Positions 1 to 64,000 of a DNA stretch of 64,000 nt are shown piece after piece. The first letter of the stretch is position 1, and each line of letters opens with the position of its first letter. Under the pieces are notes generated by a model. The model did no database searches and was not told the origin of the DNA. It saw only the letters and a list, made by a program, of their open reading frames with translations. Source of the DNA: Desulfovibrionales bacterium. Its GTDB lineage: Bacteria > Desulfobacterota > Desulfovibrionia > Desulfovibrionales > Desulfomicrobiaceae. The position numbers and the translations under genes were made by a program. The stretch covers positions 1-64,000 of the forward strand of contig JAAYCS010000155.1 in the NCBI GenBank assembly GCA_012729655.1, given 5' to 3'.

Positions 1-2
1 TC

Positions 3-152
3 ACCACCAAGAAGGAAAAAGGGACGGGCCTGGGCATGTCCATCACCTACGGCATTGTCAAACGCCTGGGTGGTGACATTCAGGTCAAAAGCAAACTTGG
101 CGAAGGGACCACGATCACCATCATGCTCCCCAAAAAGCCAGTGGAAGGATAG
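3..152 (+). CDS. Histidine kinase, C-terminal fragment (cut by window start)
   Basis: The frame opening the window encodes the end of a GHKL (HATPase_c) ATP-binding domain. TTKKEKGTGLG is the N-box-distal G2 region, followed by SITYGIVKRLGGDI and the closing GEGTTITIMLP strand typical of sensor kinase C-termini. The stop is TAG at 150-152. The next gene, a receiver protein, begins 5 bases later, so this kinase probably heads or belongs to the two-component array that follows and may phosphorylate one or more of its receivers (inference). Its sensor and dimerisation domains lie outside the window. Confidence 0.85.
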   Translation, partial: TTKKEKGTGLGMSITYGIVKRLGGDIQVKSKLGEGTTITIMLPKKPVEG

Positions 153-157
153 ACATT

Positions 158-550
158 ATGGACATGAGCACGTGGAACATCCTGCTGGTGGACGACGAGG
201 TCGAATTCATCACTACCCTGGCCGAGCGTCTGGAACTGCGCGGCATCAACGCCAGGGGCACCCATGACGGAGAATCGGCCCTCAAGGAAGTGGCTGTGAA
301 CGAACCCCAGGTCATCGTTCTGGACGTGATGATGCCGGGCATGAAGGGACTCGAAGTCCTGCAACGGGTCAAGGAAGCCCACCCCAAGGTGCAGGTCGTC
401 CTCCTCACCGGCCAGGGCAAGACCAGGGACGGCATCGAAGGCATGCAGCATGGCGCGTTTGCCTATCTGATGAAGCCCCTTGACCTGGAAGAACTCATTC
501 ATACCCTGAAGGACGCCCTCCAGTCCGGACGAGGAAACCGCCATGACTGA
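158..550 (+). CDS. Single-domain response regulator
   Basis: A 130-residue protein consisting of one CheY-like receiver domain. The acidic pair is D12-D13, the phosphoacceptor is D56 in VIVLDVMMPG, the switch Thr is T84 and the conserved Lys is K106 in YLMKP. There is no output domain, so it must act by phosphotransfer or protein contact. It lies 5 bp after the partial kinase and overlaps the next gene by 8 bp, indicating translational coupling. Its N-terminal half closely resembles the receiver at 1177, suggesting local duplication. The RBS is poor, but ATG 158 fits the domain start. Confidence 0.9.
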   Translation: MDMSTWNILLVDDEVEFITTLAERLELRGINARGTHDGESALKEVAVNEPQVIVLDVMMPGMKGLEVLQRVKEAHPKVQVVLLTGQGKTRDGIEGMQHGAFAYLMKPLDLEELIHTLKDALQSGRGNRHD

Positions 551-1169
551 TATCGCGGGCGAAGCCAGATTTATGGGTGCGGTCACGGCCCTGACCATGC
601 ATGAAATGCAGAACATCCTGGCCATCATCCGGGAATCGGCCGGACTCATGGGCGACATCCTGAAGGTCAATGCCAGGGTGGACTTCAAGCATCGGCCAAA
701 CATGGAGCGCACCCTTGAACACATCACGACCCATGTGGAGCGCGGCAAGGGGCTGTTGGAGGCCACCAGCCGGCTGGCCCACTCCCCGGACGACGACATG
801 CTGGACAGTTGCGACCTGGCAGTCCATGCCCGGGTGGTGGCCCTCCTGTCCGAACGGCTGGTCCGCCTCAAGGGAGCGTCCGTGAACTTCACCCCTGTTC
901 CCGCACCCCTGCCCGTGGCAGTGGGTGCCCTGCGCGTGCTCATGATCGGCTACCAGTCCGTGCAATGGGCCGTGGGATCAGGCACAAAGGATGGGCACGT
1001 CAAGGTGGAACTGGAGCCAGGCCAGGACTTCCACATCATGACCGTGGTCCCTCCCCAAGGAGTCACTCCCGATGCCAAGGCACTGGACTGCATCCGCAAA
1101 CTCCTCGATGATGGCCGCCTGGAATGGGACGGAAGAATGCTGCGCATCTTTTTCCCGGTGCGGAAGTAA
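543..1169 (+). CDS. Degenerate histidine-kinase-like protein
   Basis: A 208-residue protein that starts within the stop region of the preceding receiver gene (8-bp overlap). An early helix carries ALTMHEMQNILAIIRE, which resembles a DHp H-box (H-E-x-x-N) with H20 as possible phosphosite. The remaining 150 residues have the size of a reduced GHKL domain but show no recognisable N, G1 or G2 boxes. The segment ending in LRIFFPVRK resembles the last strand of such a domain. It may be a histidine phosphotransferase or a catalytically dead kinase relaying phosphate between the neighbouring receivers (inference). No signal peptide or membrane span is seen, so it is presumably cytoplasmic. Confidence 0.7.
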   Translation: MTDIAGEARFMGAVTALTMHEMQNILAIIRESAGLMGDILKVNARVDFKHRPNMERTLEHITTHVERGKGLLEATSRLAHSPDDDMLDSCDLAVHARVVALLSERLVRLKGASVNFTPVPAPLPVAVGALRVLMIGYQSVQWAVGSGTKDGHVKVELEPGQDFHIMTVVPPQGVTPDAKALDCIRKLLDDGRLEWDGRMLRIFFPVRK

Positions 1170-1176
1170 GGGTGTC

Positions 1177-1557
1177 ATGGACGCCATCAATGTTCTCCTG
1201 ATCGACGACGAAGAGGCCTTCGTCACCACCTTGCAGGAAAGACTTGAACTGCGGGGACTCAATGCTCGGGTGGCCCTTGACGGCAGGACCGGTCTGCAGA
1301 TGATCGAAGCCGATCCCCCGGACGTGGTTGTCCTGGATCTGCGCATGCCGGGCATAAGCGGCACCGATGTCCTGCGGCGGATCCGCGCCCAGTGGCCCGG
1401 CATGCCCGTCATCATGCTCAGCGGGCATGGGTCTGACCAGGACTTCGAGTCTTGCATGAACCTGGGAGCATCTGTCTATCACAAAAAACCGCTGGACATT
1501 GCCGTCCTGCTGGAAAGCATCCTGTCCGTGGTTCAGGGCCCGGTTCCAACCCTCTGA
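1177..1557 (+). CDS. Single-domain response regulator
   Basis: A 126-residue CheY-like receiver with acidic pair D10-D11, phosphoacceptor D54 in VVVLDLRMPG, switch S/T region MLSGHG and conserved Lys in HKKPLD. ATG 1177 is chosen because the receiver fold starts immediately and AAGGG precedes it; longer in-frame starts would run back inside the upstream gene. It is highly similar to the receiver at 158 (shared ERLELRG and INA/LNAR stretch), so the two look like tandem paralogues. The next gene starts 7 bp downstream. Confidence 0.9.
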   Translation: MDAINVLLIDDEEAFVTTLQERLELRGLNARVALDGRTGLQMIEADPPDVVVLDLRMPGISGTDVLRRIRAQWPGMPVIMLSGHGSDQDFESCMNLGASVYHKKPLDIAVLLESILSVVQGPVPTL

Positions 1558-1564
1558 GGTTCCC

Positions 1565-2704
1565 ATGGTCAATGTCCTAGTCGTTGATGACGAGCGGGAT
1601 TTCGCCGACATTCTGTCCCAGCGACTCCAGGCGCGCGGCCTTGATGTGCGTGTCGCCTACAGTGGGCAGGAAGCCCTGGATCAGACACGGCACATTCCGC
1701 CCGACGTGGTTGTTCTGGATGTGACCATGCCTGGCATAAGCGGACTGGACACCCTGGAGGAATTGAAGAGGATCAGCCCCCGCACCGAGATCATCCTGCT
1801 CACGGCTGATTCCACCGTAGGTACGGCCGTGAGCGGCATGAAGCTTGGCGCCGGAGACTACCTGATCAAACCGGCCGATATCGACACCCTGGTCGCGGCC
1901 ATTGGCGAGGCCGAGACACGTCGCATGGATGGATTGTCCCGGCAGCGCATGGCCGAAACCGCCAAGCTGGCCGCCCTGGGCGAACTGGCCACGGGTGTGG
2001 CCCATGAAATCAACAATCCCCTGCATGTCATGGTCAACGAGGTGGGCTGGATCGGAGAGCTTCTGGAAGAAGCCGGGATCGAAAAAAAACTGGGTGAGGA
2101 AATCCGTCAAGCCCTCCATCTGATCCGCCATCAGGCCCAACGCTGCAAGGCCATCACCTCGAAGCTGCTGACCTTGCGCCCGGTCCGGAATTCGCGGGCG
2201 TCCCTGACCACGCTCCCGTCGCTGGTCAGAGTCATCCTGGACCGGCGCAGGGACAGAATTGACGGTCTGGGGGTCACCACCCATGAGGCGTGGGGATCAG
2301 ATCTGGGCCACGTTCCGGTCCCCGAGTCGGAATGGGAGCAGATCCTGGCCAACGTCATTGACAACGCCCTGGATGCCATGGAGCAGGGAGGGGGAAACCT
2401 GCGCCTGCTCGGAGAGACCCAGGGACACGAATTGGTTGTGTCTGTCGGGGATTCGGGCTGTGGCATCGAAGCCCATCTGCTGACACGAATTTTTGAGCCC
2501 TTTTTCTCCACCAAGGACGTGGGCAAGGGCATCGGATTGGGGCTGGCAATCTGCCACAGCATCATCGAGTCCATGGGAGGAACCATTTCCGTGCGCAGCT
2601 CGCCCGGAAACGGTTCGACCTTCACCATACGGGTGCCCGTGGCCATGCATGCGCAAAACGAACACACCAGGCCGGAACATCCGGCGTCTTCCAAGGAGGA
2701 GTGA
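1565..2704 (+). CDS. Receiver-histidine kinase hybrid
   Basis: A 379-residue soluble protein. Residues 1-118 are a receiver (D8-D9, phosphoacceptor D52, K102). Residues 130-200 are a HisKA dimerisation helix pair with H147 in GVAHEINNPL. Residues 240-365 are HATPase_c with N-box NVIDNALDAM, DSGCGI, and GKGIGLGLAI. There is no membrane segment. The receiver at the N-terminus makes this a kinase whose input is another kinase's phosphoryl group, the usual middle step of a branched phosphorelay. ATG 1565 has GAGG five bases upstream. The stop overlaps the RBS region of the following receiver gene, so the two are coupled. Confidence 0.92.
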   Translation: MVNVLVVDDERDFADILSQRLQARGLDVRVAYSGQEALDQTRHIPPDVVVLDVTMPGISGLDTLEELKRISPRTEIILLTADSTVGTAVSGMKLGAGDYLIKPADIDTLVAAIGEAETRRMDGLSRQRMAETAKLAALGELATGVAHEINNPLHVMVNEVGWIGELLEEAGIEKKLGEEIRQALHLIRHQAQRCKAITSKLLTLRPVRNSRASLTTLPSLVRVILDRRRDRIDGLGVTTHEAWGSDLGHVPVPESEWEQILANVIDNALDAMEQGGGNLRLLGETQGHELVVSVGDSGCGIEAHLLTRIFEPFFSTKDVGKGIGLGLAICHSIIESMGGTISVRSSPGNGSTFTIRVPVAMHAQNEHTRPEHPASSKEE

Positions 2705-2706
2705 AC

Positions 2707-3126
2707 ATGAACAAGATGAAGCTGCTGATCGTGGACGATGAGAAGGATCTGTGTCGTATTCTCGCGGACCGCTTGAATATTTTGTACGGCATCACCCCGG
2801 ACATGGCCCACACGGGCGATGATGCCCTGGAGATGGTGAAGAAGAAAAACTACGATGTCGTGGTCCTGGACATCGAAATGCCCGGCATCGACGGCATCGA
2901 AACCCTGAAGCGAATCAAGGAGATCAACCCCAAGATCCAGGTCGTGCTCTTCACCGGACACGGCAGCGACGAAACTCGCCGCATGGGTGAAGTCCTGGGC
3001 GCATTCAGCTACGTGGACAAGATCGACGGCCTGCCCAAACTGGCCCCCATGATCGAAGGCGCCTTCCGCCTGCGCAAGGTGCTGGAAGACACCTACGCCG
3101 ACGCGGCCCTGAACGAGTACAATTGA
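2707..3126 (+). CDS. Single-domain response regulator
   Basis: A 139-residue receiver with acidic pair D10-D11, phosphoacceptor D55 in VVVLDIEMPG, Thr in LFTGHG and a Lys in YVDKID rather than the usual YLxKP. ATG 2707 is preferred to the overlapping GTG 2701 because AAGGAGG sits six bases upstream of it. The gene starts 2 bp after the hybrid kinase and is the last of the array. A short C-terminal tail (EDTYADAALNEYN) follows the receiver fold and has no recognised function. Confidence 0.9.
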   Translation: MNKMKLLIVDDEKDLCRILADRLNILYGITPDMAHTGDDALEMVKKKNYDVVVLDIEMPGIDGIETLKRIKEINPKIQVVLFTGHGSDETRRMGEVLGAFSYVDKIDGLPKLAPMIEGAFRLRKVLEDTYADAALNEYN

Positions 3127-3205
3127 GGTTTTGCGGCAATGTACAAAAATAAGGGGACAGTCCGGCAGGATGGTTCCCTTTTTCCTGCAATGTTCGCGTT
3201 GCCTC

Positions 3206-3237
3206 GAAGTCATCCCCGCGAAGGCGGGAATGACTTC
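3206..3237. repeat. REP-like palindrome or bidirectional terminator
   Basis: Two 14-nt arms (3206-3219 and 3224-3237) can form a stem with one mismatch around a GAAG loop. The core, CATCCCCGCGAAGGCGGGAATG, is of the kind found as scattered extragenic palindromes in many proteobacteria. It lies in the 232-bp gap between two convergent operons, where it could also stop transcription from both sides, although it lacks a T-run. A nearby AAGGGGACAGTCC stretch at about 3152 also resembles dispersed extragenic repeat sequence. Confidence 0.5.
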
Positions 3238-3358
3238 GGGCAGTGCGTGGGCAGTGTGGGCTTGTGATCTCAACTCCATGCCTGCCCAGTGCGGTGTGGC
3301 TGACTTGAACCTGTCGGAATGAACGCCCCCCAGGCACTGAATTCCGTCTGCCTGTGGC

Positions 3359-3718
3359 CTAACCCTGACCCAGCAGCAGGCAAAGCCTGTCCATGGTTTT
3401 GATCCCGCTTTCGCGTCCGGGGTGTTCCGGCACTGAGCAGAGTACGCCCAGGCCCTCGCTGTCCTCGTGGAATGTCTCCTCGTCCATATCCGTGACGACC
3501 ACCGTGTTGAGCATGGCGTTGACGCGCAGAAGATCCATCAGGAAGGACTTGTAATCCAATCCCGGCGTCATGGCGTCGACCACGACGAGCTTCCAGGGCC
3601 TGCTTCCCGCCCGGCTCAGGACTCCGCCTGCGTCGGCGGTCCACTCGACGTCGGCTCCCAGGCCCTGCGCAAAATCCAGCAGGGCTTCCTTCCGGCCGGT
3701 GACAATGACCACCTCCAT
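3359..3718 (-). CDS. Degenerate (pseudo-)receiver domain protein
   Basis: A 119-residue protein with the hydrophobic strand pattern of a receiver: MEVVIVTGR at beta1, KLVVVDAMTPG at beta3 and NTVVVTDMD at beta4. It lacks the acidic pair after beta1 (TGR instead of DD) and the Lys near the end. D48 at the phosphosite position remains, but magnesium-dependent phosphorylation looks unlikely. It is the last gene of the ORP-like operon, 72 bp after the NifX-fold gene. A protein-interaction or sequestering role in that complex is possible (inference). It could also be a divergent stand-alone domain unrelated to phosphotransfer. Confidence 0.7.
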   Translation of the reverse strand: MEVVIVTGRKEALLDFAQGLGADVEWTADAGGVLSRAGSRPWKLVVVDAMTPGLDYKSFLMDLLRVNAMLNTVVVTDMDEETFHEDSEGLGVLCSVPEHPGRESGIKTMDRLCLLLGQG

Positions 3719-3790
3719 GTCTCCTCCTCGGTTGTGTGCGTGAAAAGGCCGGGTCCGCCGCGCACTGACGAACCAGGCCAGGGAGGATGG

Positions 3791-4168
3791 CTAGTGCCCG
3801 CCGCCGCAGGTGTATTCCTGGGTGAAGCGGACCAGTGCCCCTTTCAGCAGGGCCTCGACAGCCGTGCCCACATTGGGGGCGCCGGCGCCATAGAAGACGT
3901 CGATGCCCACCTGATTGAAGCCCATCAGCGGCCGCATGCCCATGCCGCCGGCGATGAGCAGGTTGACGCCGTTCTGGGCCAGGTGTTGGACCGGGGCCAT
4001 GCAGCCGCCCTGCTGGTGGGGCACGTTGGGCAGGGTGCTGACCTGGGACACTGACCCGTTCTCCACGTCGATGATGGTGTACAGGTCGCAGTGCCCGAAA
4101 TGGGCGCCGACTTCCGCTTCAAGTCCGCCAGGCAGGGCCGAGGGGACGGCGATTCTGAACTTTTCCAT
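3791..4168 (-). CDS. NifX/NafY-fold (Fe-Mo cofactor binding-like) protein of ORP cluster
   Basis: A 125-residue protein of the dinitrogenase iron-molybdenum cofactor family: RIAVPSALPG at the start, VGAHFGHCDLYTIID, and a glycine-rich LLIAGGMGMRPLMGF core. The C-terminus ends CGGGH, with further Cys in HFGHC and QGGCM that could help hold a metal cluster. ATG 4168 is used because GGAGATC precedes it; the open frame continues upstream into the neighbouring gene. In Desulfovibrio the family member ORP binds a Mo-Cu sulfide cluster and is encoded with paired MinD ATPases (established for the family). No nif structural genes are present here. Confidence 0.85.
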   Translation of the reverse strand: MEKFRIAVPSALPGGLEAEVGAHFGHCDLYTIIDVENGSVSQVSTLPNVPHQQGGCMAPVQHLAQNGVNLLIAGGMGMRPLMGFNQVGIDVFYGAGAPNVGTAVEALLKGALVRFTQEYTCGGGH

Positions 4169-4196
4169 GATGCTTCGATCTCCTTGTACGAAACGC

Positions 4197-5069
4197 TTAT
4201 GATTGCAAAAGATCCATAATCCTGTGCCACGCATCCCGAATGTTCCGGGCGATCTCGCTATCGGGGCCCTCGGTGACCGCCTGCCGGCGGACCATGGCCT
4301 CGGTGACCGCCGTGTCGTGGGGCAGACGGGCCAGCAGGACATAACCCTTTTCGGCGCACATGGCATCTATTCGACCTGTATGCTCGGGATTGAGGTCGTG
4401 CTTGTTGACGATGACCGCGACCCTGGTGCGGAAATGCTCGCACAGGCTGGCGACCCGCTCCAGGTCGTGCACCCCTGAGGGCGTCGGCTCCGTGACGACC
4501 ACGGCCAGGTCCGTCTGCGAGAGGGAGGCGATGACCGGGCAGCCGATGCCCGGTGCGCCGTCGCAGAGGATCAGACCCAGGCCGCGCTCCTCGGCCAGGG
4601 CGCGGGCCTCCTTCTTGAGGCGGGAAACCAGAAGCCCCGAGTTCTCCTGCCCCGCGAAGAGTTGGGCGTGGACCATGGGCCCGAAGCGGGTGTCGCTCAG
4701 GTAACGCTGCCCACAGTGCCGATCCGGGAAGTCGATGGCCTGCTCCGGACAAAAGGCCACACAGACCTTGCAGCCCTCGCAGCGCAGGGGGGCGACGCGG
4801 TAGACGTCCCCGTCCGGCTCGATGGCTTCGTACCGGCACATGGAGGCGCACAGGCCGCAGGCCGTGCATCTGTCGGAGTTGATGACCGCCTCGTGACCGG
4901 AAATGAAGGCCTCTTCCCGGACCACGGACGGGTCCAGCAGCAGATGCAGGTCGGGGGCGTCCACATCCAGATCGCAGATGACCCTGTTTGCGGCCAGATG
5001 GGCGAAGGCCGCGGTGATGGACGTCTTGCCCGTGCCGCCCTTGCCGCTGATGACGACGATCTCACGCAT
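4197..5069 (-). CDS. MinD/Mrp-type ATPase with inserted 2[4Fe-4S] ferredoxin domain (ORP cluster)
   Basis: A 290-residue P-loop ATPase. The deviant Walker A motif SGKGGTGKT occupies residues 8-16. Around residues 68-110 sits a ferredoxin-like insertion with CTACGLCASMC and CEGCKVCVAFC, enough for two [4Fe-4S] clusters. The MinD fold then resumes (DGAPGIGCPVIASL, TEPTPSGVHDLERV). This layout is characteristic of the ATPases encoded beside orange-protein genes in Desulfovibrio. It overlaps its paralogue by 8 bp, and the pair probably form a heterodimer (inference). It lies 28 bp before the NifX-fold gene. Confidence 0.9.
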   Translation of the reverse strand: MREIVVISGKGGTGKTSITAAFAHLAANRVICDLDVDAPDLHLLLDPSVVREEAFISGHEAVINSDRCTACGLCASMCRYEAIEPDGDVYRVAPLRCEGCKVCVAFCPEQAIDFPDRHCGQRYLSDTRFGPMVHAQLFAGQENSGLLVSRLKKEARALAEERGLGLILCDGAPGIGCPVIASLSQTDLAVVVTEPTPSGVHDLERVASLCEHFRTRVAVIVNKHDLNPEHTGRIDAMCAEKGYVLLARLPHDTAVTEAMVRRQAVTEGPDSEIARNIRDAWHRIMDLLQS

Positions 5070-5931
5070 GCTCGTCCTCCTTGCCCATGGCCATCAGCTT
5101 CGCGGCCAGGCCGGCAAACAGCTGACCAAGACCTCGATCCATCTCGGCCAGCACGAGACCCCTGGAATAGTGTTCGGCGATGTCCCGGCGGTAGGGGATC
5201 TCGGCCAGGATGGGTAGCCCGTGGGCCGCGCAGAATCCGTAGACCCGGTCGTCGCCCAGGCCGGCTCGATTGAGGACCACGGCCATGGGTGTGCCGAAGG
5301 GCTCGAAGGCCTCCCAGGCGAGCTTGAAATCGTGGAACCCGAAGGGGGTGGGCTCGGTCACGAGGACGATGACGTCGCTGTCGGTCACTGCGCTCATGGC
5401 CGGGCAGCTCACGCCGGGAGGCGCGTCGACGAGCACGTCTAGACCCTTCTCCCTGCTCTCGGCCCGCATGTGCGCACGCACGACGCGCATGAGCGGGGGG
5501 CTCATGGCCTCGCCCACGCGCAGCCGCCCGGTCATGCAGGGAATCCGCCCGCGCGAGACGCCGGACTCCATGACGCCGAGTTCGCGCGTGGCCGTGCCGA
5601 TGGCCCCTTCGGGGCAGATGGCCATGCACCCGCCGCACCCGTGGCACATCTCGGGAAAGGTCATGATGGCCTTGCCCATGACAGCGATGGCCTTGAACTG
5701 GCACAGCTCCGCGCACTTGCGGCAGAAGGTGCATTTGGACTCGTCCACGTCGGGAACCTCGAGGGTCACGACCTCGGTCCTCGACACGTCGGGCTTCAGG
5801 AACAGGTGCAGGTTCGGCTCCTCCACATCCAGGTCCACGGCCATCAGAGGTCTGGGCCAGGCCACCGCGAGGGACGCGGTGACCGTGGTCTTGCCCGTGC
5901 CGCCCTTGCCGCTGGCAACGGATACGATCAT
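5062..5931 (-). CDS. MinD/Mrp-type ATPase with inserted 2[4Fe-4S] ferredoxin domain (ORP cluster, paralogue)
   Basis: A 289-residue paralogue of the downstream ATPase. Walker A is SGKGGTGKT at residues 7-15, the ferredoxin insertion carries CTFCRKCAELC and CHGCGGCMAIC, and the MinD switch region reads DAPPGVSCPAMSAV. It starts 8 bp after the DUF134-NifX fusion gene and overlaps the next ATPase gene by 8 bp. By analogy with the Desulfovibrio ORP complex the pair may act in metal-cluster handling or cell-division-related positioning; the sequence itself does not show which. Confidence 0.9.
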   Translation of the reverse strand: MIVSVASGKGGTGKTTVTASLAVAWPRPLMAVDLDVEEPNLHLFLKPDVSRTEVVTLEVPDVDESKCTFCRKCAELCQFKAIAVMGKAIMTFPEMCHGCGGCMAICPEGAIGTATRELGVMESGVSRGRIPCMTGRLRVGEAMSPPLMRVVRAHMRAESREKGLDVLVDAPPGVSCPAMSAVTDSDVIVLVTEPTPFGFHDFKLAWEAFEPFGTPMAVVLNRAGLGDDRVYGFCAAHGLPILAEIPYRRDIAEHYSRGLVLAEMDRGLGQLFAGLAAKLMAMGKEDEHA

Positions 5932-5939
5932 GGCATCAC

Positions 5940-6632
5940 CTATCTGTTGGGGGCGTCGGTGTACTCGACCTTGCCCGCCTTGAAAGCCTCCACCGCCTGG
6001 GCCACGGTCATCCCGCCCATGTTGTGGCCGATCTTCACCCCACCGCCCTTGAGGGCCGCGAAGGCCTTGGGGCCAACGCTGCCGGTCAGCAGCACCGAGG
6101 CCCCGGCGTTGATGATGTTCTCGGCCGCCTGGATGCCTGCCCCGTGGGACAGGGCCTGGGAACCGCCGTTGTCGACATAGGTCGAGGCCATGGTGTCGAG
6201 GTCCACGACGATGAAGCCGGCGGCGCGGCCGAAACGGGGATCCACGCGGTCCGTCATGTTCGGGCCCTCGCTGGTGATGGCGATCTTGGTCATACTAAGC
6301 TCCTTGCTGCGGGCCGCGGAACGGTCCGGATATTGGTGCATGCACGGCGTCTGGGCATCGTGGGCGATGTACAGAGCCAACCCGTCCACGAGAGACCGCG
6401 CCACGGCCCGGCGGGCGTCGCCGAGAATGCGGCCGAAGGTGTGCCGGGACACATGCATGCGGGCGGCCCCCTCTGCGGCGGTCAGGCCGTGATAGTCGGC
6501 CAGGCGCAGGGCCTCGAACCCGTCCATGGTCATGTAGACCTCGGCCAGTTCCTGCAGGGGAATGCCCTGGGGCTTGAAAAAGCGCGCCCTGGGGCATCCT
6601 TCGATCCGGCGGCATTTCCTGGGTCTCGGCAC
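5940..6632 (-). CDS. DUF134 helix-turn-helix / NifX-fold fusion protein
   Basis: About 230 residues from a GTG start with AGGAGGAGG just upstream; the start gives the family N-terminus VPRPRKCRRIEG. Residues 1-105 are DUF134, a predicted DNA-binding domain (FFKPQGIPLQELAEV, HVSRHTFGRILGDAR). After a linker, residues 114-230 are a NifX/ORP domain (DPRFGRAAGFIVVD, LLTGSVGPKAFAAL, GGGVKIG). The fusion would tie DNA binding directly to a metal-cluster domain. An internal ATG at 6293 with AAGGAG six bases upstream could also give the NifX domain alone. An inverted repeat at 6647-6658 precedes the gene. Confidence 0.85.
   Translation of the reverse strand: MPRPRKCRRIEGCPRARFFKPQGIPLQELAEVYMTMDGFEALRLADYHGLTAAEGAARMHVSRHTFGRILGDARRAVARSLVDGLALYIAHDAQTPCMHQYPDRSAARSKELSMTKIAITSEGPNMTDRVDPRFGRAAGFIVVDLDTMASTYVDNGGSQALSHGAGIQAAENIINAGASVLLTGSVGPKAFAALKGGGVKIGHNMGGMTVAQAVEAFKAGKVEYTDAPNR
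6300..6305 (-). promoter_or_regulatory. Internal Shine-Dalgarno for a separate NifX-domain product
   Basis: On the minus strand AAGGAG stands six bases before an in-frame ATG (6291-6293) that begins MTKIAITSEG, exactly the start expected of a stand-alone NifX/ORP protein. The same frame is open through the upstream DUF134 part, so two products, fused and unfused, are possible from one gene. Confidence 0.5.
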
Positions 6633-6646
6633 GCCTCCTCCTTTTT

Positions 6647-6658
6647 GCTCAAATGAGC
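6647..6658. promoter_or_regulatory. Inverted repeat before the DUF134-NifX gene
   Basis: GCTCA-AA-TGAGC, with 5-bp arms, lies 15 bp upstream of the GTG start of the fusion gene, next to the Shine-Dalgarno. DUF134 proteins carry a predicted helix-turn-helix, so this may be an autoregulatory operator (inference). A different inverted repeat stands before the other DUF134 gene. Confidence 0.35.
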
Positions 6659-6660
6659 GC

Positions 6661-6897
6661 TTATTCCTCGGATTTCCTAGTGTCAACACCCGGAGCGGGA
6701 TTTCCCGGGGCCGTCACGTCGTCCACGCACGAACCGTCCCGCCGCGTGCGCCTCAGGCCTCCTCCGCCACGGCCGCCGCTGCCTGCGCCGGCTCCGACGC
6801 CTGTCCGCTGCCCGCGGCAGCCTCCGCCGCCCTGGCCGCGACCCGCTCCGCCCTGGCCACGTCCACCTCTGCCACCTTGTCCTGATCGACCCGGCAT
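6661..6897 (-). CDS. Possible small Gly/Arg-rich protein overlapping the DUF134 gene out of frame
   Basis: A 78-codon frame that starts MPGRSGQGGRGGRGQGG and continues as a Gly-Arg-Gln-rich low-complexity protein with one early Cys. Its ATG has an ideal AAGGAGGG five bases upstream (6903-6910). It overlaps the last 145 bp of the DUF134 gene at 6753-7271 in another frame. For it: the very good ribosome site, and small Gly-rich proteins are common beside NifX/DUF134 genes. Against it: third-position GC is higher in the DUF134 frame. One of the two frames in this stretch may be non-coding. Confidence 0.4.
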   Translation of the reverse strand: MPGRSGQGGRGGRGQGGAGRGQGGGGCRGQRTGVGAGAGSGGRGGGGLRRTRRDGSCVDDVTAPGNPAPGVDTRKSEE

Positions 6898-7271
6898 GTT
6901 CGCCCTCCTTGCTGTTTATGCGCACCGGAGACCCGGCCCTGGCCGCGGCCCTGGCACGCCATGTTTGTCTTGTCCTGGCTTTTGACCTCCGGCGAATCCA
7001 TCTCGATCCGGATGGCCCACCCCCTGGAAAGGGCACGGGCCACCTTGGCCCTGGCCCGCCCCAGGATGCGGCACAAGGTGGGACGGGATACCTGCATGAG
7101 CGTGGCCGCATCTTCCTGGTTCAACCCCTCGGCGTCGACCAGACGCATGGCCTCAAGTTCATCCAGGAGCAGGGCCACGCCCTGCAGTTGGGTCATGGGC
7201 ACCCCTTGAGGCTTGAACACAGTCACCTCCGGTGCCATGGACACGATCCGGCATTTTCTACGTCTTCCCAC
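6753..7271 (-). CDS. DUF134 family predicted DNA-binding protein
   Basis: About 172 residues from GTG 7271, chosen because it gives the family start VGRRRKCR and has GGAGG upstream. The DUF134 core covers residues 1-100: VFKPQGVPMTQLQGV, LLLDELEAMRLVDAEGL, and the recognition-helix region LMQVSRPTLCRILGRAR. The remaining 70 residues form an Ala/Gln-rich tail (VARAERVAARAAEAAAGSG) unusual for the family, and a second well-initiated frame lies within it. First gene of the ORP-like operon, with a sigma70-type promoter and inverted repeat directly upstream. Probably the local transcription regulator (inference). Confidence 0.8.
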   Translation of the reverse strand: MGRRRKCRIVSMAPEVTVFKPQGVPMTQLQGVALLLDELEAMRLVDAEGLNQEDAATLMQVSRPTLCRILGRARAKVARALSRGWAIRIEMDSPEVKSQDKTNMACQGRGQGRVSGAHKQQGGRTCRVDQDKVAEVDVARAERVAARAAEAAAGSGQASEPAQAAAAVAEEA

Positions 7272-7282
7272 GCCGCCTCCAA

Positions 7283-7298
7283 TTGAAATTATGTTCAA
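7283..7298. promoter_or_regulatory. Inverted repeat in the DUF134 promoter
   Basis: TTGAA-N6-TTCAA lies 11 bp before the GTG start of the first DUF134 gene and abuts the predicted -10 element. Its position would let a bound protein block transcription start, fitting autoregulation by a DUF134 protein (inference). Confidence 0.4.
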
Positions 7299-7325
7299 AA
7301 TATAGTCTCCACACCATCCTGTCAA
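7297..7325 (-). promoter_or_regulatory. Sigma70-type promoter of the ORP-like operon
   Basis: On the minus strand a perfect TTGACA (-35, 7320-7325) is followed after 17 bp by TATTTT, or after 15 bp by TATATT, at about 7297-7304. It lies 25-55 bp before the DUF134 GTG start. The Desulfovibrio vulgaris orp operons are sigma54-dependent; no GG-N10-GC element was noticed here. Confidence 0.5.
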
Positions 7326-7469
7326 TACCCTGTCCGCATATTCTCGAGGCCCCCCTGCCGCGTGCCCAAAAAGATGAAAGGCCCAGGAAATCATCACAAG
7401 CTTGTGCTGGATTTGCGGACGGGACATTGGTAGCTGTAGGGTATTCTCCACCCAACATCTGGAGGTTGC

Positions 7470-7925
7470 ATGGATCCTCAGTATTGGCATTGGCTTGTCT
7501 TCGGCATGGCGCTCATCATTGCCGAGCTGTTTGTGCCGAGCTTCACCATCTTCTGGTTCGGCCTGGGTGCCCTGGCCGTGGGCGGACTGATCTGGCTCAC
7601 TCCGACCTTGAGCCTGACCACGCAGCTCCTGCTCTGGGCTCTGTTTTCCGCCATGCTGACGGCCTTCTGGTTTTTGGTCATGAAGCCTCGCATGGTGGAC
7701 AAGACCCGGGCCGGCATGTCCAGAGAGGCGCTGTTGGGGGAGGTCGGTCAGGTCATCCGCGTGCCCGACGGCGAACGCCGCGGCCTGGTCCGCTTCACCA
7801 AGCCTCTCCTGGGATCGGACGAATGGTCCTTTATCTGCGACGAGCCTGTTCGTGTGGGTGACCGGGTCCAGATCCGGGACGTGTCAGGCAACACCCTGGT
7901 CGTCGCAACCAAAACCAACAAATAA
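7470..7925 (+). CDS. NfeD-like membrane protein
   Basis: A 151-residue protein with about two to three N-terminal membrane spans (residues 5-70: WHWLVFGMALIIAELFV, FWFGLGALAVGGLIWL, LLLWALFSAMLTAFWFLV) and a C-terminal OB-fold domain (ALLGEVGQVIRVPDG to VRVGDRVQIRDVSGNTLVV). This is the short NfeD class that pairs with SPFH proteins. The SPFH gene follows after 19 bp. Together they form membrane microdomain-type assemblies linked to membrane quality control (family knowledge). Confidence 0.9.
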   Translation: MDPQYWHWLVFGMALIIAELFVPSFTIFWFGLGALAVGGLIWLTPTLSLTTQLLLWALFSAMLTAFWFLVMKPRMVDKTRAGMSREALLGEVGQVIRVPDGERRGLVRFTKPLLGSDEWSFICDEPVRVGDRVQIRDVSGNTLVVATKTNK

Positions 7926-7944
7926 GCCCACAAGGAGATCCGCC

Positions 7945-8805
7945 ATGCTCACTCCGGGACTGACTGTCGTCGTTTTTCTGCTCATCCTCGTCATCATCAC
8001 CATTTCCATGGGCGTGCGCCTCGTACCCCAGGGATACAAATACGTGGTCCAGCGCCTGGGCAAATACCACACCACCCTGGCCCCGGGGCTGAACATCATC
8101 ATCCCCTATATGGATAACGTGGCCTTCAAGGTGACCACCAAGGACATCGTCCTGGACATCCCCTCCCAGGACGTCATTACCCGGGACAATGCGGTCATCA
8201 TCACCAACGCCGTGGCCTACATCAATATCGTTTCCCCGGAAAAGGCGGTCTACGGCGTCGAGGACTACCGCATCGCCATCCAGACCCTGGTCCAGACCTC
8301 GCTGCGGTCCATCATCGGCGAAATGGATCTGGACGATGCCCTGTCCTCGCGGGACATGATCAAGTCCAAACTCAAGGAAGCCATTTCCGACGACATCTCG
8401 GACTGGGGCATCATGCTCAAGACAGTGGAAATCCAGGACATCAACCCGTCTGAAACCATGCAGCGGGCCATGGAGGAACAGGCTGCCGCAGAACGCGCCC
8501 GCCGCGCCACCGTGACTCGGGCCGAAGGCGAGAAAACGGCCGCCATCCTGCAGGCCGACGGGCGCCTGGAAGCGTCCCGGCGCGACGCCCAGGCCAAGGT
8601 CGTGCTGGCCGAGGCCGACCAGCTGGCCATCACCAAGGTGGCCGAAGCATCCCAGAAAGGCGAGCTCCCCCTGGTCTTTCTCCTGGGCCAGCGCTACGTC
8701 GACTCCATGCGCAAGATGGCCGAGACGGACAACGCCAAGATCCTGGTCCTGCCCGCCGACCTGCCCGCCGCCGTGCGGGGGATCATGGGCACCCTCGGAA
8801 AATAG
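7945..8805 (+). CDS. SPFH/stomatin/prohibitin-family membrane protein
   Basis: A 286-residue protein: N-terminal membrane anchor at residues 5-25 (LTVVVFLLILVIITIS), SPFH domain at about 28-185 (VPQGYKYVVQRLGKY, LNIIIPYMDNVAFKV, VITRDNAVIITNAVAYINI), then a coiled-coil rich in Ala/Glu/Arg (MEEQAAAERARRATVTRAEGEK). It is typical of the QmcA/stomatin group encoded with NfeD. The start ATG 7945 has AAGGAG seven bases upstream. A strong terminator follows the stop at once, so nfeD and this gene are a two-gene operon. Confidence 0.93.
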   Translation: MLTPGLTVVVFLLILVIITISMGVRLVPQGYKYVVQRLGKYHTTLAPGLNIIIPYMDNVAFKVTTKDIVLDIPSQDVITRDNAVIITNAVAYINIVSPEKAVYGVEDYRIAIQTLVQTSLRSIIGEMDLDDALSSRDMIKSKLKEAISDDISDWGIMLKTVEIQDINPSETMQRAMEEQAAAERARRATVTRAEGEKTAAILQADGRLEASRRDAQAKVVLAEADQLAITKVAEASQKGELPLVFLLGQRYVDSMRKMAETDNAKILVLPADLPAAVRGIMGTLGK

Positions 8806-8833
8806 CAAAGGCCGGAGACTTTCCGGCCTTTGC
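8805..8833 (+). terminator. Stem-loop after the SPFH gene
   Basis: An 11-bp stem (GCAAAGGCCGG paired with CCGGCCTTTGC) with a 7-nt loop begins at the last base of the stop codon. No T-run follows it directly; the second hairpin 7 bp downstream supplies one. Confidence 0.65.
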
Positions 8834-8838
8834 CTGCA

Positions 8839-8861
8839 GAACCCCTCGCGCAGGGGTTTTC
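8839..8861. terminator. Hairpin with short T-run between convergent genes
   Basis: ACCCCT-CGCGC-AGGGGT followed by TTT forms a compact GC-rich intrinsic terminator. It lies between the SPFH gene (+) and the isocitrate dehydrogenase gene (-) and could serve both directions. Confidence 0.65.
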
Positions 8862-8884
8862 TATCGCCCCGCACCCATGGAGCC

Positions 8885-10108
8885 TTACGTCCACAACCCC
8901 ATGGCCGTCCGCAGATTCTCGTCCAGCCGGGCCAGGAACTCCTCGGTGGTCAACCAGCTCTGCCCGGGACCGACCAGAATGGCCAGATCCTTGGTCATGG
9001 CCCCGGACTCCACAGTGTCGATGCAGACCTTCTCCAGGGCCTCTGCAAAACGCACCACCTCCGGGGTCTGGTCGAACGTACCGCGGTACCAGAGACCCCG
9101 GGTCCAGGCGAAGATCGAGGCGATGGGGTTGGTGGAGGTCTTCCGCCCCTGCTGGTGCTCCCTGAAATGGCGGGTCACTGTGCCGTGGGCCGCCTCCGCC
9201 GCGACGGTGCTTCCGTCCTCGGTCATCAGCACCGAAGTCATCAGGCCCAGGGAGCCGAAACCCTGGGCCACCGTGTCCGACTGCACATCCCCATCATAGT
9301 TTTTGCACGCCCAGACAAAGCCTCCGGACCACTTCAGGGCGGAGGCCACCATGTCGTCGATGAGGCGATGCTCGTAGGTGATTCCCGCCTTCTGGAACCG
9401 GTCTTTGAATTCCGTTTCGTACACTTCCTGGAAAATGTCCTTGAACCGGCCATCGTACTTTTTGAGGATGGTGTTCTTGGTCGACAGATAGACCGGCCAG
9501 CCGAGGTTCAGCCCATAGTTCATGCATGAGCGGGCAAAACCGCGGATGGATGCGTCGAGGTTGTACATGCCCAGGGCGCAGCCGGAACCCGGGAAATTGA
9601 AGACTTCGAAATCCTGGGCCGGACCTCCGTCGGCCGGGGTGAAGGTCATGGTCAGCCGGCCTGGGCCCGGCACCAGAAAATCCGTGGCCTTGTACTGATC
9701 CCCGAATGCATGACGGCCAATGACGATGGGCTTTGTCCAGCCCGGCACCAGGCGGGGAATGTTGGAGCAAATGATGGGCTGACGGAAAATCGTGCCCCCG
9801 ACGATATTGCGGATGGTGCCGTTGGGCGAACGCCACATCTTTTTCAGATGGAACTCCTTGACCCGTGACTCGTCCGGGGTGATGGTCGCGCACTTGACGC
9901 CCACCCTGACCCTCTTGATGGCCTCGCCCGCCTCGATGGTCACCCTGTCCTCTGTGGCATCGCGGTTCTGCACCGAAAGGTCGTAGTACTGAAGATCGAT
10001 CTCCAGATAGGGCAGAATCAGCTTGTCCTTGATGAACTTCCAGATAATCCTCGTCATTTCATCCCCGTCGATCTCGACGACGGGATTTTTCACCTTGATT
10101 TTGTGCAT
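8885..10108 (-). CDS. icd: NADP-dependent isocitrate dehydrogenase
   Basis: A 407-residue enzyme of the dimeric isocitrate dehydrogenase type related to eukaryotic cytosolic/mitochondrial NADP-IDH, oxidising isocitrate to 2-oxoglutarate and CO2. Seen are [13 protein letters not shown], the substrate loop [16 protein letters not shown], and the metal-binding [22 protein letters not shown] segment. [13 protein letters not shown], near the nucleotide site, is typical of NADP specificity. ATG 10108 has GAGGAAGG just upstream and gives the usual family N-terminus and length, although the frame stays open further upstream. It is a single-gene unit. Confidence 0.95.
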
Positions 10109-10473
10109 GTTCCTTCCTCGATGTGATGTTTTCCAGCGGGATCTGCCCGGCGGCCCTGCTGCAAGGAGATTTTGGATATCCCTTGCACGGGAAATACTCT
10201 CAGTAACGCGCGGGTTTTTTCCCTTAGTCAAAGACTTGGCTTCGCGCAATCGCCGGCAGCCGGGCCGAACAAACGGTTCAAGCTGGTCGCAGACCTGCAC
10301 GGGCTTAAACCGAGGCAACCTCGTGCGCCTTCACCGCCGATCATGACCGGCGTGCGATCGGACAGGCCAAGGGACGGCCCTCGCCTGCATGGCAGCTTAT
10401 GTGCAGGATGCACGCGGTTCCGGACGTCACCTTCGTGCATATGTAACATATTGGGACGATTTAAAAACTCCAG
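10109..10473 (-). other. Intergenic region, 365 bp, no gene recognised
   Basis: Between icd and the phosphatase operon end, both on the minus strand. It must hold the icd promoter, but no convincing -35/-10 pair was found. Imperfect short inverted repeats (for example CACCGCCG with CGGCGTG near 10338) are weak. No RNA gene or plausible small gene seen. Confidence 0.5.
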
Positions 10474-11514
10474 TCAGCTGGACCTGAGCATGAGGTGGAA
10501 AAGTTTCTGTACATATCTCCCTGACACCACATCGGCCAAGGCAAAGACAGGCAGGACTTCGCGGGCCATCACGCCGGCAATGGCCAGCCACATTTCCAGG
10601 GACAGCCTTTCCAGGGAGGGAGCCAGAACGGTTTCCCACAGTTCTCTGGAGGCATCGGCCGCCAGGCCGTGAGACCTGCACTGCAGGGGCCGGCAACTGA
10701 AAAGCATGCACTTCGCATCCTGATTCAGGGGGCAAAGGGCGCCCGCGTCAGAAAGGCAGAATGTCTCTGCCTGCACCTCCTGCACCGTGGCCCGCTCGCG
10801 CTTGGCCGTTTCCACAGCCCGGGCAATGACCTCCAACCGCCTCTCGCTGGTCAGCCTCACGTTCATCTGGTGGGTCAGGGAAACCGCCTCGACCAGGGAC
10901 AATGTCACGGGCGTGCGGCAGCAACGGTCATGGTCTTGACCGCACCGCAACGTTCCATGGGCAGCGGCCAGCCCGTCAACCCTGCTCCACAGCGCTTCAT
11001 AGTCGCGAAGATAGGGACTGAAATCCACGGCCCGGTGCATTTCCAGAGTGGGTTCGCGCACCGAGAGACGCGGGCTGCTTTTGCCGTATTTGCGAATGGT
11101 CCACCACTGGGCGAAATTCGAGGGCTTGGAGCGCAACGTGCGCAGCTTGAACCAGGCCAGGCGGTGTCCGAGACCCCTGCGCAACAGGTACGCGTTGAGC
11201 ACGGTCCCTGTCCGGCCAATCCCGTGCCGGCAATGGATGAGCACTTTCTTGCCCAGATAGATGGCCTCGTCGAGCCAGGCCAGGGCCTTTTCCAGTTCCT
11301 CAAGCTCCGGGGCCTCCTCGTCTGCCAGGGGCATGTGGTACACCTCGAACCCGGCTGCGCATTCGATCTCATGCAAATCGCAGAATTCCCCGCACAAGTT
11401 CAAAATGGCAACGATTCCGGCCTCGCGCAGGCAGTCGAGCTGCTCATAGCTCATGGGTGCGGCCCCGACTGCCAGCTGATCTGTGACCCACGTGGGGCTG
11501 TAGGCGGCGCTCAT
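10474..11514 (-). CDS. Dual-specificity protein phosphatase fused to a YkgJ-type Cys cluster
   Basis: A 346-residue protein of two parts. Residues 1-140 are a compact dual-specificity/tyrosine phosphatase with catalytic loop HCRHGIGRTG (C95, R101) and a likely general acid D65 in PLADEE. Residues 190-285 carry a YkgJ-like metal-cluster pattern: RCGQDHDRCCRTPV (C191, C198, C199), then C253, C261 and CMLFSCRPLQCRSHG (C269, C274, C279). YkgJ proteins are thought to bind a zinc or Fe-S centre; their role is unknown. The start overlaps the stop of the phosphotransferase gene by 4 bp (ATGA). It is the last gene of the five-gene operon, presumably removing phosphate from a protein modified upstream (inference). 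Confidence 0.85.
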   Translation of the reverse strand: MSAAYSPTWVTDQLAVGAAPMSYEQLDCLREAGIVAILNLCGEFCDLHEIECAAGFEVYHMPLADEEAPELEELEKALAWLDEAIYLGKKVLIHCRHGIGRTGTVLNAYLLRRGLGHRLAWFKLRTLRSKPSNFAQWWTIRKYGKSSPRLSVREPTLEMHRAVDFSPYLRDYEALWSRVDGLAAAHGTLRCGQDHDRCCRTPVTLSLVEAVSLTHQMNVRLTSERRLEVIARAVETAKRERATVQEVQAETFCLSDAGALCPLNQDAKCMLFSCRPLQCRSHGLAADASRELWETVLAPSLERLSLEMWLAIAGVMAREVLPVFALADVVSGRYVQKLFHLMLRSS

Positions 11515-13958
11515 CTGTCCCCTCCCAAAAGAAAACGACCTATAAAGGATTGGGCTTCCTCCTCGGCCTGGGTTCTGCCGTGCAGCTTCATGTCCTGCAG
11601 ACGGGTGGCCGCCAGAATAAGACCCAGGACGTGCAGGGCCCGTGAGGTTTCCGCAGCGGACTGACGGGAAAAGGCGGCGTCAAGCATGTCCCCTTTGATG
11701 ACCGTGTCAAACCCGCTCTGGGACAATACACGCTCGATAAAAACAAGACGGTGCCCGCGCTGCTCCATGGCCGCCCCGCCACCTTTAAAGCAAAACTTGA
11801 TATAATTTGTCCCGGCCTCATCCCCGCACAGAGAATCCACGATGGAGTAATGATAGCCGAAGCGGATGTTCAGGTGCATGTATTCCGATGCGATCAGTGC
11901 ATAGCTGGCCAGGATTTTCGAATCGAGCCGAAAGATCCCGCCGCTGACCCGGTCGAACTCCTCCCAGTCCACATGCAGCTGGGAGTGATCCCAGGCAATG
12001 CGCCCGTCGGTCATGCCGGCCCACAAGGGCTGCAGCGGGCGGCACGTCAGATGGCCTGCGTGAACAGGGCCATTGTCTCCAGACTCTGGCGAGAGTCCGC
12101 CACCAAGGTCGAGCACGTACATGACCAGGGGCAAGCTGGTGGTCAATCTTCTGGCCTTGCCCAGGCCCCGGCCGCCCCGACCCACCAGAGAGAACATCTC
12201 GGACACGCTCTGCTCGTGACAGAAGCGAACCATGTCGTGCAACGACTGGCACCCCTCGGGAGAAAACTGCGGATGTTGCGGGTCGGTCAGGTTCAGTTTC
12301 ACGGTGCGCAGGACCAGGGCCTCTGTCCCGGTCCGGACCAGGGTTCTGGCCTCTGCGGCGTGCAGATCCCGTTCCACGATCGTCGACAGGCAGTCGGAAA
12401 AAATTCGTCCGGCCGCGGCATCCACGGTGACAACCTGCCCGGCCATTAACGACGCACCTTCCCGGCCCACCACCACTGGAATCCCGCGCTCCCTGGCCAC
12501 GGAGGCGAGGTGGCTGGCCCGACTGCCGCTTTCTGAAACGATGGCTGCGATGCGGTCCAGAAACTGGGACAAAGCGGGTCGCATGGAAGAGGTCACCACC
12601 ACGGAGCCCTTGGGAATATCCTGAAAATTGGTACCCAGCGTGGCGTGATATACCGGTCCGCAGGCTGCGCCCGGAGCGGCGCAGTCCAGACCTGAGAGGA
12701 GGATTTTCGCTGCTGCGATCTCCTGTGCCGAAAAAACCTCCTGTTCAGGGTCCTGCAGCAGCCTCCTGGTCTGCAGGATGATGATCCCCTGCGGCCCAAA
12801 GGCCCATTCCACATCCTGAGGCTCCCCGAAATGCCTTTCCAGGACCAGACTCCACGCGCCCAGTCCAACGACTGCCTCGTCCGGCAGAACCGAAAATCCT
12901 GCAAAGGCAGACCCGGACAGAATGCGCGGCAGCTCCTCCCGACTCAAACAGTACTTTCCCGGGGTTGCCGATCCATCCACCAGTTGGTCGCCAATGCCCT
13001 GGACCACGTAGGCGGCCATGGATTCACCCCGGACTGCGCAGGACGGATCCCGGGTGTAGACCACCCCAGCTGCTGTGGCCTCGATCATGGGGACGACCAG
13101 CACTGCCATGGCCGTATCGGCGTCCGACAGGCCATGCCGGATGCGATAGGCCACGGCCCGGGGGCAGTATTTGCCGGCCAGGGCCCGTTTGTAGGCCGCA
13201 AGGACATCTTGGGGAGGCACATTCAACTCGCTGGCGTACTGACCGGCAAAGGAAATCCTGCCATCCTCGGCCAGGGCGCTGGAGCGCACAGCCAGAAACC
13301 CGCCATGGGACAGATCATGTGCGGCCGCACTGATCTGGGCGGCGATGTCCTCCGGAACTGTCCCGGCCAGGATCAGCTCCTGCATTTCTGCGGTGGCCTG
13401 GATGATCCCGTCATGATTGGCCAGGGAGACACCCTGGAAGCACCGTTCCACCTCGTCTTCCAGCTTGTTCTCGCGCAGATAGCGGGCAAAGGCCTGGACC
13501 GTGATCACGAATCCGGGTGGAGTGGGGGCCCCGAGCCGGCGGGACACTGCCAGATTGAACGCCTTCCCGCCGACCCGTTGCGGATGATCGGCTGCCTCGT
13601 CCAGACTGAGGACGTAGGGGGGGGAAACATCCATGTCCTGCTCTGCCAAGCATGGTGCAACTTCTGCGCGAATTCGCTCCAACGCCGTGGAAAGGGGTTC
13701 GTGCATGGAGGGATTCATGCCCGAAAGCTCCAGGGTCATGTCACGCACAGCCTGGACCAACTGGGTGGTCAGGGACCTGATCCTGGCCATGTCGGCCGGA
13801 TCATGCCCGTACAGATGGCTGTCCAGATCCGCGATCACGTCCTGGGCCAGGGCATCGATACGCAACAATTCCATGAAATGTTCGTATTTTCTCCGGATGA
13901 ACTTGTCCGGAGCCAGAATGCGGGTGGACCAGTGGCGGAACAGACGGGAGGCGGTCAT
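11511..13958 (-). CDS. PEP-synthase-like phosphotransferase of unusual architecture
   Basis: An 815-residue protein. Residues 1-110 are a helical extension of unknown type. About 114-440 is a PPDK-N ATP-grasp domain (RVGGKAFNLAVSRRLG, GFLAVRSSALAEDG, GVVYTRDPS, DVEWAFGPQGIIILQTR). About 455-535 is the swivelling phosphohistidine domain with H483 in SGSRASHLASVARERGIPVVVG-type sequence. The C-terminal 270 residues are not the PEP/pyruvate TIM barrel; they include GYHYSIVDSLCGDEAG and a KGGGAAM segment of unknown function. So the His phosphate is probably passed to something other than pyruvate, as in rifampin phosphotransferase, whose domain set is similar but not identical (inference). It sits between a receiver and a protein phosphatase. 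Confidence 0.85.
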   Translation of the reverse strand: MTASRLFRHWSTRILAPDKFIRRKYEHFMELLRIDALAQDVIADLDSHLYGHDPADMARIRSLTTQLVQAVRDMTLELSGMNPSMHEPLSTALERIRAEVAPCLAEQDMDVSPPYVLSLDEAADHPQRVGGKAFNLAVSRRLGAPTPPGFVITVQAFARYLRENKLEDEVERCFQGVSLANHDGIIQATAEMQELILAGTVPEDIAAQISAAAHDLSHGGFLAVRSSALAEDGRISFAGQYASELNVPPQDVLAAYKRALAGKYCPRAVAYRIRHGLSDADTAMAVLVVPMIEATAAGVVYTRDPSCAVRGESMAAYVVQGIGDQLVDGSATPGKYCLSREELPRILSGSAFAGFSVLPDEAVVGLGAWSLVLERHFGEPQDVEWAFGPQGIIILQTRRLLQDPEQEVFSAQEIAAAKILLSGLDCAAPGAACGPVYHATLGTNFQDIPKGSVVVTSSMRPALSQFLDRIAAIVSESGSRASHLASVARERGIPVVVGREGASLMAGQVVTVDAAAGRIFSDCLSTIVERDLHAAEARTLVRTGTEALVLRTVKLNLTDPQHPQFSPEGCQSLHDMVRFCHEQSVSEMFSLVGRGGRGLGKARRLTTSLPLVMYVLDLGGGLSPESGDNGPVHAGHLTCRPLQPLWAGMTDGRIAWDHSQLHVDWEEFDRVSGGIFRLDSKILASYALIASEYMHLNIRFGYHYSIVDSLCGDEAGTNYIKFCFKGGGAAMEQRGHRLVFIERVLSQSGFDTVIKGDMLDAAFSRQSAAETSRALHVLGLILAATRLQDMKLHGRTQAEEEAQSFIGRFLLGGDR

Positions 13959-13976
13959 GGCATCTCTCGAACAGAG

Positions 13977-14342
13977 TCAGGAGTTACTTTCCAATACTTC
14001 CAATACTTTGGATTCCAACTCCTCCTTGTCGATCGGCTTGACGCAGTATTCGTTGGCCCCCAACTTGAGCGCCTCCCGGGCCGTTTCCAGGGTCGGATAG
14101 CCCGTGAGCATGATGATTTTGATGTCAGGCGCGTGCTTTTTCATTTCGGCCAGGACTTCGACCCCGGTCAGCCTTTTCAGCTTCATGTCCAGAATGGCCA
14201 AATCCGTCGTTCCCTTGGCCACGTGCCGGATGGCGTCCTCTTCTTCCGTAAAGGCCGTGACCTGATGTCCCTTGCGGTCCAGGATGCGCTTGACCAGGGT
14301 CCCCGCATCGGAAACATCATCCAGAACTACGATCGATGCCAT
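13977..14342 (-). CDS. Single-domain response regulator
   Basis: A 121-residue receiver with acidic pair D8-D9, phosphoacceptor D52 in LAILDMKL, Thr in MLTGYP and Lys in YCVKPID. ATG 14342 is chosen because AAGGAGGA stands six bases upstream and the receiver begins there; a longer start five codons upstream is possible. It lies 27 bp after the histidine kinase and 18 bp before the phosphotransferase gene, so it is almost certainly the kinase's partner. It has no output domain and so must act by protein contact, plausibly on the neighbouring phosphotransferase (inference). Confidence 0.9.
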   Translation of the reverse strand: MASIVVLDDVSDAGTLVKRILDRKGHQVTAFTEEEDAIRHVAKGTTDLAILDMKLKRLTGVEVLAEMKKHAPDIKIIMLTGYPTLETAREALKLGANEYCVKPIDKEELESKVLEVLESNS

Positions 14343-14369
14343 GTATTCCTCCTTCATAGAATGGGCAGG

Positions 14370-16403
14370 TCAGAATCCGCTGTGATGATCCAGGGGGATG
14401 TCCACCGTGAAGACGGTTCCTGGCCCTCTGCCTGCTCCCGGGGGCAGAGGGGGGAAATCGGCATCGGCGGGCAGGGGACTGTCCACCCGGATCTCGCCCA
14501 TGTGGTCCTTGATGATGCCAAAGGACACGGAAAGCCCCAACCCCGTGCCTTGGCCCACGGCCTTGGTGGTGAAGAACGGATCGAAAATCTTTTTCTTGGC
14601 TGCCTCGTCAATGCCCATTCCGCTGTCCATGACTTGCATGGTCACGATGCCCTGCGGCGTGTTCAACTGGGTGCTGACCACGATGACCCCGCCGCCTTTG
14701 GGAATGGCGTCCTTGGCGTTGTTCAGAAGATTGAGCCAGACCTGTTTGAGTCGTTCCGGATCGCCATAAATGATGGGGAAGCTGTCGTCGAGTCGGGTCA
14801 CGATCTCCACCCGGTCCAGGGAAAAGGAATGCCTCACCAGGCTGACCGACTCCATCACTGAATTGTTGAAGCACATTTCCCGCTTGTCCGACACGGCCTG
14901 ACGGGAGAACCCCAGCAAATCGGCCACGATCTTGCGGCAGACCTTGGCCTGCTTCTCGATGATGCCCAGATCCTGGGCCTGCTGGCTCTCGGGTGGCGTG
15001 TCATCCTTGAGCAGCTGGGCATAACCCAGGATGATGCCCAGGGGAGTGTTGATCTCATGGGCCACCCCGCCGGCCAGTTTGCCGATGGATTCCATTTTCT
15101 GGGCCTGGATGAGCTGTTGCTCGTATGCCTTGATGTCGGTGATGTCCCGGTCCATGCGCATGAGACCAACGATGTGTCCGGATTCGTCGTGAACCGGAAT
15201 CTGGACCACATGAAACCACTTCTGTCCTTTCTGCCCGTCCACGCGCTCCTGCCTGTCCACCCGCTTGCCCGTGACCAGGACTTCGCGGCCTTCCAGATTC
15301 CTGCGTTCTGCTTCGTCTTCGGGAAAAAGATGAAAGTCATTGAGCCCTTGGATTTCAGCCACGCTTTTACCCACACTTTGGGCAAAGGCACGGTTGGCTG
15401 CCTGATAGACCATACGTGTGTCCACCATGGAAATGAGATCAGGGTTCATGTCCAGGACCGTGGACAACAGCCGTTGCTGGCGGGTCAAGATCTGCTGCGC
15501 CTCCCGTAATCCCCGGATATGGTCCCGCAGTGTGTAGGCCATGAAGTCGAAGGTTTCGGACAGGTCCTGGATCTCGTCGCCCACGCTCTGCTGGAATACG
15601 GGACAGTCATGGCAACTGGCCGGCTTGGGACCGAGCTTGCAGGCATGGCTGGCGCATTTGGTCTCGGGGATGAGCCAGCACCTGCGCATGCGGTCCTGAT
15701 GGGCCGGACACTCATTTTCACGGCAGTGCATGATCTCCCAGCAGAAATGCTCCTTTGGCAGAATTGCCAGGGTTTCGAGGCTGCCGGTGACCAGTTCCTC
15801 GGCGTGGCTTCGCAATTCACCCAACCGCTGGGTCACGGTGCGGGCAAAAATGCTGCCCAGAGCCATGGCCGCCAGCAGCACTCCACCGAACATGGTGGCG
15901 ATGGCTGAAACGAGCTGGCGGGTCGTGCCGCTGATGCGGGACTTGGAAAGCCCAACCCGGACCGTGCCGATGCGTTCGCCGGCGACCACGACGGGTGCGG
16001 CAAAATCGTAGATGAATATCTGGCCCGTATCGAGCAACTGGACATGAATCCCCTGCTCGTCACCCACGGCATTGGCCTGCATCAGGTCCACGGGAAAACC
16101 CTTTGGAAAGGAATGGGTGACCACTCGTCCGTCGGCGTTTTGCACAAAGGCATAGACCATGTCCCCAGTTTCCCCGACCATGTTGCGCAGGCGCAGATAG
16201 TCCTGGGCCAGCAGGGGATCCACGGCCCGTGCGGCAAGGCTTTCGGCCATGGCGATTCCACGGAGCTTGTTCTCTTCCACCATGGCGGTGGATGTCATCC
16301 TGGCCACCACGGGCAAAAGAACCAGGGCCATGCCGAGAACGATGGCGATGATGCCCAGATTGAGCTTGGTCTCGAATTTAAGCCGGGAAAAAAGGGTTTT
16401 CAC
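14370..16403 (-). CDS. Membrane histidine kinase with Cys-rich two-CW-like linker and PAS domain
   Basis: A 677-residue kinase from GTG 16403, overlapping the upstream stop by 4 bp, with AGGAGA upstream. The first membrane span is at 14-34 and the second at 164-187, with a 130-residue extracytoplasmic sensor between them. Where a HAMP domain would normally lie, residues 219-270 hold eight cysteines (221, 227, 232, 242, 250, 255, 264, 267), including FCWEIMHC and RRCW, resembling the two-CW domain. A PAS domain follows (about 305-425), then HisKA with H449 in GVAHEINTPL and HATPase_c (LLNNAKDAI, DSGMGI, GQGTGLGLSV). The Cys cluster suggests redox or metal control (inference). Confidence 0.92.
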   Translation of the reverse strand: MKTLFSRLKFETKLNLGIIAIVLGMALVLLPVVARMTSTAMVEENKLRGIAMAESLAARAVDPLLAQDYLRLRNMVGETGDMVYAFVQNADGRVVTHSFPKGFPVDLMQANAVGDEQGIHVQLLDTGQIFIYDFAAPVVVAGERIGTVRVGLSKSRISGTTRQLVSAIATMFGGVLLAAMALGSIFARTVTQRLGELRSHAEELVTGSLETLAILPKEHFCWEIMHCRENECPAHQDRMRRCWLIPETKCASHACKLGPKPASCHDCPVFQQSVGDEIQDLSETFDFMAYTLRDHIRGLREAQQILTRQQRLLSTVLDMNPDLISMVDTRMVYQAANRAFAQSVGKSVAEIQGLNDFHLFPEDEAERRNLEGREVLVTGKRVDRQERVDGQKGQKWFHVVQIPVHDESGHIVGLMRMDRDITDIKAYEQQLIQAQKMESIGKLAGGVAHEINTPLGIILGYAQLLKDDTPPESQQAQDLGIIEKQAKVCRKIVADLLGFSRQAVSDKREMCFNNSVMESVSLVRHSFSLDRVEIVTRLDDSFPIIYGDPERLKQVWLNLLNNAKDAIPKGGGVIVVSTQLNTPQGIVTMQVMDSGMGIDEAAKKKIFDPFFTTKAVGQGTGLGLSVSFGIIKDHMGEIRVDSPLPADADFPPLPPGAGRGPGTVFTVDIPLDHHSGF

Positions 16404-17323
16404 CGCCCTATCTCTCCTAGCCCCAGAGCCTTCTCCAAATCGCGCACCGACTGGTAATCCTCGTCCCGGGCGCTGATGATGCCAACCATGCCCGCCGGCT
16501 TCAGGATTGCGGCGTCCTCGGCTCGACGCATGTCCAGATCGAACAGGGCCTTGGCTATCTTGTCCTTGACCGACGGGTCGAATCCCCTGCGCGCGGAATA
16601 CACCCAGCCCGGGTATGGTCTGCTCTCGGCCAGAACCCGGATCTGGTCCAGGTCGATTTTGTCCCGGACCACGGAAAGCGTTCCCTTGCGGATCGTGCCC
16701 ACGTCGTAGGCCCCGGCGTAGACTGCCAAAACCACCGACTCCTGCTTCCCTCCCGCCCCCGATGCAAAGGCAATTTCCCGGAAGTCCTCCCGCCGGATGC
16801 CGTGTTCGTAGAAGTGGCCGAGTGGGTACAAATAGCCGCCAGCCGATGCCGGATCCACGGCGATAAGCCGCTTGCCCCGGCAATCCTCGATGCTTCTGAT
16901 GGCCGGGTTGTCGACACGCACGATGATCTGTCCGGAAAAATCAGCACCGCCTTCGGGCTCGACAATGCGGGCAAAGGCCTCGGAGCCGAAGCGGGCCATG
17001 GTGGTGTAGACAAAGGGGTTGGTGAAGGAAATATCGATTTCCCCGCGCTCCACCATCCTGATGTGCTCGGCAAAGGTATCGGGGAAAACCTGGCGGAATG
17101 GCACACCTGTCTTGTGCCGCAGGTATTCAAGCAATCGGCGGTGGCGTTCGAAGGACACAGAGTGGGAATACTGGGGCAGGTAGGCATAGGTCACGGCCTT
17201 GTCATGCCCCGGAGGAGAAACCGTTTCGACCCGGAACATGTCCACGGTCACGACAGGCTCATTTTCGCCGCAACCGGACAATGCCGCAAGAAAAAGAAAA
17301 ACGACGGCCCGCACCAGGAACAT
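16400..17323 (-). CDS. PhnD-like periplasmic binding lipoprotein
   Basis: A 307-residue protein of the phosphate/phosphonate/phosphite-binding PhnD family. An N-terminal lipoprotein signal ends in LSGC with lipidated C18. The body shows YLPQYSHSVSFERHRRLLEYL, the ligand-site segment ISFTNPFVYTTM, and CRGKRLIAVDPASAGGYLYP, with a C-terminal EDAAILKPAGMVGI region. It is the first gene of the operon and overlaps the histidine kinase by 4 bp, with no ABC permease or ATPase nearby. It therefore probably acts as a sensor subunit handing its ligand state to the kinase rather than as a transporter (inference). The ligand cannot be read from sequence. Confidence 0.88.
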   Translation of the reverse strand: MFLVRAVVFLFLAALSGCGENEPVVTVDMFRVETVSPPGHDKAVTYAYLPQYSHSVSFERHRRLLEYLRHKTGVPFRQVFPDTFAEHIRMVERGEIDISFTNPFVYTTMARFGSEAFARIVEPEGGADFSGQIIVRVDNPAIRSIEDCRGKRLIAVDPASAGGYLYPLGHFYEHGIRREDFREIAFASGAGGKQESVVLAVYAGAYDVGTIRKGTLSVVRDKIDLDQIRVLAESRPYPGWVYSARRGFDPSVKDKIAKALFDLDMRRAEDAAILKPAGMVGIISARDEDYQSVRDLEKALGLGEIGR

Positions 17324-17537
17324 GCTTCACCACCCAGCGTACTTCCTTCGATGCTGCGACAGTATGCCAAAGAACCATGTCGGACAACACAAAGGTTCCA
17401 TCCCAAAGTGTCCGGGCAGTCAACCACACCGGTCGAAAATCCCTCCTTGCATGAGGTCCCCACCCCTGGCCCTTGCTGGAACCCGGGTGACGCTGTATCA
17501 ACAACACGACTCCATACCTCAACGCCCCGGAGGGCCC

Positions 17538-18398
17538 ATGCATTCGGTCAGAAAACTCGCCAGAATCGATTTCAATATACCCGGCGTAAAAGTGGTCGGG
17601 ATGGAGCTGATAACCCTGCTCAATGCCCCGGAACCGAACATGGTCGAGATCGCCCGCACCGCCGAACTGGACCCGGCTGTTCTGGGATCCATCCTGGCCT
17701 GCGCCAATTCTCCGCTCTACGGAGGCATAACGGAAGTGGTCGACTTGCGGGTGGCCCTGCCCAGACTGGGCCTCAAAGAAATTCGGCGCATCATTTTTCA
17801 TGTCGTGCTGGAGTCGGCCTTTCGCTCCGACAATGCCGAAGCCAACACGGTGTTGCGCGAACTCTGGCGCCTGAGTCTGACCGTTGCCCTGATCATGCAG
17901 CGCCTCATACCCGACTGTCCGCAAGTGCGCAGCCTCCCGGTGGACAGGTTGGCCATGGTTTATCCCCTGGGACTCATGCACTCTATCGGCATTCCGGTCC
18001 TGCTCATCAATTTCTTTGATATTTTCGCGAAAGTCCTGCGCGAGGGGGTGGACCCATCCCAACCCCAGATGTTCCATCGGGAAAAGGGGCTTTTCGACGG
18101 ATTCGACCACTGCGTCCTGGGGTCGGAACTGGTCAGCCGCTGGGGCTTTCCGGACTTCTTCTGCGATGTGATTGGCGCTTACCATCAGGCGAACCCGGAC
18201 CTCAACGCGCACAGCCGCGTTCTGCACTCGCTGCTCCGCTATGCGCGCTATCTTGCCGCGGACCTTGTCGCAGCCGATGACACGCACCAGGACTACTGGC
18301 TGCAGGGAAACATGCTGGACACCTCGTCGGTGGATCCCGTGTCGGTCATGGCCGATGTCATCGACCAGATCAGCAACATCCCGCTCATGCTGAAATGA
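17538..18398 (+). CDS. HDOD domain protein
   Basis: A 286-residue protein made of an HDOD domain (ARTAELDPAVLGSILACANSPLYGG, LRVALPRLGLKEIRRII, GLMHSIGIPVLL, SRWGFPDFFCDVIGAYH). HDOD domains resemble HD phosphohydrolases but lack the full metal site; such proteins occur in signalling and motility control. ATG 17538 has CGGAGG six bases upstream; the frame is open further 5' but without a ribosome site. Divergent from the PhnD-kinase operon across a 214-bp gap in which no clear promoter was identified. Confidence 0.85.
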   Translation: MHSVRKLARIDFNIPGVKVVGMELITLLNAPEPNMVEIARTAELDPAVLGSILACANSPLYGGITEVVDLRVALPRLGLKEIRRIIFHVVLESAFRSDNAEANTVLRELWRLSLTVALIMQRLIPDCPQVRSLPVDRLAMVYPLGLMHSIGIPVLLINFFDIFAKVLREGVDPSQPQMFHREKGLFDGFDHCVLGSELVSRWGFPDFFCDVIGAYHQANPDLNAHSRVLHSLLRYARYLAADLVAADDTHQDYWLQGNMLDTSSVDPVSVMADVIDQISNIPLMLK

Positions 18399-18526
18399 CG
18401 GAGACAGGCCCTTTCAGCAATTCCACAGCCCACTGGCCGCGTCCCGGCATGGAGCCGGCCATGCATGAAGGCATCGGCTGAGGCATGCCCTTCCGGCTCG
18501 GCCGCGCTGTGCGCGGCCGATTGCGA

Positions 18527-19783
18527 TTAGAATCGGTAGGTCAGGCTGAGACCGCCCATGTGCGCATGGGCATCTTCCCGCGTCAGCTCGACGATGCCCT
18601 CCCGGGGAGTCCTCGGCTCGTAATCGCGGTCCTTCATCCACAGGTAGCCATAGGACACGTCCGCGGTCCAGGCCTCGTTTATCCTCCATCCTGCGCCCAG
18701 GGTCACGATCTGGCGGTCGGTGCAGGGCACGGCGAAATCCTCGTAATCGTCGTTGACCGGGGACTGGTCGTAAACATAGCCGGCACGCAGGGCCACGGTA
18801 TCCGTCAGGGCGTACTCGGCGCCGAACTCGAAGCGCCAGGTGTTGCTCCAGTGCTTGGGGGCGGAGACGTCGCCCAGAATCTCGTCGTACTCGATGACCA
18901 GTTCCTTGTAGGCGCTCCAGTTCGTCCACACGGCGTCAAACTCGAGGCTCAGACGGTCCATGGGCTTGACCATGACGCCCATGGTCACGGACTCGGGCAC
19001 GGGCTCGGTGCCGGAGACATCGATGCTGTCCTTGAGAGGGGTCATGGAGAGCGGGACGACACCCTTCTGGCTGAACTCGGCCTCCCCGTCGACCGTGAGC
19101 TGGATCTCGCTGCGCCACAGGATGCCGAAAGCAAGCCAGTCATAGGGGCGGTAACGGGCAGCCAGGCTCATGCCGTACCCCCACCCGTCGGCGGATATCT
19201 CCTGCTTGATGTCGCCCGTGTTCGTCGCCGGGTTGTATGCCCTGAGAACGTCCGAGGTCATGTGGTATCCGAAGTCCAGGTAGGTCATGTCCACGCCAAC
19301 GGCCAGGGAGAAGGCGTCGGAGAACTTCATGGCCAGATTGGGGGTGAAGCTCACGGACTTGATGGCAGCGTAGGAGCAACTGTAGCGTCCGGCCCAGGTG
19401 TCGGGGTCGTCGTAGTCCGTGCCCAGGCCCACGCGCGAGAACATGCCCATGCCGAACCAGTAGTTGTCCGAGAGCTGCCGGGTGTAGTACATGGTCGGCA
19501 GGGGCCAGACGTGGTCCGCGAAGTCCATGCTTTCGAGGCCTTCCTGATGGACGTCCATGGTCGCCGAGGGGGCCACGGCCGTGAAGCCGAGCTGGAACTG
19601 GTCGCCAGGCAGGTCCGTGATGGCCGCCGGGTTGTAGGCCACGGCCGAAGGGTCCGCATCCCTGGCCACCATTGCCCCGCCCAGGGCGTTGCCCCTGGCA
19701 CTCCATTCGTAGATTCCGTATCCCGCCGCCCAGACCTGCCACGGCATGAGCGCCAACACCAAGCCCACGATCCATCTGCGCAT
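18527..19783 (-). CDS. FadL/OMPP1-type outer membrane transport protein
   Basis: A 418-residue outer membrane beta-barrel. Signal peptide: residues 1-19 (RRWIVGLVLALMPWQVWA, cleaved before AGYGIYEW). The FadL-family N-terminal plug signature is present: WSARGNALGGAMVARDADPSAVAYNPAAIT. Alternating aromatic/hydrophobic strands follow, and the chain ends LTYRF with a C-terminal Phe as in barrel proteins. FadL proteins let hydrophobic molecules such as long-chain fatty acids or aromatics cross the outer membrane. A PAS/HTH regulator is transcribed divergently 147 bp away and may control it (inference). A GC-rich palindrome at 18497-18519 after the stop may act as terminator. Confidence 0.92.
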   Translation of the reverse strand: MRRWIVGLVLALMPWQVWAAGYGIYEWSARGNALGGAMVARDADPSAVAYNPAAITDLPGDQFQLGFTAVAPSATMDVHQEGLESMDFADHVWPLPTMYYTRQLSDNYWFGMGMFSRVGLGTDYDDPDTWAGRYSCSYAAIKSVSFTPNLAMKFSDAFSLAVGVDMTYLDFGYHMTSDVLRAYNPATNTGDIKQEISADGWGYGMSLAARYRPYDWLAFGILWRSEIQLTVDGEAEFSQKGVVPLSMTPLKDSIDVSGTEPVPESVTMGVMVKPMDRLSLEFDAVWTNWSAYKELVIEYDEILGDVSAPKHWSNTWRFEFGAEYALTDTVALRAGYVYDQSPVNDDYEDFAVPCTDRQIVTLGAGWRINEAWTADVSYGYLWMKDRDYEPRTPREGIVELTREDAHAHMGGLSLTYRF

Positions 19784-19856
19784 CTCTTCCCTCCCTCTTG
19801 TGATTTTCCCGGCCGAAGTTGACAGGGCCCGGCGACTGTAGCAGGCAAAGATAAAA

Positions 19857-19888
19857 ATTCAATGAATCGTGATGCAATAATTATTCAT
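19857..19888. promoter_or_regulatory. Palindromes in the fadL-like / PAS regulator divergent region
   Basis: Within the AT-rich divergent gap lie ATTCA-A-TGAAT (19857-19867) and a second ATTCAT (19883-19888). The ATGAAT of the first and the distal ATTCAT form a larger inverted repeat around an AATAATTATT palindrome. Its place between the porin gene and a regulator with a CI-type helix-turn-helix suggests operator sites (inference). Confidence 0.4.
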
Positions 19889-19930
19889 ATTTCATTAATA
19901 CCCCGAACCCCCTTCATTCCCGGTGAATCC

Positions 19931-21562
19931 ATGAACCGCTCCGACCTCGTCGCGTTTTATGCCCCCCGTCTCGAAAGCATGTCGGACCCTGCCCTGGTCA
20001 TGGACCAGGGCGGCAACGTGCTCTACGCCAACCGCACCCTGCGGGAAATGGGCAACACCCCGTCCGGCGCACTTGCGCCCGGGGATCTCACGGAAGAGCT
20101 CAGATCCTTGGTCCGCGACTGGGAGCTCCAAAAGCCCGAAGACGATCGGCCTCCTGTGCGGGAATTCCGGCTGCGCGTCGTCCTGCCCGACGGGGCGGGC
20201 ACGCGCCACGTGAACTGGAAGTGCGCGGCCGTCCCCGCCGCCGACGGCATTGCGGCGCTGGCCTGGGGGACATTCAAGTCCACGGGTCCGGGCCGGGAGA
20301 TGGGTTTCACCGTCCTGTCCAGCGGCATCATTCAGGCCGCCAGCCCCGCCCTGTGCACTGTCTGCGGCTATTCGCGGGACGAGCTGGTCGGTCGCCTGGC
20401 CCGGCATTTCTACTACACGGCCGCCTCGCGCCGACGCATCGTCAACCAGCTGAACGAACGCAGCGAGGTGGAGAACGGCGTCGTGACCTTGCGCCGCAAG
20501 GACGGCTCGCCCCTGACCCTGTGGTACAGCGCCGAGGCCATCCGCGACGGCAGTGGCCAGATCCAGGCCTACAGCGGATTTTTCCAGCAGCGGCCATTCC
20601 CCTTCTTGTCCAAGCTGGCGGGGGAATTCTCCCTCATCGTCGACGCCCTGCCCGACCTGGCCTGGGTCAGCAGCCGCGACCTGCGCATCGTCGCCGCCAA
20701 CCAGGCCTATCTGCAGGCCTACGGCCGGACCCGCGAAGAGGTCATCGGCCGCACCGAGTACGACTTCTTGGAGCCGCGGCAGGCCCGCTTCCCCATCGAG
20801 GCGGCCATCAAGGTCTTCGACGAGAAGCAGGAGCTTCTTCACCCGGCGGTCCCTCATCTCGCGGACCCGCAGGTCTGGTATCGCGTCATCCGCCGGCCCA
20901 TCTTCGACGACGACCGGCAGGAAGTCATCGGTCTGCTGGGCATTGCCCAGGACATCACCACCAAGGTCCTGCAGGAAAACGCATTCATGGAGCAGTTGCG
21001 AGCCTGCACCGAGGATGTGGTCGTGGTCACCGATGACCAGGGCAGGATCCTGCGGCGCTCCACGCAAACCCTGAATCCCTCCATTTATGGACGCCCTGGG
21101 CTTTACGACGCCTACACCCTGGACATGCGACCCGTCCTCGACCTCCTGCATGCCGCGGACCTGCCCGCTGTCCGCCAGGCCATGCACGTGGTCATGCGTG
21201 AACACCGCGAGCAGTATCTGGAGTGCCGCATCCGCAACCAGGCTGGCAGCTATTCGACGGTCATGGCCAGGCTGATCTTCAATGACTCCATCTACGGTGA
21301 GCCACGCATGTACGTAGTGGCCCGGGACATTTCTGAACTGAAGGGTCTCCGCGGGGTCTCGCTGGTCATCGAGCGGCTCAAGAAAGCCTCGGGATCACGT
21401 ACGGATCGGGAATTGGCCTCCTTTCTGAATGTCTCGGCCGCGTCCATCTCCAACGCCCGCAGAAACCTCCGCATCCCTCCGGATTGGATCATTGACACCG
21501 GCCTGCGGACCGGAACGTCCATCGACTGGATTGTTTCCGGCAGCGGTTCTGCCCCGGGCTGA
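19931..21562 (+). CDS. Multi-PAS sensor with phage CI repressor-type HTH domain
   Basis: About 543 residues. Three to four PAS-like domains follow one another: a divergent one from residue 15 (DPALVMDQGGNVLYANRTLREMG), one around 130-230 (SGIIQAASPALCTVCGYSRDELVG), one around 240-365 (LPDLAWVSSRDLRIVAANQAYL, closing GIAQDITTK) and a degenerate fourth. The last 65 residues (IERLKKASGSRTDRELASFLNV, SNARRNLRIPPDWI, TGTSIDWIVSG) match the CI repressor N-terminal HTH family. No kinase or sigma54 module is present. ATG 19931 fits the first PAS start; ATG 19862 upstream is also in frame but lies in the operator-like palindromes. Probably a one-component regulator of the divergent porin (inference). 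Confidence 0.85.
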   Translation: MNRSDLVAFYAPRLESMSDPALVMDQGGNVLYANRTLREMGNTPSGALAPGDLTEELRSLVRDWELQKPEDDRPPVREFRLRVVLPDGAGTRHVNWKCAAVPAADGIAALAWGTFKSTGPGREMGFTVLSSGIIQAASPALCTVCGYSRDELVGRLARHFYYTAASRRRIVNQLNERSEVENGVVTLRRKDGSPLTLWYSAEAIRDGSGQIQAYSGFFQQRPFPFLSKLAGEFSLIVDALPDLAWVSSRDLRIVAANQAYLQAYGRTREEVIGRTEYDFLEPRQARFPIEAAIKVFDEKQELLHPAVPHLADPQVWYRVIRRPIFDDDRQEVIGLLGIAQDITTKVLQENAFMEQLRACTEDVVVVTDDQGRILRRSTQTLNPSIYGRPGLYDAYTLDMRPVLDLLHAADLPAVRQAMHVVMREHREQYLECRIRNQAGSYSTVMARLIFNDSIYGEPRMYVVARDISELKGLRGVSLVIERLKKASGSRTDRELASFLNVSAASISNARRNLRIPPDWIIDTGLRTGTSIDWIVSGSGSAPG

Positions 21563-21658
21563 GGTCGTGGGCCAAGGAATTCCCATCGTTGCTCTCATGT
21601 TGTGCTTGGCGCACGACACGCGTACACGGATAACGCAACATCCATGTGTATGTGAGGT

Positions 21659-22987
21659 ATGATCGTGAAAACAATACATTATCTTGTTTGCATACTCCTT
21701 TTGACCTCGGCCTGTGCCGGAAATCAGGCAAAGTCCACCCGTCCGGCCGAATGGCTGGCCCTCAATCAGGAGTTCATCCGCTTGTACGCGCAGGGGGACT
21801 ATGACAGGGCATTGATCACAGCCCAGAGGGAAGTGGATCTGGCCGGGGGATTTTCTCCGAGAGAAAATGCTGACTTAGCAACCTCGCTGAACAACCTGGG
21901 AGTAGCCTTCACTGCCCTGGGCCGCTTCGCCGAGGCCGAGTCTCCGCTGCGGCGGGCCCTGGCCATGCGCGAGAAGTTGTTGGGATTCAATCACCTGGAA
22001 GTAGCCACAACCCTTGGGAATCTTGGCGAGCTCTACGCGGCCCGGAACATGCCTTCCGAAGCGGAAGACGCGTTCATCCGGGCTTTGGAAATCCGCGAGG
22101 CCGCATTGGGTCCGGAAAATCCCGACTTGGCCGACACCCTGCACAACCTGGGAAAGCTTTACTATCAGAAGGGACTCCTGGACCAGGGCGAGACCTCGCT
22201 CAAGCGCGCCTTGCTGATCCGCGAAAAAACCCTCGGACCGGACAGCGCGCACGTGGGACAGACCCTCGACAACCTGGCAGGCATTGCCCAAACCCGCCGT
22301 GAGTACCACAAAGCCCAGATCCTGCTGGAACGCTCCCTGGCCATCAAGGAGAAAGCCCTTGGACCTGATCATCCCTGGCTCATGAACACCCTGACCAACC
22401 TGACAGAAACCCTCATGGCCCAGGGGCAGGTGGCCGACGCCGAATCAGTCATCCGCCGGGCCGTCGCCATCGGAGAAAAGGTCTATGGCCCTGAAAACGT
22501 GACCATGGCCGTACCCCTGACCACCCTCGGCAACCTGGCCACTGCCCAGGGCAAGTACCAGGAGGCAGAACAGGTGTATGTCAGAGCCCTGAACCTCCGA
22601 GCCAGGGCCCTCCCTGCGGATCATATGGACATGGCCCTTTCCCTGGGCAATCTGGCCACCCTCTATTATCTGCAGGAACGCTTCACCGAAGCGGAGCCCC
22701 TGTACGAACGCGCTCTGGCCATCAGCGAGGCGCAACTCGGCCCGGACCACGCCGATGTGGCCCAACTCCTGCATAACGTTGGCGTTCTCAATCGCAAGCT
22801 CGGCAATCTGGACCAGGCGGAAACCAACTTTCTGCGCGCCCTGGCCATCCGCGAGAAGGTCTTCGGCATGTCCGACCCCCTGGTCGCCGAGACGCTGGAG
22901 GCCCTGGCCATAGTTCTCAGAGAAAACGGGGACGCGATTGGAGCCATCCAGTATGCCGATCGCGCCAAGGCCATTCGTGTCAAATAA
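21659..22987 (+). CDS. Kinesin-light-chain-type TPR lipoprotein
   Basis: A 442-residue lipoprotein: signal segment with lipobox LTSAC, lipidated C19, then about nine 42-residue TPR repeats of the kinesin light chain type. Each has an N-L-G/A helix A (NNLGVAFTALGRF, GNLGELYAARNM, HNLGKLYYQKGL) and an AL.IREK.LG.(D/E)HP helix B. Such repeats form a protein-binding solenoid; the partner is unknown. GTG 21665 may be the true start: GAGG is seven bases before it but only one base before ATG 21659. Same strand as motA, 158 bp upstream of it. Confidence 0.88.
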   Translation: MIVKTIHYLVCILLLTSACAGNQAKSTRPAEWLALNQEFIRLYAQGDYDRALITAQREVDLAGGFSPRENADLATSLNNLGVAFTALGRFAEAESPLRRALAMREKLLGFNHLEVATTLGNLGELYAARNMPSEAEDAFIRALEIREAALGPENPDLADTLHNLGKLYYQKGLLDQGETSLKRALLIREKTLGPDSAHVGQTLDNLAGIAQTRREYHKAQILLERSLAIKEKALGPDHPWLMNTLTNLTETLMAQGQVADAESVIRRAVAIGEKVYGPENVTMAVPLTTLGNLATAQGKYQEAEQVYVRALNLRARALPADHMDMALSLGNLATLYYLQERFTEAEPLYERALAISEAQLGPDHADVAQLLHNVGVLNRKLGNLDQAETNFLRALAIREKVFGMSDPLVAETLEALAIVLRENGDAIGAIQYADRAKAIRVK

Positions 22988-23146
22988 TCCCAGAAGGATG
23001 TGCCGTGTTCGAACCGAAAAATTGACACTGCCAATCCACGCGTGCGCGGAATAGACGTTTTCCTGTTTTTCCGTTAGGCCTCTCCGCAGAGAATCACAGG
23101 TCTGAACCATGAACTTATTCGAACAGAAAGAAAGGGTTGCAGCGTA

Positions 23147-23998
23147 ATGTTCGCAGTAATCGGCATATTGGTCGTCATTGGCTGTGTCGTCGGGGGCTAC
23201 CTCATGGGACATGGCAATCTTTCGGTGCTGTGGCAGCCGGCGGAATTTGTCATCATCGTTGGCGCGGCACTGGGCTCTTTTCTGATTTCCTCGCCCATGC
23301 CGGTCATCAAGCTGACGTTCAAAGGCTTCGCCAGCGTTCTCACTGCAAAAAGCCCCGGAAAAAGCGAGTACCTGCAGCTTTTGCGGGCCCTGTACGATCT
23401 GCTGAACCTGGCCAAGCACGAAGGCATCATCGCCCTGGAAAGTCATGCCAACAAACCCAAGGAAAGCAGTATCTTCACGCCCTATCCCTTTGTCATGAAC
23501 AACCATCAGGTCCTGGATTTCATTTGCGACAACGTGAAAACCTACGCCATGGCCGGCATGGAGCCCCATGAGTTCGAAACCCTGATGGATATCGACATCG
23601 ACACCCATCACCATGAAGAACTCATTCCGGCCAACTCCATCAACAAGCTGAGCGACGCCTTGCCCGGCATGGGTATCGTGGCCTGCGTTCTGGGGGTGGT
23701 CCTGACCATGGGCAAGATCAACGAACCGCCCGAAGTCCTGGGCCACCACATCGGCGCGGCCCTGGTTGGCACCTTTCTGGGCATTCTCTTGGCCTACGGT
23801 TTTGTGGGCCCTTTTTCGACCAATGTTGAGCATCAGGTTCGCGAGCAGCACACCCTTTTGAACGTGGCTAAAACCGCCATCATGTCCTTTGCCCTTGGTT
23901 GGGCCCCGGTTCTGGCCCTGGAGGCCGCCCGCCGGGCTGTGCCCAGTTCCGTTCGCCCGACCTTCGAAGAGCTCGAAAGCGCGGTCCGCAAAAAATAG
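23147..23998 (+). CDS. motA: Flagellar motor stator protein MotA
   Basis: A 283-residue MotA with four membrane spans (residues 1-20, 32-50, about 168-190 and 200-222). The cytoplasmic loop carries the conserved FMNNHQVLDFICDN-like segment, and the PALPGMGIVACVLGVVLTMG family motif appears as DALPGMGIVACVLGVV. It forms the proton or sodium channel of the flagellar stator with MotB, encoded 19 bp downstream. The ribosome site (AAAGGG, nine bases upstream) is modest. No flagellar structural genes occur in the window. Confidence 0.95.
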   Translation: MFAVIGILVVIGCVVGGYLMGHGNLSVLWQPAEFVIIVGAALGSFLISSPMPVIKLTFKGFASVLTAKSPGKSEYLQLLRALYDLLNLAKHEGIIALESHANKPKESSIFTPYPFVMNNHQVLDFICDNVKTYAMAGMEPHEFETLMDIDIDTHHHEELIPANSINKLSDALPGMGIVACVLGVVLTMGKINEPPEVLGHHIGAALVGTFLGILLAYGFVGPFSTNVEHQVREQHTLLNVAKTAIMSFALGWAPVLALEAARRAVPSSVRPTFEELESAVRKK

Positions 23999-24017
23999 CC
24001 CGGGAAGTTCACGACCC

Positions 24018-24863
24018 ATGGCCGAGAAAAAAACCATCATCATCAAAAAAGTCGTTAAGGGCGGACACGGCGGACACGGCGGCGGAAGCTGGAAAATCGC
24101 CTATGCCGACTTTGTCACCGCCATGATGGCCTTTTTTCTCCTCATGTGGCTGATCAATACCGTGCCCCAGGAAACCAAGGAGAACCTGTCCATCTACTTC
24201 AAGGAATTCTCTGTGTTCGATGGGCCTCCCCAGTCCTTGAAATCAGGACCGGCCAGCACAAATGCCGTCGACGCCGACCAACCCAGACCACTTCTCATGG
24301 AAGGGTCCCCGGGTTTGTTCACCGAAGGCAAATCTCAGGAGGAAATCCTCCGGGAAGCCATGGCCAAGATGATTGAGGAACGGCTCAAGGCGTACAAGGA
24401 CCAGCTGATCATCGACACGTTCGAGAGCGGGGTGCGCATTCAGATGCTCTACGGAGAGGGGCACCCCTTTTTCGATTCCGGCAGCTCCCAACTGACCAGC
24501 GATGCACGCAACGTGCTCAAGACAATAGCGCAGACCGTAGCAGACCTGCCCAACCTCATTGCCGTGGAAGGCCACACCGACTCAATCCCCCTGGGCGGCC
24601 CCAACGCACGGTACACGAACTGGGAACTGTCCACCGACAGGGCTTCCTCGGCCCGCCTTATTCTTGAGGAGTATGGCCTGGACCCCAAACGCATCGTCCG
24701 GGTGGCCGGATACGCTGCGACCCAGCCCCTGGTCCGCGACAATCCCGAGGATCCCAAAAATCGTCGGGTCAGCATTCTGCTCTTCAACGACCCGACCCAG
24801 ACCCCGGGCGACGTACGCAACCAGACCGGAGCCAGGCCCCTTACCGTCAACCCCCTGCCCTGA
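24018..24863 (+). CDS. motB: Flagellar motor stator protein MotB
   Basis: A 281-residue MotB. After a Gly-His-rich N-terminus (KGGHGGHGGGSW) comes the single membrane span with the ion-binding aspartate D31 in YADFVTAMMAFFLLMWL. The C-terminal OmpA-like peptidoglycan-binding domain (about 140-265) carries VEGHTDSIPLGG and NRRVSILL. It anchors the stator to the cell wall and conducts ions with MotA. A bidirectional terminator follows 33 bp after the stop, closing the motAB operon. Confidence 0.95.
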   Translation: MAEKKTIIIKKVVKGGHGGHGGGSWKIAYADFVTAMMAFFLLMWLINTVPQETKENLSIYFKEFSVFDGPPQSLKSGPASTNAVDADQPRPLLMEGSPGLFTEGKSQEEILREAMAKMIEERLKAYKDQLIIDTFESGVRIQMLYGEGHPFFDSGSSQLTSDARNVLKTIAQTVADLPNLIAVEGHTDSIPLGGPNARYTNWELSTDRASSARLILEEYGLDPKRIVRVAGYAATQPLVRDNPEDPKNRRVSILLFNDPTQTPGDVRNQTGARPLTVNPLP

Positions 24864-24896
24864 TCAATGCACAGGCCCCGTGCCTGCAGCGGCAAT

Positions 24897-24945
24897 AAAA
24901 AAAGCACGGATCCCCTCCAAAGCCACCGGGGACCCATGCTTTTTG
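24897..24945. terminator. Bidirectional intrinsic terminator
   Basis: AAAAAGCA and GGATCCCC on the left pair with GGGGACCC and TGCTTTTT on the right. The hairpin has A-runs and T-runs on both flanks and lies between convergent motB (+) and the DEAD-box helicase gene (-). Confidence 0.8.
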
Positions 24946-24973
24946 TCGCGTCGGCCTTTGCTGGCCGGGTCGA

Positions 24974-26305
24974 TCAATTTGCCGCAGGCCGCATGCCGAA
25001 CACGCTTCTTCCGCCCGAACTGGTCCTCCTGGATGGACCGGATCTGGCAGGAAGGCCTTGCGGCTCCTGCTTGCCGCGGTTCCCTGGCCGGCCCTGCCGA
25101 GCCGGAGCCCCCGACCTTGCGGGCCCGCGCAAAGCCCGCGGCTCCTCGAATGCAGTGTCGTTACCAGACCTTTCGTCACCGTAGGCGAACCCCTCCACAA
25201 TCATGCGGCTCAGGGAAGTGCGTAAGATCCGCTCTATCATTCTGATCTGGTCCGCGTCCTCCGGAGTGACCAGGGTCATGGCCTGTCCGCTTTTGTCCGC
25301 CCGTCCAGTGCGCCCGATGCGATGGGTGTAGCACTCGGCCGTGTCCGGGACGTCAAAATTGACCACATGGGTGATGCGCGCGCAATCAATGCCCCGGGCC
25401 GCGATATCCGTGGCCACCATGATCCGGTATTTGCCGGTCCTGAAGCCGTCCAGGGCCTCCTGCCGACGATTCTGTGAAAGATTGCCCTGCAGGGAGGTGG
25501 CCAGCCATCCCCTGCCTTCCAGCCGGCGGGCGAGGCTTTTGGCCCGGTGCTTGGTCCGAGTGAAAACCAGCACGCAGTCGTGGGGAGTTTTGGTCAGCAA
25601 GGCCTCGAGCAGGTCAGCCTTACGCCCGCCTGGCACAGGGTACACGCAATGGCTGATGGTTTCGGCCGGAGCGGTATTGGCCACCTGGACCACGACAGGG
25701 TCTTTGAGGATCTGATCCGCCATCTTGCGGATTTCCGGGGGCATGGTCGCGGAAAAAAGAAGGTTCTGCCGTTTGTGGGGAAGTTCGGCCATGATCCGCC
25801 GGACATCGGGCAGAAAGCCCATATCGAACATGTGATCGGCCTCGTCCAGGACCAGGGCCTTGATGCCGGACAGGTCCACGTGCCCGCGGTTGACCAGGTC
25901 CAGCAACCGGCCTGGGCAAGCTACCAGGACACTGGCCTGACGGGCGGCCCTGATCTGAGGGCTCTCGCCCACTCCACCGAAAACAGCGGCCGAGCGGATC
26001 CCGGTCTGCCGACCCAGGGTGATAAAGGATTCATGAATCTGCAGGGCCAATTCGCGCGTGGGCGCGAGCACAAGCACTCTGGGCGCACCGTGCCCGTCGT
26101 TTGCCTCTGCGGCGATCAAATGCTGCAGAAGTGGCAGGGCAAAGGCCGCAGTCTTGCCTGTTCCGGTTTGGGCCAAGCCCAGAACGTCTCGCCCGGCCAG
26201 AGCTGCCGGCATGGCCTGGACCTGAATGGGGGTAGGGGAAACATAGCCACAGTCACGGACATTGGCGAGGATGCGCCTGTCCAGAGAAAAAGAGGAAAAG
26301 TCCAC
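24974..26305 (-). CDS. DEAD-box ATP-dependent RNA helicase (RhlE-like)
   Basis: A 443-residue helicase with every hallmark motif: Q-motif (FSLDRRILANVRDCGYVSPTPIQ), motif I AQTGTGKTAAF, Ia PTRELALQI, II VLDEADHMFDMGF, III LFSATMP, IV VFTRTKHRAK, V ATDIAARGIDC and VI HRIGRTGRA. After residue 385 a basic Arg/Gly/Pro-rich tail follows, as in RhlE-type proteins that loosely bind RNA. GTG 26305 is chosen because AGGA precedes it and the family N-terminus VDFSSFSL results; an ATG 63 bases upstream is possible. It probably acts in RNA unwinding during ribosome assembly or decay. Confidence 0.92.
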   Translation of the reverse strand: MDFSSFSLDRRILANVRDCGYVSPTPIQVQAMPAALAGRDVLGLAQTGTGKTAAFALPLLQHLIAAEANDGHGAPRVLVLAPTRELALQIHESFITLGRQTGIRSAAVFGGVGESPQIRAARQASVLVACPGRLLDLVNRGHVDLSGIKALVLDEADHMFDMGFLPDVRRIMAELPHKRQNLLFSATMPPEIRKMADQILKDPVVVQVANTAPAETISHCVYPVPGGRKADLLEALLTKTPHDCVLVFTRTKHRAKSLARRLEGRGWLATSLQGNLSQNRRQEALDGFRTGKYRIMVATDIAARGIDCARITHVVNFDVPDTAECYTHRIGRTGRADKSGQAMTLVTPEDADQIRMIERILRTSLSRMIVEGFAYGDERSGNDTAFEEPRALRGPARSGAPARQGRPGNRGKQEPQGLPARSGPSRRTSSGGRSVFGMRPAAN

Positions 26306-26506
26306 AAAAATTCCTGTGCTTGAGGGGAAAAAAGACGATTGGCGTGATCTGCAATCGAGGCCGGACATGCCGGATGACGGAAAATCTCCAAGACTTCATG
26401 ATGCCCGGACAGGGATGTCGGGCACCGGGTCTGCTCACGCGAGGAGATGACGAGTGCGGAAGAAGGATAATGCCGCAAGGGAATCCTGGCGCGGCCTGTT
26501 CTTTAC

Positions 26507-26582
26507 TGGTGGGCCACCAAGGAATCGAACCTTGAACCTGCTGATTAAGAGTCAGATGCTCTACCAATTGAGCTAGTGGCCC
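26507..26582 (-). tRNA. tRNA-Lys (anticodon CTT)
   Basis: The minus strand folds as a full 76-nt tRNA. Acceptor GGGCCAC pairs with GTGGCCC, followed by discriminator A and an encoded CCA. The D-arm is GCTCAATTGGTAGAGC, the anticodon stem encloses loop CTCTTAA with anticodon CTT (codon AAG, Lys), and the T-arm contains GGTTCGATTCC. It stands alone upstream of the helicase gene. Confidence 0.97.
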
Positions 26583-26967
26583 GCGCAAACGGAATAATTT
26601 TTCTATGCAGGCGGAATCGGAATGTCAAATGGAAAAAATGAAGACCTAAAACCTCTTTTCTGCCCCACGCTGCGACGGGCTCGCCGAACATGAAGGCGCC
26701 CTGTGTCCCACACCGCCCGATCACACCACAAGATCAGCCCATGCCGGAGTTGCCTTCCGCATTGGCCTTGCCTAAAAGACGGGCTGCATGAATACGTCCT
26801 GGACCACTTCATGAACCTTGTGATCACCGTTGCCTTCTCCCCCGGCCAAAAACGGGGTCATCGGCAGGCGCGGCCAAACGATGCCCTGACCCGAGGACAC
26901 AGATGAAAAACGCCGACCATTTCTCCTCCTGGCAGTCATCTCTGGGGGATGGACCCGGTCCCGGGGA
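26583..26967 (+). other. Intergenic region, 385 bp, no gene recognised
   Basis: Between tRNA-Lys (-) and the radical SAM gene (+). It should contain both promoters; no strong -35/-10 pair, hairpin with T-run, or credible small reading frame was seen. Short frames on both strands here have no ribosome sites and no recognisable motifs. Confidence 0.5.
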
Positions 26968-27924
26968 ATGCCCGTGACCGGAACATCCGCGGAACCGCAG
27001 CGCGTCTACGTGGAAATCACCAACGCCTGCAACCTGCGCTGCCACTTCTGTCCAGGCACGTCCCGCCCTCCGGCCAGGATGGATCCTGAATTCTTCGCCA
27101 GCCTGTTGACCCAGATCACACCCCTGACAAGCCGGATCTCCCTGCATGTTCTGGGGGAGCCGTTGACCCACCCGGATCTCCCGCTTCTCCTGGAGCACTG
27201 TGCCCGTGCCGCTGTGGCTGTTGACCTGACCACGAACGGGTCCCTCATCTCCCGGTGGAGTGATGACCTCCTGCAGTCCCGTGCCTTGCGGCAGATCAAC
27301 TTCTCACTTCAATCCCTGGACCGGGCAGCGGGTCCGGACCTGGACACCCTGGACCGAGTGCTGAACTTCACCTCTCAGGTCCTGTTGAAACGACCGGAAC
27401 TGTATGTCAATTTCCGGCTGTGGACCCTGGACAATCTCCGCGCACAGGAGGACAGTGCCTTCAACCGAGCCGTGCTGGAACGCATCGGCCATGACCTGCA
27501 CATTTCCACCCCAACCCTGGTGCCGGGCCGCAAAAGCCGCAGACTCGTAGGCCGAGTCTATGTGCATGCGGATACGGTCTTTACCTGGCCCGGGGATCTG
27601 CCTGCGGCCGAACGACACCGGGGCTACTGTCATGCTCTGACATCGCACTGCGCCATTCTGGCCGACGGTACGGTCTGCCCCTGCTGCCTGGACGCCGAGG
27701 GTCGACTGGCCCTCGGCAATGTCCGGGTGACGCCCCTGGCCCAGATTTTGGCTTCGCCCCGGGCCACGGCCATGCGCAACGGTTTCAGTCGGGGCGAACT
27801 TGTGGAAGACCTCTGCCGTCATTGCTCCTATTGCCACAGATTTGAAGCGAACCGCCGGCAAGCACCTCAGCACGCCCGGGCGAACCCGGCACGGCCCTGC
27901 AACGATGAAAAGAGACCACTATAG
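26968..27924 (+). CDS. Radical SAM protein with SPASM-like C-terminal Cys cluster
   Basis: A 318-residue radical SAM enzyme. The [4Fe-4S]/SAM motif is C21-x3-C25-x2-C28 (CNLRCHFC). LGEPLTHPDL corresponds to the GGE motif region, and LTTNGSLIS is present. The C-terminal third carries clustered cysteines (GYCHALTSHCAI, VCPCCLD, LCRHCSYCHRF) typical of SPASM-type proteins that bind extra Fe-S clusters and often modify peptides or assist enzyme maturation. The substrate is not identifiable; no precursor peptide gene is adjacent. GTG 26974 has better ribosome-site spacing than ATG 26968. It overlaps nudC by 20 bp. Confidence 0.85.
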   Translation: MPVTGTSAEPQRVYVEITNACNLRCHFCPGTSRPPARMDPEFFASLLTQITPLTSRISLHVLGEPLTHPDLPLLLEHCARAAVAVDLTTNGSLISRWSDDLLQSRALRQINFSLQSLDRAAGPDLDTLDRVLNFTSQVLLKRPELYVNFRLWTLDNLRAQEDSAFNRAVLERIGHDLHISTPTLVPGRKSRRLVGRVYVHADTVFTWPGDLPAAERHRGYCHALTSHCAILADGTVCPCCLDAEGRLALGNVRVTPLAQILASPRATAMRNGFSRGELVEDLCRHCSYCHRFEANRRQAPQHARANPARPCNDEKRPL

Positions 27925-28849
27925 CCGTTCGGCCCGCAATGCCTTTTCCGGCCTGGACCTGAACCGCAAACCCTTGCTCCCCGGAAATCCCACATCCTGG
28001 GAGGAATTCCTCGCCCTGAACAATTCGTCCTTTGTGGCTGTGCGCGGAGACGAGATCCTCTTCGACCCGGCCGGGACCGATCCCCTGTTGCTCGACGCAC
28101 GCATGCTTGGTGGCTGCGATCATGCATTCCTTCAGCCCATGCTCCTGGGTGACGACGGGCAGACAACATTTTTTGCCCTCAATGTCGACAGGATGCCCGC
28201 ATCCCTGGCTCAATGCCTGGCCGGACTGGGCACCTTTGCCCGGTTGCGCCAGCATGTGGCGACCATGTCCGGCAAGATCGCCTCTCTCCTCGGTTATGCC
28301 TGTTTCGCTGCCGGATGGCAAAGCCAGACGCGTTTCTGCAGCCTGTGCGGACATCCCACCGTTTCCAAGCCCTCCTCCCTGGCCCAGTGCTGCACCAACC
28401 CGTCCTGCGCGGCTGAACATTTCCCCAGGATCAATCCGGCCATGATCGTCCTGGTCCACCATCCGGAAAAGGACATGTGCCTGCTCGGCCGCCAGTCCTC
28501 ATGGAAACCCAGGGTCTATTCAGCCCTGGCCGGGTACGTGGAGCCAGGAGAAAGCGCCGAGGACGCTGTGCTGCGCGAGGTCATGGAGGAAACGGGAATC
28601 CGGGTTCGGGACATCCGATATCATTCCTCCCAGCCCTGGCCCTTTTCCTCCTCTCTCATGCTCGGCTTCCACGCCCTGGCCGAAAACCTGGATATCCACC
28701 TCGACGACCGGGAACTTGAAGATGCGCGCTGGTTTCCACGCCAGGAGATCCCCGGCCTCCTTGAAAAGGGGGATCTGGCCTTGCCCAGCACAGAGACCAT
28801 TGCACGGCATCTCTTTGATGCCTGGATCCAAGGCGATCTCGGCGATTGA
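27905..28849 (+). CDS. nudC: NADH pyrophosphatase NudC
   Basis: A 314-residue Nudix enzyme hydrolysing NAD(H) to NMN(H) and AMP, also linked to removal of NAD caps from RNA. Domains: an N-terminal region; zinc ribbon with FCSLCGHP and CCTNPSC (about 143-170); catalytic Nudix box GYVEPGESAEDAVLREVMEETGI-type sequence (G-x5-E-x7-REVMEE); and the NudC-specific SQPWPFSSS motif just after it. It starts inside the end of the radical SAM gene (20-bp overlap), so the two are translated together. Confidence 0.94.
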   Translation: MKRDHYSRSARNAFSGLDLNRKPLLPGNPTSWEEFLALNNSSFVAVRGDEILFDPAGTDPLLLDARMLGGCDHAFLQPMLLGDDGQTTFFALNVDRMPASLAQCLAGLGTFARLRQHVATMSGKIASLLGYACFAAGWQSQTRFCSLCGHPTVSKPSSLAQCCTNPSCAAEHFPRINPAMIVLVHHPEKDMCLLGRQSSWKPRVYSALAGYVEPGESAEDAVLREVMEETGIRVRDIRYHSSQPWPFSSSLMLGFHALAENLDIHLDDRELEDARWFPRQEIPGLLEKGDLALPSTETIARHLFDAWIQGDLGD

Positions 28850-28942
28850 ATCGCCGCAGGCCAAGAGCAAGACGGCATTGCGCCGTCTCCATCATGTTGT
28901 TATAATTTATTTTTTTGCATCACATCAGCACGGGAGCCTGTC

Positions 28943-30061
28943 ATGGGACAACGACTGATCCTGGCCGGGGGTGGCCACGCGCACATGATGATCCTGGCCC
29001 ACATCCGGAACCTGGTCCGCAACGGGCATCAGGTCACCGTTATCCAGCCCTCGGACTACCACTACTACTCGGGCATGGGCCCGGGCATGCTCGGACTGAC
29101 CTACACCGCTGACGACATCCGCTTTGCCACCCGGCATGTGGTTGAACGCCAGGGCGGGACCTTTATCCGGGACAAGGTGACGGGCATCGATGCGGCTGGC
29201 CGAACCATCGCCACGTCCTCGGGCCTGACCCTGGAATACGATGTGCTGTCCTGCAACACGGGCAGTTTTGTCCCTTTCCAAAACGTTCACGGCGACACAT
29301 CCACGATTTTCGCGGTCAAACCCATCGAGCGTCTGCAGGAAGCGCAACGGGTCGTCATATCCCTCTGCGCAAGTCGCAGCACGCCGCATATTGCCGTGGT
29401 CGGAGGCGGCCCTGCAGCCGTGGAAATCGCGGGCAACCTGCGCAGGCTGGCCAACCTTCGCGGACGGCATATGCCGCGCATCACCCTTTTCGCCGGTCGG
29501 GGACTGCTCAGCAAACTGCCCGCCGCCATCCGATCCATAGCCAGGGAATCCTTGGCCCGCCAGAACATCGCCATCAACGAAGAGGGGTATGTGCAGGAAA
29601 TCCGCAACGGACGCTTTGCCGTGGGCGATTCAGAAGTGTGTCCGGACCTCATCTTCATGGCCACGGGCGTGCGCCCATCCCCCCTTTTCAAAGCTTCCGG
29701 CCTGGCCACGGGGCCTTCGGGTGGACTGCTGGTCAATGAGTACCTCCACAGTGTGGAGCACACCGAGATCTTCGGCGGGGGAGACTGCATTGATTTTGGC
29801 CCCTCTCCTCTGGACAAGGTCGGGGTCTATGCCGTGCGCGAGAATCCGATCCTGCTCAGAAATGTCACAGCCCGCCTCCATGGCCTTCGACTCATCCCCT
29901 TTGATCCAGGCAGCAAATATCTTCTGCTCTTCAACATGGGTGACGGCACAGCCATCTTCAGCAAGGGGCCGGTCTGCTTTCGGAACAGAAGCGCATTTCT
30001 GCTCAAGGACATCATTGACAGGCGGTTCATGCGCCGTTTCCAGGCCCTTGAACGCCTGTGA
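28943..30061 (+). CDS. FAD-dependent pyridine nucleotide-disulfide-type oxidoreductase (SelD N-terminal-domain family)
   Basis: A 372-residue flavoprotein. The first dinucleotide fold is LILAGGGHAHMMIL, whose GGGHAH is typical of the oxidoreductase family that in other species is fused to selenophosphate synthetase. The second is IAVVGGGPAAVEIAGNLRRL (NAD(P)H). Then come LIFMATGVRPSPL and the FAD-binding EIFGGGDCIDF. No redox-active CxxC pair is seen, so NADH:acceptor or quinone oxidation is likelier than disulfide chemistry (inference). No selD occurs in the window. ATG 28943 has GGGAG six bases upstream. Confidence 0.85.
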   Translation: MGQRLILAGGGHAHMMILAHIRNLVRNGHQVTVIQPSDYHYYSGMGPGMLGLTYTADDIRFATRHVVERQGGTFIRDKVTGIDAAGRTIATSSGLTLEYDVLSCNTGSFVPFQNVHGDTSTIFAVKPIERLQEAQRVVISLCASRSTPHIAVVGGGPAAVEIAGNLRRLANLRGRHMPRITLFAGRGLLSKLPAAIRSIARESLARQNIAINEEGYVQEIRNGRFAVGDSEVCPDLIFMATGVRPSPLFKASGLATGPSGGLLVNEYLHSVEHTEIFGGGDCIDFGPSPLDKVGVYAVRENPILLRNVTARLHGLRLIPFDPGSKYLLLFNMGDGTAIFSKGPVCFRNRSAFLLKDIIDRRFMRRFQALERL

Positions 30062-30304
30062 TCTCCCCGCCGTGGACGCAGGAAGAGGATGCGCCAGGGC
30101 ACTCAGGGCCCGCCTCAGATCCGGATCCAGGAGGTCTCTTCGTGCAGCAGGGGGTAACTCTGACCTGCCGTACGCACACCGAGTCATGAAGGAATGTTCG
30201 AGACCGCGTGGTTCTGAGCTTCCCACCGGCCAGGGAGCCCCTGCCCCCTCTGAACAGGTGCACAGACGGGGATGAACCAAAAAACAAGGTTGGCTTGGTG
30301 GATC

Positions 30305-31111
30305 TCAGGTGCCGCTTCGGTCCAGCACGCAGATCTTCTTGTCTTCGGGATTGAAAACCTCATCCAGAATGGCGTCAACGTGATCACGCTGGCGGTTGAA
30401 AATACGGGCGCAGCATGTCTCAAGGGCTGAACGGGCCTTGCTGTCAAGGGGCAGATCCGGGAAGGCCGGCAGTCCATAGCTTTCGAAGACGAGAGACGCG
30501 AAGGCCAACTCCCGGTCCAGGTTCCAGGCTTGCCCGCCTCCACCGGTGATGGATTCCTTTTCCACCTGGGCCTGATCCATGCGTTTGGCAAAGGCCAAGG
30601 ATTCCGAAGGGCGGTTGGATTCATTGATGGCGCGGATGCGCCGGTTGATCTCGCCACAATGCTTGCGCATCTGATCATGATGAGGGGCAATCAATATTCT
30701 CCCGGGCTGGAGTGGGTCTGTGTAGGTGGAGCCATGCATATAGGCTTCGATCAGACGGGCCAGGGGCTCGTACACCTCCCACACGGTTTTGATGAAGAGC
30801 CCCTTGCGGGTGAAGCTGCGCGGTCGACGGAATTGCAGGCTGCACAGCTGATGGGTGAAGAGACTCTCGTCCTCCAAATGCACGCCCAGGGATTCAAAGA
30901 GGTACCTGCTGTTCTCTTCGCTGCCCAACAGGCAATTCAGGCCAGCGAACCAGGACCGGATCTGCTCAGCCTGGGCCTTGAGCTTTTCCACCCGGCTTTC
31001 GAACAAGACAATCTCATCCTCTAATGCCTTGCGGGCTCCGAAAAAGGTCTCCGCTGCCTCGCGCAGTCCTTCCTCAACCAGGGCGTCGCCCCACTCGTCC
31101 AGAAGCCCCAT
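30305..31111 (-). CDS. Conserved-looking helical protein of unknown function
   Basis: A 268-residue soluble protein not recognised. ATG 31111 is chosen because AGGAGG precedes it by five bases. Residues 20-65 (REAAETFFGARKALEDEIVLFESRVEKLKAQAEQI) form a coiled coil; the rest is mixed helical with no catalytic signature. There is no signal peptide or membrane span. It is a single gene convergent with the oxidoreductase gene and divergent from adk across 135 bp. Base composition and codon use match the neighbours. Confidence 0.7.
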   Translation of the reverse strand: MGLLDEWGDALVEEGLREAAETFFGARKALEDEIVLFESRVEKLKAQAEQIRSWFAGLNCLLGSEENSRYLFESLGVHLEDESLFTHQLCSLQFRRPRSFTRKGLFIKTVWEVYEPLARLIEAYMHGSTYTDPLQPGRILIAPHHDQMRKHCGEINRRIRAINESNRPSESLAFAKRMDQAQVEKESITGGGGQAWNLDRELAFASLVFESYGLPAFPDLPLDSKARSALETCCARIFNRQRDHVDAILDEVFNPEDKKICVLDRSGT

Positions 31112-31186
31112 GCCGCCTCCTGTGTTGCGTTGAAAATAAACCCTATCCGTCTGCATCCCAACTGACAAGCCCGGCATGATCTTTCA

Positions 31187-31215
31187 TTGACAGGCGGCAT
31201 CGCTGCCGCTAGTAC
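31187..31215 (+). promoter_or_regulatory. Sigma70-type promoter of adk
   Basis: A perfect TTGACA (31187-31192) is separated by 17 bp from TAGTAC (31210-31215), which matches the -10 consensus at only three of six positions. It stands about 30 bp before the adk ribosome site. Confidence 0.5.
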
Positions 31216-31246
31216 TTTGTGAAATTTTTTACAGGAGGTTTTCGCC

Positions 31247-31918
31247 TTGAATATTCTCATTTTCGGACCCAACGGTAGTGGCAAAGGGACCCAGGGCTCC
31301 CTGGCAAAGAAGAAATACAATCTGGACCACATCGAATCCGGGGCCATTTTCCGCAAGCACATCGGCGGGGGCACGGAGCTGGGCAAGAAGGCAAAGGAAT
31401 ACATCGACCGGGGCGAACTGGTACCTGACGACATCACCATTCCCATGGTTCTGGATGTGCTCAAGAACTCCAGCCCCAATGGCTGGCTCCTGGACGGCTT
31501 CCCCCGTTCCATCGTTCAGGCCCAGAAACTGTGGGAAGCCCTGCAGGCCGACGGCGTCAAACTGAACTATGTCATTGAAATCCTCCTTCCCCGGGAAGTT
31601 GCCAAGAACCGCATCATGGGCCGCCGCCTGTGCAAAAACGACAACAACCACCCCAACAACATCTTTATTGACGCCATCAAGCCCAACGGTGACAAATGCC
31701 GTGTCTGCGGCGGCGACCTGTCCGCCCGCGCCGATGACCAGGACGAGACAGCCATCGATAAGCGCCACGATATCTACTATGATTCCAAAACAGGCACCCT
31801 GGCTGCATCCTACTACTTCAAGAACCTGGCCAAGAGCGCTGGCTTCAAGTACATTGAACTCGACGGCGAGGGGGCCATTGACGAGATCAAGGAAACCCTC
31901 ATGGCCCAGCTGAACTGA
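31247..31918 (+). CDS. adk: Adenylate kinase
   Basis: A 223-residue long-form adenylate kinase (ATP + AMP = 2 ADP). P-loop GPNGSGKGTQ replaces the common GPPGAGKGTQ. Then LDGFPRSIVQAQ and DDITIPMVLDVL in the AMP site, GRRLCKNDNNHPNN and KCRVCGGDL in the LID, whose cysteines may bind zinc, and the closing RHDIYYD segment. The start is TTG 31247, with AGGAGG eight bases upstream and the family N-terminus MNILIFGPNG right after; no ATG fits. A strong terminator follows. Confidence 0.94.
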   Translation: MNILIFGPNGSGKGTQGSLAKKKYNLDHIESGAIFRKHIGGGTELGKKAKEYIDRGELVPDDITIPMVLDVLKNSSPNGWLLDGFPRSIVQAQKLWEALQADGVKLNYVIEILLPREVAKNRIMGRRLCKNDNNHPNNIFIDAIKPNGDKCRVCGGDLSARADDQDETAIDKRHDIYYDSKTGTLAASYYFKNLAKSAGFKYIELDGEGAIDEIKETLMAQLN

Positions 31919-31937
31919 CACACTTTTGTTTGATACA

Positions 31938-31963
31938 GGGCGGGGGCGACCCCGCCTTTTTTT
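31938..31963 (+). terminator. Intrinsic terminator after adk
   Basis: A 7-bp GC-only stem (GGCGGGG with CCCCGCC) with a short loop, followed by seven T residues, 20 bp after the adk stop. The mqnA start codon lies only a few bases beyond it, so mqnA either depends on read-through or has a promoter inside adk. Confidence 0.9.
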
Positions 31964-31969
31964 CGGACC

Positions 31970-32815
31970 ATGGCACTCCGTATCGGCAGAATAGACTATC
32001 TCAATATCTGGCATGTCTTCCATCTCCTGGCCGACATCTGCCCGGAAGGACCGGATTTCCTGTACGAACCCGGCCATCCAAGCCATCTCAACAGCAGCCT
32101 GGCGAATGGCACCCTGGACATTTCTCCGTCATCCTCTTTCGAGTACCTGCTCCACGCCGAGAAATACCGGCTTTTGCCTGGAGCCTCCATCAATGCCAGG
32201 AGCGAAGTACAGAGCGTTCTCTTCCTCTCGCCGGTCACTGTCGAGGAGCTGCCCGCCTGGCTGGCCCTCAATCCCGGCCCGGTCTGCCTGACCAAAGCTT
32301 CGGCCACCTCAACGTCACTTCTGCGCGTGCTCTGGTCTCAGAAGTGGAACCTGGCCGAGCCACACTGGCAGGAGGTCGAGCCTGGAACCGGCTTGGCCAC
32401 AGGGCGTCCCTTCCTGGAAATCGGGAACTTGGCCCTGCGCCATTTTGTCCAACCACCTGCAGGATACCATGTCTACGATTTGGCCAGGGAATGGACGAGC
32501 TGGACAGGCCTCCCCGCTGTCTTTGCGGTCTGGATCGTGCGCCGCGGACTGCCGGAACCAGCCAGAAACCTGGTCCGCCGTCTGGGGCAGGGCATCATGA
32601 CCATCACCTCCAGCCTGGAACAGCATTTCGAACGGCTGTGCGGTCTGCCAGAACTTCCGCACTGGCTCAACAGCCCGGAGCTGCTGTGCTATTGGCGGGC
32701 AATGTCCTACGACCTGGGTCCCCAGGAGAGAGCTGGACTGGCCCTATTCGGGGAACGCTGCACGCGTCAGGGCCTCCTCCCCGGCATGCCTGCCTTGAGC
32801 TGGTTCAGTTCCTGA
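31970..32815 (+). CDS. mqnA: Chorismate dehydratase MqnA (futalosine menaquinone pathway)
   Basis: A 281-residue protein of the MqnA family, periplasmic-binding-protein fold used as a soluble enzyme. MqnA dehydrates chorismate to 3-enolpyruvoyl-benzoate, first step of the futalosine route to menaquinone. Seen: RIGRIDYLNIWHVFHLL at the start (family IGxIxYLNxxP), NSSLANGTLDISPSSSFEYL (usually DVxPxSSxEY), LTKASATSTSLLRVL, and LEIGNLALR (family IGDxAL; N for D here). There is no signal peptide. The ribosome site is weak. Menaquinone is the usual quinone of sulfate reducers. Confidence 0.88.
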   Translation: MALRIGRIDYLNIWHVFHLLADICPEGPDFLYEPGHPSHLNSSLANGTLDISPSSSFEYLLHAEKYRLLPGASINARSEVQSVLFLSPVTVEELPAWLALNPGPVCLTKASATSTSLLRVLWSQKWNLAEPHWQEVEPGTGLATGRPFLEIGNLALRHFVQPPAGYHVYDLAREWTSWTGLPAVFAVWIVRRGLPEPARNLVRRLGQGIMTITSSLEQHFERLCGLPELPHWLNSPELLCYWRAMSYDLGPQERAGLALFGERCTRQGLLPGMPALSWFSS

Positions 32816-32965
32816 TCCCCAGTGGCATCGTCACGATGACTTTCCTCGTTCCGGGCCACTTCCTTGCGGACAGTCACGAACAACACCACCCATGACTCCT
32901 TGAGCTGGGCGCTGCGAGCGCATGTGCGCACGCCATTCGGGTTCGGCGCGCCACTCCGGCACGGA

Positions 32966-33733
32966 TCACAACAGATCAAGCAAGTCAGAGTGGATATGCC
33001 CGTTGGTGGCTACGATCATGTGTTCTCCCAATCCATACGGAGCGCCGCCTTCGGCGCTGATCCTGCCGCCAGCCTCTTCCACCAGGAGCCAGCCCGCAGC
33101 CGTGTCCCAGGGTTTGAGCCCGGTTTCATAATAACCGTCAAAACGGCCGCAGGCTGTATAGGCCAAGTCAATGGCTGCAGACCCCATCCGCCTGATGCCA
33201 CGGGAGGCAAGAAGGACCCGCTTCAGGCGGTCACAGATCTGATCCACTTCCGTATAAAAAGAGTAAGGAAATCCGGTGGCGATGAGGCTTGACTGCATGT
33301 CTGTCGCGCTGCTGACGACCACCTTCTCGCCGTTCAAAAACGAACCCTGACCGCGCACGGCCCAGAACAGCTCATGGAGCATGGGCACATGCACAGCGCC
33401 CAGGACCACTTGGCCGCTGCGCCACAGGGCCACGGACACCGCAACCATGGGCAGGCCGTGGGCATAGTTGGTCGTCCCATCCACAGGGTCAACGATCCAG
33501 GTCAGTTCTCCGGGTTCCAGGGAGGTGTGCGATTCCTCCGCCAGGACAGTGGATCCAGAGACAAGCCTCGGCAGGGCGTCACGCAGCAGGACCTCCACTG
33601 CCAGGTCAGTCTGGGTGAGGAGATCAATGCGGCCTTTGTGCATGATCTGTTTCGTTTCACCCCACTGCCCCCGGACCAAATTTCCGGCGGCCTGCATGCA
33701 GGCCAGAAATCCGTTCACCAATTCGTTGCCCAT
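32966..33733 (-). CDS. suhB: Inositol monophosphatase family protein
   Basis: A 255-residue magnesium-dependent phosphatase of the IMPase/SuhB family. Metal-site motifs in order: VLAEESH (first Glu), WIVDPVDGTTNYAHG (D-P-x-D-G-T) and GLKPWDTAAGWLLVEEAGG (W-D-x-A-A-G). Likely substrates are inositol or related sugar monophosphates; SuhB also contacts RNA polymerase in E. coli, so a regulatory role is possible. ATG 33733 has GGAGG six bases upstream. Single-gene unit, divergent from the hydantoinase gene. Confidence 0.92.
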   Translation of the reverse strand: MGNELVNGFLACMQAAGNLVRGQWGETKQIMHKGRIDLLTQTDLAVEVLLRDALPRLVSGSTVLAEESHTSLEPGELTWIVDPVDGTTNYAHGLPMVAVSVALWRSGQVVLGAVHVPMLHELFWAVRGQGSFLNGEKVVVSSATDMQSSLIATGFPYSFYTEVDQICDRLKRVLLASRGIRRMGSAAIDLAYTACGRFDGYYETGLKPWDTAAGWLLVEEAGGRISAEGGAPYGLGEHMIVATNGHIHSDLLDLL

Positions 33734-33951
33734 GATTTTCCTCCATCTCTGGAATTCTGCTTGCGCTTCGCCCGCTCAAGGGTAAATATTGAATTTGAAG
33801 AGCACTTTTCCTCTGTTCCTGTTTGTCCTGCCTCACGGCCCTCTCGGAGGCAAGGACGAAGCAAAAGTCGGTATAATCGCAAGCTTTTTCGTCGAGACCC
33901 AGGAAAATCGTCACACGCCGCTGCTAACCGTCAGCCGCAAGGGTAGGTTGT

Positions 33952-35613
33952 ATGCTTATCGGTATCGATGTCGGAGGAACCCATACAGACGGCGTCTGCA
34001 TGAGAGACGGACGCGTGGAGGCCATGGTCAAGGTCCCCACGGACCATGACAATCTTCTGGCCACCATTTCGGAAGCACTTCATTCCATCCTGAAGGACTG
34101 TACTGGTGCACAGATTCGCACCATCAACCTGAGCACTACCCTGTCCACAAACGCCATTGTCACGGGCCGGACCGAAAAAGTGGGCATGTTCGTCATCCCC
34201 GGACCTGGAATAGATGCCCGCTCCTATGCGCTGGGCGACCAGTACCACATCCTGTCCGGCTGCACAGACCATCGTGGGGCAGTTTCCGCCAAGGCGAGGG
34301 TCGAATTCGTCAAGCCCCTGGCCGCCAAGTGCCGTGAAGAAGATATCCGGGTCTACGGTGTGGTGGGCAAGTTCTGCACCCGCAACCCAGAACAGGAACT
34401 GGCCATCTCCGGAGCCCTGGCCCCCCAGGCCGATTTCATCTCCCAGGGTCATCGTGTGTCTGAAGCGCTCAATTTCGGGCGCCGCATCAGCACCGCATAC
34501 TACAATTCCGCTGTCTGGCGCACGTTCAACAACTTTGCCAACGCCCTGGAGCAGAGCGTGCGGAACCTAAACCTCCAGTCCGACATCAACATCGTCAAGG
34601 CTGACGGTGGGACCATGCCCATCCGCCTGGCCCGGGAGATTCCGGTTCAATCCATCTTTTCCGGCCCGGCAGCCTCTGTCATGGGTATCCTGAGCACGGT
34701 GCCGGTGTCCGAGGACGCCTTGATCCTGGACATCGGCGGCACGACGACAGATATAGCCGTGCTCCTGAACGGAATCCCGCTCCTGGAACGCGACGGCATT
34801 TCCATCGGCGAGCACCAGACCCTCGTCCGCGCCCTGAAGGTGGAGTCCATCGGCATCGGTGGAGACTCGTTCATTTGCTCCCGCGGTGGCCACCTGCAGG
34901 TGGGACCGGATCGCCACGGTCCGTGCATGGCCGCTGGAGGACCTTCCCCGGCCCTGATGGATGCCATGAACATCCTGGGTTACGCATCTTTTGGAGATCG
35001 CGAGCGGTCGGCCAGAGGCATCAAGGAAGTGGCCATGGCCCAGGGCCTGTCGGCCAGGGAATGCGCAGAACAGGCTGTGGACCTAGCCATGACGCTCCTG
35101 AAGAAAAAAGTCGATGCCTTTCTGGCGGCCATCAATGCACGGCCAGTGTACACCATTCAGGAAATCCTGGAAGACCGCATGGTCAAGCCCAAAAGCATTC
35201 TGCTCATCGGTGGACCGGCCGAGGCCATGGTGCCTCTGCTGGAGCAAAAGTTCTCCCTGCCAGCCATCGCCCCTCAATTCAGCCAGGTTGCCAACGCCAT
35301 CGGGGCCTGCCTGACTCGGCCGACCCAGTCCCTGGTCCTGACCGCGGACACCTCCCGCGGCAGATTCACCGTGCCAGGCCTGGGTATCCACAAGACAGTC
35401 AAACGGACATACACGCTGGAAGAAGCCGTGCACGACGCAACCACCCTGTTGCGGTCCGAACTGGACCGTCAGGGCATTCCGGCCGAGGACGGGGATATCC
35501 AGGTCATTGAGGCCGATGCCTTTAACATGGTTGAAGGCCACTACACCATCGGCCGCAACATCCGCGTCCGCTGTCAGATGCGGCCCGGAGTCATCACCAC
35601 CCTGGCTTCCTAG
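33952..35613 (+). CDS. Hydantoinase/oxoprolinase (HyuA) family protein
   Basis: A 553-residue ASKHA-fold protein. The N-terminal phosphate loop is IGIDVGGTHTDG, then LSTTLSTNAIVTGR, FSGPAASVMGI, LDIGGTTTDIAVL and GGDSF, all hallmarks of the HyuA/acetone carboxylase beta family. These proteins use ATP to activate cyclic amides or small ketones, normally with a HyuB-type partner that is missing here. The next gene, an HDAC-fold hydrolase, begins 14 bp downstream, so the two probably act in one pathway (inference). A GGTAGG site precedes ATG 33952. Confidence 0.88.
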   Translation: MLIGIDVGGTHTDGVCMRDGRVEAMVKVPTDHDNLLATISEALHSILKDCTGAQIRTINLSTTLSTNAIVTGRTEKVGMFVIPGPGIDARSYALGDQYHILSGCTDHRGAVSAKARVEFVKPLAAKCREEDIRVYGVVGKFCTRNPEQELAISGALAPQADFISQGHRVSEALNFGRRISTAYYNSAVWRTFNNFANALEQSVRNLNLQSDINIVKADGGTMPIRLAREIPVQSIFSGPAASVMGILSTVPVSEDALILDIGGTTTDIAVLLNGIPLLERDGISIGEHQTLVRALKVESIGIGGDSFICSRGGHLQVGPDRHGPCMAAGGPSPALMDAMNILGYASFGDRERSARGIKEVAMAQGLSARECAEQAVDLAMTLLKKKVDAFLAAINARPVYTIQEILEDRMVKPKSILLIGGPAEAMVPLLEQKFSLPAIAPQFSQVANAIGACLTRPTQSLVLTADTSRGRFTVPGLGIHKTVKRTYTLEEAVHDATTLLRSELDRQGIPAEDGDIQVIEADAFNMVEGHYTIGRNIRVRCQMRPGVITTLAS

Positions 35614-35627
35614 CTTTCGGAGGGACC

Positions 35628-36935
35628 ATGCTCAAAGCACAATCACGCCTTGGCATCATCTTTTTTCCGGCTTTCGACTGGGCCATCTCTGCCACCCATC
35701 CCGAACGGGAGGAGCGACTCCTGTACACCCAGGACCAGTTCAAGGAAGAAGGGATCTTCGACATCGATGGCATCGCTGAATATCGCCCCCTCATTGCCGA
35801 AGAGAAGGACATCCTGCGCGCCCATTTCTGCTTTCCCGATGTGGCCTCGGTGTGTACCAATTCGCATCTCATTTCGGCCGGCGGTGTCATCCGTGCGGCA
35901 AAGCTGGTCATGGAAAAGGAGCGTGAACGGGCCTTTGCCGTGGTCCGCCCCCCCGGACACCACGCCATGCGCACGGTCCACGGCAGCCGCGGGTTCTGCA
36001 ACGTGAACATCGAGGCTGTCATGATCGAATGGATCCGCGAACACTACGGCAACCTGCGCGTTGCCGTGGTCGACACGGACTGTCACCATGGCGACGGGAC
36101 CCAGGATATCTACTGGCATGACCCCGATGTGCTGTTTATTTCCCTGCACCAGGACGGCCGCACCCTCTATCCCGGGACGGGCTTTCCCTCGGAATCGGGC
36201 GGCCCCAAGGCCCTGGGCCGGACCATCAACATACCCATGCCTCCGCGAACGTCCGATGACGGATATCTGATGACCGTGAAAAACATTGTCATGCCCATTT
36301 TGGACCACTTCAAGCCTGACCTGATCATTAATTCCGCCGGCCAGGACAACCATTTTTCGGACCCCATCACCAACATGAACTTCACGGCCCAGGGCTATGC
36401 AAAATTGACCGCCATGCTCAAACCGGACATTGCCGTGCTGGAGGGCGGATACGCCATCAAAGGGGCATTGCCCTATGTCAATCTGGGCATCAGCCTGGCC
36501 CTGGCCGGGGTGGACTTTTCAGCCGTGCAGGAGCCGGAATTGGATCGGGACCGGATTCGCGAGCAGCAATCGACCATGGACTACCTCAAGGCCCTGTGCG
36601 ATCAGCTCCCAGAGGTTTACTTCAATCCCAGACCTGTCGACGTGGTTCGGGAGGGCGGATATTTCGTCCGCCGCAGGTCCATCTACTACGACACGGACGA
36701 CATCACGGAAACCCAGGTCGAACGCGTCAAGGACTGCCCTCATTGTCCCGGCCTGATCATCACCGAGTCCGAAACTGCGCAGACCCCGAGATCCCTGGGG
36801 CTGTATGTTCCTGTGCAGGGCTGCGACCTGTGCAGTCAGGAGGCTGAAGAGCGCTTCTCCAAAGGCCGACAGGCTGGATTTGCCCATGTCCAACTTTCGG
36901 ATCGGATCGCCAAAAAGTACACGTACATAAAATAA
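35628..36935 (+). CDS. Histone deacetylase-fold hydrolase with C-terminal Cys motifs
   Basis: A 435-residue member of the HDAC/acetylpolyamine amidohydrolase/AcuC superfamily, zinc-dependent deacetylases. Catalytic elements: RPPGHHA (tandem His), VVDTDCHHGDGTQ (Asp-x-Asp context and zinc His), the second Asp region SAGQDNHFSDP and LEGGYAIKG. The last 100 residues add CPHCPG and GCDLCSQEAEE, two Cys pairs that could form a zinc ribbon; the typical family member ends before this. GGAGGGACC precedes ATG 35628. Co-transcribed with the HyuA-like gene; possible substrates are acetylated amines or amides (inference). Confidence 0.9.
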   Translation: MLKAQSRLGIIFFPAFDWAISATHPEREERLLYTQDQFKEEGIFDIDGIAEYRPLIAEEKDILRAHFCFPDVASVCTNSHLISAGGVIRAAKLVMEKERERAFAVVRPPGHHAMRTVHGSRGFCNVNIEAVMIEWIREHYGNLRVAVVDTDCHHGDGTQDIYWHDPDVLFISLHQDGRTLYPGTGFPSESGGPKALGRTINIPMPPRTSDDGYLMTVKNIVMPILDHFKPDLIINSAGQDNHFSDPITNMNFTAQGYAKLTAMLKPDIAVLEGGYAIKGALPYVNLGISLALAGVDFSAVQEPELDRDRIREQQSTMDYLKALCDQLPEVYFNPRPVDVVREGGYFVRRRSIYYDTDDITETQVERVKDCPHCPGLIITESETAQTPRSLGLYVPVQGCDLCSQEAEERFSKGRQAGFAHVQLSDRIAKKYTYIK

Positions 36936-36941
36936 CCGATT

Positions 36942-36969
36942 CCCGGGCATGGGAGCACCCATGCCCGGG
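36942..36969. terminator. Perfect 12-bp stem-loop after the HDAC gene
   Basis: CCCGGGCATGGG and CCCATGCCCGGG enclose an AGCA loop seven bases after the stop. It has no T-run, so it may act as a transcription stop aided by Rho or as a 3' stability element. Confidence 0.65.
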
Positions 36970-37039
36970 CTTCCCCACACCTTCAACCCTCGCCTTTTTA
37001 CCCGACCTTGTCATCCTCTTGCCACAAATGATTCCAGAA

Positions 37040-37059
37040 TGTTACAAATTGTTGACAAG
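37040..37059 (+). promoter_or_regulatory. Tandem repeat before the phosphate uptake pair (Pho-box-like)
   Basis: TGTTACAAAT and TGTTGACAAG stand head to tail with a 10-bp period, about 120 bp before the DUF47 gene. Phosphate-regulated promoters use spaced TGT-based direct repeats with an 11-bp period, so the match is partial. A possible -35/-10 pair, TTGCCT and TAAATT spaced by 17 bp, follows at 37065-37093. Confidence 0.3.
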
Positions 37060-37177
37060 AGTTATTGCCTCAATTGAACCAACGAGATAAATTCCTACGC
37101 GTCGGCTGCTTGTCGCGTTGATCCCTGGGGATGGCAGACAACCCGGCCGGACCAACCCCAACACCGGAGAAACGCGC

Positions 37178-37807
37178 ATGGCTTTTTCCCTCTTCCCCAA
37201 GAACATCCATTTTTTCGAACTGCTGCTCAAACAGAACGGCATATTGAAGGAAACCTCCCTCGAGTTGATGAAAATCCTGGACGACTTCAGTTGCGTTGAC
37301 GCAGGATGCCGGAGCGTCACCCTGCTGGAGGCCGAGGGCGACGAACTCTGCCGGGAAATAGCCCGCCTGCTCTCCCAGACCTTCATCACCCCCATCGATC
37401 GCGAAGACATCTACCGCCTGAATCTGGCCCAGGAGGACTCCATCAACTATATCACGGCCATCGCTTCGCGTTTGCGGCTGTATGGGTTCGATCATATCCG
37501 CTTTCCAGCACGCAAGATGGCCCGCAACATCCGTGACATGGTCGGTGTTACGGGCGACATGCTCAGTTGTCTGCAAACAAAAAAAGATGTCACCGCCCAG
37601 ATCCGGAAGATGAAGAGTCTCAAAGTCGAGTGCGAAATGCTCTTCTCCACGGGCTTGGCTGAACTGCAGGACCAGGATGTGCCTGATACGAAAGAAGTCA
37701 TCAACATCATGCGCTGGTCCCAGGTCTATGACCGTTTCGAGATGGCCATCGAGCGGATCGATGACCTGGCTGACGCCATTGAAGAAGTGGTGCTGAAAAA
37801 TGCTTGA
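37178..37807 (+). CDS. DUF47 (PhoU-like) protein
   Basis: A 209-residue all-helical DUF47 protein: starts LFPKNIHFFELLLKQ, then long helices with the FITPIDREDIYRL motif of the family. DUF47 proteins resemble PhoU and are encoded next to PiT carriers, which they are thought to regulate. The gene overlaps the carrier gene by 8 bp, so the two are translationally coupled. ATG 37178 is preceded by GGAGA; a longer frame exists upstream but without a ribosome site or family similarity. Confidence 0.9.
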   Translation: MAFSLFPKNIHFFELLLKQNGILKETSLELMKILDDFSCVDAGCRSVTLLEAEGDELCREIARLLSQTFITPIDREDIYRLNLAQEDSINYITAIASRLRLYGFDHIRFPARKMARNIRDMVGVTGDMLSCLQTKKDVTAQIRKMKSLKVECEMLFSTGLAELQDQDVPDTKEVINIMRWSQVYDRFEMAIERIDDLADAIEEVVLKNA

Positions 37808-38810
37808 AATCCCCCTTCTCCTTGCCGTCATAGTCCTGGTGGCCCTGGTCTTTGACTTCACGAATGGGGCCCATGACTGCGCCAACGCCATCGCCACAGT
37901 GGTGTCCACCAAGGTCATGTCCCCGCGCACGGCCGTCATGATGGCCGCCGTCCTGAATCTGGTCGGAGCGCTGCTGGGCGAAGAGGTGGCCCATACACTG
38001 GGTTCAGGCATCATCAACACGGACATGGTCATGGGCTGTCAGGCCCTGGTCTTGGCCGCGCTCATCGGGGCCATCGCCTGGAACCTGATCACCTGGTACT
38101 TCGGCATCCCCTCTTCCTCCTCCCATGCCCTCATCGGCGGACTCATCGGCGCAGCCATCAGCCACGCTGGTCTGTCCTCCCTGCACGCCATCTCCATCGT
38201 CAAGAAGGTCCTGCTGCCCCTGGTTCTCTCACCCCTGGCAGGATTTGTTGTCAGCTACATGGTCATGGCCATGATCATGTTCCTTTTCTGGCGGACCAAC
38301 CGGCGCAGCGTTTCCCGGTATTTCGAGAAACTGCAGATTTTGTCCTCGGCCTTCATGGCCACCAGCCACGGCCTCAATGACGCCCAGAAAACCATGGGTG
38401 TCATCACCCTGGCCCTCTTCCTTTTCCACAAGATCGACACGATCCATGTCCCGCTATGGGTCAAACTGGCCTGCGCCACGGCCATGGCCATGGGCACAGC
38501 CATGGGCGGATGGAAAATAGTCAAGACCATGGGGCACAAGATCTTCAAGCTTGAGCCCGTGCATGGTTTCGCCGCAGAAACCTCCGCTGCCATGGTCATC
38601 ACAGGGGCCTCCCTCATCGGAGCCCCCATTTCCACGACCCACACCATCAGCGCCTGCGTTTTCGGAGTCGGCGCGACCAAACGCCTTTCCGCCGTGCGCT
38701 GGGGAATCGCAGGAAACCTGATCGTGGCCTGGATTCTGACCATCCCGGCCTCGGCCAGCATAGCGGGGTTCTGTTTTCTGCTCTTCAAGGTGGCCGGCAT
38801 CGCCGACTGA
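37800..38810 (+). CDS. pit: PiT-family inorganic phosphate permease
   Basis: A 336-residue membrane protein with about ten spans and both copies of the PiT signature: FDFTNGAHDCANAIA near the N-terminus and ATSHGLNDAQKTMG at about residue 180. GIPSSSSHALIGG and PISTTHTISACVFG are the paired family motifs. It imports phosphate (often as metal-phosphate) with protons or sodium. Translationally coupled to the DUF47 gene. The TPP riboswitch begins 48 bp after the stop. Confidence 0.95.
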   Translation: MLEIPLLLAVIVLVALVFDFTNGAHDCANAIATVVSTKVMSPRTAVMMAAVLNLVGALLGEEVAHTLGSGIINTDMVMGCQALVLAALIGAIAWNLITWYFGIPSSSSHALIGGLIGAAISHAGLSSLHAISIVKKVLLPLVLSPLAGFVVSYMVMAMIMFLFWRTNRRSVSRYFEKLQILSSAFMATSHGLNDAQKTMGVITLALFLFHKIDTIHVPLWVKLACATAMAMGTAMGGWKIVKTMGHKIFKLEPVHGFAAETSAAMVITGASLIGAPISTTHTISACVFGVGATKRLSAVRWGIAGNLIVAWILTIPASASIAGFCFLLFKVAGIAD

Positions 38811-38858
38811 AGAATCGGCTTTACAAATCAAGCCGCCGCATCTAAAAAGTCTATACAA

Positions 38859-38948
38859 ATGCTGGGGGAGCCCGCCAGGGCTGAGAGGGGAGTCGCATTC
38901 CCGACCCTTTGAACCTGACGCAGTTCATGCTGCCGGAGGGAAGCTGGT
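38859..38948 (+). promoter_or_regulatory. TPP (thiamine pyrophosphate) riboswitch
   Basis: The THI-box consensus is plain. GCTGGGGGAGCCC leads into GGGCTGAGAGGGG, then ACCCTTTGAACCTGA and the 3' part GCTGCCGGAGGGAAGCTGG. It folds as the thiamine pyrophosphate aptamer, with P1 closing at the two GCTGG-type flanks. An intrinsic terminator 24 bp downstream points to transcriptional attenuation of the thiSGHFE operon when the vitamin is plentiful. Confidence 0.95.
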
Positions 38949-38971
38949 TCAGATCCAAGACCTTCACAACG

Positions 38972-38999
38972 AACCGCGCCCCTGGCGCGGTTTTTTTGT
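38972..38999 (+). terminator. Riboswitch-controlled intrinsic terminator
   Basis: AACCGCGCC and GGCGCGGTT pair around a CCT loop and run into seven T residues, immediately downstream of the TPP aptamer and 33 bp before thiS. This is the expression platform. Confidence 0.9.
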
Positions 39000-39031
39000 G
39001 CGCGCGTCAAAAAACGATCCCGGAGGAAACA

Positions 39032-39232
39032 ATGCGTGTCATTGTCAACGGACGAGAAATGATGCTTGATGGAGGGCTTAGCCTGCGTGATCTCATCGCT
39101 TCGGTGCATGCGGACCCTGCCGTGGTGGTGGCCGAGCTGAACAGGAATATCGTGCCCAGCTCGGCGTTCTCCGAAACCATGCTGCAGGACGGGGACAGGG
39201 TGGAACTCCTGAGCTTTGTCGGCGGGGGATGA
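39032..39232 (+). CDS. thiS: Sulfur carrier protein ThiS
   Basis: A 66-residue ubiquitin-fold carrier starting MRVIVNGREMML and ending FVGGG; the C-terminal Gly-Gly is adenylated by ThiF and then thiocarboxylated to donate sulfur for the thiazole ring. ATG 39032 has GGAGG five bases upstream. First gene of the thiamine operon, directly under riboswitch control. Confidence 0.95.
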   Translation: MRVIVNGREMMLDGGLSLRDLIASVHADPAVVVAELNRNIVPSSAFSETMLQDGDRVELLSFVGGG

Positions 39233-39292
39233 ACCGATACCCGTAATTCTCCCCTGACCACCACTTTTTGACCGCAAGTCGCAAGGATTGAT

Positions 39293-40084
39293 ATGGAACA
39301 GACCGATACATTCGAACTCGGCGGGCGGGCCCTGACCAGCCGCCTTTTCACCGGAACCGGCAAATACGGCGACGATGGCCTCATCCCGGCCGTATGCGAA
39401 GCCTCAGGCTCCCAGGTCATCACCGTTGCCCTCCGTCGGGTTGATCTCGACAAAGGAGCGGACAACGTCATGCGCCATATCCCCGGTCACATGACCCTCC
39501 TGCCCAACACCTCCGGCGCGCGCACCGCGGACGAGGCCGTGCGCATCGCGCGCCTTGCCAGAGCAATGGGCTGCGGCAACTGGATCAAGATCGAGGTCAT
39601 CTCGGACAACCGCTATCTTCTGCCCGACGGATACGAAACAGTCAGGGCCACGGAAATTCTGGCCCGGGAGGGCTTTGTTGTCCTGCCGTACATGAACCCG
39701 GACCTCTATGTGGCCCGCTCCCTGGCAAACGCCGGAGCCGCGGCCATCATGCCCCTGGGCGCCCCCATCGGGACCAACCGGGGGCTGAGAACCGAAGAGA
39801 TGATCCGCATCCTGATCGAGGAAATGTCCCTGCCCATCATCGTCGACGCCGGCATCGGCACCCCGAGTCAGGCCTGCCAAGCCATGGAAATGGGCGCACA
39901 TGCCTGCCTGGTCAACACCGCCATCGCCACCGCAGCCGATCCCATAGGCATGGCCCGTGCTTTTGGCCAGGCGGTTCAGGCCGGGCGCAGGGCCTACCTC
40001 GCCGGGTTGGGTTCGGTAGCCGCCCTGGCCCGGGCCTCCTCGCCCTTGACTGGATTTCTGGATCAGGAGGAGGGCGGCATATGA
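39293..40084 (+). CDS. thiG: Thiazole synthase ThiG
   Basis: A 263-residue (beta/alpha)8 enzyme that builds the thiazole phosphate of thiamine from deoxyxylulose 5-phosphate, dehydroglycine and ThiS thiocarboxylate. Motifs: [49 protein letters not shown] (Schiff-base Lys), [13 protein letters not shown] and [11 protein letters not shown]. It starts 60 bp after thiS with AAGGA upstream and overlaps thiH by 4 bp. Confidence 0.95.
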
Positions 40085-41193
40085 CCTTCCTGCCTGAAGC
40101 CCTGCATCTGGCCACATACCCCCTGGAGGGCAGTTTCCAGAAGGTGGACGGAAACGAGGTTCTTCGCGCCATCGGCCGGGATTCCCTCACCGCCGAGGGA
40201 TTCCTGGCCCTGCTCTCCCCGGCAGCCTCACCCCATCTCGAAGCCATGGCCTCCCGTGCGCGGGATCTGACCATGCGCCATTTCGGCCGGACAGTGAGCC
40301 TTTTCACCCCTCTCTACCTTTCCAATCACTGCGCCAACCATTGCCGCTACTGCGGTTTCGCGGCCAGGAACACCATCCCGCGCACCCAGCTGAACCTGGA
40401 AGAAGTCCGAGCCGAGGGTGAAGCAATAGCGGCCACCGGACTGAAGCAGATTCTCCTCCTGACCGGCGAAGCCCCGCACAAGGCCGGGGTGGACTATCTG
40501 GAGGCCTGCGTCGCGGTGCTGAGGCCCCTGTTTCCCTCCATCGCCATCGAGGTCTTTCCCATGGAAACAGAGGACTATGCCCGGCTGGTCCGAGCCGGGG
40601 TGGACGGACTGACGGTCTTCCAGGAAACCTACGATCCCGAGCTCTACGCCCAGCTCCATCCAGCCGGCCCCAAGAGGGATTTCGTCTTCCGTTTGAACAC
40701 GCCCCAGCGCGGTGCCGAGGCGGGCATGCGCATCGTCAATATTGGCGCACTGCTCGGCCTTTCAGACTGGCGGCGTGAGATCTTCGCCACCGGCCTGCAC
40801 GCAGCCTGGCTGCAACGGCAATATCCAGGCGTGGACATAGCCGTGTCCCTGCCCCGTATGCGTCCTCATGCCGGGGACTTCGAACCCGCCTGCGTGGTTT
40901 CGGATCGCGACCTTGTCCAGGCCATGACCGCGTTGCGTATCTTTCTCCCCAGGCTGTCCGTCACGATCTCGACCCGCGAAACGCCGCGCTTCCGGGACAA
41001 CATTCTGCCTCTGGGCGTGACCCGCATGTCCGCCGGGGTCAGCACGGCCGTGGGAGGACACGCCAAGCCCGCAGAAACCGGGCAGTTCGAGATCTCCGAC
41101 GGCCGCAGCGTGGCCGAGGTCTGCCAAGTGCTCCGGGCCAGGGGCTACCAGCCTGTCTTCAAGGACTGGGAACCCCTGGAGGCGTCGGCGTGA
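40081..41193 (+). CDS. thiH: 2-iminoacetate synthase ThiH
   Basis: A 370-residue radical SAM tyrosine lyase making dehydroglycine (2-iminoacetate) from tyrosine, the anaerobic alternative to the oxygen-dependent ThiO. The cluster motif is CANHCRYC (C-x3-C-x2-C), in [19 protein letters not shown]-type sequence; later come [27 protein letters not shown] and the C-terminal [24 protein letters not shown] region. Overlaps thiG by 4 bp and thiF by 4 bp. Confidence 0.95.
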
Positions 41194-41816
41194 ACGCATT
41201 CGAGCAGGGTTTGACCCGTCACCTGGACGCCGGCTGGCTGCTCTATGCCCGGAACATCCGCATAGGCCTTATCGGCGCCGGCGGGCTGGGCTCCAACTGC
41301 GCCATGCACCTGGCCCGATCCGGATTCTCGAACCTGATCCTGGTCGATCCGGACCGGATCGAGGCCTCCAACCTGAACCGCCAGACGTTCTTCCTGCGGC
41401 AACTCGGATTCCCCAAAGTCGAGGCCCTGCGTGACAACATTCTGGCCGTGAATCCGGCCGCGCAAATCGAAACGCACATCCTGAGCGTGGAAGAGACGAA
41501 CATCATGGCCCTGTTTGGCTCCTGCCAGGCCGTGATAGAAGCCGTGGACCAGGCCGGGACCAAGAGGATGATCGCCGAGAGATTGGCGCCTGCCGGATGC
41601 CTTGTGGTCAGCGCCTCAGGCATGGGCGGCTCGGGTCGGACAGGGGCGATGCGTGTGCACGCCCTGGGCACGAACCTGGTCGTGGTCGGGGACATGGCAA
41701 CGCCTTGCGACGAAAACACCCCACCCCTGTCCCCGGGCGTCGGGATGGCCGCAGCCATGCAGGCCGACATTGTCCTGCAGCATTTCCTCAACCAGCACCA
41801 AGCGAGCAGAACATGA
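41190..41816 (+). CDS. thiF: ThiS adenylyltransferase ThiF
   Basis: A 208-residue E1-like enzyme that activates the ThiS C-terminus with ATP. The ATP-binding fold reads IGLIGAGGLGSNCAMHLARSG, with the R-containing SNLNRQTF motif after VDPDRIEASN. It lacks the two CxxC zinc pairs of E. coli ThiF, as in the shorter family form. The GTG start at 41190 overlaps the thiH stop; the stop overlaps the thiE start (ATGA). Confidence 0.92.
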   Translation: MNAFEQGLTRHLDAGWLLYARNIRIGLIGAGGLGSNCAMHLARSGFSNLILVDPDRIEASNLNRQTFFLRQLGFPKVEALRDNILAVNPAAQIETHILSVEETNIMALFGSCQAVIEAVDQAGTKRMIAERLAPAGCLVVSASGMGGSGRTGAMRVHALGTNLVVVGDMATPCDENTPPLSPGVGMAAAMQADIVLQHFLNQHQASRT

Positions 41817-42481
41817 ACGGACGCATCCTGGTTTCCGGTCTCATCCGTGAAGGTGGCCTCTACGGGCTGACCGCCGAAAAATTCTCCCTCGGCCGCTCCA
41901 ACCCCGACGTGGTCCGGGCCATGCTCGATGCCGGAATACGCATCGTCCAGTACCGCGAAAAGACGAAGAAAATGGGCGCCAAGTACGAGGAATGCAAGGT
42001 TCTGCGGGCCATGACGCGAGAACATGGCGCGGCCTTCATCATCAACGACGACATCGACTTGGCCCTGCTGGTCAACGCCGACGGCGTGCACGTGGGACAG
42101 GAGGACTTGCCTGTGCAGGCAGTCCGCCGCCTGGTCGGGGAGGGCATGGCCATCGGCCTGTCCACCCATGCCCCGCATGAGGCCGTTGCCGCGGCAACGG
42201 CCGGGGCCGACTATATCGGCGTAGGGCCCATTTTTGCCACCCAGACTAAGGAAGACGTCTGTGCTCCGGTAGGGCTCGCATACCTGGATTTCGTGGTCCG
42301 GGAAATCGATCTGCCTTTCGTGGCCATCGGCGGAATCAAGGAGGTCAACCTGCCTGACGTCGTGGCCCATGGCGCACGCTGCGCGGCCCTGGTCACGGAG
42401 ATTGTCGGGGCCGGGGACATGCAAACAAAAATCGCCCGCCTGCAGTCGTTGATGAATGCTCGCCTGCGCACCGTTTCCTGA
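41813..42481 (+). CDS. thiE: Thiamine phosphate synthase ThiE
   Basis: A 222-residue TIM-barrel enzyme joining the pyrimidine and thiazole moieties into thiamine phosphate. Motifs: IVQYREKTK, FIINDDIDLALLVNADGVHVGQEDLP-type substrate loop, GLSTHAP, DYIGVGPIFATQTKED and VAIGGIKEVN. It overlaps thiF by 4 bp. Ten bases after its stop the convergent phosphofructokinase gene ends, leaving no room for a terminator. Pyrimidine genes (thiC, thiD) are not in this window. Confidence 0.94.
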   Translation: MNGRILVSGLIREGGLYGLTAEKFSLGRSNPDVVRAMLDAGIRIVQYREKTKKMGAKYEECKVLRAMTREHGAAFIINDDIDLALLVNADGVHVGQEDLPVQAVRRLVGEGMAIGLSTHAPHEAVAAATAGADYIGVGPIFATQTKEDVCAPVGLAYLDFVVREIDLPFVAIGGIKEVNLPDVVAHGARCAALVTEIVGAGDMQTKIARLQSLMNARLRTVS

Positions 42482-42491
42482 GCGGGTGTGC

Positions 42492-43595
42492 CTACATGGC
42501 CCCGCGCCCGAGGTTCACGCCCGTGGCCTCGGCCGCGCGGATGAGCTGATGGTTCACGGGAACCGTGCGGCACAGCCCGGCCAGGTCTGCCAGAGGCACC
42601 AGCACGATGTCCGGGGTCTTGAGCGCCACCATGGTCCCGAACTCGCCGCGCGCAGCCGCATCAACAGCCGCAGCGCCCAGACGCGTACCAAGCACCCGGT
42701 CAAAGGCTGTTGGCGAGCCCCCGCGCTGGATGTGCCCCAGCACCGTGGTGCGCACTTCGAGCGGGATGCGCTCCCTGATCTGCTGGGCCAGATAAAAACC
42801 GATCCCTCCCAGCTGCTCCACCCCCTGCAGCCGATTCGCGGCCGAACCCTGGGTGATGCGCTCGCCTCCCTCCTCCCTGGCGCCCTCGGCGACCATCACT
42901 ATGCTGAAAGGGCTGCCTCCCCGGATGCGGTGCTGGATCTTGGTCACCACGTTCTCGAGATGGTAGGGGATCTCGGGGATGAGGATGATGTGCGCGCCGC
43001 CGGCCAGTCCCGCTTCCAGGGCGATCCATCCGGCATTGCGGCCCATGACTTCCAGGATCATGACCCGGTCGTGGCTGCGGCCTGTGGTGTGCAGGCGGTC
43101 CATGGCGTCACAGGCCACCTGCACCGCTGTCTGGTATCCGAAGGTATAGTCCGTGCCGTGCAGGTCGTTGTCAATGGTCTTGGGGATGCCGACCACGGGC
43201 ATGCCCATCTGCGCGAACTTGTGGGCCAGTTCCAGGGTTCCCTCACCGCCGACCACGAACAGGCAATCAAGGTTCAGGGAACGATAGGTGCTCATGGCCT
43301 GTGCAGACAAATCCCGTACCACCATCGCGCCCTTCCCGTCGAATTCCCTGTAGGCAAAGGGGTTGCCCTTGTTGGTGGTGCCGAGAATCGTCCCGCCCAG
43401 GGTCAGAATGTCCCTGGTGTTGGCGGTGGTCAGTTGCATGGTCCGTCCGAAGATGAGGCCGTCGAACCCGTTTTCCAGCCCGATGACCTCGGCCTTGTAT
43501 TGGATGATGGCCGTGCGGGTCACGGCCCGGATCACGGCGTTGAGGCCGGAACAGTCGCCCCCGCCGGTCAGAATGCCCACGCGCTGCAAACCCAT
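42492..43595 (-). CDS. pfkA: 6-phosphofructokinase (group III, mixed-type active site)
   Basis: A 367-residue phosphofructokinase phosphorylating fructose 6-phosphate. Motifs: ILTGGGDCSGLNAVIR, FVVGGEGTLELA, PKTIDNDL, EVMGRNAGWIAL, AEGAREEGG and GHIQRGGSPTAFDR. The position deciding phosphodonor is Gly (G119 in GGEGT), as in ATP enzymes. The second site is Lys (K139 in PKTIDND), usual in pyrophosphate enzymes; this pairing is known from actinobacterial ATP-dependent group III enzymes. ATP use is therefore likelier, not certain. ATG 43595 has AAGGAG six bases upstream. Confidence 0.92.
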   Translation of the reverse strand: MGLQRVGILTGGGDCSGLNAVIRAVTRTAIIQYKAEVIGLENGFDGLIFGRTMQLTTANTRDILTLGGTILGTTNKGNPFAYREFDGKGAMVVRDLSAQAMSTYRSLNLDCLFVVGGEGTLELAHKFAQMGMPVVGIPKTIDNDLHGTDYTFGYQTAVQVACDAMDRLHTTGRSHDRVMILEVMGRNAGWIALEAGLAGGAHIILIPEIPYHLENVVTKIQHRIRGGSPFSIVMVAEGAREEGGERITQGSAANRLQGVEQLGGIGFYLAQQIRERIPLEVRTTVLGHIQRGGSPTAFDRVLGTRLGAAAVDAAARGEFGTMVALKTPDIVLVPLADLAGLCRTVPVNHQLIRAAEATGVNLGRGAM

Positions 43596-43754
43596 GTCTA
43601 CTCCTTTCCAATGCGCATTTACGAAGCAAAGCCCTAACCAGTTGATATTTCAGGATGCGTATGGAATTTGCTTTTTTTAAAAATCTTTAGTCTTTTTTGA
43701 TCCGATGAAGAAAAGCGACGGTCTCGTCCAGTTCAGAACCAATCGGTTACCTGC

Positions 43755-45440
43755 CTAGCCCCCGCCTTCCACCGGCTTGAACCTGGCTCCGACCAGCGTG
43801 GCCAGAACCACCAGGGCCGTGGAGATGAAGATCATCATGATGCCCAGGGCCGACAGACGGCCCCACAGGCCGTCCTCGGCGAAGCGCAGGATCTGTACGG
43901 CCAGGACCTCCGTGCCCGGCCTGGACAGGACCACCGACAGGGTCAGCTCGCGCACGAACATGGTGGCCATGAGAATCCAACCCGAAACCATGCCTGGCAC
44001 GAGCAGGGGGATGATGATGCGGCGCATGGTCGTCATGCGGCTGGCGCCGCAGACCAGCGACGACTCCTCCAGGTGGCTGTGGACCTGGATGAAGGCGCTG
44101 GCCATGGGCCGGATGCCGTAGGGCAGGTAGGTGGCGATGTAGCCGATGAGCAGGGCCCAGATGGTCGCGTAGAGCGGCGTGCGCACGAAGAACCACATGA
44201 AGCCCACGCCGATGACGATGCCCGGGAAGGAGAAGGACAGGAAGCTCAGGGATTCCAGGAAGCCCGCGGCCCTGGTCCGGACCTTGACGATGGTGTAGGC
44301 CACGAAGACCGAGAGGGCCACGCCCAGGGTCGCCCCGCCCACGCCGAGGTAGAGGCTGTTCTTCAGGGACAGCAGGGAGATGGGGTCCCGCAGGACCTCA
44401 ATCCAGTGCTTCCAGCTCATGAGCGAGAAGGCTCGGGCGCTGGGCACCATGGAGTACGGCACCAGGGACGTGTAGAAAAGCACCGCCACGGGCAGGACGA
44501 TGAGCACGAACGAAAGCAGCGCCACCGCGGCGAAGAGCGGGTACCTGGCCGCCTTGAGGGGGATGACCGTGGGCCGGTATCCGCGGCTGGAGATGGTCAC
44601 GTACTTCTCGCTCTCGGAAGTCAGGGCGCGGTAGACGAAGATCAGCGTGATGGACGCGGCCAGGACGCTCATGCCCACCGCCGCGGCCTTGCCGTAGTCC
44701 GTGGAGAAGCCTGTGGCGATCATCTGGTAGAGGTGCGTGGCCAGGACGTACACCCGGCCGGGCATGCCGATGACCGACGGCACGGCAAAGGACGCCAGAC
44801 TCCTGACCACACCGAGGATGAAGGCGGCCAGGATGGCCGGCCGCAAGACCGGCAGGGTCACCTGCAGCAGGGTCCGCCAGGCCCCGGCCCCGCAGACCTT
44901 GGACGACTCCTCCAGGGCCACGTCGAAGGAGGCCATGGCCGGCGCGATGATCAGGTAGGCGATGGGCAGGTCCAGGAGACCCTCCACCAGGATCATGCCC
45001 CACAGGGAATACACGTTCAGGGGGGAACTCTCCAGGAAGAAGGCCTGCTTCAGGGCCAGGTTGATCAGCCCGTTGGACGGGTTCAGGAGCAGCGCCCAGC
45101 TCACGGAGAACAGGACGTGCGGGATCATCATGGGGATGATGGAGATGACCTTGAACAGGAATTTGCAGGGGATGTCCGTGCGGTTGTTCAGATAGGCCAG
45201 GAACAGGGCCAGGCCTGTGGCCAGGGTCGAGGAACCGAGGACGAAGACCCCGGTGTTGAGGATGATCTGGGCCAGGGCCGGGTCCGTGTAGGCGTCGACG
45301 TACTTCTGGAGGGTGAAGGTCCCGAAGGCCGTCAGGCCCTCGGAGAAGCTGCCGAGCACGAGCATGACCACCGGGCAGACGGTCAGGGCGCCGACGATGA
45401 GGATCAGGGAAAACGTCAGTTTGGATCGGCTGGAGTCCAT
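43755..45440 (-). CDS. Ferric-iron-type ABC transporter, fused double permease
   Basis: A 561-residue inner membrane protein formed of two homologous permease halves of the FbpB/SfuB type, about twelve spans. Each half has an EAA-type loop: EESSKVCGAGAWRTLLQVTLPVLRP-like near residue 180 and EESSLVCGASRMTTMRRIIIPLLVPG-like near 465. ATG 45440 is chosen over GTG 45446 because the GGGGGT ribosome site fits only ATG. It starts 9 bp after the ATPase gene stop. With the ATPase and binding protein it forms an importer for iron(III) or a related small solute (inference from family). Confidence 0.9.
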   Translation of the reverse strand: MDSSRSKLTFSLILIVGALTVCPVVMLVLGSFSEGLTAFGTFTLQKYVDAYTDPALAQIILNTGVFVLGSSTLATGLALFLAYLNNRTDIPCKFLFKVISIIPMMIPHVLFSVSWALLLNPSNGLINLALKQAFFLESSPLNVYSLWGMILVEGLLDLPIAYLIIAPAMASFDVALEESSKVCGAGAWRTLLQVTLPVLRPAILAAFILGVVRSLASFAVPSVIGMPGRVYVLATHLYQMIATGFSTDYGKAAAVGMSVLAASITLIFVYRALTSESEKYVTISSRGYRPTVIPLKAARYPLFAAVALLSFVLIVLPVAVLFYTSLVPYSMVPSARAFSLMSWKHWIEVLRDPISLLSLKNSLYLGVGGATLGVALSVFVAYTIVKVRTRAAGFLESLSFLSFSFPGIVIGVGFMWFFVRTPLYATIWALLIGYIATYLPYGIRPMASAFIQVHSHLEESSLVCGASRMTTMRRIIIPLLVPGMVSGWILMATMFVRELTLSVVLSRPGTEVLAVQILRFAEDGLWGRLSALGIMMIFISTALVVLATLVGARFKPVEGGG

Positions 45441-45449
45441 GCCCACCCC

Positions 45450-46535
45450 CTAGGCCCCGACCAGCAGGCAATGGGCCGGGTCCAGGGTGAAGTGCAGGGC
45501 CTCGCCCTCCCTGATGCGGGTGTCCGCGTCCACCTTGGCCAGCAGGTGCTCTCCGCCGGCCGTGATCTCCATCTCAAAGGCTTCGCCGACAAAGACCAGG
45601 GAGTCGACCTTGCCCCGGACCGTGTTGGACCCATCATCCCCTTCGCCCGGGACCACGTGGATGAACTCGGGGCGGATGCACAGGGTCACCTCGCCGCCCA
45701 CAGGAAAGTTCCGCCTCTGGCAGGCGATGACGCCCAGGGGGCTCTGCACCACGGTCGCATCTTCCCGCTGACCCACGACCCTGGCCGGGATCAGGTTGGC
45801 CCGACCGATGAAGTCGGCCACGAAGCGGTGGTCCGCGTCGAAGTAGATCTTCTGCGGCGAGCCCACCTCGATGATCCGTCCCGCACGCATGACGGCGATG
45901 GAATCGGACAGAGCCAGGGCCTCGACCCGGTCATGGGTCACGTACACGGCCGTGATGGCCAGTTCCGTCAGGAAGGTGCGCAGCTCCTTGCGTGTCTCCT
46001 CCCGCAACTTGGCGTCCAAATTGCTCAGGGGTTCGTCGAAGAGGATGACCTTGGGCTCGGCCACCAGGGCCCGGGCCAGGGCCACGCGCTGCTGCTGACC
46101 GCCCGAGAGCTTAGTGGCCGGGCGTTTTTCGAACCCCTCCAGCTGCACGAACCTGAGGGTCTTTTCGACCTTTTGGCGGATGACGTCCCTGGGGGTGTTG
46201 CGGGTCTGCAGAGGGTAGGCCACGTTATCGAACACGTTCATGTGCGGCCAGATGGCGTAGGTCTGGAAGACCATACCCAGCCCACGCTGTTCCGTGGGCA
46301 CGAAGACGCCCTTGTCCCTGGACCAGACCACCTCGTCGCCGATGCTGATCTCCCCGGAATCCGGGGACTCCAAACCCACGATGCAGCGCAGCAGGGTTGT
46401 CTTCCCGCAGCCGCTGGGCCCCAGGAGGGTGAAAATCTGGTTGGCCGGAATGGTCAGGTCCACGTTGTCCAGGGCTTTGATGGTCTTGCCCTCGGAAAAA
46501 TAATGCTTGCTTATGCCTTGAATCCGGATTTCCAT
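45450..46535 (-). CDS. ABC transporter ATP-binding protein (FbpC/PotA type)
   Basis: A 361-residue ATPase. Walker A is LGPSGCGKTTLLR, Q-loop YAIWPHMNVFDN, signature LSGGQQQRVALARALV, Walker B KVILFDEPLSNLDAKL and switch His in VYVTHDRVEAL. Residues 240-361 form the TOBE/MOI regulatory domain (VTLCIRPEFIHVVP) found in FbpC, PotA and MalK-type ATPases. It couples ATP hydrolysis to the double permease encoded next. A 126-bp gap with no visible signal separates it from the binding-protein gene. Confidence 0.93.
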   Translation of the reverse strand: MEIRIQGISKHYFSEGKTIKALDNVDLTIPANQIFTLLGPSGCGKTTLLRCIVGLESPDSGEISIGDEVVWSRDKGVFVPTEQRGLGMVFQTYAIWPHMNVFDNVAYPLQTRNTPRDVIRQKVEKTLRFVQLEGFEKRPATKLSGGQQQRVALARALVAEPKVILFDEPLSNLDAKLREETRKELRTFLTELAITAVYVTHDRVEALALSDSIAVMRAGRIIEVGSPQKIYFDADHRFVADFIGRANLIPARVVGQREDATVVQSPLGVIACQRRNFPVGGEVTLCIRPEFIHVVPGEGDDGSNTVRGKVDSLVFVGEAFEMEITAGGEHLLAKVDADTRIREGEALHFTLDPAHCLLVGA

Positions 46536-46661
46536 GACGGCTGTCCATGATCGGCTCCGGATCGAAAGCGGATTCCGGAGGAAAAGAAGGTTAAGCCTGG
46601 AGTACGGCCCCAGGGGCCGGGAGAGGCCGTCCGGACCTGAGCCCGGGCGGCCTGCTGCGGA

Positions 46662-47660
46662 TCACTTCACGTCGAAGATGGCCTGGAACTCGGCTCCCCA
46701 CTTCTGGATTTCCTCGTCGGAAAGCTCCCGGATGGGGCGGACCTCGGCCTTGTCCATGCCGTCGATGGGCGGGAAAACCCCGGGGGCCAGGACATATTCG
46801 CCCACATCCTTGGCCAGGATGCCCATGGCCTTTCCGGACAGCCAGTAGTCAACGAAAAGCCGTGCCGCATTGGGGTGCGGGGCTTTGGACGTTACGGCGA
46901 TGGCTCGGGGGGTGCCGAAGAGGGGCTCTTGGACCCGGGCCCAATCCAGTGGGGCCGGGGCCTTGGTGATGATGTACTTGGGCATGGAAATGGCGATGAG
47001 CTTCTCACCGCTCTCCACCGGCGCGGGAGTGGGGCCGAAGGAGGCCACGAACATGGGCCTGTTGGCCGCCAGCCCCTTCAGGAACTGCCTCCACTCCTCC
47101 TCGCTCTTGAAGACATTGTCCTTCAGGCCCACGAGCCAGGAGATGGTGGTGGCGTGGTTGGCCGGGTTGGCCATGACGATCTTGTCCTTCCACTTGGGGT
47201 CGGCCAGGTCTGCGTAGCGCTTGGGCACGTCGGCGGCCTTGACCAGTTCCTTGTTGTAGATGAGGCCCACGTATTCGATGCCAAAAAGCTGAACGGCATC
47301 GTCCTTCCTGGTCCATTCGGGATAGCCGGCAGAGGCGGGGGAACTGTAGGACGCCAGGACCCCCTTCTGCTTGAGGATCTCCAGCACCGGGAGAGGGCCC
47401 TGGACCACGTCGGCCATGAGCTTGCCCGCCTCGAATTCCGTCATGATCGTGGCCACGAATTTCGAGGTGGAGATGCGGGTGTATTCCCCCTTGACTCCCG
47501 TGTCCGCGGCGAAGGTATCCATGATCGGCTCGACGGACGTGATGTTCGCATAGAACGTCGCGGTTTTCTCGGCCTTGGCTTTGGCCAGAAGGTCTTGGTC
47601 CGCCGCTTGGGCGGCCAGGGCGGTGCAAAGGACCATGATCACGATCAGCATTCTCTTCAC
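46662..47660 (-). CDS. Periplasmic ferric-iron-type binding protein (FbpA-like)
   Basis: A 332-residue secreted solute-binding protein. GTG 47660 is chosen, with AAGGAGG eight bases upstream; it yields a signal peptide RMLIVIMVLCTALAAQA cut before ADQDLL. The mature part shows TATFYANITSVEPIMDTF, FGIEYVGLIYNKELV, ATTISWLVGL and AIAVTSKAPHPNAARLFVDYWLSG, as in the iron/putrescine/thiamine-type binding family. The ligand is not certain: iron(III) is the usual call, but related proteins bind other cations or organic anions. First gene of the transporter operon, with a good promoter upstream. Confidence 0.88.
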   Translation of the reverse strand: MKRMLIVIMVLCTALAAQAADQDLLAKAKAEKTATFYANITSVEPIMDTFAADTGVKGEYTRISTSKFVATIMTEFEAGKLMADVVQGPLPVLEILKQKGVLASYSSPASAGYPEWTRKDDAVQLFGIEYVGLIYNKELVKAADVPKRYADLADPKWKDKIVMANPANHATTISWLVGLKDNVFKSEEEWRQFLKGLAANRPMFVASFGPTPAPVESGEKLIAISMPKYIITKAPAPLDWARVQEPLFGTPRAIAVTSKAPHPNAARLFVDYWLSGKAMGILAKDVGEYVLAPGVFPPIDGMDKAEVRPIRELSDEEIQKWGAEFQAIFDVK

Positions 47661-47735
47661 TGACACATCCTCCTTCGGGCCCGACGGGTCCTGCAGTTGT
47701 GGGATCACGACAAAACAATCCCGATTATGTGAAAA

Positions 47736-47764
47736 AATCTATCCAACGGGCGAGGTATTGTCAA
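47736..47764 (-). promoter_or_regulatory. Sigma70-type promoter of the ABC transporter operon
   Basis: On the minus strand a perfect TTGACA (47759-47764) is followed after exactly 17 bp by TAGATT (47736-47741). It stands 76 bp before the GTG start of the binding-protein gene. No clear Fur-box palindrome was seen around it. Confidence 0.65.
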
Positions 47765-48203
47765 CGAAGCAAATCCCACGGAAACAAAATTACGGTATGG
47801 TTTCGGCATATTGCAGACAATTTCCGGGGCATTGCTTGTCGTCCTGAGCCTGGCGGAACTCCATGATTCCTGGCAGGATTGAAAACCCCACGTCAAAATC
47901 TGCTGCGATGATCCGGCTTCTCAGATGAAACCCAGATTTCCTTTCCACGCTGGATCGGATCTGAAAACAATTTGTCATCCGAGAATCCTCAAAAGCAAAC
48001 CTGACCTCGGTCCTTTTGATGGGTGACCCATATCCCTGCATTTTCCTTCTTGACCCTGTGCGTCGCGCCGCGTCATGCTTCAATCTTCAAATTTTTATGC
48101 AGAAACCCGGCCTCGGTGCACATTCCGAACCTGACCCAAGGGTTTTTGCCCCGACAATGCCTGACAACTGTGGTTCAACGGCCTCACGGAGTTTGCACAG
48201 ACC
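47765..48203. other. Intergenic region, 439 bp, no gene recognised
   Basis: Between the transporter promoter (-) and the SLC13 gene (+). Lower in GC than the neighbours. A 97-codon minus-strand frame (47790-48083) exists but lacks a ribosome site and any known motif. No hairpin with T-run and no RNA gene seen. The SLC13 promoter must lie here but was not identified. Confidence 0.5.
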
Positions 48204-50540
48204 ATGCTGCCCCTTTTCATTCTCCTCTTCATTGTCCTCGCCGCCCTGGTCCTTTTCATCGGCGGTTGGCTGCCTGCGGATGTGGTCGGGATCATGGTCC
48301 TCGCCGGCCTGGCCCTGTCCGGCCTGGTATCCCCGGAACAGGCCGTGGCCGGGTTCAGCAGTCCGGCGGTCATCACCGTGCTGGCTATGTTCATCCTCTC
48401 AGCCGGACTGACCCGCACGGGAGTGGCCTACCGCATCGGTCAACCCCTTCTGCTCTTCGCCCGCCAAGGGGAGACCGTGCTGGTCGTCATCCTCATGGCT
48501 GCTTCCAGCATTCTTTCGGCTCTCATCAACACCACCACCGTGGCCGTCATCCTGCTGCCCGCGACCATGGATCTGGCCCGCCGCAGCGGCCTGCCGCCAG
48601 CACGCCTGCTCATGCCCATGGCCCTGGGATGCCTGCTCGGAGGGCCTTTCACAGGCATATCCACTCCTCCGAACATCCTGGCCACCGACGCCCTGCGCAC
48701 CGCCGGACTGACGACCTTTGAGATTTTCGATTTCACCCCCATCACCGGCGCCCTGGTTTTGTCCGGTATTGTTTTCATGGTGGTCTTGGGCATGCGCCTG
48801 CTGCCCAGAGGAATAGCGCAAGGAGTGCATAAAAACGGCATCGAAACCTCCTACGAGGTCGGAACTCACATCTTCACCATCGAACTCCCGCCGACGTCGC
48901 CTCTCGTGGGCCGCAACCTTGCTGAAAGCAGGCTGGGCTCGGCCCTGTACCTGACGGTGGTTGGTCTGCATCGCGGAGGAGAACTGATCCTCTCTCCCAG
49001 AACCCAGGAAACACTGCACGCCGGAGATATCATCATTGTCCATGGACAAGCGGACCAGGCCAGCCGATTCCACGGCAGCCGGCACCTGCAGGTCGAACCA
49101 GCCGGACCCGAAACAGGGGAGATCACCCGCCGTCTGATCACGGCCACGGTCCGCATCGGCAAGGGTTCTCCGCTCCTAGCCCGCACCCTGGTCGAGAGCG
49201 GCCTGCGCCGGGACCATCGCGTGCATGTTCTGGCCCTCAATTCCCCGACAGGTGAATGCCTGGGGGATATCCGCCAACATCGTTTCGAGGAAGGGGACAG
49301 ACTCATCCTTCAGGGCGAGCACGAAATCCTGGAAAGCCTGACGGACAAGGGGCTTTTCGAGCCCGAGACACAACTGGCCCAGGACCGGGACGAAACTCGG
49401 GCCTGTGAACTGCTCAGCCTCTGTTCCTTGCGGGTGCCTGAAGGGTCGGTGCTGGCCGGGCGCAATCTGGTGGAAAGCCGCCTGGGCAACGCCTTCGGCC
49501 TGACAGTGGTGGGTCTGGTGCGGGACAGCAACGTGACCTGCCTCCCCGCCCCGGAGGAAACGGTTCAGGCCGGTGACCTGCTCGTGATCCAGGGTCTGGT
49601 GCGGGACATCGAGATCTTCAAAGGACTGCAGGAGCTGGCGATCTCGGAACATTCCTCGCGGCTGGCCGCCGAACTCGAGTCCCAGCAGGTCGGCATGACC
49701 GAGGTGCTGCTTTCCCCCCGCACAACCCTGGCCGGCAAAACCCTCAACGACCTGCTCTTCCGCGATCATTACGGGCTGAGTGTCCTGGCCGTGTTGCGCA
49801 AGGGTCAGACTGCCCGCGCGGGGCTGCAGGACATGCCCCTGCAGTTCGGCGACGCGCTGCTGGTGTACGGCCCGCGCCAGAACCTGGAAGCCGTGGCCCG
49901 GGACGACGACTTCCTCGTCCTGGACCAGGCCGCAGCCCAGGCGCCGCGCCTGCACAAGGCGCCACTGGCAGCCATCATCATGGTGGCCGTTCTGCTCAGC
50001 GCCATCCTGGGGTTCGTGCCCATCGCCATCGCGGCCCTGACCGGAGTGGCGGCCATGGTCGTCGGCGGCTGCCTGACCATGGAGGAGGCCTACCGCGCCA
50101 TCGAATGGAAGGTGATCTTCCTCATCGCCGGCATGCTCCCCCTGGGCTTGGCCATCGAAAACACAGGAGCCGCGCAGATGGGGGCGGAAGCGCTCATCGG
50201 CATGGTGGGCGACCTTGGGCCGCGCTGGGTCGTGGCCGCGTTGTTCGGAGTGACGGTGCTCGGCACGCAGGTCATCCCCACGGCGGCCCTGGTGGTGCTC
50301 ATGGCGCCCGTGACCCTCGGCGCAGCCTCCCAGCTGGGCATCTCGCCGCAGCTTCTGATGATGACCGTGGCCATGGCCGCCTCGGCGAGCTTCGCCAGCC
50401 CCCTTTCCCACCCGGCCCACCTGCTGGTGATGGGGCCCGGCGGATACAGGTTCATGGACTACGTGAAGGTTGGCGTGCCCCTGACCGTCGTAGTCATGGC
50501 AGTGTCGGTCTGGCTGCTGCCTATCCTCTGGCCCGCATGA
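48204..50540 (+). CDS. SLC13/DASS-type transporter with four TrkA-C (RCK_C) domains
   Basis: A 778-residue membrane protein. An N-terminal block of spans (1-205) and a C-terminal block (575-778) are typical of SLC13 anion transporters: INTTTVAVILLPATM, GGPFTGISTPPNI, and toward the end VIPTAALVVLMAPV and FASPLSHPAHLLVMGPG. Between them lie four consecutive TrkA-C units (about 230-290, 322-385, 407-470 and 497-560), each with the pattern G+.L.E..L....L.V+.L...GD.L++.G. Two such units are the usual number. TrkA-C domains bind small ligands such as cyclic dinucleotides or nucleotides and gate transport. The substrate is probably sulfate or a dicarboxylate (inference). Confidence 0.9.
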   Translation: MLPLFILLFIVLAALVLFIGGWLPADVVGIMVLAGLALSGLVSPEQAVAGFSSPAVITVLAMFILSAGLTRTGVAYRIGQPLLLFARQGETVLVVILMAASSILSALINTTTVAVILLPATMDLARRSGLPPARLLMPMALGCLLGGPFTGISTPPNILATDALRTAGLTTFEIFDFTPITGALVLSGIVFMVVLGMRLLPRGIAQGVHKNGIETSYEVGTHIFTIELPPTSPLVGRNLAESRLGSALYLTVVGLHRGGELILSPRTQETLHAGDIIIVHGQADQASRFHGSRHLQVEPAGPETGEITRRLITATVRIGKGSPLLARTLVESGLRRDHRVHVLALNSPTGECLGDIRQHRFEEGDRLILQGEHEILESLTDKGLFEPETQLAQDRDETRACELLSLCSLRVPEGSVLAGRNLVESRLGNAFGLTVVGLVRDSNVTCLPAPEETVQAGDLLVIQGLVRDIEIFKGLQELAISEHSSRLAAELESQQVGMTEVLLSPRTTLAGKTLNDLLFRDHYGLSVLAVLRKGQTARAGLQDMPLQFGDALLVYGPRQNLEAVARDDDFLVLDQAAAQAPRLHKAPLAAIIMVAVLLSAILGFVPIAIAALTGVAAMVVGGCLTMEEAYRAIEWKVIFLIAGMLPLGLAIENTGAAQMGAEALIGMVGDLGPRWVVAALFGVTVLGTQVIPTAALVVLMAPVTLGAASQLGISPQLLMMTVAMAASASFASPLSHPAHLLVMGPGGYRFMDYVKVGVPLTVVVMAVSVWLLPILWPA

Positions 50541-50876
50541 CCCCCCGCAAAACGAAAAGCAAGACTTGAACCGGGCAGAGCAGGACCCTGTTTTACCCAT
50601 CCTCGCTTCCCCTCGGGACATTTTCTGACGCCCCGCAGGTGCCTGCACACGCCAGCCCCGATACCTTGAAGGTTGAATCCTGAATTGTCAGGGGCCGGCG
50701 AGCCCCTGCCGCAGCGCTTCCCAGTTTGGCCCTTTCGGGCCTCTGACTGCCATCTTTGACACGGCCGCTGAAATTACATGCAGAGCCACAAGAAAATTCC
50801 ATATTCAAAATCGCAGGATATCTGTCAAAATGTTATTTTTTGTTATTTTTGTGTTTTTTTATGTTAAATTTGTGAG
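50541..50876 (+). other. Intergenic region, 336 bp, with an AT-rich 3' end
   Basis: The first 220 bp are of normal composition with no gene; the last 110 bp turn sharply AT-rich and run into a truncated DeoR-family gene. The DeoR DNA-binding domain, which should be encoded here, is absent. The composition shift suggests a junction of once-separate sequences. Confidence 0.5.
50831..50850. repeat. Tandem 10-bp repeat TGTTATTTTT
   Basis: Two exact, abutting copies of TGTTATTTTT, followed by looser variants (GTGTTTTTTT, ATGTTAAATT). It lies immediately before the truncated DeoR gene; it may be a remnant of that regulator's promoter or operator region (inference). Confidence 0.6.
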
Positions 50877-51446
50877 GTGTCACGCCAGGAAGCCAAGCGA
50901 GCCATCGCCAGCAATGCCGCCGAACTGATCGAGGAAAACAGCTGCATCCTCCTCGACGCAGGGACCACAACACTCGAACTGGCCCTGCTGCTGCGGAACT
51001 TGCACCTGACCGTTATCACAACCGATCTGCAAATCGCCCTCGTCCTCTCCAAATTCCCCACAGTCACCGTGTACACCACCGGCGGTTGCGTGGACCGGCT
51101 GACCAGTTCCCATGTCGGTGATGCTGCCATTTCCTTCCTTTCCACTGTCCAGGCGGACAAGGCCTTCATCGGGACCAATGTCTGGGACTGCGGACACGGC
51201 GTGGCCACGACATCGTCCGTCAAACAGCATCTCAAACGCCGCATGATGGCCAGCGCCGGTCAGAGCATATTGCTCGCAGACTCGAGCAAATACGGATTGT
51301 GCAGTACATGGCGAGTCGCTGCACTGGCTGACTTCTCGTGTATTGTCACCGACACGGAACTTTCCCGTGAACATCAAGAAGAAGTTCGGGCCGCAGGCGG
51401 ACATTTGCGTCTGGCCAACGGCCTCAATGGCGGGTTTGAAATTTAA
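50877..51446 (+). pseudogene. DeoR-family regulator lacking its DNA-binding domain
   Basis: 189 residues matching the DeoR sugar-phosphate sensor domain: QEAKRAIASNAAELIEE, ILLDAGTTTLELALLL, VITTDLQIAL, TTGGCVDRLTSSHVGDAA, DKAFIGTNVWD and LADSSKYG. Full-length members are about 250-260 residues, with a helix-turn-helix in the first 60; that part is missing and the upstream DNA is non-coding. The GTG start has no good ribosome site. The frame itself is intact, so a ligand-binding remnant could still be made. Followed by two further gene fragments. Confidence 0.75.
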
Positions 51447-51465
51447 GGCGGAGGAACGACGAACA

Positions 51466-51615
51466 ATGTGCGATGTTGCGGTTATTGCCGACGACCTGAC
51501 CGGAGCCAACGCGGCGGGCTCCCTCCTTGCGGCCAAAGGCCTCAAGGTGCTGACCAGCCTCGGGCTAGATGGTTTCATATCCAGCCAATCCGGCGATTTT
51601 GACGCTGTCTGCTGA
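51466..51615 (+). pseudogene. N-terminal fragment of a four-carbon acid sugar kinase (DUF1537/OtnK)
   Basis: 49 residues: MCDVAVIADDLTGANAAGSLLAAKGLKVL is the start of the DUF1537 kinase family (IADDLTGA motif), whose members are about 400-450 residues. The match ends after GDFDAVC, where the frame is joined to unrelated transporter sequence and stops. The start is natural, with GGAGG upstream. It lies 19 bp after the DeoR remnant; such regulators and kinases occur together in sugar-acid catabolism. Confidence 0.75.
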
Positions 51616-51890
51616 CCCTGATCAACATCCTGCTGCCCATCGCCCAAACCATCGGGCTGGACCCTCTCCTCCTGGGCATCATCATGGTGGTCAACACGTC
51701 CATCGGCATGATCACACCGCCCATGGCCGTGAACCTGTTCGTCGCCCAAGGCATTGCGCGCGAATACGGGACCACCCTGGAAAGCATCAGCAAACGGATC
51801 ATTCCCTTCTTCCTGATGGAACTGGTGGTTCTCTTCCTGGTCAGCAATGTTCCGGGCATCTCTCTGGGCATATTGCAGCTCTTCCGCTGA
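51612..51890 (+). pseudogene. C-terminal fragment of a TRAP transporter large permease (DctM)
   Basis: The frame from 51612 reads LTLINILLPIAQTIGLDPLLLG and then NTSIGMITPPMAVNLFVAQGIA, the conserved end of the 430-residue TRAP DctM subunit, and finishes at a natural stop. An in-frame stop lies at 51600-51602, and sequence upstream of about 51609 belongs to the kinase fragment. The join at about 51609-51613 therefore marks a deletion that removed most of the kinase gene, most of dctM and whatever lay between. Confidence 0.8.
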
Positions 51891-51913
51891 TCTTTGCTGG
51901 CGGATCGAAATAC

Positions 51914-51949
51914 AAAGGCCTTCCGGCTGCTCCCGGAAGGCCTTTTTTT
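51914..51949 (+). terminator. Intrinsic terminator after the DctM remnant
   Basis: AAAGGCCTTCCGG pairs with CCGGAAGGCCTTT around a short loop and continues into a run of seven T residues, 23 bp after the dctM stop. It is the surviving end of the lost operon and also shields the convergent metY. Confidence 0.9.
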
Positions 51950-51970
51950 CTCTCGTCAGACAGTGCGATC

Positions 51971-53239
51971 TCATTCCAGGGCCTGATCCAAATCCGCCAG
52001 GATGTCATCGATATGCTCAATCCCTACGGACAAACGCACCAGGTCCGGGGTGATGCCCGCCTGGACCTGCTCTTTCTCTGACAGCTGAGAGTGCGTGGTG
52101 CTGGCCGGATGGATGGCCAGGGTCTTGGCGTCGCCGACATTGGCCAAGTGGGATACGAGGCGCAGACTGTTGATGAATCGGCGCCCGGAGGCAAGGCCTC
52201 CCTTGACTCCGAACACGACCATGCCGCCAAACCCGCGCATGAACATGGTCCTGGCCAGGGTGTGGGACGGGTCACCCGGCAGGCCGGGATAGCGCACCCA
52301 GGCCACCCGGGGATGCCCGGCCAGGAACTCGGCCACCTGCAGGGCGTTCTCGCTGTGCCGCTCCATGCGCAGGGCCAGGGTTTCGAGCCCCTGTAAAAAA
52401 ATCCAGCAGTTGTCCGGCGAGATGCAGGCCCCGAGGTTGCGCAGGGGCACCAGGCGCATGCGCAGAATGAAGGCCAGGGGATTCAGTTCGCCCAGGTCAT
52501 GGGCGTAGCGCAGGCCGTGGTAGGAAGCGTCGGGCTCGTTGTAGAGGGCGAACTTGGGGTCGGCCCAGTCGAACGAGCCGGCATCGACCACCGCCCCGCC
52601 GATGGCCGTGCCGTGGCCGCCGATCCACTTGGTCAGGGAATGGATGACGATGTCCGCCCCGTATTCCATGGGCCGGAAGAGGTAGGGCGTGGCGAAGGTG
52701 GCGTCCACCACCAGGGGCAGATGGTATTCGCGGGCCAGGGCCGCCAGGGTCTCGATGTTGGCCACGTCCAGGGCCGGGTTGCCGATGACCTCGGTATAGA
52801 TCAGCCTGGTGCGCTTGTTGATGGCCGCACGAACTGCCTCCGGGTCGTGGATGTCGACAAAGCGCGTGGTGATCCCGGCCTCGGACAGGATGGACGCGAA
52901 CATGGTGTGGGTGCCGCCATAGATGGTGGACGAGGAAACCAGTTCGTCCCCCTGGCGGCAGATATTGATGACCGTGTAATGGATGGCCGCCGTGCCCGAG
53001 GCCAAGGCCAGGGCGGCCTTGCCGCCTTCCAATGCGGCCAAGCGGGTTTCCAGGACCTCCTGGGTGGGGTTGCCGAGGCGGGTGTAGATGTGCCCAGGCT
53101 GACGCAGGGCGAAGAGGTCGGCCGCATGGTCCGTGTTCTTGAACAGATAGGCCGCCGTCCGGTGCACGGGCATGGCGCGGCCGCCGCTGGAGTCCGGAGC
53201 GTACCCCCAGTGCAGGGCCTTGGTTTCGAATCGGTGCAT
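51971..53239 (-). CDS. metY: O-acetylhomoserine sulfhydrylase (MetY)
   Basis: A 422-residue PLP enzyme of the Cys/Met metabolism family. It forms homocysteine from O-acetylhomoserine and sulfide, apt for a sulfide-producing cell. Motifs: FETKALHWGYAPD, YTRLGNPTQEVLE, ALASGTAAIHY, SSTIYGGTH, VVDATFATPYLFRP, the PLP-binding HSLTKWIGGHG and HPASTTHSQL. ATG 53239 has AGGAGG five bases upstream. It lies 39 bp after metW, so metX, metW and metY form one operon making methionine precursors. Confidence 0.94.
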   Translation of the reverse strand: MHRFETKALHWGYAPDSSGGRAMPVHRTAAYLFKNTDHAADLFALRQPGHIYTRLGNPTQEVLETRLAALEGGKAALALASGTAAIHYTVINICRQGDELVSSSTIYGGTHTMFASILSEAGITTRFVDIHDPEAVRAAINKRTRLIYTEVIGNPALDVANIETLAALAREYHLPLVVDATFATPYLFRPMEYGADIVIHSLTKWIGGHGTAIGGAVVDAGSFDWADPKFALYNEPDASYHGLRYAHDLGELNPLAFILRMRLVPLRNLGACISPDNCWIFLQGLETLALRMERHSENALQVAEFLAGHPRVAWVRYPGLPGDPSHTLARTMFMRGFGGMVVFGVKGGLASGRRFINSLRLVSHLANVGDAKTLAIHPASTTHSQLSEKEQVQAGITPDLVRLSVGIEHIDDILADLDQALE

Positions 53240-53278
53240 GAGTCCTCCTGACCGGCAAACCGGAAAGCAACAAGGCGT

Positions 53279-53911
53279 TTACACGCCGGTTATCATGAAG
53301 ATGCCGTACGACGCCAGAAGATTGGGCCAGAAGCGGACCGCCCGGGCCTTTCCTTCTCCCGACGGATTGACGGCCAGAGAACGCCGGATGGCAAAGGGCA
53401 CTGCCCGGGAATAGGCCCAGAAATCATCCAGGCTCAGGACCCGGATGTTGGGCGTGTTGTACCACTGGTAGGGGAGCTCCGGCGTGACCGGCACGTGGCC
53501 GGAAAAGGCCATCTGCAGCCTGATCTGCAGGCAGCAGAAATTGGGAAAGCTGACGATGCCCCACCTCCCCACTCTCAGCATCTGTTGGATGAGTATTGTG
53601 GGGTCGTAGGCCTGCTGCAAGGTCTGGCTGACCACCACATAGTCAAAGGCGTTGTCCGGAAAACCCGGCAATTCCGTGTTGATGTCCCCGTGAATCACGG
53701 ACAGGCCCTGGGCAATGCAGGATACGACCTCGTCCTCGTCATGCTCGATGCCCAGCCCCAGCACGCCCTTGGTGTCCCGCAGGTGGCGCAGGAGCAGTCC
53801 CCCGGCGCAACCGAGGTCCAGCACGCGGCTGCCCGGCTCGATCCACGAGGCCACGATGCGCAGGTCGAAACGCAGGTCCTTCGCGGATTCTGCGCGGTGT
53901 TCAGCAGCCAT
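53279..53911 (-). CDS. metW: Methionine biosynthesis protein MetW
   Basis: A 210-residue class I SAM-dependent methyltransferase-fold protein of the MetW family. Seen: DLRIVASWIEPGSRVLDLGCAGG (motif I), LGIEHDEDEVVSCIAQGLSVIHGDI, FDYVVVSQTLQQ (family motif) and the Pro-rich TPELPYQWYNTPNIRVLSLDDF. MetW works with MetX; its catalytic role is unsettled. Overlaps metX by 11 bp. Confidence 0.92.
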   Translation of the reverse strand: MAAEHRAESAKDLRFDLRIVASWIEPGSRVLDLGCAGGLLLRHLRDTKGVLGLGIEHDEDEVVSCIAQGLSVIHGDINTELPGFPDNAFDYVVVSQTLQQAYDPTILIQQMLRVGRWGIVSFPNFCCLQIRLQMAFSGHVPVTPELPYQWYNTPNIRVLSLDDFWAYSRAVPFAIRRSLAVNPSGEGKARAVRFWPNLLASYGIFMITGV

Positions 53912-55049
53912 GCAGCCCCCCCAGGAAGCCACGGATGACCGTCTCGAGCCGCGGATCAGGCAGCAGAAAGGCGTCATGCCCCCAGGCGGCGGTGATCTCG
54001 CAAAAGCTGACGTCCCGATCAAGTTCCTTCAGGACATTCACCATCTGCCGGGACTGATAGGTCGGATACAGCCAGTCCGAGGTGAAAGAGACAAGCAGAA
54101 ATCGGGCATTTGTCACGGCCAGGGCTTTTCGGGTCGGACTGTCGGCATTGCCCAGGTCCAGATCGAAATAATCTGCGGCCTTTGTGATATAGAGAAAGGC
54201 GTTGGCGTCGAAGCGCTCCACGAACTTCTTTCCCTGGTGGTGCAGATAACTTTCGACCTGAAATTCGGTTTCGAAACTGAAGGCGAACCCCCCTCCATGG
54301 CGCAGTTCTCGCCCGAACTTCAGATGCATGGACTCGTCCGAGAGATAGGTGATGTGCCCGATCATGCGGGCCACGGCCAGGCCCAGGTCCGGCCGCACTC
54401 CGTCATAGTAGTCGCCGTTCCTCCAATTGGGATCGCTCATGATGGACTGCCTGGCCACCTCGTTGAAGGCGATGGCCTGGGGGGAATGACGGCTTGTCGT
54501 GGCCAGGGCCAGGACTCCTTTCATCATGTTTGGATAGCTTGCGGCCCATTGCAGAACCTGCATCCCGCCCAGGGAGCCGCCGACCACGGCCAGCAGACAT
54601 TCGATGCCGAGATGCCGAAGCAGCTCGCGCTGGGCCCGGACCATGTCGGCGATGGTCACGATGGGAAAATCCAGGCCCCAGTACCGGCCGGTGGCGGGGT
54701 TGATGGAGGATGGTCCGCACGAACCCATGCAGCTGCCAATGACATTGGAACAGACCACGAAATAGCGGTCCGTATCGATGGGTTTGCCTGGTCCCACATA
54801 GTGATCCCACCATCCGGGCTTGTCATCGCCCTCATGGAACCCGGCCACATGGGCGTCGCCGGTCAGGGCGTGACAGACGAGAACCGCATTGGAACATTCG
54901 GAGTTCAATTGTCCATAGGTTTCATAGGCCAGGGATACGGGCCCCAAATCCACGCCACTGTCCAGAACCATGGTCCGCGGGGGATGGGCAAAGGTGAAAG
55001 ACTGGGTCCGGACCAGGCCAACGCTGGGGGAGGAGATCATCGCGTGCAT
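53901..55049 (-). CDS. metX: Homoserine O-acetyltransferase MetX
   Basis: A 382-residue alpha/beta hydrolase-fold enzyme acylating homoserine. Family N-terminus: VGLVRTQSFTF, LDSGVDLGPVSLAYETYG. Active-site motifs: CHALTGDAHVAG, nucleophile Ser in VVGGSLGGMQVLQWA, FTSDWLYPTYQSRQ (Asp) and ITAAWGHDAFLL (His). Whether acetyl or succinyl CoA is used cannot be proven from sequence. ATG 55049 is used; a TTG 13 codons upstream keeps the frame open but has poor ribosome-site spacing. First gene of metX-metW-metY. Confidence 0.92.
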   Translation of the reverse strand: MHAMISSPSVGLVRTQSFTFAHPPRTMVLDSGVDLGPVSLAYETYGQLNSECSNAVLVCHALTGDAHVAGFHEGDDKPGWWDHYVGPGKPIDTDRYFVVCSNVIGSCMGSCGPSSINPATGRYWGLDFPIVTIADMVRAQRELLRHLGIECLLAVVGGSLGGMQVLQWAASYPNMMKGVLALATTSRHSPQAIAFNEVARQSIMSDPNWRNGDYYDGVRPDLGLAVARMIGHITYLSDESMHLKFGRELRHGGGFAFSFETEFQVESYLHHQGKKFVERFDANAFLYITKAADYFDLDLGNADSPTRKALAVTNARFLLVSFTSDWLYPTYQSRQMVNVLKELDRDVSFCEITAAWGHDAFLLPDPRLETVIRGFLGGLHGC

Positions 55050-55194
55050 GTTCTCAGTTGAACTGCCCAATGCGACAGAGGAAGGCAATACCTTTGACCG
55101 GAATCAGGACCGACCCTCACAAGGATCTTCAGGCAAGAGGATTCGACATCAAAGGGCTTCATGGAGGGGGAAGGGGCATACATGCTGGACAGGG

Positions 55195-55725
55195 TCAGGT
55201 CCCCGCGTCCAGGATCCTTCGCACGCGCAGCAGGCGGGGGGCCCAGTAACTGTCGAAATCGGACAGGATCACCCCGGCGCTGGCCGAGGCGTGCAGGAAT
55301 TGCCGTCCTGTAACAAGCACCCCGACGTGGTCACTCCCCTTGTCCAGAAAATAGAGCAGATCGCCGGGCCGCATCTCCCCGGCATCAACCCCGCGTCCCA
55401 GCCTGCTTTGCTCAATGGAAGTCCGGGGCAGATTCAACTGGAACGCATCGCGGAAAACGGCCTGCATCAGGCCGGAGCAATCCACACCCTTGCGGTCCGA
55501 ACCGCCAAGACGATGTGGCACCCCTTTCCAGACCTGGTATTGGGCCAGCAGCATTTCAGACACCGAAGGCGACGCCTTGTCCTGCCGCGGAGGGGGAGCG
55601 GTCGGGACCGACTGGATCACTGTCTTGGTTCCACAGCCGAAACCCAGCATCAGCAAACCCAGAAAAATCCCCATCCTGGCCCAAAGCCGGATTGGGGAAC
55701 CGTGAAGCAGCGCAAGATCGGGCAT
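55195..55725 (-). CDS. NlpC/P60 peptidoglycan hydrolase lipoprotein
   Basis: A 176-residue lipoprotein: signal segment ending in LGFGC lipobox, Pro-rich linker, then an NlpC/P60 cysteine peptidase domain with catalytic Cys in GVDCSGLMQ, His in DHVGVLV and a third-site His in FLHASA. Such enzymes cut cell-wall stem peptides. ATG 55725 is chosen for its GGAG five bases upstream. The domain closely resembles that of the gene just upstream, pointing to tandem duplication. Confidence 0.88.
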   Translation of the reverse strand: MPDLALLHGSPIRLWARMGIFLGLLMLGFGCGTKTVIQSVPTAPPPRQDKASPSVSEMLLAQYQVWKGVPHRLGGSDRKGVDCSGLMQAVFRDAFQLNLPRTSIEQSRLGRGVDAGEMRPGDLLYFLDKGSDHVGVLVTGRQFLHASASAGVILSDFDSYWAPRLLRVRRILDAGT

Positions 55726-55786
55726 ACCCACTCCAAACCGTGTGCCGCGCATTCACAAAGCCAGCTCGTTCATCACAAAGGCTTAT

Positions 55787-56488
55787 TCAAGGCAGGACCC
55801 GCCGGACACGGAGCAATCGCTTCTGCCAATACCCGTCGAGCTTGGAGACGATGACTCCTTTCTTGCTGGAAGCATGGAGAAACTGGCCGTCATTGACGAC
55901 CACGCCGACATGATCCCTGCCCCGATCCACGAAATAGACCAGATCTCCAGGCCTGATTTGGCCACGGGGCACAGCCTCTCCCATCCTGCTCTGTTCCTCT
56001 GATGTGCGTGGGAGCTCGATCTGGAAAGCGTCCCGGAATATGGCCCGGACCAAGCCAGAGCAATCGACACCACTGAAGTCCTCGCCGCCAGAGCGATAGC
56101 GTACCCCCCTCCAGTCGTCATATTGAGCCAGGACGATGTCGCTGATGGAAGGAACGTCTTCCACTTCTTCGAAGGAAAAAGCAGAGTCATCAAAATCAGA
56201 TGATCCGGAAGCGGGTTCACCTTCCCTCTGGGAAACCAGCGCTCCCATGTCTGCCTGGGGGGGCATGAATGAATAGTTGACTTTTGGGTGCGTGTCCGGC
56301 CGGGAAAGGAAGCACTGGGCGGCCGGCACAGACGAATTTTGAGCGTCATGAGAAAAGACTGGAGTACGCGAGGAAACAACCTTGGTGGAGCAGCTGCTGC
56401 CGGCCAGAACGAGACAGGCCAACAGGACAAACTCACCCACCAGAACCATTCCGGCACACGGACCTTGTCCGCCTTGTCGAAAAATCAT
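55787..56488 (-). CDS. NlpC/P60 peptidoglycan hydrolase lipoprotein (paralogue)
   Basis: A 233-residue lipoprotein: lipobox LAGSSC, a 75-residue Ser/Asp/Glu-rich linker longer than in its neighbour, then the NlpC/P60 domain with GVDCSGLVR (Cys), DHVGVVV (His) and FLHASS. Shared blocks with the downstream paralogue (LAQY, VDCSGL, FRDAFQ, LPRTS.EQSR, RPGDL.YF, LLRVRR) show recent common origin. ATG 56488 is favoured over 56506 because CGGAG stands seven bases upstream. Gap of 61 bp to the paralogue. Confidence 0.88.
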   Translation of the reverse strand: MIFRQGGQGPCAGMVLVGEFVLLACLVLAGSSCSTKVVSSRTPVFSHDAQNSSVPAAQCFLSRPDTHPKVNYSFMPPQADMGALVSQREGEPASGSSDFDDSAFSFEEVEDVPSISDIVLAQYDDWRGVRYRSGGEDFSGVDCSGLVRAIFRDAFQIELPRTSEEQSRMGEAVPRGQIRPGDLVYFVDRGRDHVGVVVNDGQFLHASSKKGVIVSKLDGYWQKRLLRVRRVLP

Positions 56489-56650
56489 ACCACAACTCCG
56501 TTTCATGTTTCAGAAGGCCTATACACAACGAACCACCGAAAGTCAAAAACGGCGACCCGGGCCGTCCATGCGAATGGAGAACCCCGGGGGCCGCGCCCGC
56601 CAGCGCAAAACTGAGAAAACGAAGCAGTTCCCGCTGTCCTGGACAGAGGA

Positions 56651-57775
56651 TTACTTCACGTAATCCATGCTGTTCTGTCCCAGGAGGCAGAAGACCTCGT
56701 AGGAAATGGTCCCCCACCAGGACGCCAATTCGTCAGCTGAAATGGCCCGAGGACCCTCGCCCCCCAGCACGTACACCTCGTCACCGATCTCGGCTTCGGG
56801 CACGCAGCCCACATCCACGGCCGTTAGTTGCATGCAGACCCTTCCCAGCACAGGCACCCGTTGACCTCGCAGGAGCATCTGCCCCTTGCCGGACAATGTC
56901 CGGGAATAGTTGTCCGCATAGCCGATGGCCACAATGCCGACACGCATTGGCCTGTCGGCCACGAAGGTCCTGCCGTAACTCACGGATTCCCCGGCGCGGA
57001 TGGTCCGGATTTGCAGCAGGCGGGACGAAACGCTCATGGTGGACCGAAGGCCAGCTGACTTGTCAGCCCAGACCGTGCCGAAAAAGGGATTCCCTCCGTA
57101 CAGTGCGATGCCTGGCCGTTGCAGGTCGTGGTGCAACCCTGGATGAGCGAAGATGGCCCCGGAATTGGCCAGGCTTCCGCGCACGTCCAGGCCGCGACTG
57201 TGCAAGACCCGGAGGATGCCGGCAAACCGCTGGCCCTGTTCGGAGACATATTCGGCCTGTTCCGGGTCGTCGGCCGTGGCCAAATGCGAACAGGCCATGA
57301 CCGCCCGGACATGCTCCAGGCCATCCAGGACGTCGGCCACCCCGTTGGCCTCCTCGGCAGCAAAACCCAGCCTGGACATGCCCGTGTCAAACTTCAGGGC
57401 CACGCGCACCGGTGCACCGGTCCGCCTTCCCTCCTCCTCCAGGCGCACCAGCTGCTCCACCCGACCGACGAAAGGGATCAGCCCATGGGTGCACACGGCC
57501 GTGTAATCCGCCTGGTCCAAGGGTCCCAACAGAGAGATCACCTCGGCCGCGGGCGTGACTTCTTTTAAAACAACCGACTCTTCCACTGTACCCGCAGCCA
57601 TGCACCGCGCTCCGGCAGCGAAGAAGGCCCGCGCCACCTCGGCCAAACCGTGACCATAGGCATCGGACTTGACCACCGGGGCCGGATTCGCTGCCACGGC
57701 CCGGATCAGGGTGTAATTATGCACCAAGGCCCTGATATTAACGCGGGCCAGGACGTACGTATTCCAGATGTCCAT
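56651..57775 (-). CDS. alr: Alanine racemase
   Basis: A 374-residue PLP enzyme making D-alanine for peptidoglycan. The PLP lysine lies in PVVKSDAYGHGL (usual VVKADAYGHG). Later are LKFDTGMSRLGF, SHLATADDPE, NSGAIFAHP, RPGIALYGGNPF, the catalytic-Tyr loop AIGYADNYSR, GRVCMQLTAVDVG and ISYEVFCLLG. ATG 57775 has TTGGAG six bases upstream; the frame extends further but without family similarity. It begins 29 bp after the htrA stop, in the same envelope-related run of genes. Confidence 0.94.
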   Translation of the reverse strand: MDIWNTYVLARVNIRALVHNYTLIRAVAANPAPVVKSDAYGHGLAEVARAFFAAGARCMAAGTVEESVVLKEVTPAAEVISLLGPLDQADYTAVCTHGLIPFVGRVEQLVRLEEEGRRTGAPVRVALKFDTGMSRLGFAAEEANGVADVLDGLEHVRAVMACSHLATADDPEQAEYVSEQGQRFAGILRVLHSRGLDVRGSLANSGAIFAHPGLHHDLQRPGIALYGGNPFFGTVWADKSAGLRSTMSVSSRLLQIRTIRAGESVSYGRTFVADRPMRVGIVAIGYADNYSRTLSGKGQMLLRGQRVPVLGRVCMQLTAVDVGCVPEAEIGDEVYVLGGEGPRAISADELASWWGTISYEVFCLLGQNSMDYVK

Positions 57776-57804
57776 GCGTTGCTCCAAAGGAATGGTGGGA
57801 ATGT

Positions 57805-59142
57805 TCAGACCCGCAGACGGACGTAGTAGCCCTGGCCGTCCCTGGCCACCAGGAGCAGCACGGTGTTGGCCATGCGGTACCGCTTGAAGGCCAGGGCAAA
57901 ATCGTCCACAGACCTCTGCACATCTCCGGCAATGTTGAGGAGGATGTCCCCTTTTTGCAATCCCAGCTTCTGGGCCGGGCTGCCCTGACGCACCTGTATG
58001 ATTTCCAGATTCGATCCACGCGGTGCAACCGTCAGGCCCCACCGCTTCTCGGCCATGGCGAGGGCTTTTTCATCGGTGAAGGGCTGCACAGATACGTTTA
58101 CGGTGCGCAGGCCATTGGACCCGAGAAGTTCCAACTGCAGAGCCTGACTGATGGTAAAATTGCGCAATACCCGCAGATAATGGTCACGGTCCTCAATGCG
58201 CACTCCATTCACTGCCCTGACCACCTCGCCGGTATTGACGCCCGCGTCGCGCACGGATTTCTCGTGAATGTCCGCAATCAGCATGCCGCGTGCTTGATCA
58301 AGCCCCAGGAAATGGGCGATGCGCTCGTCCACGTCCTGCCCTTCCAGTCCGAGCCATACAGCCTGCACCCGCCCATGGCTGACCAGTTCATCCACCACCA
58401 GCTTGGCTTTGTTGATGGGAATGGCGAAACCGATGCCTTCGGCTTCGGCATAAATGGCGGTGTTGATCCCGACGAGTTCACCGGCCAGGTTCATGAGTGG
58501 CCCACCACTGTTGCCCGGATTGATGGCTGCATCGGTTTGGATGAAATCCGTAAAAGTGCCCTGTTTGGTCTCAATGGTGCGCCCCAGGGCTGAAACCACC
58601 CCCGTGGTCACTGTATTGCCGAATCCGTAAGGATTGCCGATGGCAATGACCGTTTCACCGATCATGATATCCGCGGAATCTCCCATGACCGCCTGCGGGA
58701 GGTCACGGGCGTCTGCCAGATGCAGGATGGCCAAATCGAAATCAGGGTCCGATCCGATCAGCCTGCCGTCGAATTCCCGCCCGTCCATCAGCCGCACCCG
58801 GATGGACGACGCCCCTTCAATGACATGGGCGTTGGTCAGAACCAGATTCTTGCGTCCATCGATGACCACGCCCGATCCCAGGCTGCGCTGCTCGAAGCGC
58901 CGGGTGAAATCCTGGGATCCGAAAAAATGCCGGAACACGTCATCCCTCCCGAAAAGCGACCCAAAGGGATTCACTTCCCGCTCGACCATGCGCGCCGAGT
59001 GGATGTTGACCACGGCCGGTGAGACCGTCTGGACGGTGCGCACGACTGGGGTCATGCGTGCCTCTCGGCTTCCGGCAAAAGAAAAATGGGCGCTCCCAAG
59101 CGCCCAAAAGATTATCGTCACAAGCATTACAACTCTGTTCAC
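57805..59142 (-). CDS. htrA: HtrA/DegP-type periplasmic serine protease
   Basis: A 445-residue protease: signal peptide 1-23 (MLVTIIFWALGSAHFSFAG), trypsin-like domain with catalytic triad His in LTNAHVIEGA, Asp in SDPDFDLAILHL and Ser in NPGNSGGPLMN, then two PDZ domains (about 255-340 and 360-440; QGSPAQKLGLQKGDILLNIAGD). It degrades or chaperones misfolded envelope proteins. GTG 59142 is used; an ATG five codons in is possible. The sHsp gene lies 46 bp upstream. Confidence 0.93.
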   Translation of the reverse strand: MNRVVMLVTIIFWALGSAHFSFAGSREARMTPVVRTVQTVSPAVVNIHSARMVEREVNPFGSLFGRDDVFRHFFGSQDFTRRFEQRSLGSGVVIDGRKNLVLTNAHVIEGASSIRVRLMDGREFDGRLIGSDPDFDLAILHLADARDLPQAVMGDSADIMIGETVIAIGNPYGFGNTVTTGVVSALGRTIETKQGTFTDFIQTDAAINPGNSGGPLMNLAGELVGINTAIYAEAEGIGFAIPINKAKLVVDELVSHGRVQAVWLGLEGQDVDERIAHFLGLDQARGMLIADIHEKSVRDAGVNTGEVVRAVNGVRIEDRDHYLRVLRNFTISQALQLELLGSNGLRTVNVSVQPFTDEKALAMAEKRWGLTVAPRGSNLEIIQVRQGSPAQKLGLQKGDILLNIAGDVQRSVDDFALAFKRYRMANTVLLLVARDGQGYYVRLRV

Positions 59143-59188
59143 GCCACTCTTTCCTCCACCCTTCTGTGCACCTCAACATCGACTCTCT

Positions 59189-59647
59189 TCAATCTTGCAG
59201 GGAGATATTGATCTGCCTGTTCCGGGGCCCTTGGGGCCGTTTGGGGACCATCACACTCAGCAGGCCAGACTTCATGCTCGCCTCGACTGCCGAGGGGTCG
59301 ATGTCCAGGGGCAGGGAAAAACGCCGGGCAAAGCTGCCATAGGAGCGCTCCAGAACGTGAAACGCGGCCCCGGTAATATTCCCGTGCAGTTTGCGTTCGC
59401 CGTACAGGGTCAGCTCGTTGCCATGTACCTCCAGGGTGACGTCCTCGCGCTCCAGCCCCGGCAGCTCCACGAGGATCAAGTATCCTTCGGCCAGCTCGAG
59501 CACATCGGCCACCGGGCGGAACTGGGCCAACCTTCTGGCACCTTGGGGAAAGGGGGCAACGCAGGTCGTATCCTCAACCAGACGTTTCATGTCTTCCTTC
59601 ATGCATTCCAATTCCAGCCACGGGTCCCACGGAAAAAGCTTTGCCAT
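59189..59647 (-). CDS. Small heat-shock protein (Hsp20 family)
   Basis: A 152-residue alpha-crystallin-type chaperone. The core domain runs from about residue 45 (FRPVADVLELAEGYLILVELPG) through VTLEVHGNELTLYGER and YGSFARRFSLP to the closing MKSGLLSVMVPKRP motif (A-x-x-x-n-GvL). The C-terminal INISL is the I-x-I/V-type oligomer motif. It holds unfolding proteins for refolding. Next to htrA, another stress gene. No sigma32-type promoter or CIRCE repeat was noticed upstream. Confidence 0.93.
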   Translation of the reverse strand: MAKLFPWDPWLELECMKEDMKRLVEDTTCVAPFPQGARRLAQFRPVADVLELAEGYLILVELPGLEREDVTLEVHGNELTLYGERKLHGNITGAAFHVLERSYGSFARRFSLPLDIDPSAVEASMKSGLLSVMVPKRPQGPRNRQINISLQD

Positions 59648-59715
59648 ACCCCACCATCGAAAATGCGGTCATCACCGGCTTGTCAATTCGTGATCCGGCC
59701 CGCCTGACCGGCCCT

Positions 59716-60084
59716 TCACAGGAAAAAAAACAGGGCCGCCACGCCCAACGCCAGCAGTCCCACGCCAACGGCCACCCAGGTCGCGGAACCGGCTCGGTTG
59801 ACGAACATGGCCCCGCCAAGTTGGGAGCCTCCCAGCGAAGGATCCTTGGCTTGGGCCCGTCTGCGCATTTCCGCCAGCTCCGCCTCGTCCTGAAGTTGCT
59901 GTCCCTGGTTGAGGCGCCTCACCTCTTCCATGGCCAGGGCGTAGACGACCCCACACTTGGGGCACTCAAACGGGGAAGAGAAGGCATCGTCCTCTTCATG
60001 CCGCTCATAGGTGCATCTGGGGCATTTTTCCAGCCGCAACCGCAAATGCTGCGGAATCACTGCAGGTTCGTCCTTGATCGTCAC
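59716..60084 (-). CDS. Zinc-ribbon protein with C-terminal membrane anchor
   Basis: A 122-residue protein of unknown role. Residues 20-45 hold CPRCTYERHEEDDAF and ECPKCGVVYA, two CxxC pairs making a zinc ribbon; the middle is helical and charged; residues 100-122 (TWVAVGVGLLALGVAALFFFL) form one membrane span at the very C-terminus, a tail anchor. GTG 60084 has GAGG five bases upstream; GTG 60090 is the longer alternative. It lies 45 bp after the secretion-type ATPase gene. Confidence 0.75.
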   Translation of the reverse strand: MTIKDEPAVIPQHLRLRLEKCPRCTYERHEEDDAFSSPFECPKCGVVYALAMEEVRRLNQGQQLQDEAELAEMRRRAQAKDPSLGGSQLGGAMFVNRAGSATWVAVGVGLLALGVAALFFFL

Positions 60085-60129
60085 GCGCACCTCGATCCGG
60101 CGTCACAAAAGCCCATCCCAGAACCTCGG

Positions 60130-62436
60130 CTAGTCAGATACTGTCACTTTCTGCAACTGCCAAGTATCGATATCGCCTTGGAAAATTTTGGCTATGCCAT
60201 CCTGATACAGGGTGCGCATGCCCTGCTCCACGGCCAGGCGCTCAATGTCCTCGGCCGGTTGCTTGCGCATGATGGCCTTGCGGATTTCCGGAGTGGTTAC
60301 AAGCAGTTCATGGATGCCCGTGCGCCCTCTGTAGCCTGTGTGTGAGCACCGCCGGCAGCCCACCGGTTTGAAGGTCCTGGCCCCGGATCGCTCGATGCCC
60401 AGTTCCGGAAAATATTCGGACCCGTATTGACTGACGAGGTAGTCCCACTCCTCGTCCGTGACCTCGTGTGCGGCCCTGCAGCTGACACAGAGGGTCTTGA
60501 CCAGCCGCTGGGCCAGAATCCCCTGCAATGCTTCGGCGAAATTGAGCGACTCAATGCCCATATCCAGCAGTCGGGTCACGGTTTCGGCCGCAGAGTTGGT
60601 ATGCAGCGTGGTAAAGACCAAATGCCCGGTCAGGGAGGCCTCCACGCCAATCTGGGCGGTTTCCAGGTCGCGCATTTCCCCCACCAGAATCACGTCCGGA
60701 TCTGCCCTCAGAAAAGACCTCATGATCCTGGCAAAATCAAGCCCGATGGCGTTCTCCACCTGCACCTGCTGCAACCCCTGCTGGGTGATTTCCACCGGAT
60801 CCTCCACGGTCCAGATCTTCTTGTCGGGGGTATTGATGCGGGACAGGATGGAATGCAGGGTCGTGGTCTTGCCCGAACCCGTGGTGCCCACAACAAGAAA
60901 AATGCCGTGCGGCTTGACCATGATCCGCTCGATCTGCTCCGCGTTCCGTGCGCTCAGGTTGAGCCTGCTGAAGGGCATGACCTTGCCGGCCGAGAGCATG
61001 CGCATCACGACGCTCTCCCCGTACACTGTGGGCAAGGTCGCCACCCGCATCTCTATTTCACGTCCTTTGAACCTGACCCTGAGCTTCCCGTCCTGGGGCA
61101 GGCGTTTCTCTGAAATGTCAAGGCGGGACATGATCTTGATGCGCGAGGTCACGGGTTTGATGACGCTCTCCGGGATGGAGAGCACCCGTTCGCAGGTTCC
61201 GTCTATGCGCATGCGCACCAACCCGGGCTTTCCAACGCGGTTAGGTTCGATGTGGATGTCCGAGGCCCCAACCCTGTGCGCATGCATGATGACCTTGTTT
61301 ACAAAACGGACCGCGACCTGCCTGCTCTCCAGCGAGATATCCTCTTCCTCATCCTGGGTGAATTCTAACCCTTCTTCTGCGGCTGTGGCCAATTCCGCAA
61401 GGGATGCCGAGAGATCGTCGCCGTCATCAAGTTCTTCGGTGAGATCCTCCGGCTCGCCCTCTTCCGCGCCGGTGCTCCAACCTCCCCCTCCAGGACTTAC
61501 GCTCTTGGGCAACTGGGACGAATCGCCGAGAAACGCCAAAATATCCTCAGGCAGTCCAACCCGGAACTCATAACTTTTTGCATTCACAACACGTCGAATC
61601 TCGTTCACCGTATCGGCATCATGTGGATCCTGGACCAATACAACCGCTTTCCCGGCACCGGTGTGAAGTGGAAGCCACATGTTGCGGATCAGATACTGAC
61701 GATTGATGCCTTTGAGCATCTGATCGGAAACCGGATTGTTTTCGTAGCGCACGAAGGGTGTCTGGTAGAACCGTTCCAGGGAGGCTCCGATGGCGTCGGG
61801 GTCCAGGTTGAAGTCCGCGCGCAACACCCGCGAGACGAAAACCCCTCTCTGGGCGGCCCTGGACAGGGCATCATCCAGTTGCTCCTGAGTCAAAAAACCC
61901 TTGGAGACCAGATGGTCAAAGGGCCCTTGGGGCAAGTCGAACTCCTCGAAAAGCTTCTGCCCCATGATGCCCACGATCAAACGGCAGTAGGCCTCATCCT
62001 GTCGGGTGAATTTGCCGCTCTTCTTGTTGATGAGCTGAAAGACCCCCATCAAGGCATTCTCATGGTGAACGGGCATGGACAGGATATTTATGATTTCAAG
62101 TCCCAGGAGCTTGTCCAGTCCGCGATCGAAGCGCAGGTCAGGATGAACGGCCGCGAGTTCTCGCGGATCAAGATTCTGCAACATCAGTGGCGCCTGGGAC
62201 AAGGCTGTAAAGCCGGCCACACTCGAAAACGAGAACGGGACCCGCATCTCCTCCACGCCAGCATTGCGTTCGATCTGGAAGAAAAGTTCCGTCTGTTTCG
62301 GATCGCGCTTGAACAGCACGAGCTGGTCCACATCAAAAAGGGCCTTCAGCGTGGACTGGCATTCCTCCCAGGCCGCCTGAAACGACCGGGAGTGCTGAAA
62401 AATATTTTTGATGTCGAGCAGTTTGGTCTTGAGCAT
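60130..62436 (-). CDS. GspE/PilB-family secretion or pilus ATPase with N-terminal GAF domain
   Basis: A 768-residue ATPase. Residues 1-165 read as a GAF domain (LKALFDVDQLVLFKRDP, VHHENALMGVFQLINK, AYCRLIVGIMGQKL). About 175-310 is an MshEN/T2SSE N-terminal region (LVSKGFLTQEQLDDALSRA). After an acidic linker (330-370) comes the catalytic core: GASDIHIEP, Walker A GTTGSGKTTTLH, Asp box TVEDPVE, Walker B DPDVILVGEMRD, His box LTGHLVFTTLHTN and the C4 zinc site CVSC / CRRC. A GAF sensor on this ATPase is unusual and suggests ligand control. No pilin or secretin genes adjoin it. Confidence 0.9.
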   Translation of the reverse strand: MLKTKLLDIKNIFQHSRSFQAAWEECQSTLKALFDVDQLVLFKRDPKQTELFFQIERNAGVEEMRVPFSFSSVAGFTALSQAPLMLQNLDPRELAAVHPDLRFDRGLDKLLGLEIINILSMPVHHENALMGVFQLINKKSGKFTRQDEAYCRLIVGIMGQKLFEEFDLPQGPFDHLVSKGFLTQEQLDDALSRAAQRGVFVSRVLRADFNLDPDAIGASLERFYQTPFVRYENNPVSDQMLKGINRQYLIRNMWLPLHTGAGKAVVLVQDPHDADTVNEIRRVVNAKSYEFRVGLPEDILAFLGDSSQLPKSVSPGGGGWSTGAEEGEPEDLTEELDDGDDLSASLAELATAAEEGLEFTQDEEEDISLESRQVAVRFVNKVIMHAHRVGASDIHIEPNRVGKPGLVRMRIDGTCERVLSIPESVIKPVTSRIKIMSRLDISEKRLPQDGKLRVRFKGREIEMRVATLPTVYGESVVMRMLSAGKVMPFSRLNLSARNAEQIERIMVKPHGIFLVVGTTGSGKTTTLHSILSRINTPDKKIWTVEDPVEITQQGLQQVQVENAIGLDFARIMRSFLRADPDVILVGEMRDLETAQIGVEASLTGHLVFTTLHTNSAAETVTRLLDMGIESLNFAEALQGILAQRLVKTLCVSCRAAHEVTDEEWDYLVSQYGSEYFPELGIERSGARTFKPVGCRRCSHTGYRGRTGIHELLVTTPEIRKAIMRKQPAEDIERLAVEQGMRTLYQDGIAKIFQGDIDTWQLQKVTVSD

Positions 62437-62531
62437 GAAATCTTCCCCCTGAGACAGGCAACCTGATGATCATGTAGCGGGATCAGGCCCATGCTCCCGG
62501 ACCCGCGAACCAGAACAGAAACTGAATTGGG

Positions 62532-63044
62532 TCAATCCAAAAAAGAGGCATCCTTTGATTTGCCTGACGACCCATTCAGGGACTGAAGCTTCATGATCAG
62601 TTCATCACGCTGCTGTTTGTATATGTATCGCTCGGAATGGCATCGGATACGGGCCACGAGTTCCACCTTGTCCGGCAGCTTGATCATGTAGTCATTGGCT
62701 CCCAGGGCGATGGCCTTCTTTTTCAGTTCAGGTTCCTCCCGTGCCCAAAGCACGATCAGGGGCACATCCCGGAAGTCCTCGCTGCTTTTGAAAAATTTGA
62801 CCATGGTCAGTCCGTTCACCCCGGGCATGACCAAATCCAGCATGATGACCGTGGGTTGGGCGCTGATGGCCTTCTCCAGGGCCTTGTCCGGCTCCTTGCA
62901 GTAGTGAAAAATGATGTCCCGCTCGCTGGAGAGCTTGATGCGCATGGCCTCGCCGATGAGGTACTCGTCGTCAATGAGCAGCACCGAAACCGGGATCCTG
63001 GTCACATATTTTTCTGCTATGTCGTCAACATCGTGGATGTACAT
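62532..63044 (-). CDS. Response regulator with receiver domain and short coiled tail
   Basis: A 170-residue protein: receiver at about 18-140 with D25-D26, phosphoacceptor D70 in VIMLDLVMPG and Lys in YMIKLPD, then a helical tail (HSERYIYKQQRDELIMKLQSL) that may be a coiled coil. ATG 63044 is used because AAGGG stands five bases upstream; it begins 2 bp after the Hpt-protein stop. The tail resembles the linker before GGDEF domains, yet no output domain follows, so it may be a truncated diguanylate-cyclase-type regulator or a simple relay protein. Confidence 0.85.
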   Translation of the reverse strand: MYIHDVDDIAEKYVTRIPVSVLLIDDEYLIGEAMRIKLSSERDIIFHYCKEPDKALEKAISAQPTVIMLDLVMPGVNGLTMVKFFKSSEDFRDVPLIVLWAREEPELKKKAIALGANDYMIKLPDKVELVARIRCHSERYIYKQQRDELIMKLQSLNGSSGKSKDASFLD

Positions 63045-63046
63045 AT

Positions 63047-64000
63047 TCACCCTTCCCTTTGCACGACCTGAACCTTTTTCAGGTAGGCGCACATTTCATC
63101 GAGCAGGGCATGCACCCCTGTCTCGTTTTTCTGCATTCCCGCCGCTTCGATCTGTGCGCCCAGCTGTCCCAGGTAATCGAAGCCGTAAGTGCTCCCCAAC
63201 CCTTTTTGGCTGTGCCCGTGACGACAGATGACGTCGAAGTTCTTTGTGCCAAGGGCCTGGCGCATCTCCTCGATGTTGGTGTGCATGGTGTCCAGAAAAA
63301 GAGGGACGAGTTCGTAGAGTTCAGCATCGACCTCCACCCTGACGTCCCCGGTCCCGGAGATGGTGTCCCCGGGCTGCGATGTCCCGGCCGCCGGCTCCTC
63401 CATGGATTCCGCGGTGAAATCCTGCCTGGTCTCATACACGATCTCGACCCGATCCAGATACTGGGCCATGATATCCAAGAGGTCGCGCAGCCTGCCTTGA
63501 TTCCTGGCCTCAGCAGCGGCCTGAATCTTTTCGCCCAACACCCCGATATGCTCAAAGCCGTAGGTCAGGCCAAAGCCCTTGTGGCTCTGTCCGAACCTGC
63601 GGATCGTGGCAAAATCGCTCTGCTCCAGAGACTTGTTCATCAAGGCCAGATCCTTGTGCATGGCGTCCATGAGGAAAGGGATCAGTTCGGACATTTCCGG
63701 ACCGACATGGACAGTATAGTTGTCCGGGGCAGCCACAGGCAATTGGTCCAGGTCTTCCGGTATGTCGCCTTCAGAACGCGCCTGGATTTTCTGCGTTGTG
63801 CCTGTATCCATGAAAAACGCCAGATGGTTGGCCGCCTCAACAATGACCGGGAGTTGCCTCCCCTTGGCCGCAGCCTCGATGATCTTGCCTGACTGACTGA
63901 TCTCTTCCACCGCGTAGGTGCTTCCCAATCCTTTCAGACTGTGGCCGGCACGCTGCATGGATGGGAAATCCCCTGCATCGATTGCCTCCGCGATCTGGGT
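63047..64000 (-). CDS. Multi-Hpt (histidine phosphotransfer) protein, 5' end outside the window
   Basis: 318 codons of a protein running off the window end, built of at least three Hpt repeats of about 110 residues. Each has a GxSxKGxGxTYxxxxIxxxGxxIxxAA helix: AGHSLKGLGSTYAVEEI, GQSHKGFGLTYGFEHIG and GHSQKGLGSTYGFDYLG. The first and third keep the phosphoacceptor His; the second has Gln in its place. Hpt domains shuttle phosphate between receivers. The adjacent receiver protein, 2 bp downstream, is the obvious partner (inference). Confidence 0.88.
   Translation of the reverse strand, partial: TQIAEAIDAGDFPSMQRAGHSLKGLGSTYAVEEISQSGKIIEAAAKGRQLPVIVEAANHLAFFMDTGTTQKIQARSEGDIPEDLDQLPVAAPDNYTVHVGPEMSELIPFLMDAMHKDLALMNKSLEQSDFATIRRFGQSHKGFGLTYGFEHIGVLGEKIQAAAEARNQGRLRDLLDIMAQYLDRVEIVYETRQDFTAESMEEPAAGTSQPGDTISGTGDVRVEVDAELYELVPLFLDTMHTNIEEMRQALGTKNFDVICRHGHSQKGLGSTYGFDYLGQLGAQIEAAGMQKNETGVHALLDEMCAYLKKVQVVQREG

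Follow-up and report, generated by a model that had tools for sequence, protein, structure and literature searches.

What a two-component system might accomplish together with a phosphotransferase of the PEP synthase type and a protein phosphatase is the question raised by five adjacent genes in the window (the whole stretch of DNA analysed here, 64,000 nucleotides). All lie on the minus strand (10474–17323) and the ORF list gives their order as SBP, a PhnD/PtxB-like periplasmic binding lipoprotein; HK, a membrane sensor kinase; REC, a stand-alone receiver; PEPL, the phosphotransferase; and DSPY, a phosphatase with a Cys-rich tail. ORF positions confirm the tight packing described in a first-pass annotation: 4-bp overlaps between SBP and HK and between PEPL and DSPY, and gaps of 27 bp between HK and REC and 18 bp between REC and PEPL. 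A motif scan for promoters and terminators found nothing above chance that would split the operon; sigma-70-like promoters were found neither inside it, a result within chance expectation, nor in the intergenic region (17324–17534) towards a divergent gene, which we presume to hold the promoter. A weak terminator-like hairpin at the operon end (10482–10469) is also within chance expectation. The divergent gene encodes an HDOD protein (17199–18398, plus strand), beyond which lies a gene for a FadL-type outer-membrane porin (18527–19783, minus strand). The operon is directly followed, on its own strand, by an isocitrate-dehydrogenase-like gene (8885–10318, minus strand), named by eye.

The first-pass annotation knew of no described system of this composition, but the same gene order has been described, with mutant phenotypes, and we therefore reject the label ‘novel five-gene system’. 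The operon is orthologous to the ‘nitrate cluster’ of Desulfovibrio vulgaris and D. alaskensis, DVU0251–DVU0245 and Dde_0597–Dde_0605 (Korte et al. 2014, PMC4001038), a match that rests on gene order, domains and lengths. The window order, on one strand, is that of DVU0249–0245 and Dde_0601–0605 (PMC4001038, Table 3): SBP is the orthologue of DVU0249/Dde_0601, PEPL of DVU0246/Dde_0604 and DSPY of DVU0245/Dde_0605. Further members of the nitrate cluster are DVU0251/Dde_0598, a permease of the TauE type, the conserved hypothetical protein DVU0250/Dde_0600 (here c6, a small membrane protein) and, for D. alaskensis, the DUF169 protein Dde_0597 (PMC4001038). The complete order DUF169-TauE-c6-SBP-HK-REC-PEPL-DSPY, equivalent to Dde_0597–0605, occurs in Desulfovibrio sp. 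A2 (L012), in L013 and in Halodesulfovibrio (L021), in which Pfam confirmed the identities of DUF169 and TauE. A literature search covering part of the relevant papers found the cluster described in Korte et al. alone.

Single insertion mutants of D. vulgaris in DVU0246 (PEPL), DVU0247 (REC), DVU0250 and DVU0251 grow with the same kinetics with or without 100 mM nitrate, the mutant in DVU0245 (phosphatase) is still inhibited by nitrate, and none of these cluster mutants is resistant to nitrite (PMC4001038). An insertion in PEPL could have a polar effect on the phosphatase gene only, the loss of which gives no resistance, and the nitrate effect is therefore probably that of PEPL itself. In pooled screens, SBP mutants also gain in nitrate, and the fitness of phosphatase mutants was +2.08 in D. 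alaskensis but −6.04 in D. vulgaris, in which single mutants did not in every case bear out the pooled values (PMC4001038); given this difference between species and the noise of pooled scores, the data conflict on whether loss of the phosphatase helps or harms in nitrate. The kinase gene of D. vulgaris is annotated as a pseudogene. Expression of the cluster trends upwards under nitrate and nitrite stress, and a leaky thiosulfate transporter was suggested, with no mechanism given (PMC4001038). The link to thiosulfate is based on unpublished data cited by Korte et al. (PMC4001038) and on a PhsA-like neighbour (see below).

Linkage of the genes was surveyed in 150 genomes of Desulfovibrionales and in 247 genomes at the level of the phylum. 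Homologues of PEPL (E ≤ 1e-60, paralogues included) are present in 121 of the 150 genomes of the order, SBP in 89, HK in 88 and DSPY in 88. In 74 of the 88 genomes with DSPY, no more than 600 bp separate it from PEPL (median gap 44 bp), and 65 of the 89 genomes with SBP have it at most 5 kb from PEPL. DSPY is patchy across the phylum (23/247 genomes) and mostly adjoins PEPL; among 61 PEPL loci, 34 have REC directly upstream, 47 have DSPY downstream and 28 have both. The co-occurrence of phosphotransferase, phosphatase fusion and kinase, which the first-pass annotation had proposed as a check, is thus strong, and its view of the five genes as one unit is borne out across order and phylum. These counts also show that members of the orthologous subfamily are not mostly found alone. 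The unit does come apart in places: L260, L264, L256, L165 and L177 keep REC-PEPL(-DSPY) as a block, with the usual sensor genes missing or at another place, and in some genomes SBP-HK(-REC) and PEPL-DSPY occupy separate places (L160/L161, L162/L163 and L156/L164).

SBP (16400–17323, ATG start) belongs to PF12974 (Phosphonate-bd; E = 1.5e-63), has the lipobox LSGC and has PhnD, HtxB, PtxB, ArrX and AioX as relatives in the PDB. Its score against the NCBIfam PhnD equivalog profile, 98 bits, is below the cut-off of 261 and, unlike a phosphonate or phosphite ABC transporter, the five-gene operon contains no ABC permease or ATPase gene detectable among its ORFs with Pfam. One TAG stands within the stretch aligned to SBP in each of three genomes from a single genus (G131, G118 and G080), possibly a natural stop near the C terminus that the alignment reads through. 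HK (14370–16403, GTG start at 16403) combines sCache_3_2, PAS (PAS_4), HisKA and HATPase domains with a HAMP-like part, and the phospho-acceptor His449 (codon 15057–15059, minus strand) in its H-box AHEINTPL is invariant in 35 of 35 orthologues. ‘Cys-rich kinase’, as the protein had been called, is right as to the kinase and softer as to the cysteines: the Cys-rich part resembles the NCBIfam two_CW_domain (NF045718) at 23.8 bits, below the cut-off of 35. This segment is dispensable, as it is missing from 5 of 35 orthologous kinases, among them those of L161, L163, L175 and L176. ArrX- and AioX-type systems likewise encode a PhnD-like binding protein together with a periplasm-sensing kinase; in contrast to these systems, the receiver in the window is without a DNA-binding domain and is followed by a phosphotransferase.

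REC (13977–14342, minus strand; 121 amino acids) is a CheY-like receiver that consists of PF00072 (Response_reg) alone. Its best start, ATG at 14342, is preceded by AAGGAGG, and both the start methionine and the phospho-acceptor Asp (codon 14187–14189, minus strand) are conserved in all 34 relatives. Receivers of 118–160 amino acids that lack a DNA-binding domain throughout these relatives distinguish the set from a classical two-component system with a transcription factor, in agreement with the first reading of the locus, and Pfam and NCBIfam profiles detected a DNA-binding domain in no gene of the cluster. A gene for a CheX-type CheY-P phosphatase (PF13690), likely to be an additional switch-off for the receiver, follows DSPY in relatives of the window's genus (L009, L019 and L140) and follows SBP-HK-REC in L163 (10248–10724). 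In distant members of the phylum (L253, L255, L256 and L259), the PEPL-DSPY neighbourhood contains a multi-TM kinase of about 520 amino acids together with a receiver that is 63–64% identical to the window REC, and L253 and L259 also have a PhsA-like gene nearby, which together suggest that the sensor has been exchanged.

The central enzyme, PEPL (11511–13958, minus strand), contains an ATP-grasp domain (PPDK_N) and a swivelling phosphohistidine domain (PEP-utilizers; residues 448–517), with about 115 residues before and about 290 after these that are unassigned in Pfam. The catalytic ATP-grasp and phosphohistidine-domain residues of PEP synthase and PPDK are present, and K132, R225, S226, S227, E231, D232, G239, R272, E384, H483, R489 and E490 are invariant in 45–46 active sequences. 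His483 (codon 12510–12512, minus strand), the histidine of the swivelling domain, is invariant in 46 of 46 active homologues and is absent, with its domain, from degenerate paralogues, which have also lost most ATP-site motifs. These residues support the earlier prediction that H483 is the phosphorylated histidine and that an apparently active swivelling-His phosphotransferase is paired here with a phosphatase. Two more specific names do not fit. ‘PEP synthase’ is rejected, because there is no PEP/pyruvate-binding C-terminal domain and the NCBIfam PEP_synth score is 215 bits against a cut-off of 740; ‘rifampin phosphotransferase’ is rejected on the wrong domain order and a score of 167 bits against 999. 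In most PEPL relatives, the Thr two positions before the His in the GGRTSH motif of PEP synthase is replaced by Ala, Gly or Cys (Ala481 in the window).

What surrounds these two domains sets PEPL apart from PEP synthase and PPDK, which share them: PEPL has no PEP/pyruvate-binding barrel and carries an additional N-terminal helical domain and a C-terminal domain of its own. The N-terminal helical domain (residues 1–115; 13614–13958, minus strand) matches no Pfam family, keeps P17, Y25 and F28 even in degenerate paralogues and is a candidate docking site for REC. The C-terminal domain (residues 524–815; 11514–12389, minus strand) has no Pfam match beyond chance among 54 members, no sequence relative in the PDB and, when its AlphaFold model was searched, no fold relative there (best TM about 0.2). 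The model is confident for this domain (pLDDT 85.5) and for the full-length protein (pLDDT 87.7, pTM 0.80). Significant PDB matches of the full-length model are PEP synthase, PPDK and rifampin phosphotransferase, with which PEPL shares by sequence only the ATP-grasp and His domains. The invariant residues of the C-terminal domain, H574, D575, R578, H581, D664, H703, R737 and D789, suggest from sequence a site for an acceptor or effector; several of these positions decay in degenerate copies. Further apparently active paralogues, about 30% identical and with the N- and C-terminal domains but with no DSPY partner, are encoded elsewhere in the same genome (contig C128, 108–2681 (L219); contigs C118 and C202).

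DSPY (10474–11514, minus strand) is a DSP/PTP phosphatase (Pfam DSPc/Tc-R-P), the closest solved relatives of which are small bacterial DSP/PTPs. In its active-site motif, HCRHGIGRT, the catalytic Cys95 (codon 11230–11232, minus strand) is invariant in 34 of 34 sequences, and C95, R101 and D65 are conserved in 33–34 of the 34. Six cysteines of the tail (191, 198, 199, 261, 269 and 279) are also invariant in all 34. Of the ‘phosphatase–YkgJ fusion’ proposed earlier, the phosphatase stands; the tail matches the CxxCxxCC profile of YkgJ (PF03692) weakly (14 bits against a cut-off of 23, E = 0.088), making that name a softer one.

The permease half of the nitrate cluster is present in the same genome but does not adjoin the operon. 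TauE (40848–41843) and c6 (39999–40553) are on the minus strand of contig C62 and are directly followed by a paralogue that aligns to PEPL residues 5–291 and 537–803 and is devoid of the His domain and ATP-site motifs. L215 and, from the window's genus, L212, L213, L214 and L218 share this arrangement. A TauE-c6-SBP-HK(-REC) set ends with a degenerate PEPL in L151, L161 and L166, where the active PEPL-DSPY set is separate. Nine loci, that of the window's own genome among them, have TauE-c6 beside a degenerate PEPL or in one operon with it; TauE and c6 adjoin the signalling genes in many genera, with L012, L013 and L021 among the examples. TauE accompanies SBP in 85 of 89 genomes and lies within 6 kb of it in 51 (raw counts that ignore kinship, so that their p-value exaggerates the association), and 23 genomes have TauE without SBP. 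Many loci have a PhsA-like molybdoenzyme and an Fe–S protein close to the cluster; the former occurs in 14 loci, of several families, carries no twin-arginine signal and is missing from some genomes. Because orthologous clusters hold TauE and a small membrane protein, and TauE so regularly accompanies SBP, PEPL is probably not the final output. The first-pass idea of a reversible phosphorylation switch is retained, with the permease and c6 as the more probable output.

We propose that the five genes form the signalling half of the nitrate cluster and that phosphorylation by PEPL, with the phosphatase working against it, activates the TauE permease, a reading to which we give about an even chance. 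SBP would bind a periplasmic anion, with thiosulfate or another sulfur oxyanion as the probable candidate, and set the activity of the sCache/PAS kinase; the kinase would phosphorylate REC, which would control PEPL by contact. PEPL would then load phosphate from ATP onto His483 and hand it to an acceptor held by its C-terminal domain, and DSPY would take that phosphate off. Without the phosphorylated state, the TauE-type permease and c6, its small partner in the membrane, would be inactive; nitrate could leak in through them. The invariant ATP site and H483, the conserved linkage, the co-occurrence of the permease and the shared mutant phenotype count for this cascade. The conflicting phosphatase phenotypes, the pseudogene annotation of the D. 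vulgaris kinase, the 23 genomes that have TauE but no SBP and a thiosulfate link drawn in part from a neighbour missing in some genomes weigh against it. Genes, conservation, catalytic residues, linkage and the degenerate copy were computed here, and nitrate resistance upon loss was reported by others (PMC4001038); we infer the ligand, the acceptor, the order of the steps and the contact between REC and PEPL. That PEPL would act on a protein, or on TauE, goes a step beyond gene content and published phenotypes, and VadK offers a precedent, as a histidine kinase of PPDK origin that controls a pathway through contact (PMC13400623). More tentatively, and less likely than not, the cluster could represent a new class of bacterial phosphorelay: fed by a binding protein, a two-component system would act through its receiver on an ATP-dependent swivelling-His phosphotransferase, which a PTP-type phosphatase opposes, and so gate a membrane anion permease after translation; a catalytically dead phosphotransferase copy would be the partner on the permease side.

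The main rival reading makes PEPL a metabolic small-molecule dikinase similar to rifampin phosphotransferase (RPH) or HpeHI: the permease would import a compound, the C-terminal domain would provide the site at which it is phosphorylated, DSPY or other enzymes would process the product and the two-component system would only sense. The nearest solved architectures are indeed small-molecule dikinases with a separate acceptor domain, the invariant H574, R578, H581 and H703 decay in degenerate copies as expected of a substrate pocket, and the PhsA-like enzyme without a Tat signal is nearby in 14 loci. However, mutants that have lost PEPL behave like those without the permease or the receiver (PMC4001038), and degenerate copies of PEPL persist beside the permease. 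An output-less receiver fixed on one side of the enzyme and a PTP-type phosphatase on the other would also be unusual for catabolism, and on balance we consider this reading unlikely.

Many two-component systems act on transcription, and the cascade might control transcription of the permease and reductase genes indirectly through another regulator, with PEPL as a phosphate sink or energy sensor. This would fit the upward expression trend of the cluster in nitrate and nitrite stress (PMC4001038), but the absence of any DNA-binding domain from the cluster and the persistence of the gene set where permease and signalling genes are far apart make it decidedly improbable. Least probable of all is that one transcript serves two functions, an ordinary sensor system and an unrelated housekeeping phosphotransferase–phosphatase pair, as the genomes with separate SBP-HK(-REC) and PEPL-DSPY loci might suggest. 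Against such a division, SBP is close to PEPL in most genomes (the 65 of 89 above), a REC is often still found with PEPL where the loci are split (L165, L167 and L177) and the genes have a common nitrate phenotype (PMC4001038).

Among known systems, the published nitrate cluster is alike in the order and domains of SBP, HK, REC, PEPL and phosphatase, and differs in that TauE and c6 are here on another contig beside a degenerate PEPL (PMC4001038). VadK (Rv1127c) of Mycobacterium tuberculosis, a PPDK-derived histidine kinase that interacts with enzymes of the methylcitrate cycle, is, as proposed here for PEPL, a PEP synthase/PPDK-type enzyme turned regulator; it acts with metabolic partner proteins but is without the C-terminal domain of PEPL and has not been described in a two-component system with a PTP phosphatase (PMC13400623). 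The RPH and HpeHI dikinases share with PEPL the combination of ATP-grasp, swivelling His and a separate acceptor domain without PDB relatives; in RPH, however, the acceptor domain precedes the His domain (His825 is at the C terminus), whereas the C-terminal domain of PEPL follows it and is unrelated in sequence. By analogy, VadK indicates that such an enzyme can become a regulator, and HpeHI and RPH indicate the route to a small-molecule kinase.

The composition of the cluster is thus partly known; the proposed mechanism and the C-terminal domain of PEPL are new. Since 2014, the nitrate cluster has stood as a genetic finding in want of an explanation: loss of the genes lets sulfate reducers grow in nitrate, a point of importance to the control of souring. 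The proposed cascade, with its predicted phosphohistidine, a C-terminal domain without Pfam or PDB relatives, a matching phosphatase and a permease as target, makes that result testable. If the proposal is true, a PEP-synthase-type enzyme would serve a two-component system as its output, next to VadK, a regulator described only recently.
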